The notes beneath the pieces are model-generated. The model worked only from the letters and a program-made list of their open reading frames with translations. It was not told where the DNA came from and did not search any database. DNA of 32,562 nucleotides. Source: Candidatus Wildermuthbacteria bacterium. Lineage in GTDB: Bacteria; Patescibacteriota; Minisyncoccia; Minisyncoccales; UBA10102. The stretch spans positions 70,524 through 103,085 of the forward strand of contig JACQMR010000009.1 of the NCBI GenBank assembly GCA_016203455.1, read 5' to 3'. Below are positions 1-32,562 of this stretch, in pieces. The translations under genes and the position numbers were made by a program. Numbering within the stretch: the first letter of the stretch is position 1; every line of letters begins with the position of its first letter.

Positions 1-1191
1 AAACTGGACATATCAAACGACGATTTTATTCGCACCACAGACGCAATCCGCCACTGGCCCGCGGTGCAAACGGTATGGAAACAACTAAAAGAACATAGCG
101 ACTTGGAGAAACGCTCCTACGAAGGATTATATTGCGCGGGGTGCGAGGCGTTCATGGCGGAAAAGGATTTGGCAGAAGGGCTGTGTCCCATACACAAGAA
201 GGCGCCGGAACCCGTGAAGGAGGAAAACTGGTTCTTTTTGCTTTCAAAATACGGGCCTGCGTTGAAAGAAAAACTAGAGTCAGGAGAATTGCGCATTGTA
301 CCTGAAAGCAGGAAAAACGAGATACTTGAATTGATAAAGCAAGGGTTGCAAGATGTGAGTTTTTCCAGGCCCAAAGAGAAACTGCAATGGGGTATTCCGG
401 TTCCAGACGATGATACGCAGGTTGTGTATGTATGGGCGGACGCGCTTACGAATTACATCTCCGCTTTGGGGTATCCCTCGGGAGAAAAATTCAAGGAATA
501 CTGGCCTGCCAGCGTGCATGCGGTTGGGAAGGATATTTTAAGGTTCCACGCGACAATATGGCCCGCAATGCTTTTGTCGCTGGGCTTGCCGTTGCCCAAG
601 ATCATCTTTGTTCACGGATTTATCACCGTGGAGGGGCAGAAAATGTCAAAGTCCTTGGGAAATGTGATAGACCCTTTTTCTCTGATTGAGAAATATGGAG
701 CGGATGCCGTTCGGTATTTTTTCTTGCGGGAAGTTCCCGCCGCGGAAGACGGGGATTTTTCTTTTGAACGGTTTGAACAGAGATATAATGCTGATTTGGC
801 TTCGGGGCTGGGGAATTTGGTTGCGAGGGTTTTGAAAATGGGGGATATGGCGTTTGGAGAAACGCTACCGGTCCCGGCCGGATTTTCAGATAAGCAGTTT
901 CAATCTGTCGCGGACGAAGCCAGAAAAGGCATAGACGGCGCCCTGGACAATTTTCAATTTGGCTCCGCGCTTGAGAAGATATGGGAGGTCATGCGGTTTT
1001 GCGACAAATATATAGATGAAAAAAAGCCCTGGGAGCAGAAAGACGGAAGCCGGGAGGTTATCGGCGATTTGTTGTTCGCGATTCATGAGCTGGCGGATTT
1101 TCTGGAGCCGTTTTTGCCGGGCGCCGCGCGCAAGATAACAATACAGCTCGCGGGACGGGATCGCGCCGCGTTGTTTCCCCGCGCTGTTTAG
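1..1191 (+). CDS. metG: Methionyl-tRNA synthetase, 5'-truncated by window edge
   Basis: Frame open from base 1 (KLDISNDDFIRTTDAIRHW...); class I aaRS motif KMSKSLGNVIDP; zinc-binding CAGC region; MetRS-like C-terminal helices. Confidence 0.95.
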   Translation, partial: KLDISNDDFIRTTDAIRHWPAVQTVWKQLKEHSDLEKRSYEGLYCAGCEAFMAEKDLAEGLCPIHKKAPEPVKEENWFFLLSKYGPALKEKLESGELRIVPESRKNEILELIKQGLQDVSFSRPKEKLQWGIPVPDDDTQVVYVWADALTNYISALGYPSGEKFKEYWPASVHAVGKDILRFHATIWPAMLLSLGLPLPKIIFVHGFITVEGQKMSKSLGNVIDPFSLIEKYGADAVRYFFLREVPAAEDGDFSFERFEQRYNADLASGLGNLVARVLKMGDMAFGETLPVPAGFSDKQFQSVADEARKGIDGALDNFQFGSALEKIWEVMRFCDKYIDEKKPWEQKDGSREVIGDLLFAIHELADFLEPFLPGAARKITIQLAGRDRAALFPRAV

Positions 1192-1231
1192 TGAGCATAG
1201 ACGGGCATGATATAAAGAAACGCCGGTTTTT

Positions 1232-2542
1232 ATGGCAATACCAAAAACGGTACAATCGGGGAATCAGGAGGGAGAGCTGTTTCGGCTGGGACAGTTGCGC
1301 TACTCTTTGTTTGTCGTGATTCTCACCGGGCTTTCCGCGCCGCTGTTATATTTCTTTTTGGAGTTTCCCTGGGCAACGAACCGCACGGGAGCGGTTTTGT
1401 CTTTGTTTGTTTTGTTTTGTTACATTATTTTTGCCAGATACGCCGTGAAGGGCAGGTGGGTGCGCGCGGTGGTCGTGGCCGATCACTTTGTTACGGTGGC
1501 GTGCGTTGCTTCTCTGGCGTATTTTACGGGGGGCGCGCTTAGCCCGTTTAATTTCTTTTTGATTATTCCCATCGCCTTCGGGTCTTTTCTTGCCGGCAGA
1601 AAGTTCGGCATTGCCATGATGGGGATCTCTTTGGGCGTGTTGGCTTCTTTTCTGTTCCTGCCTGGCACGGCGGGCGCTGAATTTTCAATACGGCTTGCCT
1701 TTGTTCTTTCATACGGCGTTTTGATTTTGTATTTGTCCTATGTCCTGCTTTTTTTGAGAGAAATGCTTGTGCGTCTGGACCGGGCGCGGAAAATTGCCCA
1801 AGAACGAGTGTCGTATTTAGAGCATGTAACGGCCCGGCTAAAAGAATTGGACGAAGTGAAAAGCGAGTTTATCACAAGAACTTCTCATCAGCTTTTAAGC
1901 CCTTTGAACAGAATTTCCTGGGTGCTGGGCAGTGTTCTTGAGGGGCAGTTTGGCCAGGCGCAGATAGAGCAGAAAGCTCGCGTGGAAGTGGCGCAAAAGA
2001 GCGCGAAGGACTTGATCAAACTGGCAACGGATCTTTTGGATTTGGGCAAAATTGAAGAAGGGGTGCGCGGAGCAAAAAGAGAGCGGGTTGTTCTGGCGGA
2101 TGTTGTTTCTCGCGCCTTGAAAGACCAGGAAGAAGCTATTCGGGCGAAGCGGCTGGAAGTATCGGTTAAAGACGGCAAACAAACGGCCGTGGTGTCAGAT
2201 GTTTCTCTTTTGAGTTCCGCGATCGGGCATGTTATTGACAACGCGGTACGGTATAACAAAAAGGGCGGAAAAGTTGCCGTTGATATTTTAGAAAAAGAAG
2301 AAATGGCGGTTATGAAGGTTTCAGACACGGGCATAGGGATTTCCGAACAAGACATGCCCAATGTGTTTAAACGATTTTACAGAGGAGAAAACGCGTCTCG
2401 TTTTGTGGCGGACGGCACGGGCTTGGGACTTTCTTTCGCCAAAGCCGTAATAGAAAAAGAGGGGGGGTCCATTGCGTTGCAAAGCACAGAAAACGAAGGC
2501 ACTGTGGTTACCATAACCTTACCCATCCAGCCCAATCCTTAA
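1232..2542 (+). CDS. Membrane sensor histidine kinase
   Basis: N-terminal TM segments; H-box SEFITRTSHQLLSPLNRI; N-box HVIDNAVRYN; G-boxes DTGIGIS and GTGLGLSFAKAVIE; no adjacent response regulator. Confidence 0.92.
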   Translation: MAIPKTVQSGNQEGELFRLGQLRYSLFVVILTGLSAPLLYFFLEFPWATNRTGAVLSLFVLFCYIIFARYAVKGRWVRAVVVADHFVTVACVASLAYFTGGALSPFNFFLIIPIAFGSFLAGRKFGIAMMGISLGVLASFLFLPGTAGAEFSIRLAFVLSYGVLILYLSYVLLFLREMLVRLDRARKIAQERVSYLEHVTARLKELDEVKSEFITRTSHQLLSPLNRISWVLGSVLEGQFGQAQIEQKARVEVAQKSAKDLIKLATDLLDLGKIEEGVRGAKRERVVLADVVSRALKDQEEAIRAKRLEVSVKDGKQTAVVSDVSLLSSAIGHVIDNAVRYNKKGGKVAVDILEKEEMAVMKVSDTGIGISEQDMPNVFKRFYRGENASRFVADGTGLGLSFAKAVIEKEGGSIALQSTENEGTVVTITLPIQPNP

Positions 2543-2557
2543 CGGGGTTAAGGATTG
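2534..2557 (+). terminator. Palindrome CAATCCTTAACggggTTAAGGATTG at 3' end of the kinase gene
   Basis: Perfect inverted repeat overlapping the stop codon; weak T-tract; also a dispersed repeat (see findings). Confidence 0.45.
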
Positions 2558-2559
2558 AT

Positions 2560-2589
2560 TTGACAAAACCTTTTTGGGTTTGCTATAAA
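2560..2589 (+). promoter_or_regulatory. Sigma70-like promoter TTGACA-N18-TATAAA
   Basis: Consensus boxes just upstream of small ORF 2616. Confidence 0.65.
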
Positions 2590-2615
2590 AAATATATCAA
2601 AAACAAGAACGCGGC

Positions 2616-2693
2616 ATGACACAGCAAAAAACGCAAAAGAATATCGCAGTCGCCATTATTGCCTCCTTTACCGGACTGGGCGGGTTTATGTAG
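2616..2693 (+). CDS. 25-aa leader peptide MTQQKTQKNIAVAIIASFTGLGGFM
   Basis: Small ORF between consensus promoter and intrinsic terminator, with antiterminator pairing. Confidence 0.55.
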   Translation: MTQQKTQKNIAVAIIASFTGLGGFM

Positions 2694-2714
2694 AAATACT
2701 CTTTGAGAAATTGC

Positions 2715-2748
2715 AAAGAACCTCCCAGCCAACGGGAGGTTCTTTCTT
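2715..2748 (+). terminator. Intrinsic terminator (attenuator)
   Basis: AAAGAACCTCCC-agccaac-GGGAGGTTCTTT followed by CTT. Confidence 0.8.
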
Positions 2749-2868
2749 GTAGCACATAGTTTGCATATTCGTGACTTGCGGATTGCGGATTGGAAAAGTA
2801 CGGTTTTTAATCCGGAGCCCGAAAGTAGGCACTTTCACAATTTACAACAAAGGAGCGGGAGGGTTTTT

Positions 2869-3066
2869 ATGGATTCTTTTCTCTATGAGATGACCGAGGG
2901 GCAAGAAAGAAGATGGCGTCGTGCCTGTGCGCTTGGCGATCAAGCGGTCGCCTTGCGCAAAATTGTGGCGGAACAAATTAAGGCCCGAGGGGCGGCGGTT
3001 GATTGTTCCGGCCATTTATCGGCGCAGGCGTATCATCTGCGCCGAATACGGGACAAGTTCTATTAA
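2869..3066 (+). CDS. Small uncharacterised protein (65 aa)
   Basis: MDSFLYEMTEGQERRWRR... preceded by AGGAGCGGGAGG; followed immediately by a terminator. Confidence 0.55.
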   Translation: MDSFLYEMTEGQERRWRRACALGDQAVALRKIVAEQIKARGAAVDCSGHLSAQAYHLRRIRDKFY

Positions 3067-3067
3067 G

Positions 3068-3096
3068 AAGGGTTCATTTGGGACCCTTTTTCTTTT
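3068..3096 (+). terminator. Intrinsic terminator
   Basis: AAGGGTTC-atttg-GGACCCTT then TTTCTTTTT. Confidence 0.75.
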
Positions 3097-3108
3097 TCCG
3101 CCATGCCA

Positions 3109-3136
3109 TTGACATTGCCTCTTGCGCCTGTATAAT
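3109..3136 (+). promoter_or_regulatory. Perfect consensus promoter TTGACA-N16-TATAAT
   Basis: Both boxes match consensus; predicted TSS close to ATG 3144. Confidence 0.75.
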
Positions 3137-3143
3137 TCCAATT

Positions 3144-3230
3144 ATGATGCGAAATCAAACAAAGTGGTTTATCTCTTATCATATGAGACCCAAGAGACGG
3201 GGCCTGTTGTTTGATGCGCGGAAGTTTTAG
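3144..3230 (+). CDS. 28-aa putative leaderless leader peptide MMRNQTKWFISYHMRPKRRGLLFDARKF
   Basis: ATG about 8 nt after the -10 box; followed by alternative hairpins and terminator. Confidence 0.5.
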   Translation: MMRNQTKWFISYHMRPKRRGLLFDARKF

Positions 3231-3260
3231 GTATAGCTTGGAAGATTTCTTTACGCAATC

Positions 3261-3299
3261 AGCGGCGGCCCTTTCCCAAGAGGGGTCGCTTTGTTTTTT
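3261..3299 (+). terminator. Intrinsic terminator (attenuator)
   Basis: AGCG(gcg)GCCCTT...AGGGGTCGCT followed by TTGTTTTTT. Confidence 0.6.
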
Positions 3300-3414
3300 G
3301 CAAGGAAAACGGATTGGGGTTCCCGGGTAATTAATGGCCCGGGATCTCCAGGCCGCGTATGGTTCGCGAAAAACAACAAACAGAGTTTGCCTGGAGCTCT
3401 GCCGGAGAAAAAGC

Positions 3415-3591
3415 ATGTGCTACGATTTGTATGAGCCCGGGCTGAATAGGGATCAACAACTCGCCGCATGTCCCAAGGGCATGTGGGACGGGCGGTGGAA
3501 TCCCGCGCCGCGCGCGCGGGGGGAGGAGGGCAAGGTTGGGGAGCCCCTGACCGTGCCGGTCCCAACCAAAGAGGACTACTGCGCGTTGTAG
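3415..3591 (+). CDS. Possible small protein (58 aa)
   Basis: MCYDLYEPGLNRDQQLAACPKGMWDGRW...; GGAG upstream; lies downstream of the 3144 attenuator. Confidence 0.35.
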   Translation: MCYDLYEPGLNRDQQLAACPKGMWDGRWNPAPRARGEEGKVGEPLTVPVPTKEDYCAL

Positions 3592-3680
3592 TCAACAATG
3601 GGGCAGAGGGCGGCATTGTGTCTCTCTCTGTCCCGCCCCTTTTATTGGTTAGAGGATATAATTCATGTAATTATGATGAT

Positions 3681-4772
3681 ATGAATAAAGAACTTTTCGC
3701 AAAACTTGTTTCTTTCAAGACCACGGCGGATAATCCCGAGGAAATCAAAAAAGGATTTGAATATATCGCGGGCCTTTTTGACGAGAATGTTTTTGAGGCA
3801 AAGATACTGGAGAAAAATGGCAAGTATTCCCTCTTGGTTTCTTTTGCTGGCAAAGACGGCTTGCGGCCCCATATTCTTTTGAACGGGCATTTTGATGTGG
3901 TGCCGGCTGAAGATGAGAGCCAGTTTGTTTTGCGCGTTGAGGGCGATAAGGCGTTTGGCAGAGGAACCATGGACATGAAAGGCATGGCGTGCGTTCTCAT
4001 TGAAATGATGCTGGAGCTGGGGAAATTTCCAGATAAAAAAGATGTTGCTTTATTGCTGAACGGGGACGAGGAGGTGGGCGGAGAAAACGGGGCCGGGTAT
4101 ATTGCGCGGGAGCTTGGCATGCGCCCCGAGTTTATGCTGTGCGCCGATGGCTCTGGCGAAAAAAGTTTTTCTATTGTTACCAAAGGCAAGGGCGTTTTGT
4201 GGTTGGAGTTGCAAGCGCGAGGCAAGACGGCGCACGGCGCGTATCCGTGGTTGGGCGAGAATGCTTTAGATATGGTTGTTTCTGCGATACGGAAGATTCA
4301 AGAGTATGTTGGTGAAATCAAAGCGGATGCGTGGAAAACCACGGTAAATGTGGGGGTTATAGAAACCGGCAATAAAACGCCCAATAAAGTGCCGGCAGAC
4401 GCCAGAGCGGTGCTGGATATTCGTTTTACGGGAGAATTTGCAAAAACTCCGGATGAACTTTTGCAAGCCATACAAAAACTGGTGCCCGGCGTTGAGACGC
4501 GAGCTTTGGAAAAAGGATCTCCCCTGCTTGTTCGGGAAGATAACTCCATTCTCGCGAAATTTCGGGAATCGGCCGAAGCCGTGCTGGGCAAAAAAGTTCC
4601 GTATTCATTTGAGCACGGAGCGGTGGACGCCAGGTATTTCGCGGGAGCGGGCGTGCCGGTTGCCGTGTTCGGGGCCGTGGGAGCCAATATGCACGCCCAA
4701 GGGGAATGGGTGGATATAAAGACACTAGAGCAAAACAAAGAAATCTTGCGGAAGTTTCTTGCGGGCGTATAA
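3681..4772 (+). CDS. M20-family peptidase/deacylase (ArgE/DapE-like)
   Basis: LLNGHFDVVP, FGRGTMDMKG, NGDEEVGG metal-binding motifs; TATAAT at 3657 supports start at 3681. Confidence 0.9.
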   Translation: MNKELFAKLVSFKTTADNPEEIKKGFEYIAGLFDENVFEAKILEKNGKYSLLVSFAGKDGLRPHILLNGHFDVVPAEDESQFVLRVEGDKAFGRGTMDMKGMACVLIEMMLELGKFPDKKDVALLLNGDEEVGGENGAGYIARELGMRPEFMLCADGSGEKSFSIVTKGKGVLWLELQARGKTAHGAYPWLGENALDMVVSAIRKIQEYVGEIKADAWKTTVNVGVIETGNKTPNKVPADARAVLDIRFTGEFAKTPDELLQAIQKLVPGVETRALEKGSPLLVREDNSILAKFRESAEAVLGKKVPYSFEHGAVDARYFAGAGVPVAVFGAVGANMHAQGEWVDIKTLEQNKEILRKFLAGV

Positions 4773-4783
4773 CCAAAGAGCTG

Positions 4784-5059
4784 TTATATTCTTTTCTCCA
4801 GATTTTTATATATCACAGAACGATGCTGAATCGCCAGAATTTTAACAAGCGCGTTTTCAATGCGAAAGATAACCCGATAATCCCCAACCCGCAGTTTTCG
4901 GTATCCTTTTAGAGAGGCATGGAGAGGTTTTCCGAATACTTCAGGATGTGTTGTTAGTTTTTCCTCAATAGCCTGTTTAACCGCGCCTCTCCATTCTTGG
5001 GAGAGTGGGGGAATGTCTTTTGTTATTACATCTGTATGGTATTGTATCGCAAAACCCAT
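4784..5059 (-). CDS. RelE/ParE-type toxin
   Basis: PLHASLKGYRKLRVGDYRVIFRIENALVKILAIQHRSVIY is RelE-fold signature. Confidence 0.85.
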   Translation of the reverse strand: MGFAIQYHTDVITKDIPPLSQEWRGAVKQAIEEKLTTHPEVFGKPLHASLKGYRKLRVGDYRVIFRIENALVKILAIQHRSVIYKNLEKRI

Positions 5060-5075
5060 GCCTCATTGATTCTAG

Positions 5076-5306
5076 TTAAGGCCTTTTAGTCCAGGCCTTT
5101 GCATGGGAGATAAATTTTGCCTTTTGGGAATCTCGTTTGCTTGCGATCTGATTCCAAACCATGTCCTCTTCTAGCTCCAGAGCAAACCGCAAAAGATTTA
5201 CGGCTTTTGTTGCTTGAGGCATATTGTCTCTTTTCGCCACCAGTGCCAGCGCGTATTCCATGGCGTCGGTAAGAGTTATGTTAATTCTTTTTTTTGCAGT
5301 AGCCAT
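5076..5306 (-). CDS. Putative cognate antitoxin
   Basis: 76 aa small protein immediately upstream of the RelE toxin gene in the same operon. Confidence 0.7.
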   Translation of the reverse strand: MATAKKRINITLTDAMEYALALVAKRDNMPQATKAVNLLRFALELEEDMVWNQIASKRDSQKAKFISHAKAWTKRP

Positions 5307-5309
5307 ATG

Positions 5310-5351
5310 TAGTGTATCTTTAGTGTATCACCAATGCGAAGGTGCTGTCAA
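5310..5351 (-). promoter_or_regulatory. TA promoter with two direct repeats
   Basis: Minus strand TTGACA-N18-TACACT; plus-strand TAGTGTATC at 5310 and 5321 (11 bp period). Confidence 0.6.
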
Positions 5352-5375
5352 TCTTTGCAGCGCGTAGGGCAGACA

Positions 5376-5407
5376 AACAGAGGAGGGGGCAGTTCCTCCT
5401 CTGTTTT
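5376..5407 (+). terminator. Intrinsic terminator-like hairpin
   Basis: ACAGAGGAGG...CCTCCTCTGT followed by TTTTT. Confidence 0.55.
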
Positions 5408-5418
5408 TTGGATGCCTA

Positions 5419-5456
5419 TTGACATTGTTGTTTGGTGTTGATAGTGTACTAGTACA
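5419..5456 (+). promoter_or_regulatory. Promoter plus TrpR-type operator palindrome GTACTAGTAC
   Basis: TTGACA at 5419; palindrome 5446-5455 containing CTAG abuts the ATG at 5457. Confidence 0.55.
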
Positions 5457-5789
5457 ATGGCAAAAGGAGAAAAAGATGGTTGGCGCGGGGAAGAACAAAA
5501 AGAATCGCAGAAAGACAAAAGAGCCGAGGAGCTCGTTGGGGTAATCCAAAAGATTGCCATCAATAAGGAGCTCTTGAGGGAGTTTTTGATAGATCTTCTT
5601 TCTCCGGCGGAGTATCGCGAGTTGGGAGTGAGGTGGCAGATTGTACAGCAATTGAACCGAGGGGTTTCCCAGAGAGATGTGTCTGAAAATCTGCGCGTAG
5701 GCATAGCAACCGTAACCCGCGGTTCTCGTGAACTGGCAAATCCCAAAGGGGGGTTTAGAAGAGTTTTGAAGATATTGGAGAAAAAATAA
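5457..5789 (+). CDS. Trp repressor family protein (TrpR/YerC)
   Basis: LLSPAEYRELGVRWQIVQQLNRGVSQRDVSENLRVGIATVTRGSREL matches the TrpR helix-turn-helix pattern. Confidence 0.88.
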   Translation: MAKGEKDGWRGEEQKESQKDKRAEELVGVIQKIAINKELLREFLIDLLSPAEYRELGVRWQIVQQLNRGVSQRDVSENLRVGIATVTRGSRELANPKGGFRRVLKILEKK

Positions 5790-5851
5790 AGAGTTTTTGT
5801 GCCTTGACGCATGGATCGTTCTATGCGCCAGCGCATAAATCAGCGCGCGGA

Positions 5852-5881
5852 AAGGAGGTAGTCATCATGCAGGGCTGGTAA
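5852..5881 (+). CDS. Mini-ORF MQGW with strong SD
   Basis: AAGGAGGT, 7 nt spacer, ATG CAG GGC TGG TAA. Confidence 0.35.
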   Translation, partial: KEVVIMQGW

Positions 5882-5910
5882 ATAATGGGGGATTATCCTC
5901 CAAAATAAAA

Positions 5911-5949
5911 AAGCGGTGGCGGCGTTTGCTGTCCACCGCTTCACTATTT
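5911..5949 (+). terminator. Intrinsic terminator
   Basis: AAGCGGTGG-cggcgtttgctgt-CCACCGCTT then cactaTTTTTT. Confidence 0.7.
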
Positions 5950-6005
5950 TTTGCGTTCTGAAAAATCTTTGCTATAGTGTTGCCAACCTGTTTTGGGGGC
6001 GACTT

Positions 6006-6248
6006 ATGCAGTACCCATGTCCACATTGTGGCAAGGCAATGCGGTATATGCAGGGTTCTTTTGGATTATATTTCCATTGTTCTTGCGGGCAAGAGGTGTA
6101 TGGGGAGGGAACGCCTCAAGAAGGGTCAAAGCGCGGGCCGCGCTTTGATTGCGATAAGCCAAAGAACAGCTCTAACCCGCCCCCTGATTTTAGCAGGGTT
6201 CGTGTCGCAAGGGGGACGGCGCGAACAAGCAGAAAAAGTCATTTGTAG
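6006..6248 (+). CDS. Small zinc-ribbon protein (80 aa)
   Basis: MQYPCPHCGKAMRYMQGSFGLYFHCSCGQEVYG: CPHC...CSC; promoter TTGCGT-N16-TATAGT at 5951-5978; terminator follows. Confidence 0.7.
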   Translation: MQYPCPHCGKAMRYMQGSFGLYFHCSCGQEVYGEGTPQEGSKRGPRFDCDKPKNSSNPPPDFSRVRVARGTARTSRKSHL

Positions 6249-6280
6249 GGGCGGCAATATATAACCGCCCCGTTTTTATT
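6248..6280 (+). terminator. Intrinsic terminator
   Basis: GGGGCGG-caatatataa-CCGCCCC-GTTTTTATT. Confidence 0.85.
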
Positions 6281-6308
6281 TGACAAAAAATTTGAGGTTT
6301 GCTAGGAT
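6280..6308 (+). promoter_or_regulatory. Promoter TTGACA-N17-TAGGAT
   Basis: Spacing and boxes fit sigma70; TSS only a few nt before ATG 6320. Confidence 0.7.
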
Positions 6309-6319
6309 TATTTTACAAC

Positions 6320-6394
6320 ATGAAACAGTCCAATCGCTTTTGCTTTTATTTCTTTTTTACCGGCCCCGCGAAGAGCCAGGACTTTTTGATGTAA
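6320..6394 (+). CDS. Phe-rich attenuator leader peptide MKQSNRFCFYFFFTGPAKSQDFLM
   Basis: F-C-F-Y-F-F-F run; analogous to E. coli PheL; downstream gene is prephenate-dehydratase-like; alternative hairpins present. Confidence 0.85.
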   Translation: MKQSNRFCFYFFFTGPAKSQDFLM

Positions 6395-6416
6395 CAGCAA
6401 CATCTTGAATCTAGTC

Positions 6417-6454
6417 CCCGGCCTCTTTGTATAAAGAGGCCGGGTTTGTTTTTG
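6417..6454 (+). terminator. Attenuator terminator
   Basis: CCCGGCCTCTTT-gtat-AAAGAGGCCGGG then TTTGTTTTTG. Confidence 0.92.
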
Positions 6455-6579
6455 TGGAGAGAATGGTTTTTTGGCGGCAGTCCTTTGATTTTAATCGGGG
6501 TTGCCTCCAGGAAATCACGAGTAATCCTGGCGCTTTCAAAAGCGAGAGTTCTTTTATAACTGGAACAAGAGGAGTATCT

Positions 6580-7470
6580 ATGGTTATTAAAGTCGGGTTC
6601 CTGGGACCAATGGGCAGTTATAGCGAGAAAGTGGCGCGCGATATGGCGAGGCATCCTGAATCTTCGCAATGGGTTGAAATTGGGACAATCCCGGAGGTTA
6701 TTGAAAATGTTGCCACGGGTCTGGTTGGCGAGGGCATTGTTCCGTTGCGTACGGCATACGGAGATGTGCCGGAAACATTGGACGCTTTGCATCGGGCCGT
6801 TGTTGGCATGGGGAGCCAGGGCGGGAGCATCTTCATCACTGGATACTCCGACAGAACCATTAAATTTTGGCTCGGAGGACTCCCGGGGGCAACTTTGGCT
6901 GACATAGCAGAGGTTGTAACAAAGCAAGAAGCGGTCCAGGCATGCGCTTCCGAAATCAGTCGCTTGGTGCCTGGCTATGCTCCGGTTTATCAGGCAAGTA
7001 CCGCGCTTGGAGCGCGTATGGTTGCCACCAGTGGGCATAGAACACGGGCCACGCTTTGCTCATTGGAAGCACTCCATGAAAACGGCTTGGTTCCATTGCT
7101 GTCCTCGCCGATTATTCGGGTGACAAGTTTCATCCGTGTCGGGCCGCGCCGTTACGCAGGGGCGCAATACGACGAAAGCGCCGTAATGGTCCGAGTTCTG
7201 CAGGATCGTCCAGGGATCCTCAAGTCCATAGGTGAGGCCGTGGATCCCCTGAATCTTGTGGACTTCTCTGTGCTAAAAAATCGCCTTGATGTTGGCGACA
7301 AGATGGCACAGGTTGTGTTTCTCCTGCGGATTAAGGCGGGAGTTAGGGAGGCCGAACTCGTCGTGGAGTTTTTGCGGGCAATGTTCCGGGTGAAGGAGGA
7401 GCTTTTTGGAGTTCCCGAGGATTTGCGGTCGTTGGTCACGAACCTCGGCAGTTATCCGGTATTGCTCTAG
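6580..7470 (+). CDS. Divergent prephenate dehydratase-like protein with ACT domain
   Basis: VGFLGPMGSYSEKVAR start; VTSFIRVG; ACT-like VMVRVLQDRPGILKSIGEAVDPLNLVDFSVLKNR; SD AAGAGGAG upstream. Confidence 0.82.
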   Translation: MVIKVGFLGPMGSYSEKVARDMARHPESSQWVEIGTIPEVIENVATGLVGEGIVPLRTAYGDVPETLDALHRAVVGMGSQGGSIFITGYSDRTIKFWLGGLPGATLADIAEVVTKQEAVQACASEISRLVPGYAPVYQASTALGARMVATSGHRTRATLCSLEALHENGLVPLLSSPIIRVTSFIRVGPRRYAGAQYDESAVMVRVLQDRPGILKSIGEAVDPLNLVDFSVLKNRLDVGDKMAQVVFLLRIKAGVREAELVVEFLRAMFRVKEELFGVPEDLRSLVTNLGSYPVLL

Positions 7471-7483
7471 TATTCGTTTCATT

Positions 7484-7512
7484 AAGAGCGTTCAAAAAAC
7501 GCTCTTTTTCTT
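7484..7512 (+). terminator. Intrinsic terminator
   Basis: AAGAGCGTT-caaaa-AACGCTCTT-TTTCTT. Confidence 0.88.
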
Positions 7513-7687
7513 ATGATAGATTGGTACTTTGCATTAAGGAATTAAGGATAATTAGGAATAATCTCCAAGATAGCGCAAAGAATTACACGAGTTTTCTTTT
7601 TGTAAAACGCTAGCGGAGTTGACACGAAGGAGCGCGGTTGGTACATAAAGAGTATCTTTTTTTTGCGCCGTACGCGCGGGGGAAAGC

Positions 7688-7918
7688 ATGGCTCTTTTTG
7701 GCTTCACTCGTCATGAGCAAGATCGTCAGGATTTTCGCGTCCGGGCGCCGGGGGCGCAGGCGGGTTTTGAGCGGATTCAGGCCGCTCTTCCCCAGGAGGT
7801 CGTTGCGTATCTCCGAAGTTCCCTTGAGACGCGGGGCTTGTCACTGGCCGAGATTACCGCGGCCGATGTCGTCAAACTATGGGAAGTCCAGCGGAGGCGT
7901 GCTCAATCTCATGGTTAA
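7688..7918 (+). CDS. Small uncharacterised protein (76 aa)
   Basis: MALFGFTRHEQDRQDFRV...; upstream TTGACA-N17-TACATA; terminator directly downstream. Confidence 0.6.
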   Translation: MALFGFTRHEQDRQDFRVRAPGAQAGFERIQAALPQEVVAYLRSSLETRGLSLAEITAADVVKLWEVQRRRAQSHG

Positions 7919-7947
7919 AGCGGTCTTTCTTGGACCGCCTTTTTTCT
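7918..7947 (+). terminator. Intrinsic terminator
   Basis: AAGCGGTC...GACCGCC followed by TTTTTTCTT. Confidence 0.7.
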
Positions 7948-7975
7948 TGACATTCTTTTTCGTTTTTGCTATACA
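7947..7975 (+). promoter_or_regulatory. Promoter TTGACA-N17-TATACA
   Basis: Near-consensus; predicted TSS about 7982, five nt before ATG 7987. Confidence 0.75.
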
Positions 7976-7986
7976 TATCGCATAGT

Positions 7987-8061
7987 ATGATTTCTTCACA
8001 GCGAAACAATCTGTTGTTGGGATTGTTGCTCCTCTTGAATACGGGGAGTGTTTCGCGTTGA
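7987..8061 (+). CDS. Leu-rich attenuator leader peptide MISSQRNNLLLGLLLLLNTGSVSR
   Basis: 8 Leu in 24 codons (CTG TTG TTG GGA TTG TTG CTC CTC TTG), with three mutually exclusive stems; downstream LeuA regulatory domain and tRNA-Leu. Confidence 0.9.
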   Translation: MISSQRNNLLLGLLLLLNTGSVSR

Positions 8062-8098
8062 AGAGCAGGCAGATAGGCCATATTCTTTAAACGCACGC

Positions 8099-8133
8099 AC
8101 TCCCCGATTCAATCGGGGAGTTTTTGTTTGTTT
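8099..8133 (+). terminator. Attenuator terminator
   Basis: ACTCCCCGA-ttcaa-TCGGGGAGT then TTTTGTTTGTTT. Confidence 0.92.
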
Positions 8134-8237
8134 CGACGATTGTATATTGGGGAAAGTGAAATATACAATCGTCGGCACATTAACAACAAAATGAAAAAAA
8201 AGGAGAATGCTTTGGGTGCCGAAAGCAAAATTGTACT

Positions 8238-8657
8238 GTGAATGCGAGGACGGTTTTTTCCTGGGGTCGCGCAAGCTATTCTGGCGGCGATGGAGATGAC
8301 ATCCACACAGCTACCATACAATTGATTCGGGACGGGAAGGAGTACACTGAAGCCGCAGTGGGCAATGGCCCCGTGGACGCCTTGTGCAGGGCCATTGACC
8401 GTGTTGTGGGCGAACATTGTACTGTGGGCAATTTTACTGTTCGGGCTATGGATAAAGGAGTGAATTCCATTGGCCTGGTAGTCTTGCATGTTGAAAGAGA
8501 CGGCAAGATTTATCCCGGGCGCGGCGAATCTCACGACATTATCATTGCCAGCGGAAAGGCGTATTTGAATGCCTTGATGTTGGCGCTGTCGGCCGACGGG
8601 GAACAAGAAATTATTATTCCCGTCGTGCTGGGCGTAGCACACACCCCCATGAGTTAG
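8238..8657 (+). CDS. Stand-alone 2-isopropylmalate synthase (LeuA) allosteric/dimer domain protein
   Basis: HTATIQLIRDGKEYTEAAVGNGPVDALCRAIDRVV and GESHDIIIASGKAYLNALM resemble the LeuA C-terminal regulatory domain; no HMGL-like catalytic barrel in the window; GTG start uncertain. Confidence 0.82.
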   Translation: MNARTVFSWGRASYSGGDGDDIHTATIQLIRDGKEYTEAAVGNGPVDALCRAIDRVVGEHCTVGNFTVRAMDKGVNSIGLVVLHVERDGKIYPGRGESHDIIIASGKAYLNALMLALSADGEQEIIIPVVLGVAHTPMS

Positions 8658-8662
8658 ATTGT

Positions 8663-8761
8663 AGGGCGGTAGCTCAACCAGGCAGAGCGCCGGGTTCAGA
8701 GCCCGGAGGTAGCCGCATTCTAATGGCTGTATTATCGGTTCAAATCCGATCCGCCCTACCA
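8663..8761 (+). tRNA. tRNA-Leu (anticodon CAG), class II, CCA encoded
   Basis: AGGGCGG/CCGCCCT acceptor; GCTC/GAGC D stem; CCGGG-TTCAGAG-CCCGG anticodon arm; long variable arm; ATCGG-TTCAAAT-CCGAT; A-CCA. Confidence 0.9.
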
Positions 8762-8773
8762 AGAATTAAAACC

Positions 8774-8808
8774 ATGGCCTATCTGATAGATAGGCCATTT
8801 TCTTTTGT
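8774..8808 (+). terminator. Intrinsic terminator after tRNA-Leu
   Basis: ATGGCCTATC-tgata-GATAGGCCAT then TTTCTTTTGTTT. Confidence 0.9.
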
Positions 8809-8831
8809 TTAATTTTCTCTACAATAGATTT

Positions 8832-9791
8832 ATGCTCATAGACACCCACGGTCATGTTTCTTTTTACGCGTTTAAAGACGATGCTGACGCCGTGTTACAG
8901 CGTACTCTTGAGGGAGATACTTGGGTTGTGATGCCTGGTACGCAGTTTTCCACCTCTAAAAGGGCCGTGGAGCTTGCGGAAAAGTATGATCAGGGGGTGT
9001 ACGCCGCTATCGGGCTTCATCCTATTCATCTTACGGAGAACAGGAGAGTTGACGAGCTGGAAACGCAGTCGGAGATCCTTCAGCAAGTTCAGCATGAAAA
9101 ATCATGGATGACTTTTCAGACAAAAGGGGAGGAGTTTGATTACGCGAAATACAAGGAGCTGGGGCAGAGTAAAAAGGTGGTTGCCGTAGGGGAATGCGGC
9201 CTGGATTATTACTGGGAGCCCAAAGGCAAAGAAAAACGCGAAGCCCAGCGCGTGAAGCAAAAATCAGCTCTTGCGTTGCAGGTAAAACTCGCGGGTGAAC
9301 TCGGTCTCCCCGTTATTTTGCATTGCCGCAAAGCTCACGAGGATTTGATTGAGTTTCTTGATACAAGATACAAAATACAAGATACAAGATTGCGGGGCGT
9401 TGTTCACTGTTACACCGGCGACTTAAAGCAGGCAGAACAATTTTATGGACTGGGCCTGTATTTCGGGTTCAACGGCCTGATTTTTAAGCATGTGCCCGCT
9501 TTGCCAGACCCAAAAGAAATTATAGCCGCCTTGCCTTTAGAAAGAATTGTGCTGGAAACCGACTCGCCGTATCTAACTCCTGCCATAGCAGGGACTGTCC
9601 CTGCTACTTTGGCTCGCCGTAGTCTCGAAGAAAAAAGGGACGAAGGCGGCCCTCATGATGAAAGAAATGAGCCCCTGTTTGTAAAGTATGTGGCTGAAGA
9701 AATCGCCCGCATAAAAGGTATTTCGTTGGAAGAAGTGGCAAGAGTTACAACGCAAAACGCGAAGGACCTTTTTTCTCTGGATACAAAATAG
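8832..9791 (+). CDS. tatD: TatD-family DNase
   Basis: MLIDTHGHVSF; AIGLHPIHL; VGECGLDYY; ILHCRKA; LETDSPYLTP; RNEPLFVKYVAEEIA. Confidence 0.93.
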   Translation: MLIDTHGHVSFYAFKDDADAVLQRTLEGDTWVVMPGTQFSTSKRAVELAEKYDQGVYAAIGLHPIHLTENRRVDELETQSEILQQVQHEKSWMTFQTKGEEFDYAKYKELGQSKKVVAVGECGLDYYWEPKGKEKREAQRVKQKSALALQVKLAGELGLPVILHCRKAHEDLIEFLDTRYKIQDTRLRGVVHCYTGDLKQAEQFYGLGLYFGFNGLIFKHVPALPDPKEIIAALPLERIVLETDSPYLTPAIAGTVPATLARRSLEEKRDEGGPHDERNEPLFVKYVAEEIARIKGISLEEVARVTTQNAKDLFSLDTK

Positions 9792-9794
9792 TAT

Positions 9795-12191
9795 ATGCGC
9801 GGCGCACCCATGTATATCGCTTGGCTTGGGGATGTATCCCAAAAAGATGTCGCGCTTGTCGGTGGCAAGGCCGCCGGGCTTGGAGAACTTGCGCGAGCGG
9901 GGGTTCTTGTGCCTGAAGGATTTGTTGTGACAACGAGCGCGTACGGGGCGTTTGTAAAAGAGAGCGGTATAGATAAAGAGCTGGAAAAGATATTCGCGGG
10001 AGCGGACGGGCGCGGTGAACAGGTCTTGCGAAAAAGCTCCCGGCTTGCCAGGGAGTGTATTTTGAACGCGCCGTTTCCCGCGGTTCTTGAGCAAGAGATT
10101 TTGCAAGCATACGAGAAGCTTTCTGCCAAACACAAGGGACGGGCGCGCGTGGCAGTGAGATCTTCCGGGGTTCACGAGGACTCGGCAGAGGCGTCTTTTG
10201 CTGGTCAGCACGACACATTTTTGAATGTTTCGGGAGCGCGGGCCGTTCTTTTGGCTGTGCGGGCGTGTTTTGCTTCTTTGTATTCTGAACGGGCGGTGTT
10301 TTATGCGAAAGAGCGCGGCATTGTTTTTTTGCATAGCGCGCTCGCGGTGTGCGTGCAGGCAATGGTGAGGAGCGATATAGCCGCAAGCGGGGTGGCGTTT
10401 ACCGCTGAACCCGAAACCGGATGCAAGACCGCTCTCGTTATTACCGGGTCTTATGGTCTTGGAGAAACCATTGTGCAGGGTAAAGTTGAGCCGGATGAAT
10501 TCGTGGTGTTTAGGCCCTCTTTGCTTTTGGGATATTCAGCGATTATCTCTCGTACGCTCGGCAGGAAAAGCAAAAAGTCAACGCGCGCGAGTAAAGGCGT
10601 GCGCGAACAAGAGGTTTTGCAAAAAGACGCGGAACGATTTTGTCTTTCAGACAGGGAAGTTTTACATTTGGCTTGTTCATGCGTTGCCATAGAGGAGCGG
10701 TTTTCCGGATTGGCCGGACATTCCGTTGTTCTGGATATTGAGTGGGCAAAAGACGGCATAGACGGCAAAATATATATTGTGCAGGCGCGGCAAGAAACTG
10801 TGCATTCGCAAGGCGCGTCTGTTCGGGGGTATGCGATATATAAAAGACAGGGCACGGGGAACATATTGGCGCAAGGCGTTGCCGTTGGGCGCGGAATGGC
10901 AGTTGGAAGGGCGCGGGTTGTTCGCAATAAAAAAGATATTTTGGCAATACAAAAAGGAGATATTCTGGTGGCTGAACGCACGGATCCCGATTGGGAGCCG
11001 GTGTTGAAGCGTGTTGCGGGCGTTGTTGCAGAAACCGGAGGAAGAACGAGTCATGCCGCGATTGTTGCCCGGGAGCTGGGCATTCCCACGATTGTGGGCG
11101 CGAGAGGAGCAATGCGGGTTCTTGCCGGAAAGGAGATTACCCTTGATTGCAGTGAGGGCGTTGGCATTGTGTACGAGGGCCGCGTGCCGTTTACTGTCGC
11201 AGTACAGAACGCGCCCGGCATTGTTCAAACAAAGACAAAAGTGATGGTGAATATAGGATCTCCCGCCTCGGCGTTCCAGCATTCTTTTTTGCCTGTGCAG
11301 GGAGTTGGCCTCGGCCGTCTGGAGTTTTTGATTGCTTCTCATATAAAAATTCATCCGAACGCTCTTTTGCGGTACGGCGAACTGAAAAATCTTGCAAAAA
11401 CAAACGCGAAGATTCGCCGCATTGCGAAAGACATAGACGGACTGACCGCGGGCTATTCCAATAAATCGCGGTTTTATCTGGACAAACTGTCTGAAGGCAT
11501 GGGAACGATAGCCGCGGCGTTCTGGCCGCGCGAGGTTATCATTCGTTTTTCGGATTTTAAAACAAATGAATATCGTTCTTTGATTGGCGGGGAGTTATAC
11601 GAGCCGTTTGAAGAAAATCCCATGCTTGGATGGAGAGGGGCTTCCCGCTACGGCGATCCCAGGTTTGCCGAGGCCTTTGGCCTGGAGTGCAAAGCCATGC
11701 TAAAGGCGCGGAATGAATGGCGCCTTACCAACATTATACCCATGGTTCCTTTTTGCCGCACCGTAGAGGAGGGCAAAAGAACGATTGAGATGATGAAAAA
11801 GCATGGATTGAGCAGGGAGCAAGACAAAACACTCAAGGTGTATGTGATGTGCGAGATTCCTTCCAATGTTTTGCTTGCCGATGAATTTTTGGATGTGTTT
11901 GATGGTATGTCTATCGGTTCAAACGATTTAACCCAGCTTGTGCTTGGAAGAGATAGGGATAGCGGGGAAAAAGAACCGGACGAAGAGAACAACGAGGCGG
12001 TGCGGCGCATGGTGCGTATGGCCATTCGGGCGTGCAAAAAGCGGGGCAAGTATGTTGGTATTTGCGGGCAGGCGCCTTCTGACAGCCCCGCGTTTTTGAA
12101 ATTTTTAATTCAAGAAGGCATAGACAGCGTTTCTTTAAACCCGGACAGCGTTATTTCGGCGCTATCTCGCATAGCAAGGCATGCCGGTTGA
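9795..12191 (+). CDS. ppsA: Phosphoenolpyruvate synthase / pyruvate,water dikinase homologue
   Basis: GGKAAGLGEL; VAVRSSGVHEDSAEASFAGQHDTFLN; phosphohistidine motif GGRTSHAAIVARELGIPTIVG; C-terminal MCEIPSN and SIGSNDLTQ. Confidence 0.93.
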   Translation: MRGAPMYIAWLGDVSQKDVALVGGKAAGLGELARAGVLVPEGFVVTTSAYGAFVKESGIDKELEKIFAGADGRGEQVLRKSSRLARECILNAPFPAVLEQEILQAYEKLSAKHKGRARVAVRSSGVHEDSAEASFAGQHDTFLNVSGARAVLLAVRACFASLYSERAVFYAKERGIVFLHSALAVCVQAMVRSDIAASGVAFTAEPETGCKTALVITGSYGLGETIVQGKVEPDEFVVFRPSLLLGYSAIISRTLGRKSKKSTRASKGVREQEVLQKDAERFCLSDREVLHLACSCVAIEERFSGLAGHSVVLDIEWAKDGIDGKIYIVQARQETVHSQGASVRGYAIYKRQGTGNILAQGVAVGRGMAVGRARVVRNKKDILAIQKGDILVAERTDPDWEPVLKRVAGVVAETGGRTSHAAIVARELGIPTIVGARGAMRVLAGKEITLDCSEGVGIVYEGRVPFTVAVQNAPGIVQTKTKVMVNIGSPASAFQHSFLPVQGVGLGRLEFLIASHIKIHPNALLRYGELKNLAKTNAKIRRIAKDIDGLTAGYSNKSRFYLDKLSEGMGTIAAAFWPREVIIRFSDFKTNEYRSLIGGELYEPFEENPMLGWRGASRYGDPRFAEAFGLECKAMLKARNEWRLTNIIPMVPFCRTVEEGKRTIEMMKKHGLSREQDKTLKVYVMCEIPSNVLLADEFLDVFDGMSIGSNDLTQLVLGRDRDSGEKEPDEENNEAVRRMVRMAIRACKKRGKYVGICGQAPSDSPAFLKFLIQEGIDSVSLNPDSVISALSRIARHAG

Positions 12192-12247
12192 CGATATGTT
12201 GGTATTTGGTATCCTTGAAGCGAATCTTTATTGCAGGAGGGTGCGAG

Positions 12248-12517
12248 ATGATGTCCAGGGTGTTCTTTCTGGTTCAGGTGAAAATCGGGCAGAATATGGC
12301 GGCTTTGGAGGATATTCGGAGATTGCTCCAGAGCCATAATTTGGAAGGGCCGGATGTTGTGTCTGGTCCGTATGATATTATTGTTGCGGTATTGTTGAGT
12401 GAGATGATGGCAATGGAAGACATAGGCCGTTTGAGAGAAGCCATTGAAACGGCCCGCGGAGTTTCACGCGTCATTCCTTGTATTTCTTACTCCCCCGTGC
12501 TTTCGCCAACGGGATGA
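12248..12517 (+). CDS. Stand-alone Lrp/AsnC ligand-binding (RAM) domain protein
   Basis: MMSRVFFLVQVK...VVSGPYDIIVAVLL...RGVSRVIPCISYSPVL; no HTH; SD AGGAGG upstream. Confidence 0.82.
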   Translation: MMSRVFFLVQVKIGQNMAALEDIRRLLQSHNLEGPDVVSGPYDIIVAVLLSEMMAMEDIGRLREAIETARGVSRVIPCISYSPVLSPTG

Positions 12518-12522
12518 GTATG

Positions 12523-12551
12523 GGCGCGATCGCAAAGATCGCGCCTTTTTA
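12523..12551 (+). terminator. Intrinsic terminator
   Basis: GGCGCGATC-gcaaa-GATCGCGCC-TTTTT. Confidence 0.88.
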
Positions 12552-12555
12552 CTCT

Positions 12556-13377
12556 TTACAGCGCGTAGGAGTCAGTCGTTTTTTTGAGCAACCCGTCTTT
12601 TACAAGATCATTGAGTATTTCTTGAGATGAGAATGTTGAGTTTTCTTTTGTAAGTTCTTGTTCCAAAAAGTTCCGTACTTTTTGCGCGGGGAGTTTGTCG
12701 CGCGGGGAATTGAGAAGGAGTTTTACAACCTTGGTTCTAAACGATCTGAAAGACCCTTCAAATTTGTTTTGTTTGTCATAGTGTTTGCTTTGCCTGTTTA
12801 TTTTTTTGTTTTTGAGAACCATGGCGCCGTAATCAAACAGGGCGTAATGCCACCGTCTTGAATCTTTTTTCCAAACTGCTTTTTGGGCAACGGGCAAAAT
12901 CTCCGAATCGGCGACATTATGGCGTTTTGGGAAAAAGAAATGGAGATACACCCTGCGAATGTTTGTGTCTAAAAACGCCTCTGTATTTCCAAAAGCAAAA
13001 CACGCAACCGCGCGGGCGGTGTACGGGCCAATGCCGGGGAGCGTTTGCAAGGTTTTTGGATCTCTTGGCAGTGAACTTCCAGATAACCGATGCGCGGTTT
13101 CTTTGAGAAATTTTGCCCTTCTCCAATATCCCAGGCCCTGCCAAACCTTAAGTAGTTTTTTGTCTTCAGCTCTGGCGAGTTTTTTTATAGTTGGAAACGC
13201 TTTGAGAAATTCTTTGTATTTTGGCAGTACTCTTGAAACCTGGGTTTGCTGGAGCATAATTTCAGACACCAGAATTTTGTACGGGTCTTTTGTATTTCTC
13301 CACGGCATACTTCTGCGGTTGGTTTTGTACCAATCCAAAATGATTTTTTGAAACTTTTGCAGAGTCATCTGTCCCAT
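12556..13377 (-). CDS. mutY: A/G-specific adenine glycosylase-like HhH-GPD protein
   Basis: SMPWRNTKDPYKILVSEIMLQQTQVSRVLPKYKEFL; LPGIGPYTARAVACFAFG; LDTNIRRV; [4Fe-4S] cysteines absent. Confidence 0.85.
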   Translation of the reverse strand: MGQMTLQKFQKIILDWYKTNRRSMPWRNTKDPYKILVSEIMLQQTQVSRVLPKYKEFLKAFPTIKKLARAEDKKLLKVWQGLGYWRRAKFLKETAHRLSGSSLPRDPKTLQTLPGIGPYTARAVACFAFGNTEAFLDTNIRRVYLHFFFPKRHNVADSEILPVAQKAVWKKDSRRWHYALFDYGAMVLKNKKINRQSKHYDKQNKFEGSFRSFRTKVVKLLLNSPRDKLPAQKVRNFLEQELTKENSTFSSQEILNDLVKDGLLKKTTDSYAL

Positions 13378-13482
13378 TATATCCTTAAAACTTAGTTTAA
13401 CTAAGTTTTTATAAGAATGGACAGGAGTGTGAAAAGGGGCTACCATAAACCATTGATTATTGAAGATATCGGCGGTAAAAAT

Positions 13483-15933
13483 ATGGACAACTACGCCCCA
13501 AAAGACATAGAGAAAAAATGGCAGGAAAAGTGGGAGGAACAGGGGTTGTATAAAGCGGAAGACGGATCAAAAAAGCCCAAATGCTATGTGCTGGACATGT
13601 TTCCGTATCCTTCGGGTTCTGGGCTTCATGTGGGTCATGTAGAGGGATATACGGCAACGGATATTTATTCCAGGTTCAAGAGAATGCAGGGGTATAATGT
13701 TTTGCATCCCATGGGGTGGGACGCGTTTGGTTTGCCCGCCGAAAACTACGCCATAAAGAGCGGAGTGCATCCAAAAGAAACTACTGAAAGCGCGATTAAA
13801 ACATTTACCAGGCAAATCAAATCCTTGGGTCTTTCGTATGACTGGAGCAGGGAGATTGGCACTCATACCCCGGAATATTACAAATGGACGCAGTGGTTTT
13901 TTTTGCTTTTGCACAAAAATGGTCTGGCGTATAAAGCAAAAGCAAATGTAAACTGGTGTGATTCGTGCAAGACCGTGCTTGCAAACGAGCAGGCGGAAGG
14001 CGGGGTATGCGAGCGATGCAAAAATCCGGTGGCGCAAAAGGAAATGGAGCAGTGGTTTTTTAAGATCACGGATTTTGCGGAGGATTTAATCAAAGATTTA
14101 GACGGCGTGGACTGGCCCGTATCCACAAAGCTGAATCAGAGGAATTGGATCGGCAAAAAAGAAGGGATTAGTATTGTCTACGAGATTGAAGGGGTGGATG
14201 AAAAAGTTGTATGTTTTACAACACGACCGGATACAAATTTTGGCGCGACATTTATTGTTCTTGGAGCGGAGCATCCGCTCGTTGAAAAAATTACGATACC
14301 AAAATATCAGAACGAAGTTCAATCGTATGTAGAAAAAACTCTTGGGCAAACCGAAGAAGATCGTATTATTCAGGGGCGAGTGAAAACAGGAGTATTTACG
14401 GGGAGATATGCGATTAACAATTTAAACGGGAAGAAATTGCCGATTTGGGTTAGTGACTTTGTGCTTGGATATATTGGAACAGGAGCCGTTGTTGGTGTGC
14501 CTGGGCACGACATGCGCGACTTTGAATTTGCAACGGCGTTCGGCATCCCCGTGGAGCGGGTCGTAATCGCGTCCGATGGAGACGCTTCTTTGATTACGCG
14601 CGCGGAACAGGTGCAAGAAGCAGAAGGGGAAATGGTGAATTCAGAATTTCTTGACGGTATGGATATCCATGAGGCGAAAGAAAAAATGATGGATTACCTG
14701 GAAGAAAAAAGGTGGGGGAAGCGAGTAACGACCTATCATTTGCGAGATTGGCTGGTTTCGCGCCAGAGATATTGGGGCGCTCCCATTCCCATTGTGTATG
14801 ATCCTGAAGGCAAGGCGCATCCGGTGCCGGAAGAACATCTGCCGTGGGTTTTGCCCGCCGATGTTGAGTTTAAGCCCACGGGGTATTCGCCTTTGGCTGA
14901 CTCCAAAGAGTTTGCGCAAAGAACCGAGAAAATTTTTGGCAAGGGATGGAAACCGGAAGTAGATACCATGGACACATTTGTGTGTTCTTCCTGGTATTAT
15001 TTTCGTTTCGCGGACCCCGAAAATAAAGAGGAGTTCGCGGGGAAAAAGGCGATTGAACAGTGGCTTCCGGTGGATATGTATGTGGGGGGCGCCGAACATA
15101 CGGTTCTGCATTTAATGTACGCGAGATTTTTTACAAAAGCGCTGAAAAAATTCGGGTATGCGAAGTTTGACGAACCGTTTTTGAAATTGCGCCACCCGGG
15201 AACCATTCTGGCTCAAGACGGCAGGAAAATGTCCAAATCTTTGGGCAATGTCATCAATCCAGACGAAGTGATTGAGCAATACGGGGCTGATGCCTTGCGG
15301 TTGTATGAAATGTTTGTGGGGCCATTGTCTGACGCTAAGCCCTGGAATACAAAAAACATTGTGGGAGTCAAGCGATTTCTAGAAAAAGTGTGGCGCTTGC
15401 GAGAGAAAGCAAGAGCGGGTCATAAGGATTCTGCCGAATTGGAATACGCGGTTCATTTTGCGGTGAAAAAAGTGGGAGAAGATATGGAGGCGTTTGGATG
15501 TAACACCGCGATCAGCCAGTTAATGATTTTAGCTAACGCAATGGAAAAAGAGGAGGCAATAAGCGAAAGCGCGTGGGAGTCGTTTCTTTTGTTGTTAGCC
15601 CCCCTTGCTCCCCATATTGCGGAGGAATTGTGGTTCCTTCTAAAAACTATCCTTCCACGCTGGTCAGGGCAAGTAAACTATAAACTAGAAACTAGCATTC
15701 ATGTCCAGTCCTGGCCTCAATACGATCCAGCCGCGCTTATGAAAAAGAAAGCGCGCATAGTTGTGCAGGTAAACGGCAAGGTGCGAGATGCCATAGATGT
15801 TGCTCGGGGCGCAGACGAGGAGCAGGTGAAAAACCTCGCGTTATCAAGTGAAAAGGCGCAAAAGTGGCTGGCGGGGAAGATCCCCGTAAAGTTTATCTAT
15901 GTGCAAGATAAGTTGCTGAATATTGTTGTATAA
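13483..15933 (+). CDS. leuS: Leucyl-tRNA synthetase
   Basis: MFPYPSGSGLHVGH; WDAFGLPAENYAI; KMSKSLGNVINPDEVIEQYGADALR; APHIAEELW. Confidence 0.97.
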   Translation: MDNYAPKDIEKKWQEKWEEQGLYKAEDGSKKPKCYVLDMFPYPSGSGLHVGHVEGYTATDIYSRFKRMQGYNVLHPMGWDAFGLPAENYAIKSGVHPKETTESAIKTFTRQIKSLGLSYDWSREIGTHTPEYYKWTQWFFLLLHKNGLAYKAKANVNWCDSCKTVLANEQAEGGVCERCKNPVAQKEMEQWFFKITDFAEDLIKDLDGVDWPVSTKLNQRNWIGKKEGISIVYEIEGVDEKVVCFTTRPDTNFGATFIVLGAEHPLVEKITIPKYQNEVQSYVEKTLGQTEEDRIIQGRVKTGVFTGRYAINNLNGKKLPIWVSDFVLGYIGTGAVVGVPGHDMRDFEFATAFGIPVERVVIASDGDASLITRAEQVQEAEGEMVNSEFLDGMDIHEAKEKMMDYLEEKRWGKRVTTYHLRDWLVSRQRYWGAPIPIVYDPEGKAHPVPEEHLPWVLPADVEFKPTGYSPLADSKEFAQRTEKIFGKGWKPEVDTMDTFVCSSWYYFRFADPENKEEFAGKKAIEQWLPVDMYVGGAEHTVLHLMYARFFTKALKKFGYAKFDEPFLKLRHPGTILAQDGRKMSKSLGNVINPDEVIEQYGADALRLYEMFVGPLSDAKPWNTKNIVGVKRFLEKVWRLREKARAGHKDSAELEYAVHFAVKKVGEDMEAFGCNTAISQLMILANAMEKEEAISESAWESFLLLLAPLAPHIAEELWFLLKTILPRWSGQVNYKLETSIHVQSWPQYDPAALMKKKARIVVQVNGKVRDAIDVARGADEEQVKNLALSSEKAQKWLAGKIPVKFIYVQDKLLNIVV

Positions 15934-15948
15934 TGCGATAGCTGGCAG

Positions 15949-15999
15949 TTGACAGAGAGCGTGGGGGAATATATAATGCGATTGTAATAAACTGTAATA
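15949..15999 (+). promoter_or_regulatory. Perfect promoter TTGACA-N17-TATAAT with direct-repeat operator TGTAATA x2
   Basis: Boxes at 15949-15954 and 15972-15977; TGTAATA at 15983 and 15993 (10 bp period). Confidence 0.7.
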
Positions 16000-16004
16000 C
16001 ACAT

Positions 16005-16220
16005 ATGCGATCTATCATCAATATATCCCTTCCCGGCGAGTTCAACGAAATTATTGAAAAAGAAGTGAAAAAAAGGCGTTACGCGAGTAAGAGCGAATTT
16101 TTTCGCGCCCTTCTGCGGGCATGGATAGAGGGAAGATTGCTTTCTGATCTTCATGAAAGCAAGCGGGAGTTTGAGGCAGGAAAAGGTAAATTGCTTCGTT
16201 CTCTTGCCGATCTGGATTGA
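16005..16220 (+). CDS. Ribbon-helix-helix antitoxin (ParD/CopG-like)
   Basis: MRSIINISLPGEFNEIIEKEVKKRRYASKSEFFRALLRAWIEGRLLSDL. Confidence 0.85.
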   Translation: MRSIINISLPGEFNEIIEKEVKKRRYASKSEFFRALLRAWIEGRLLSDLHESKREFEAGKGKLLRSLADLD

Positions 16221-16222
16221 GT

Positions 16223-16498
16223 ATGAAGATTCAGAAGATTTATTATTCAAGCAAGTTTGAGAGGGAGTACAAAAAACTTCCAGCGGCTGTGCGAGAAACA
16301 GCAAAAACCAAAGAAGCTTTGTTTAGGATAAATCCATTTGACCCGTCCTTAAAGACCCATAAGCTGAAAGGAGGATTGCGCGAGTTCTTTTCATTTTCAC
16401 TTAGTCATCGGTATCGTATTATTTTTGTTTTTGGGAAGACGGGGATTGCGCATTTCTATTCTGTGGGCGACCACTCGGTTTATCAATTATTTGATTGA
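16223..16498 (+). CDS. RelE/YafQ-type toxin
   Basis: YYSSKFEREYKKLPAAVRE...PFDPSLKTHKLKGGLREFFSFSLSHRYRIIFVF; overlaps the antitoxin end. Confidence 0.88.
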   Translation: MKIQKIYYSSKFEREYKKLPAAVRETAKTKEALFRINPFDPSLKTHKLKGGLREFFSFSLSHRYRIIFVFGKTGIAHFYSVGDHSVYQLFD

Positions 16499-16501
16499 TA
16501 T

Positions 16502-18334
16502 ATGTGCGGAATTGTTGGATATATTGGAAAGCAAAAAAATATAAAGATCGGGCTGGACGCATTAAAACGGCTGGAATACCGCGGGTATGATTCTGCCGGC
16601 ATGGCGGTATATAACCAGGAAAAAAAGCGCGTGGATCTGGTTCGTTCGGTTGGCCGCGTCGCGAATTTGGAAGCAAAACTTGAAGGCATGGGGTTGGAGG
16701 GCAGTCCGTTTTTGTTCTATACCCGCTGGGCAACGCACGGAGCGGCCACCGAGGAAAACTGCCATCCGCACAGGGACTGCAAAGACAGCATGTTTGTTGT
16801 TCATAACGGCATTATTGAAAACTACCTTGAACTGAAAGAAAGACTTGTTGCCAATGGCCATGAATTTCGTTCAGAAACCGATACCGAAGTAATTCCCCAT
16901 CTTCTTGAGGAATTTTTTACTGGTAATTTGGAAGAGGCGGTGCGTAAAGTTGTGCCTTTGTTGCGCGGCGCGTTTGCCCTGGCTGTCATCTCGCGGGACG
17001 ATCCCCAAAAACTTGTGGCTGTAAGGTTTTCCGCTCCTTTGCTCATTGGCGTTGCCGAGGGAGAATATCTTGTTGCTTCAGATCCTTCCGCGGTTGTAAC
17101 GCATACGGACAAGGTTATATATCTTGAAGACCGCGAAATTGCCGTTTTGACTCCTTTGGGATTTGCCATTGAAGATTTTTCGCGCCGCGCGATTGAAAAG
17201 GCAATGAGCACTATTGATTGGAATGTCCAAGACGCGCAAAAAGGAGGGTACGAGCATTTCATGCTTAAAGAAATTATGGAGCATCCAGAGAGCATTACAA
17301 ACGCTCTGCGCGGAAGATTGAATACGGAGGAAGGGTTGGCGTTGCTTGGGGGGCTGGACGCGCATAAAGAAACGATGCGGGGAATGGAACGGGTTCAGGT
17401 TTTAGCTTGCGGCAGTGCGTATCTCGTAGGCCGCGCCGGAGAGTATATGCTTGAAGAATGCGCGGGTATGCCGGTTGAGGTTGATACCGCTTCGGAATTT
17501 AGGTACAGAAAGCAGGCATTTGATTCAAAAACCCTTTCCGTTTTTATTTCTCAATCCGGAGAAACCGCAGACACCATCGCCGCGCTCAAAGAAGTAAAAG
17601 AAAAAGGCGGTTTTGCTTTGGGCGTGGTGAATGTCGTGGGTTCCACGGTGGCGCGGGGCGTGGACGCGGGCGTGTACGCCCATTCGGGTCCCGAAATAGC
17701 GGTAGCCGCTACCAAATCCATTACGGGACAGCTCGCGGTTATGGCTCTGCTTTCCCTGTTTTTGGGGCGGCAACGGCAGATGTCTTTGGATGCCGGAAAA
17801 CAGATCGCGCGAGAGCTTGCTTCTTTGCCGGACCTCGCGAAAAAGATTTTAGAAACCGGGGAACATATACGGGGTATCGCGGAAAAGTACAAGACATGCC
17901 GCAACTTTTTTGTGATTGGCAGAAAATACAGCTTGCCGGTTGCCTTTGAGGGAGCTCTGAAGTTAAAGGAGGTTGCGTATGTTCACGCGGAAGCGTTTGG
18001 AGGAGGGGAGTTAAAACACGGGTCTCTCGCGTTGATTGACGAGGGGTTTCCAACCATAGCCGTTGTTCCTTCTGATTCCGTGTATGAAAAGATGATTTCA
18101 AATATCCAGGAAATCAGGGCAAGAAAGGGGCCGGTCATAGCGATAGCAACCGAGGGGAACGATGCCATCGGGCAATTCGCCGACGATGTCATGTATATTC
18201 CAAAAACTCTGGAAATGCTTTCGCCCGTTCTTTCCGTGATACCTTTGCAGTTGTTTGCCTATTACGCGGGAGTTCTGCGTGGTTGCGATGTGGACAAGCC
18301 AAAAAATATAGCAAAATCCGTAACAGTGGAATAA
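16502..18334 (+). CDS. glmS: Glucosamine-fructose-6-phosphate aminotransferase (isomerizing)
   Basis: MCGIVGYIGKQ; RLEYRGYDSAGM; TRWATHG; SIS domains SQSGETADT; C-terminal DKPKNIAKSVTVE. Confidence 0.97.
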   Translation: MCGIVGYIGKQKNIKIGLDALKRLEYRGYDSAGMAVYNQEKKRVDLVRSVGRVANLEAKLEGMGLEGSPFLFYTRWATHGAATEENCHPHRDCKDSMFVVHNGIIENYLELKERLVANGHEFRSETDTEVIPHLLEEFFTGNLEEAVRKVVPLLRGAFALAVISRDDPQKLVAVRFSAPLLIGVAEGEYLVASDPSAVVTHTDKVIYLEDREIAVLTPLGFAIEDFSRRAIEKAMSTIDWNVQDAQKGGYEHFMLKEIMEHPESITNALRGRLNTEEGLALLGGLDAHKETMRGMERVQVLACGSAYLVGRAGEYMLEECAGMPVEVDTASEFRYRKQAFDSKTLSVFISQSGETADTIAALKEVKEKGGFALGVVNVVGSTVARGVDAGVYAHSGPEIAVAATKSITGQLAVMALLSLFLGRQRQMSLDAGKQIARELASLPDLAKKILETGEHIRGIAEKYKTCRNFFVIGRKYSLPVAFEGALKLKEVAYVHAEAFGGGELKHGSLALIDEGFPTIAVVPSDSVYEKMISNIQEIRARKGPVIAIATEGNDAIGQFADDVMYIPKTLEMLSPVLSVIPLQLFAYYAGVLRGCDVDKPKNIAKSVTVE

Positions 18335-18337
18335 CGC

Positions 18338-20644
18338 ATGGAATTTACGCCGCCTATTAAAAATTTGAGAACTCATATCGCGGTTCTGGCAAAGAAATAT
18401 CCCGCCAGAGCCGCGCTTTTGGCATGCGATGAGGAGGGGGGTATCGTAAAGACGATTTCCTATAAAGATGTGGAACTGTTCACGGAACGGATCGCGTCTG
18501 CGCTGGCGTCTTTGGGGGTCAGGTCCGGGGGGGTTGTCGCGCTCGCCCTGCCAAACTGCGTAGAACTGATTTTGATAAGCTGGGCGGCATGGGCCGCGGG
18601 TATCATTACCGTGCCGTTGGATGTGAGGCGGGATACCGCGAAAGAGTACGCGTATAAAATGAAGTTGACCGGCGCGACCCTGCTGGTCTTAAAAAAGGAT
18701 TTGGTTCCAAAAGCAGAGCAAGGACACCTGGCGAATATCGCAAAGATTATAGACGCGGACGAGTTTTTTCATACGCGAGCGCGGAACGCGCCGCCCGTTG
18801 TTTGGGCAAAAGATTTGCTTCATACCGCTTTGTTTTTGTTTACTTCCGGCACCACAGCTTTGCCAAAAGGCGCGGAACTTACGCTTTGTAATCTTGTGGC
18901 GAACGCTGACGGCATTGTTGACTGGCTGAATATAAAACAAACGGACAGATTTTGCGCCCTTCTGCCTTTGTATCACATTAACTCAACCACATTTTGTTTA
19001 TCTTCTTTGCTGGCCGGCGCGGGAATAGCGGTGCCTCCGCAGTATTCAAACTCTCGTTTTTGGCAACAATTGGCAAAGACAAGAAGCACTTTTACATCCA
19101 TTGTGCCTACCATTTGCTATGACCAGCTTTCCAGGCAAAAAGAATATGTTTTGGTAAAAACCAAGCTCCGCGTTTCAAGAATTCAGATTGGGTCTTCTCC
19201 GGTGGTTGCCAGCGATGTTTTGGAGTTTATGAAGCTGTACGATATTCCTTTGTTTCAGGGATACGGTCAGACAGAAACCGCTTTGCGGGTTACCGGAGTT
19301 CCCATGGGTCTTGAGCAAAAGACATACGCAAAACTCGTGCGTGACAACAGCGTGGGAGCGGCAATGAAATGGGCGGAAGTGGTTGTCATGGACAAGCAAG
19401 GCAATATATTGAAAGAAAAACAAGAGGGACAGATCGTCTCGCGGGGTCCGGTTGTCATGAAGGGGTATCTTAAAAACGATACCGCGAACAATGAGGCGTT
19501 TCTCAACGGCTATTTTCTTACGGGAGACATAGGGTATTGGAAGACGATGCAAAAGACAAAGTTTTTTTTCCTGAAAGGCAGGGCGAAAGAGATTATTATC
19601 AAAGGAGGCGTAAATTTATCTCCTGTTGCCATTGAGGACAAGTTAAAAAGGATTAACCGGCATATTGACCAGGTATTCGTGGTTGGGGTTCCAGACAGAA
19701 GGTACGGAGAAGAACCCGGGGCTGTCATCTGCTGGAAAAAGACGGGGAAATCCCAAAGAGACCTGGAAACCGCGTTAAAAAACCAGCTGTTGGGCGCTCC
19801 AAAATATCTTGCCCCCGTTGAGAGGCCGCAATATATCGCAACTATTGACGCGACTGCCTTGCCTGTTACCTCTACGGGTAAGGTGCAAAGGTCCGTGCTA
19901 AAGACCTCTATTCTTGCGTCTGCGTTTCAGTCCATTCATGAGATTTCGCGGAGCGGGGGGCATAGATTCTTGCGTTTGAATGAGAATCAAAAGTCCTTCA
20001 TGGCGCAAGCATTGCAGTTAGTAAACTATTGCTGGAGTCCTCTTGTTACGGAAGCGTCTGACTTTCTTAATCAGGTGCGGCACGGCACGGTTATCATTGC
20101 GGTTGATGCGAAAGATGTTGTCCGGGGCGCGCTTGTTCTTTTGCGGGTTTCTTTGCGAAAGAACGAATTGAGGCGGATGACATATAGTCAGGTTATGAAA
20201 AAGTTCGCGCCCGGGCGGAGCAATGCAAAACCAAACGCCGTGGTATGTGTTTCCATCTGCGTGTCCAGCTATAAAAGACCGGACGGTATTTCAAAAAAGA
20301 TTGTTGCCGATCCCGGGGCGGAACGCATGCTCGCGTATCTCCGTTCCGGGAAAGATATGGTGTATAATTTTCATCAAAAGCCGAAAGGGGGCATGTCTCG
20401 CGGGGCGGAATTGCTGGCGGCGCTGCCCGGTTCCAGGCCGGAGGACCAGATGTCATTGGGGTACAATCTTTTGTTGCGGTATCCTCCCGTTTCGCGCAAA
20501 ACGAGCATTGATATTAACGCGGACGCTTCTTTGGCTGTCCAGCTTATTGAGTGCGCGTTTCTTGTTGCGCAACAGGCGGGCATACAAGATGTCTTTGCTT
20601 TTTCGCGTCCCGCGGGCGCGTATGAGTTTTTTAAACAACCATGA
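18338..20644 (+). CDS. AMP-dependent acyl-CoA synthetase/ligase with about 250-aa C-terminal extension (possibly acyltransferase-like)
   Basis: FLFTSGTTALPKGAELT; FQGYGQTETALRVTG; YFLTGDIGYW; KGRAKEIIIKGGVNLSP; TSTGKVQRSVLK; extra C-terminal domain. Confidence 0.85.
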   Translation: MEFTPPIKNLRTHIAVLAKKYPARAALLACDEEGGIVKTISYKDVELFTERIASALASLGVRSGGVVALALPNCVELILISWAAWAAGIITVPLDVRRDTAKEYAYKMKLTGATLLVLKKDLVPKAEQGHLANIAKIIDADEFFHTRARNAPPVVWAKDLLHTALFLFTSGTTALPKGAELTLCNLVANADGIVDWLNIKQTDRFCALLPLYHINSTTFCLSSLLAGAGIAVPPQYSNSRFWQQLAKTRSTFTSIVPTICYDQLSRQKEYVLVKTKLRVSRIQIGSSPVVASDVLEFMKLYDIPLFQGYGQTETALRVTGVPMGLEQKTYAKLVRDNSVGAAMKWAEVVVMDKQGNILKEKQEGQIVSRGPVVMKGYLKNDTANNEAFLNGYFLTGDIGYWKTMQKTKFFFLKGRAKEIIIKGGVNLSPVAIEDKLKRINRHIDQVFVVGVPDRRYGEEPGAVICWKKTGKSQRDLETALKNQLLGAPKYLAPVERPQYIATIDATALPVTSTGKVQRSVLKTSILASAFQSIHEISRSGGHRFLRLNENQKSFMAQALQLVNYCWSPLVTEASDFLNQVRHGTVIIAVDAKDVVRGALVLLRVSLRKNELRRMTYSQVMKKFAPGRSNAKPNAVVCVSICVSSYKRPDGISKKIVADPGAERMLAYLRSGKDMVYNFHQKPKGGMSRGAELLAALPGSRPEDQMSLGYNLLLRYPPVSRKTSIDINADASLAVQLIECAFLVAQQAGIQDVFAFSRPAGAYEFFKQP

Positions 20645-21612
20645 AACTAAAATCCGCCGCTCAAGTTCGGGGCAAGAATATCGTTGTCATGGGAGGAGGC
20701 ACCGGAACCTACACCGTGCTTTCCGGATTAAAAAAATATCCGGTGAATCTTGCGGGCGTGGTGTCTATGGCAGACGACGGAGGGTCCACGAGAGTTATCC
20801 GGGAGGAATTCGGGATACTTCCTCCGGGGTCCGTGAGGCCCGCTTTGGTTGCCTTGTCTGATTCTGAAGAAACACTCGCGAAGCTTTTTTCATACCGGTT
20901 TGAGAAAGGGACGCTCAAGGGTCATAACTTCGGCAACCTGTTTATCACCGCGCTTACAGAGCAGTTGGGGAGTTTTGAAAAAGCATTGGAGGAAACCGGC
21001 CGCATTCTGCATATTCGGGGCAAGGTTCTGCCTTCCACCGCGGACAATGTCAGGTTGTGCGCCCGTCTTGAAGACGGAACTGTTGTAAAGGGGGAAGCGG
21101 AAATTGATGTGCCAAAACATAATCCCGACTTGAAAATCGTAAAGATATGGACGGAACCAAGCGCGAAAGCGTCAAAAAACGCCTTGGAGGCGATAGGCAA
21201 GGCAGATCTGATTGTCATTGGCCCCGGCGATTTGTTTACCAGTATTCTGCCGAATTTTCTCGCGCGCGGCATCTCCAATGCCGTGCGGAAAAGCAAAGCA
21301 AAAAAGGTTTTTGTATGCAATCTTATGACAAAACCCGGGGAAACCGCAGGTTTTTCCGTAAAGGACTTTGTCGCGTGGATTGAAAACTATATCGGGGAAG
21401 GAACGCTGGACTGGATTTTGGTAAATACAAAAAAACCAAGCGAAGTTCGCGTGAAAAAATACGAGAAAGCGGGCGCCCGCGCGGTACAATACGAAAAAAC
21501 CGATTTTACAAATGCGAGATTTGGCGTTATTCTAAAACCCTTGGCGCGACAAGAGGGATTTATACGGCACGATCCCGATGTATTGGCTCGGGTATTGTTG
21601 AAATTATTGTAA
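20641..21612 (+). CDS. yvcK: YvcK/GlmR (CofD-like) family protein
   Basis: IVVMGGGTGTYTVLSGLKKYPVNLAGVVSMADDGGSTRVIREEFGILPPGSVRPALVALS. Confidence 0.93.
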   Translation: MKLKSAAQVRGKNIVVMGGGTGTYTVLSGLKKYPVNLAGVVSMADDGGSTRVIREEFGILPPGSVRPALVALSDSEETLAKLFSYRFEKGTLKGHNFGNLFITALTEQLGSFEKALEETGRILHIRGKVLPSTADNVRLCARLEDGTVVKGEAEIDVPKHNPDLKIVKIWTEPSAKASKNALEAIGKADLIVIGPGDLFTSILPNFLARGISNAVRKSKAKKVFVCNLMTKPGETAGFSVKDFVAWIENYIGEGTLDWILVNTKKPSEVRVKKYEKAGARAVQYEKTDFTNARFGVILKPLARQEGFIRHDPDVLARVLLKLL

Positions 21613-21613
21613 T

Positions 21614-22882
21614 ATGCAGGCAATAATCATAGCGGCGGGAGAATCATCCAGATTTTGGCCATTGGCTAATGGGATACACAAATCCCAAGTTTTTCTCATG
21701 GGGAAGCCCATTATTTACTGGACCTTAAAAGGACTCGCGGAAAATGGCATTAAAGACGCGATTATTGTATGTTCTCCGGATTCTTCCATGCAAACCATGC
21801 TAGAGCAAGAGAACGATCTTGGCATGCGCCTGTCTTTTGTTGCGCAAGAAAAGCCGTTGGGAACCGGCAACGCGCTTTGGCAGGCGCGTGAGTTTGTGAA
21901 AGGGCCGTTTTTGGCGGTGTGGCCCAATAAGGTGAACGCGGGGGAACTTGTAAAGCAAATGAGAATGAAACAAGAAGAAACCGGAGCCGCGGTATGCCTG
22001 GCGGGCGCTAAAACCGAAACCCCATGGGATTACGGCATGGCCCGTTTTGACGGAGATCGGGTTGTTGAGATTGCGGAAAATCCGGAGAGAGGCAAAGAGC
22101 CCTCGCGGTTTAAGGTTATCGGGGCGTATATGCTGGAGCCGGATTTTTTTTCATACTATGAAGGTCTTGAGCAACATCATGAGGCCGACTTTATTTCCGC
22201 GTTAAACGCGCGTATAAAAAACGATCCCGCGGCTTTTGTAGAGCTTGCAGATGATGTGCCGGCGTTAAAGTATCCGTGGGAGCTTTTTTCTTTGCGGGAT
22301 ATTTTATTTTCTTCCGCGTATTTTAAACCGGAAATCTCAAAGACCGCGCGCGTCGCAAAAAGCGCGGTTCTCGCGGGAGCTGTGCGCGTGGAAGACGGAG
22401 CAGTTGTGAAAGAAGGCGTTATTATTGAAGGTCCGTGCTACATAGGCAAGGGGTGTGAAATTGGCTATAATTCCGTGTTGAGAGGCCCGGTGGATCTGGA
22501 GGAGGGAGTGAAGACGGGCGCGTTTTGTGAAATGAAAAATGCCGTGGTGCAAAAAAATACGCATTTTCATTCAGGATATATCGGCGATTCTTTGTTTGGG
22601 AGAGATTGCAGGATAGGCGCGAATTTTTCCGCGGCGAACAAGCGGCTTGATAGAGGCGAGATTGCGTGCGCGGTAAAAGGCAAAAAGATCATGACGGGAC
22701 GCGTTGCTCTTGGAGCGATTGTTGGGGATAACGCGCGCATTGGGATACACGCGGGTACCATGCCCGGCGCGTGCATTGGTTCAGATGTTGTGGTGGGTCC
22801 CGGGACTATTGTGTTTAAAAATCTTGAGGACAAGAGCGCGGTTTACGCCAAGCAGGATACGGTTTTCAAGCAAGGCGATTGA
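21614..22882 (+). CDS. GlmU-like sugar-1-phosphate nucleotidyltransferase with left-handed beta-helix
   Basis: MQAIIIAAGESSRFWPL...; EKPLGTGNALWQA; C-terminal hexapeptide repeats ending GACIGSDVVVGPGTIVFKN. Confidence 0.85.
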   Translation: MQAIIIAAGESSRFWPLANGIHKSQVFLMGKPIIYWTLKGLAENGIKDAIIVCSPDSSMQTMLEQENDLGMRLSFVAQEKPLGTGNALWQAREFVKGPFLAVWPNKVNAGELVKQMRMKQEETGAAVCLAGAKTETPWDYGMARFDGDRVVEIAENPERGKEPSRFKVIGAYMLEPDFFSYYEGLEQHHEADFISALNARIKNDPAAFVELADDVPALKYPWELFSLRDILFSSAYFKPEISKTARVAKSAVLAGAVRVEDGAVVKEGVIIEGPCYIGKGCEIGYNSVLRGPVDLEEGVKTGAFCEMKNAVVQKNTHFHSGYIGDSLFGRDCRIGANFSAANKRLDRGEIACAVKGKKIMTGRVALGAIVGDNARIGIHAGTMPGACIGSDVVVGPGTIVFKNLEDKSAVYAKQDTVFKQGD

Positions 22883-22913
22883 CAGAATTGTCTTGGGATG
22901 TTTTAGTATATGC

Positions 22914-23255
22914 AGTATATCCTTTCGGTCTCCTTTGGGTTCCTCCTCTCCCGGGGAGACCGAATTTCTCTTATTGCATTCTGTTGAGAGGAGTTGCCGT
23001 TCTCCTCTCTTTGTCTGCCACAGGCGATGCCGGTGTTTCTCCTCCGGTGTCGCCTTGTCATCGCGGGAAGGTCGCATTCTGGCGTGTGGCTTTCTCGCGC
23101 TCTATGCCGTTGCCGTTTCTCTTCCCCCCCCGGAAGAAACGGCAATGGCAATTTTCCCTCCCCCTTTCTTGCCGGTAGCGTTTGGCAGGCGCGCCGCCGG
23201 CAAGAGAGAAAATAATAAAGACCAAGATACGCGATATCTTGGTCCTTTCATTTTT
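22914..23255 (+). ncRNA. Candidate structured noncoding RNA (array of about seven hairpins)
   Basis: TTGACA at 22879 and TTTAGT near 22902; consecutive inverted repeats; final GACCAAGATA-cgcga-TATCTTGGTC with U-rich tail. Confidence 0.5.
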
Positions 23256-23279
23256 TCTTGCGTTTGTTAGTATTTTACC

Positions 23280-23870
23280 ATGATGCTTTTTACTGTGTTT
23301 AATGAAGATAAGGACGAGGCGATACGAGAGGCCGCGCGCGCCCTGCAAAAAGGCATGGTTGTCGTTTGTCCAACAGATACCGTGTATGGATTGCTCGCGG
23401 ACGCGAGAAACAAAAAAGCGGCGCGAAGGATTTTTGTGGTTAAGGGGAGAGAACAAGGGAAAGCATTGCCTATTTTTGTGTCCGGTATGGCCCAGGCAAA
23501 ACGCCTGGCAAAGATTTCAAAAGCGCAAGAAAAAAAAGCGCGGGCGGCATGGCCGGGACGCGTTACTCTTGTGTTTGAAAGCAAGGGGACCTTGCCCAAA
23601 GAAACGGGCACCACAAAAAAGATCGGGTTGCGCATTCCCGCGCACCCCGTGGTTTTAGCAATCATGAAAAAGACGCGCGCGCCTTTGGTTGGAACCTCCG
23701 CCAATGTTTCCGGGTTGCCTTCGTGCCGAAGTTCCGCGGAAGTTTTGGCGCAGTTCGCGGGCAGAAAGAATGTTCCCGATATTGTGCTGGACGCCGGGCT
23801 TTTGCCTTTGCGCAGACCCTCCAAAATTATAGATATTACGGGGAAAAAGCCGGTTGTTCTGCGGAAATAA
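23280..23870 (+). CDS. tsaC: Threonylcarbamoyl-AMP synthase (TsaC/Sua5/YrdC)
   Basis: KGMVVVCPTDTVYGLLADARNKKAARRIFVVKGRE; WPGRVTLVF; APLVGTSANVSG. Confidence 0.92.
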   Translation: MMLFTVFNEDKDEAIREAARALQKGMVVVCPTDTVYGLLADARNKKAARRIFVVKGREQGKALPIFVSGMAQAKRLAKISKAQEKKARAAWPGRVTLVFESKGTLPKETGTTKKIGLRIPAHPVVLAIMKKTRAPLVGTSANVSGLPSCRSSAEVLAQFAGRKNVPDIVLDAGLLPLRRPSKIIDITGKKPVVLRK

Positions 23871-23916
23871 ACCTTTCTTTTCGGCGATATAGGTGATACA
23901 ATCCGCGTATATTGAT

Positions 23917-25248
23917 ATGGACAAAAAGCCGTTAAAAACCGCGGATCCCGCCATATATGATTTGATTCAGGCAGAGCTTTCCCGCAGAAGGACTGTGCTT
24001 GAAATGATTCCGTCAGAAAATCACACTTCTTTGGCCGTGCTTGAGGCATCCGGCTCCATTCTTACGGATAAATATTCAGAAGGGTATCCGGGTAAAAGAT
24101 ATTACGCGGGGAATGAGTATATAGATAAGATTGAAAACCTGGCCATCAGCAGGGCAAAGCAGGCGTTTGGCGTACCCCACGCGAATGTGCAGGCGTATTC
24201 CGGCACCCCGGCAAATTTCGCGGTGCATTTTGCCGTGTGTCAGGCGGGAGACCCTATCATGGGCCAGAATCTTTTGGATGGAGGGCATTTGACGCACGGC
24301 TGGAAAACAAGTTTTTCCGGCGCCTTTTACAAGAGTGTTCAGTATCATGTAAAAGCGGACGGTTATATTGATTTTGACGAGGCGAGAGCGTTGGCAAGAG
24401 AGCATAAGCCAAAACTTATCTGGGTTGGGGCATCCGCGTACGCAAGGCAGTTTCCGTTTAAAGAAATGGCCGAGATCGCAGATGAAGTCGGGGCGTTTCT
24501 TGCCGCCGATATCGCCCATATCGCGGGGCTCGTGCTGGGGGGAGCTCATCCAAGCCCGGTGCCGTACGCGCATATTGTAACCACCACGACACATAAGACA
24601 TTGAGGGGTCCCAGGGGGGCTTTGATCATGGCTACGGAAAAAGGCCTGCAAAAAGATCCCGAGCTTGGAGACAAGATTGATAAGGCGGTGTTCCCGGGTT
24701 TGCAGGGAGGCCCTCATAATCACCAGACAGCCGCAATCGCGGTTGCTTTGGGAGAAGCCATGTGGCCGGATTTTAAGACATACGCTCATCAGGTTGTGAG
24801 CAACGCAAAGGCATTGGCGCAGTCGCTCATGGCGCGCGGGCTCAAGCTGGTTTCCAATGGCACGGATAATCATTTAATGCTTGTTGATCTTACTCCGTTT
24901 GCCAAAGGTTTGGGGGTATTCGCGCAAGACGCTTTAGACAAGGCGGGCATCACGCTCAACAAGAACACGATTCCGCAAGATCCGTCTTCCCCGTTTTATC
25001 CAAGCGGCATACGGCTTGGCACTCCCGCCATTACCACCAGGGGCATGAAAGAAAAAGAGATGGAACAGATTGGCGCGTGGATTGCCGAAGTTGTGCAAGA
25101 AGTGCAGGACCGTCGGCTTCCCGAGACAAAAGAAGAACGGTCTGTGTATTTAAAGCAGTTTGCCCGAGATATCGCGGAAAATGAAAAGCTGAAAGAGATA
25201 AAAAAGAAGGTGGAGGAGTTATGCTCTCAATTCCCGCTTCCTTACTAA
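23917..25248 (+). CDS. glyA: Serine hydroxymethyltransferase
   Basis: MIPSENHTS; LTDKYSEGYPGKRYYAG; VTTTTHKTLRGPRGALI; VFPGLQGGPH. Confidence 0.97.
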   Translation: MDKKPLKTADPAIYDLIQAELSRRRTVLEMIPSENHTSLAVLEASGSILTDKYSEGYPGKRYYAGNEYIDKIENLAISRAKQAFGVPHANVQAYSGTPANFAVHFAVCQAGDPIMGQNLLDGGHLTHGWKTSFSGAFYKSVQYHVKADGYIDFDEARALAREHKPKLIWVGASAYARQFPFKEMAEIADEVGAFLAADIAHIAGLVLGGAHPSPVPYAHIVTTTTHKTLRGPRGALIMATEKGLQKDPELGDKIDKAVFPGLQGGPHNHQTAAIAVALGEAMWPDFKTYAHQVVSNAKALAQSLMARGLKLVSNGTDNHLMLVDLTPFAKGLGVFAQDALDKAGITLNKNTIPQDPSSPFYPSGIRLGTPAITTRGMKEKEMEQIGAWIAEVVQEVQDRRLPETKEERSVYLKQFARDIAENEKLKEIKKKVEELCSQFPLPY

Positions 25249-25374
25249 ATCTTGCAGGCGGATACAAAATTTTAATTTCTAGTTCATTCCATTCTGAATG
25301 CAAAGAAGAAATAAAGTATTGGAGTATTAAGGCATTGATTAGAAATTAAGAATTAGAAATTAGGAATTTTGATC

Positions 25375-26193
25375 ATGGCTGTCATTCTTTCGGGCGACCA
25401 AATCGCAAAAACAGTTCTTGGAGCGCTTGCAAAAAATATTGCGGGAAAGAAACCATTGCTTGCCGTGATTCAGGTTGGCAAGAATCCGGTTTCAGAAAAA
25501 TATGTGGGGGAAAAAGAAAAAATAGCTATTGTTTTGGGAGCTGGGTTTAAGAAGTATGATTTTGCGGAGGATATTCCGCAGGAAGATTTGGAAAAGGAGA
25601 TAGCGGCAATCGGGAAAGACCCCGCGGTTTCCGGAATGATCGTGCAACTGCCTTTGCCGCGGCATATCAGAGCGCAAAAAGCTCTGGATCTGATTCCGGA
25701 AGAAAAAGACGCGGACATTCTTTCTTCCTCTTTATTCGGGAAATTCGCGCTTGGGGAATGTTCCATGCTTCCTCCCACGGTGGAGGCCATAGCTTTGTTG
25801 CTTGAGAAAGCCGGCGTTCATTTGCGCGGAGCAACAGTAGCCGTTGTTGGAGCCGGCAGATTGGTGGGGCTTCCTTTGATATTTTGGCTTATTCGCCAGG
25901 GCGCCACGGTTTTCGTAGCGCACAAAGACACCAAAGACCTGGCAAGCTGTACGCTGTCGGCGGATGTTGTTATTTCCGGAACAGGCAAGGCCGGACTGAT
26001 CACCGGAGGCATGATAAAAGCCGGAGCCGTGGTGATTGACGCAGGCACGAGCGTGGAAGACGGCCAGACCAAAGGCGATGTTGATTTTGCAAGCGTATCA
26101 GAAAAAGCGGGATTTATAACTCCGGTGCCCGGAGGGGTGGGGCCTCTTACCGTGGCCTGCCTTTTTAAGAATCTGTTTTCTTTGCATGAATAG
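25375..26193 (+). CDS. folD: Bifunctional methylenetetrahydrofolate dehydrogenase/cyclohydrolase
   Basis: GMIVQLPLPRHI; PEEKDADIL; LPPTVEAIALLL; VVGAGRLVGLPL; PVPGGVGPLTVACLFKN. Confidence 0.95.
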   Translation: MAVILSGDQIAKTVLGALAKNIAGKKPLLAVIQVGKNPVSEKYVGEKEKIAIVLGAGFKKYDFAEDIPQEDLEKEIAAIGKDPAVSGMIVQLPLPRHIRAQKALDLIPEEKDADILSSSLFGKFALGECSMLPPTVEAIALLLEKAGVHLRGATVAVVGAGRLVGLPLIFWLIRQGATVFVAHKDTKDLASCTLSADVVISGTGKAGLITGGMIKAGAVVIDAGTSVEDGQTKGDVDFASVSEKAGFITPVPGGVGPLTVACLFKNLFSLHE

Positions 26194-26659
26194 CGTCATT
26201 GTTTTTTTCGCGGAACCTTTGGGGTATATACTGCTGGCGTTTCTGCTGGTATTTTTTTGGGAGAATAGAAAAAAATATCCCCGGTTTTTGTTTGAGGCGG
26301 CAAGCGCGGCTTTTCTTTCCCGCGGCGTTGTTACCGAGGCGATCCGTTTTTTCTGGCATAATCCCAGGCCCTTTGTGGAGCAGGGAACCATGCCTTTAAT
26401 AGCCGAGTCGCCGTTGTCGTGGTCGTTTCCTTCGGGACACGCCACATTTTTCTTTGCCCTGGGAGCGGTGTTATACTCGTACAATAAAAAAGCGGGCATC
26501 GCGTTTCTCGCGTTTTCCGGCCTCATGGGAATTGCCCGCGTGCTTGCCGGAGTTCATTGGCCCTTGGACATCGCGGGCGGCGCGGTCATTGGCATGGTTT
26601 CCGGTTTTATTGTGGTGCGATTATTTTGTTCGCGCGGGAATCGTTTTTTTTCGTACTGA
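26186..26659 (+). CDS. PAP2-family phosphatase
   Basis: RFFWHNPRPF; SWSFPSGHATFFFALGAVL; RVLAGVHWPLDIAGGAVIG. Confidence 0.9.
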   Translation: MNSVIVFFAEPLGYILLAFLLVFFWENRKKYPRFLFEAASAAFLSRGVVTEAIRFFWHNPRPFVEQGTMPLIAESPLSWSFPSGHATFFFALGAVLYSYNKKAGIAFLAFSGLMGIARVLAGVHWPLDIAGGAVIGMVSGFIVVRLFCSRGNRFFSY

Positions 26660-26757
26660 TTGCAAGAGAAGATAACGGATGTGCATTTTCGCATTTGCGG
26701 GAAGCGCGAGTCGTTTTGGGCAAAGCACGGGTTTGAGCTTCTTTTTCAATACCTTTT

Positions 26758-26797
26758 GGAAATAAAACAACCCTAACTATGTGAGTCAGGGTTTTAG
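26758..26797 (-). terminator. Intrinsic terminator for the minus-strand gene
   Basis: Minus strand AACCCTGACT-cacat-AGTTAGGGTT-GTTTTATTT. Confidence 0.8.
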
Positions 26798-26811
26798 GGC
26801 TTGCGCGTATG

Positions 26812-27111
26812 TTAAAGCGCGAGGGGGGTTACCAGAAAGACGGTCGCGCCCCAACGGGCCGCGTCTTGCAGTACTGCGACGATTGCCGGATCTTGTTGAG
26901 CCGCGGCGAGGTTTTCTTGCGTCGTTCTGATGGTGACGACGCGCGGATACTCATCTTTACCGATTTGAATTTGTACTTCTACAAGGTTGAGTAGATTTGT
27001 ACGGCGCACATCCAAGATGTGCTGTGGATACCATTCCTCAAACTGCTCCCGGGTTACTCCTTCCGGGAGCCGGTATATTTCCATGAGCGTGATTTCGGGG
27101 TTTCCTGCCAT
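26812..27111 (-). CDS. Small alpha/beta-barrel (EthD-like) protein
   Basis: MAGNPEITLMEIYRLPEGVTREQFEEWYPQHILDVRR...; SD GGAGG; promoter TTGACA (27178-27183) N17 TACTTT. Confidence 0.6.
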   Translation of the reverse strand: MAGNPEITLMEIYRLPEGVTREQFEEWYPQHILDVRRTNLLNLVEVQIQIGKDEYPRVVTIRTTQENLAAAQQDPAIVAVLQDAARWGATVFLVTPLAL

Positions 27112-27207
27112 TCCGTCCGCCTCCTGAATTTTTGGGGTGCAAGAACCTATATTGAAAGTATCTGGAAGCGCAGATCGTGTCAATGTCAAAAAGAAAGCCC
27201 AGAAATC

Positions 27208-27382
27208 CTTAGTCTGCCTTAGTTATCCCCAGCCCTGAACCGATCTCCGATCTGGTTCAGGGCGCAGGATACCAGAGTTGCCTTTGGCAACACGGTACCC
27301 TGTAGTCCCGAACCGTATCCCAAGGCGTACTCTGTTCTATTTTGGGGATTCTGGTTCGGGGACACAGCTTAGGCAGACTAAG
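27208..27382. repeat. Inverted-repeat-bounded structured element (four-way-junction-like)
   Basis: CTTAGTCTGCCTTAG...CTTAGGCAGACTAAG ends with three internal hairpins. Confidence 0.55.
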
Positions 27383-27410
27383 TTTGAATATATTCCGAAA
27401 AAGTTAGTTT

Positions 27411-27497
27411 TGGTGCCCAGGGAGAGAGTTGAACTCTCATGAGGTTGCCCTCGCGGGATTTTGAGTCCCGTGCGTCTGCCAGTTCCGCCACCCGGGC
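27411..27497 (-). tRNA. tRNA-Leu (anticodon CAA), class II, CCA encoded
   Basis: GCCCGGG/CCTGGGC acceptor; CGGGA-CTCAAAA-TCCCG anticodon arm; long variable arm; GAGAG-TTCAACT-CTCTC; ACCA. Confidence 0.95.
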
Positions 27498-27567
27498 AAA
27501 ATAAATACGGAGTCAGTATACTGATATTTTCTTTTTTTGTAAACCGCACCTGCCCCTTTTTGGGCGC

Positions 27568-27614
27568 ATCCTTAACCCCGTTAAGTTATTCACGCCTTAA
27601 CGGGGTTAAGGATT
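27568..27614. repeat. 18-bp inverted repeat ATCCTTAACCCCGTTAAG...CTTAACGGGGTTAAGGAT
   Basis: Perfect arms; 23-nt stretch identical to 2538-2560. Confidence 0.85.
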
Positions 27615-29711
27615 GATGGGTGAGGGTTTGCCGGCAAGACATTCTTTGTTGGAACAAGTGATGGCTTGGCTTTGCCGGCCATCATCCTGAATTTGGTGAA
27701 GGACATCCTTATTTCTGCCTGTTTCAACCATGAGAGAGCCGCATTGCTCGCAGGTTTTTCCGGTTGGTTTTTTCCAGAGGGCAAAGTCGCACTCGGGATA
27801 CGCCGTGCATCCGTAAAAGATCCGCTTTGTTTTTGTTTTGCGGGGAGCGATCTCGCCTTTTTTGCATTTGGGGCATTGAACGCCGAGGGACGCGGTTTTT
27901 TCTTTTTGCATGGACTCGGTAAATTTGCACGCCGGAAACGCGGAACACGCGTAAAACTGGCCGTATCTTCCAAAGCGGGCGAGAAGAGGGGAGTTGCATT
28001 TTGGGCATGTTCTGCCCTCCACTTCTTTGACGGTGTCTTTTTTGGAGACCTCCTCGTATTTTTCTTTGAGTATTTTTTCAAAAGGCATATAGAAATCGCT
28101 TAACATGGGAACCCACTCTTGTTTGCCTTCCGCGATGTTGTCCAGCCGTTCTTCCATGCCCGCGGTGAATTGAATGTCCACTATGGAAGGAAAGTGTTTT
28201 ACCAGCAGGGCGTTTACCGCTTTCCCAAGGTCTGTTGGGAACAGCCGCCTGCGTTCGTCTTTTTCCACATATCCTCTGTCTTGAATGGTTGAGATAATAG
28301 GGGCGTATGTTGAAGGCCTTCCCACGCCGTATTCTTCCAGAGTTTTAATGAGCGTTGCCTCTGTGTATCTGGGAGGGGGTTCGGTAAAATGCTGGCTTCC
28401 TTTGAGATCTTCAAGTTTTAGTATTTCCCCCGTGGTAAGTTCCGGGAGCTCCGCCTCTTCAAATTTCATGGGATATACTTTGAGGAATCCGTCAAATTTC
28501 AGCATTTGTCCTCCCGCTTTGAATGTGTATTCTTTCGCGCTGATTTCCAGAGATGTCGCGTTGAACAACGCCGGATTCATTTGAGAAGCCATGAACCTTT
28601 TCCATATAAGGGTGTAGAGTTTTGCCGTTTGCAAGGGCAGGTTCGCTACTTCCGGAGTTTTGTCTGCAATAGTGGGGCGGATCGCTTCGTGCGCTTCTTG
28701 CGCTCCTTTCGCCTTGCCTTTGAAGACGCGAAATGTTTCGGGCCGGTACTCTTTGCCAAAGGTTTTTTCTATATATGTTTGCGCGGCCGCGAGCGCGGTT
28801 GCAGAGAGATTGAGCGAGTCGGTGCGGTGGTAGGTGATGAGTCCCTGTTCATAGAGCTGTTGGGCAATTTGCATGGTGCGCCTTGCCTGGTATCCCAGCC
28901 GTTGGCCGGCTGTCTGCTGAAGCGTAGAGGTGGTGAATGGCGGCATGGGATTGCGCCGCGTTTCTTTTTGCTGAAGGGTTTCTACTTTATATTCGGCATT
29001 TTTCAGGTCGGCGAGAATACTGTCCGCCTCCTCTTTGTTTTTAATCTCCAGTTTTTCAATTGATTTCCCGTCTTTTTTCGCGAGAACAGAGGTAAAGTTT
29101 TGTACTGCGGTATTTGTATTGTTTGATTTTTTCAGCAGTGCTTCTATGCTCCAGTATTCTTGCGCTTTGAACGCCTGGATTTCTTCTTCTCGGTCTGCGA
29201 TTAAGCGCACGGTTGCCGACTGCACTCTTCCTGCCGAGAGCCCCCGGGCAACTTTTTTCCAGAGAAACGGGGAAAGTTTATATCCTACAAGGCGGTCAAG
29301 AATGCGCCTTGCCTGCTGGGCGTTTACCTGGTTGATGTCCACGGTTCTCGGATGCAGGAGCGCCGCTTCTATTGCCGGTTTTGTGATTTCGTGAAACACG
29401 ATTCGTTCCGCGTCTTTGAGCCCCAGGATTTCAGACAGATGCCAGGCAATGGCCTCGCCTTCTCTGTCTTCATCGGTTGCGAGTATGACTTCGCTTGTTG
29501 TTTTTGCCGCGTTTTTGAGAGCGGTTACCGTTTTTTTGGATTTTGTCGGGATAACATAGGAGGGTTCAAAGTTTTTTTCGGTGTCAACGCCAAGTTTCCC
29601 TTTTGGCAGGTCTCTGATATGGCCGAACGAGGAAAGCACCTTGTATTCTTTGCCCAGAAAGCTTTCAAGCGTTCGCGCTTTCGCTGGCGATTCCACAATA
29701 ATAAGTTTCAT
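27606..29711 (-). CDS. topA: DNA topoisomerase I
   Basis: MKLIIVESPAKARTLESFLG; LATDEDREGEAIAWHL; YHRTDSLNLS; ASTIQ-like YGVGRPSTYAPIISTIQDRGYV; C-terminal zinc ribbons. Confidence 0.96.
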   Translation of the reverse strand: MKLIIVESPAKARTLESFLGKEYKVLSSFGHIRDLPKGKLGVDTEKNFEPSYVIPTKSKKTVTALKNAAKTTSEVILATDEDREGEAIAWHLSEILGLKDAERIVFHEITKPAIEAALLHPRTVDINQVNAQQARRILDRLVGYKLSPFLWKKVARGLSAGRVQSATVRLIADREEEIQAFKAQEYWSIEALLKKSNNTNTAVQNFTSVLAKKDGKSIEKLEIKNKEEADSILADLKNAEYKVETLQQKETRRNPMPPFTTSTLQQTAGQRLGYQARRTMQIAQQLYEQGLITYHRTDSLNLSATALAAAQTYIEKTFGKEYRPETFRVFKGKAKGAQEAHEAIRPTIADKTPEVANLPLQTAKLYTLIWKRFMASQMNPALFNATSLEISAKEYTFKAGGQMLKFDGFLKVYPMKFEEAELPELTTGEILKLEDLKGSQHFTEPPPRYTEATLIKTLEEYGVGRPSTYAPIISTIQDRGYVEKDERRRLFPTDLGKAVNALLVKHFPSIVDIQFTAGMEERLDNIAEGKQEWVPMLSDFYMPFEKILKEKYEEVSKKDTVKEVEGRTCPKCNSPLLARFGRYGQFYACSAFPACKFTESMQKEKTASLGVQCPKCKKGEIAPRKTKTKRIFYGCTAYPECDFALWKKPTGKTCEQCGSLMVETGRNKDVLHQIQDDGRQSQAITCSNKECLAGKPSPINP

Positions 29712-29817
29712 ACTATTTGGTTTATCTATGTATTTGTTCGGGGTGTGTATATTTTTGGCTATCGCGCTTCTCTCCCGCCCCCTCTCTCCAGAACCGCTTG
29801 TCCCCGCCTCCAGCTGG

Positions 29818-29865
29818 CGGGGCAAGCCCCGACGAGTATATCGGGGCAAGCCCCGACGAGCATAT
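29818..29865. repeat. Tandem 24-bp palindrome-containing repeat x2
   Basis: CGGGGCAAGCCCCGACGAGTATAT / CGGGGCAAGCCCCGACGAGCATAT. Confidence 0.9.
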
Positions 29866-30007
29866 AAACTGCTCGGGGCAAACTTGGCTCTCGCCCTGCC
29901 GACCCCTCGTTGCTACTCGGGGACCAAGCTCGGCAGGACTGCGAGGCATTCTTCCGAGATGGAGCGGGAGAACGCGCGCCATAGACAACACGATTAATTA
30001 TTCCAGT

Positions 30008-31957
30008 TTATCGCGCGTGTTTTAATTTTTCCACCGCTTCGCTTAACATTTGGCAGTAGAGATTGAGTCCCAAAGCGTTTACCGAACCGGATTGTTCTTT
30101 GCCCAGAATATTTCCGGCTCCGCGTATTTCCATGTCCCTCAAAGCTATCTTGTATCCCGATCCCAGTCCGGCTTCTCGCAATGCCGACAGGCGAAGCTTT
30201 GCTTTTTCTTGCAGGCGAGAGCCGTAGAGGAAGTACGCGTATGACTGCGCGCTGGATCTGCCCACCCGGCCTCTGATCTGGTAGGCCTGTGAAAGTCCGA
30301 GTTTGGTAGCGTCTTCCACAATGAGCGTGTTGACATTGGGAAGGTCAATGCCGTTTTCAATGATGGTGGTGGCAACCAGAATATCGTACTCTTTATCGCG
30401 GAATCCGTCCATGGTTTTTCTTAATTCTTGCTGGCCGATCTGCCCGTGAATCGCGCGGATTTTTGCTCTGGGGAACAATCGGTTAAGATGTTTCGCAACC
30501 GTATATATGGTTCCTATCCTGTTATGGAGATAGTACACTTGACCTTCGCGGTCAAGTTCTTGCGTTATCGCTTTTTTAATGACGGATTCTTTTCTGCGTT
30601 CCACGAATATTTGAACCGGTATCCTGCCTTGGGGAGCGGTTTGCATGATGCTTAATCCTTTGAGAGACGCCAGGGACATGTACAGAGTTCTTGGTATGGG
30701 GGTGGCGGATAAAGAAAGCGTGTCCATGCCTGTTCTCATCTGGCGGAGTTTTTCTTTTTGCTTTACTCCAAATCGTTGCTCGTCGTCAATCACAAGAAGG
30801 CCCAGGTTTTTAAACTGCACATCGCGGGAAAGCAGGCGGTGGGTGCCTACAATAATGTCTGCCGTGCCTTCCCGTATGTTCTGAAGGGTTTTTTGTTCTT
30901 CTTTCGCGTTTTGCAGGCGCGAAAGAACGGAGATGGTTAGGGGAAGGTCTTTGACCCGTTCCGTAAAATTTTGGAAATGTTGCAGAGCTAAGATTGTGGT
31001 GGGAGAAAGAATTGCCGCCTGGTATCCTTGTTCCACGGCGCGGATCATCGCGCGCAAGGCAATCTCTGTTTTTCCAAAGCCCACATCACCGCATACGATG
31101 CGATCCATTGGCTCTTGTTTTAAGAGGTCGCGTTCAATGTCTTTGAGCGCCTGTATTTGATCCGGGGTTTCTTGATAGGGGAAACTGTGCTGTACGCGCA
31201 GGGTGAGTTCTTCGGGCGGGCCGTACGGCGGCCGGAGAGACACCTCTCTTTGCGCGTACAATTCCAGCAGTTCTTTTGCCGTTTTTTCTATGTCCTCTCG
31301 CACGCGCTTTTTTGTTTTGGTCCACACAGAAGACCCAAGCCGAGATATCGGGGGATCGGCAAACCCCACATAGCGGGAAAGTTTTCTTTCTAGCCCAACC
31401 GGAACAAAGAGCTTGTCTTCTTGCGCATATTGCAGAAGGTAGTATTGAACGCTCCCAATTGACTTAATGCCGGCGAATTTTGCGACTCCGTGGTCTATAT
31501 GCACCAGAAAATCTCCGGGTTTCAGGTCTTGAAGATCGGAAAATGTTTTTTGGGATTGCAGGCGTTTTTTAAGTATGGTTTTCGTTGTTTCTTCGTCCGC
31601 GTTTACCGCGAGTTCTTCCATGGACTCAACGGTATTTCCTAAAAATTCAATTCGCACCGCGTTGGTTTTTGTTATGGGAAATATCTCCAGGGTTCCGCCA
31701 AGCCGCGAGAATTCCCCCGGGTCTCTTACCTGAAATACCTTTTCATACCCGAATTCATCCAGTTTTCGCAATAGGAGGGACAGTCCCTCCTCTGCTCCTT
31801 GCCTAAGATAGAGGGTGTTGTCTTGAAAAAACGACTGGTTTTTTCGCGCTTCCAAGATCTCATCCATGTGTTCTTCAAACCAAACATTGCCCTTTTCCAG
31901 AAAATACGGGTCAATGGAAGTGATAAGCAATCGCGAAAGGAGTTTTGGCCGGTCCAT
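30008..31957 (-). CDS. mfd: Transcription-repair coupling factor, short form
   Basis: CarD-like LKPGDFLVHIDHGVAKFAG; GDVGFGKTEIALRA; VIDDEQRFGVKQKEKL; SATPIPRTLYMS; TTIIENGIDLPNVNTLIV; QIRGRVGRS. Confidence 0.92.
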   Translation of the reverse strand: MDRPKLLSRLLITSIDPYFLEKGNVWFEEHMDEILEARKNQSFFQDNTLYLRQGAEEGLSLLLRKLDEFGYEKVFQVRDPGEFSRLGGTLEIFPITKTNAVRIEFLGNTVESMEELAVNADEETTKTILKKRLQSQKTFSDLQDLKPGDFLVHIDHGVAKFAGIKSIGSVQYYLLQYAQEDKLFVPVGLERKLSRYVGFADPPISRLGSSVWTKTKKRVREDIEKTAKELLELYAQREVSLRPPYGPPEELTLRVQHSFPYQETPDQIQALKDIERDLLKQEPMDRIVCGDVGFGKTEIALRAMIRAVEQGYQAAILSPTTILALQHFQNFTERVKDLPLTISVLSRLQNAKEEQKTLQNIREGTADIIVGTHRLLSRDVQFKNLGLLVIDDEQRFGVKQKEKLRQMRTGMDTLSLSATPIPRTLYMSLASLKGLSIMQTAPQGRIPVQIFVERRKESVIKKAITQELDREGQVYYLHNRIGTIYTVAKHLNRLFPRAKIRAIHGQIGQQELRKTMDGFRDKEYDILVATTIIENGIDLPNVNTLIVEDATKLGLSQAYQIRGRVGRSSAQSYAYFLYGSRLQEKAKLRLSALREAGLGSGYKIALRDMEIRGAGNILGKEQSGSVNALGLNLYCQMLSEAVEKLKHAR

Positions 31958-32014
31958 TCGTTGATAGCATAGGAATATCGCGGGCGGTCGTCAACAACCC
32001 GTAATCCTCTCTCG

Positions 32015-32548
32015 CTATTGCAGTAAAGAGAAGATTGCTTTTGCCGTGGCTTGGATCGCGGTTTGAAGTTGGGGGAGTTCTTCCGCGGCGAATTTTTGCA
32101 AGACAAAGTCCTCAACATTCCCCGGCTTGCCTCCTGACGGGCAAATGCCCACCCGTATTCTGGTGAAATCTTTTGTTCCCAGGTTTTGAATGATGGATTC
32201 CACCCCTTTGTGTCCGGCAGAACCCTTGTTGGATGCGATTTTCATACTGCCAAGAGGGAGATCTATATCGTCGTGAACGAGGAGCAAGTTTTTAGTTTTT
32301 AGTGGGTAGTTTTTAGACAAAGCTCCGACGGAGGAGCCGGAGTTGTTCATAAATGTTTGGGGTTTTGCCAGCAGAACTTTGGCAGGCCCTATGGCTCCTT
32401 CCGAAAGCATCGCCCCGTCTTTTTGAGAAAGCCGAAAGGCGGGGAAATTATACTCTTTTCCAATGGCATCAAGCGCCATAAATCCGGCGTTGTGCCTGGT
32501 GTTTTGATATTCTTTGCCCGGGTTTCCCAGTCCTATGATGATTTGCAT
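32015..32548 (-). CDS. pth: Peptidyl-tRNA hydrolase
   Basis: MQIIIGLGNPGKEYQNTRHNAGFMALD; LAKPQTFMNNSG; VHDDIDLPLGSMKI; GSAGHKGVESII. Confidence 0.95.
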   Translation of the reverse strand: MQIIIGLGNPGKEYQNTRHNAGFMALDAIGKEYNFPAFRLSQKDGAMLSEGAIGPAKVLLAKPQTFMNNSGSSVGALSKNYPLKTKNLLLVHDDIDLPLGSMKIASNKGSAGHKGVESIIQNLGTKDFTRIRVGICPSGGKPGNVEDFVLQKFAAEELPQLQTAIQATAKAIFSLLQ

Positions 32549-32562
32549 ATCACCACTATACC

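Follow-up and report, generated by a model that had tools for sequence, protein, structure and literature searches.

A predicted leucine attenuator ahead of a standalone LeuA allosteric domain and a tRNA-Leu gene in a Candidatus Wildermuthbacteria genome

Leader, coding region and tRNA gene at the locus

We analysed a stretch of 32,562 nucleotides (hereafter the window) on contig JACQMR010000009.1 of a Candidatus Wildermuthbacteria genome, and compared it with related genomes of its order. The closest comparison is with G154, Candidatus Wildermuthbacteria RIFCSPHIGHO2_02_FULL_45_25 (MHTV01000003), a 96% complete genome from the family to which the window belongs. Between 7947 and 8798 of the window we identified the following features:

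7947..7975, plus strand: promoter TTGACA-17-TATACA (PWM score 12.4; the median of the best background score in 400 nt is 8.3)
7987..8061, plus strand: leader peptide MISSQRNNLLLGLLLLLNTGSVSR, near-leaderless, with 8 Leu in 24 codons (one CUG, five UUG, two CUC)
8029..8034, plus strand: region 1, CUCCUC (two Leu codons), which by sequence inspection can pair with GGGGAG of region 2
8042..8051, plus strand: region 2, 5' arm of the antiterminator, CGGGGAGTGT, which pairs with 8097-8106 over 10 bp (0 of 300 shuffles as good)
8099..8121, plus strand: predicted attenuator terminator, a stem-loop (-16.1 kcal/mol) followed by TTTTGTTT
8122..8237, plus strand: post-terminator 5' UTR, 90% identical to that of G154 over 115 nt (fold z = -3.6)
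8134..8174, plus strand: UTR hairpin; changes relative to G154: one double compensatory, two wobble-preserving
8200..8227, plus strand: Shine-Dalgarno (SD) motif AAGGAG (8200-8205), then hairpin TGCTTT..AAAGCA (8208-8227), identical in G154
8238..8657, plus strand: standalone LeuA allosteric (dimerisation) domain, 139 aa, GTG start (Pfam PF08502; AlphaFold2 model (beta3-alpha)x2; fold matches 3f6g and Leu-bound 3fig)
8663..8761, plus strand: tRNA-Leu(CAG) (ARAGORN; Rfam 57.7 bits)
8774..8798, plus strand: predicted terminator 3' of the tRNA, end of the putative transcript

The leader starts 12 nt after the promoter at 7947-7975 and is near-leaderless; leaderless leader peptides occur in other bacteria too. 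A stock promoter scanner overlooked this promoter because it demands a T at the last -10 position, and comparable TTGACA-type promoters lie shortly 5' of the leader ATG in G154, G157, G206, G093, G025 and G196. The partner of region 2 (8097-8106) is the 5' arm of the terminator, such that the antiterminator, which overlaps the leader ORF, and the terminator are mutually exclusive. Both antiterminator arms are conserved in G154, and the leader region as a whole folds with z = -5.2. The locus thereby combines the elements of a ribosome-mediated attenuator, namely a leader ORF rich in cognate codons, an intrinsic terminator before the gene and a mutually exclusive antiterminator. An attenuator finder that requires a promoter, a short ORF, a terminator and an antiterminator returned 14 matches in the loci of the window's own family, where G171 contributed one pair of overlapping frames; shuffled sequence (560 kb) gave none. 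Loci belonging to other families of the order yielded 15 matches over 269 kb, and those of other organisms 5 over 714 kb. Rfam, run over 7940-8260 at a permissive threshold, showed no known leader family, and we found nothing on attenuation in Patescibacteria in the papers searched. We infer with high confidence that transcription is attenuated here, presumably in response to leucine.

The arrangement resembles the enterobacterial leuL-leuABCD and actinobacterial leuA leaders (PMC1262725) in that a Leu-rich leader ORF overlaps an antiterminator, followed by a terminator and read-through to a leuA-derived gene. It differs from them in that the output in the window is the allosteric domain alone, that leuA catalysis, leuB and leuC were not found in the genome, and that the transcript apparently runs into a tRNA.

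Compared with G154, the UTR at 8122-8237 is the best-conserved stretch of the locus, above the tRNA and every coding part compared. This conservation, the covarying hairpin and the SD-hairpin-start layout are not needed for ordinary attenuation; the hairpin at 8208-8227 could bridge the SD at 8200-8205 to the GTG start.

A LeuA allosteric domain and a missing leucine pathway

The ORF at 8238-8657 matched the Pfam family LeuA_dimer (PF08502) at 83.1 bits (E 2e-23), and its best NCBIfam match was 2-isopropylmalate synthase (LeuA-type). It was the sole PF08502 match in the source genome (519 kb searched, 83% complete). A preliminary description of this DNA had reported a LeuA-like ORF without the catalytic domain in the window; our searches bear this out, as the HMGL-like catalytic domain (PF00682) was found neither in the ORF nor elsewhere in the 519 kb of the 83% complete source genome. 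The same description had proposed checking the genome for the leuA catalytic domain, leuB and leuC, and in our check PF00682, PF00180 and PF00330 were not found in the source genome (83% complete). LeuB (PF00180) and LeuC/aconitase (PF00330) were absent from all 12 genomes tested, including the source genome as well as G154 and G157, which encode a full LeuA; given the completeness of the source genome, what was not found there counts for less than the absences in G093 (97%) or G154 (96%). Of the other genomes with standalone domains, G093 (97% complete), G025 (96%) and six more had no PF00682 match at all, G196 being outside the genome set tested for PF00682, PF00330 and PF00180. Full-length LeuA/CimA enzymes without detected LeuB or LeuC were observed in G154, G157, G034 and G152.

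The GTG start of the ORF has no SD at normal spacing. The first predicted strand of the domain (residues 8-15) begins right after it, which supports it as the start codon. We rejected an upstream start at ATG 8207, whose reading frame is not that of the domain and closes after about 30 codons, and a programmed frameshift into the domain was set aside because the start codon of the G154 LeuA aligns with GTG 8238. We consider it likely that the ORF encodes a real protein.

The AlphaFold2 model of the domain comprises two beta3-alpha repeats (pLDDT 85.8, pTM 0.78), with a tail that is disordered beyond residue 121. The top PDB fold matches were 3f6g, the isolated regulatory domain of Leptospira citramalate synthase (Ile), and 3fig, the leucine-bound M. 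tuberculosis LeuA. Tandem dsRNA-binding domains were far weaker fold matches, and a single-sequence search of solved structures gave chance matches only. By alignment, V46, V63, F66 and A70 are conserved as hydrophobic at positions that we take to be those of the LeuA pocket. M. tuberculosis LeuA (3fig, 1sr9) is alike in the sequence and fold of the allosteric domain and in the hydrophobic pocket positions, whereas the window protein has neither the catalytic TIM barrel nor the linker subdomains. The Leptospira domain (3f6g, 3f6h) shows that a lone member of the family can fold and, in the crystal, bind its own amino acid, Ile, although it is an engineered enzyme fragment and the window domain is a natural standalone gene. 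Based on the fold match to Leu-bound LeuA, the window domain likely binds leucine. Given the weak similarity to dsRNA-binding folds and a structured UTR that is highly conserved, the domain might conceivably bind RNA, e.g., its own mRNA.

Recurrence, origin and possible function of the standalone domain

PF08502 was present in 21 of the 247 genomes of the order, all of which were searched, and standalone LeuA/CimA domain genes are rare, with 11 in 10 of these genomes (the window, G196, G093 with two, G025, G105, G147, G009, G174, G168 and G160). A branched-chain amino acid (BCAA) leader lies 5' of 8 of the 11. Leu leaders with a terminator and an antiterminator precede the domains of G196 (LVLVLNLIL), G093:C6 (LLIGLLGLLLLL) and G025 (LLLIFGLLVL), the weakest antiterminator being that of G196, which 8% of shuffles reach. 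In two scans, one of them relaxed and without a shuffle control of its own, Ile-rich leaders were found before G093:C16, G105, G147 and G009, and a BCAA leader before G284, from another order; no leader was found 5' of the standalone domains of G160, G168 and G174.

NCBIfam typing within the order classified the standalone domains with Leu leaders as LeuA-type and the remaining seven all as CimA-type. Among full-length genes, those of CimA-type carry Ile-rich leaders in G152, G011, G242 and G241, and LeuA genes carry Leu-rich leaders in G154, G157 and G206. Across 15 leaders, the Ile share of Ile+Leu shows no overlap between the LeuA- and CimA-types (U = 0, p = 0.0007), and the window fits this class pairing, with a Leu leader and a LeuA-type domain by NCBIfam. 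This matching of leader to domain type is our strongest indication that each standalone domain still deals with its own amino acid, and it speaks for amino-acid-sensing proteins that have been retained, not for junk. The combination of a Leu attenuator and an orphan LeuA allosteric domain, first pointed out in the preliminary description, is real as far as sequence comparison can tell; leader and sensor domain recur together in other families, and the combination is undescribed in the papers searched. The gene order at G025 is metG, Leu leader, LeuA domain, small ORF and tatD; at G196, metG, DAHP synthase, Leu leader, LeuA domain and contig end; and in the window, metG, further genes, a prephenate-dehydratase (PDT)-like gene, Leu leader, LeuA domain, tRNA and tatD. 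At G147 (L025 about 4080-4500, minus strand), a winged-helix-like short ORF precedes the CimA-type standalone domain on the same Ile-attenuated transcript and is a possible partner.

Scanning named genomes with the window protein alone gave no match; with an alignment of the window and G154 proteins, the nearest match was the G154 record. In G154, the gene order is PDT (pheA-like), Leu leader (...KNLLLGLLLLLNMGSVSR...) and full LeuA (517 aa from ATG), and the sequence through to the LeuA start codon is near-identical to that of the window. Nucleotide identity from the Leu codons to the terminator stem is 84%, and identity elsewhere is 79-82% for the tRNA, 48% for the LeuA domain (protein), 60% for TatD, 62% for MutY and 26% for PDT. 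The window ORF passes from the aligned start directly into the allosteric domain, with about 390 codons of the G154 LeuA missing. Since the same leader precedes a full LeuA in G154, we infer that the window gene is a leuA descendant whose catalytic domain was lost in frame. The tree places the window with G154 and then G196 (support 98/62 and 85/92), so the catalytic domain has probably been lost more than once.

Taken together, the explanation we favor, and consider somewhat more probable than all others combined, is that a leucine attenuator controls a transcript whose protein is a catalysis-free LeuA allosteric domain, and that its gene arose from a full-length leuA already preceded by this leader. 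Abundant charged Leu-tRNA would let the ribosome pass all eight Leu codons, so that the terminator (8099-8121) would form and transcription would end. When charged Leu-tRNA is scarce, the ribosome would stall, regions 2 and 3 would pair, and RNA polymerase would read into the LeuA domain and continue past tRNA-Leu(CAG) to 8774-8798. The product would fold as a leucine-binding domain and, we tentatively suggest, might sense or buffer leucine as a soluble protein in a cell that would import it.

An alternative that we consider unlikely, yet the most serious rival, is that the locus is a relic in decay: leuA would be eroding for want of a leucine pathway, and its allosteric end and attenuator would be functionless leftovers, like the degenerate-looking, Phe-attenuated PDT neighbour. 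Such decay would be in line with the absence of LeuB and LeuC even in relatives with a full LeuA, and with a neighbouring PDT that is only 26% identical to that of G154 and has TSF for TRF and KNRL for ESRP. The end branch of the window is also four times longer than that of G154 (0.86 vs 0.22) and the standalone rows are long-branched in general; this faster evolution fits relaxed constraint and counts against retained function. The rarity of the standalone domains, the three of them that have no leader, the GTG start lacking a normally spaced SD and the 83% completeness of the source genome likewise weigh against the favored explanation. However, standalone domains with cognate leaders recur in several families, with Leu or Ile matched to the domain type, and those of G196 and G093 have a good SD and an ATG. 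Conserved columns are preferentially retained as well: the window domain keeps 18 of 21 strongly conserved columns, compared with 40 of 96 other columns in common with G154 (p = 0.0002), which supports but does not prove selection after truncation, as some changes may predate the loss. Moreover, neutral simulation leaves the ORF open in 6-12% of runs at comparable divergence, and the 90% identity of the UTR to that of G154 also speaks against decay.

Patescibacteria are seen as bacteria without amino-acid biosynthesis and without much of the usual regulation. Should our favored explanation be right, they use ribosome-mediated attenuation to sense leucine and isoleucine and, of a biosynthetic enzyme, have kept the sensing half beyond the loss of the synthetic one, and a concrete, testable function can be offered for recurrent small orphan proteins annotated by domain alone. 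A broader generalization, which we regard as doubtful, is that the LeuA and CimA allosteric domains of Patescibacteria have become independent regulators that respond to leucine and isoleucine and are produced only during starvation, via cognate near-leaderless attenuators, with tRNA-Leu additionally under BCAA attenuation in this lineage.

The adjoining tRNA-Leu(CAG) and the wider neighbourhood

The preliminary description had placed the end of the ORF at 8657 and the start of the tRNA at 8663, with no terminator between them and a strong one from 8774, all of which our predictions confirmed: the 5-nt gap between the ORF stop and the tRNA holds no terminator-like site. The tRNA is the only CAG isoacceptor found in the 83% complete source genome, in which we found five tRNA-Leu genes, each single-copy (UAA, GAG, UAG, CAG and CAA). 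The best internal promoters for the tRNA scored 9.2 (15-nt spacer) and 6.7, near background, in what is a weak test, given that the UAA, GAG and UAG tRNA-Leu genes score no better. With no DNA intervening beyond the short gap, no terminator in it and no promoter better than background just before the tRNA, the tRNA is probably transcribed together with the ORF.

The preliminary description had gone further, proposing that with co-transcription the attenuator would read tRNA-Leu charging and adjust the supply of tRNA-Leu along with that of a putative leucine-binding protein. We rejected a leader tuned to the downstream tRNA: CUG makes up one of the eight Leu codons and none in G154. Because the codons are mostly UUG and CUC, the leader does not appear to read tRNA-Leu(CAG) charging specifically and would do so weakly at best. 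In G154, the orthologous tRNA-Leu(CAG), which ARAGORN missed (Rfam 60.1 bits), lies 3.4 kb downstream of leuA and directly behind a separate Ile/Leu/Val attenuator (L029 6800-7160, minus strand), with no ORF between; the order there is promoter TTGACA-17-TATATT, leader MKRFFQTIILLVIVLILDKREAFSVR, terminator, hairpin and tRNA. The tRNA thus stands behind a BCAA attenuator in two genera via different leaders, which may be genuine control or mere coincidence, the two having come close when genes were lost. Attenuators and T-boxes 5' of aminoacyl-tRNA synthetase and amino-acid genes likewise sense tRNA charging to control amino-acid-related genes, whereas in the window and G154 it is a tRNA gene itself that stands behind a BCAA leader, for which we found no precedent in the papers searched. 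This raises the question of whether a tRNA gene could be the regulated output of an attenuator.

It seems improbable to us that attenuator, leucine-binding protein and tRNA-Leu evolved as a single feedback unit in which leucine charging sets the supply of tRNA-Leu. The 5-nt gap without a terminator or a clear internal promoter would suit such a unit, as would the G154 ortholog, since attenuated tRNA transcription may then occur in two genera. Our synteny survey, however, found no tRNA-Leu near the LeuA domain at the other LeuA-domain loci examined; the adjacency occurs in the window genome alone, so that by the criterion of the preliminary description itself the tRNA part of the proposed system fails; leader, domain and tRNA-Leu as a single evolved system are not supported, and judging from synteny the tRNA is not a conserved or core part of the unit. 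In addition, the codon decoded by tRNA-Leu(CAG) is scarce in the leader, and making an essential tRNA dependent on starvation would be odd.

A split enzyme, with the catalytic half encoded separately in the 17% missing from this 83% complete genome and the domain acting in trans, is very improbable in view of the absence of PF00682 from G093 (97%), G025 (96%) and six further standalone-domain genomes. An assembly artefact, with the catalytic domain lost through contig collapse or chimerism in this draft genome of 15 contigs, is hardly credible when independent standalone genes with leaders exist in G196, G093 and G025 and the junction coincides with a domain boundary.

Several further observations concern the surroundings. 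A Phe attenuator lies before the PDT-like gene (window 6280-7470), with a promoter at 6280-6308, a leader (MKQSNRFCFYFFFTGPAKSQDFLM) at 6320-6394 and a terminator at about 6417-6444; judging by the changes TRF to TSF and ESRP to KNRL, the window PDT-like protein may be non-catalytic, and intact PDT genes lie behind Phe leaders in G145, G171 and G194. The metG-tatD interval (window 1-9791, L023, L029, L214, L217, L219) is a family hot spot of amino-acid attenuators, whose leaders (Leu, Phe, Ile/Leu/Val and aromatic) stand ahead of genes for LeuA, PDT and DAHP synthase as well as of several short unknown ORFs. BCAA leaders precede short unknown ORFs 5' of tatD in G171 and G194 (L214 minus strand 8071-8204; L217 minus strand 11629-11752), and in G194 a tRNA-Leu(GAG) ends just 5' of the BCAA leader promoter. 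G034 offers a further case of a tRNA beside a LeuA-family gene: its tRNA-Phe (L032 2303-2401) is 22 nt 5' of the open frame of a gene for a full LeuA-like protein. Within the window, a ParE-like toxin ORF (PF05016; 4784-5306, minus strand) with a small adjoining ORF probably forms a toxin-antitoxin pair, and a TrpR-like ORF (5457-5789; PF01371, 64 bits) lies upstream of the Phe- and Leu-attenuated genes.
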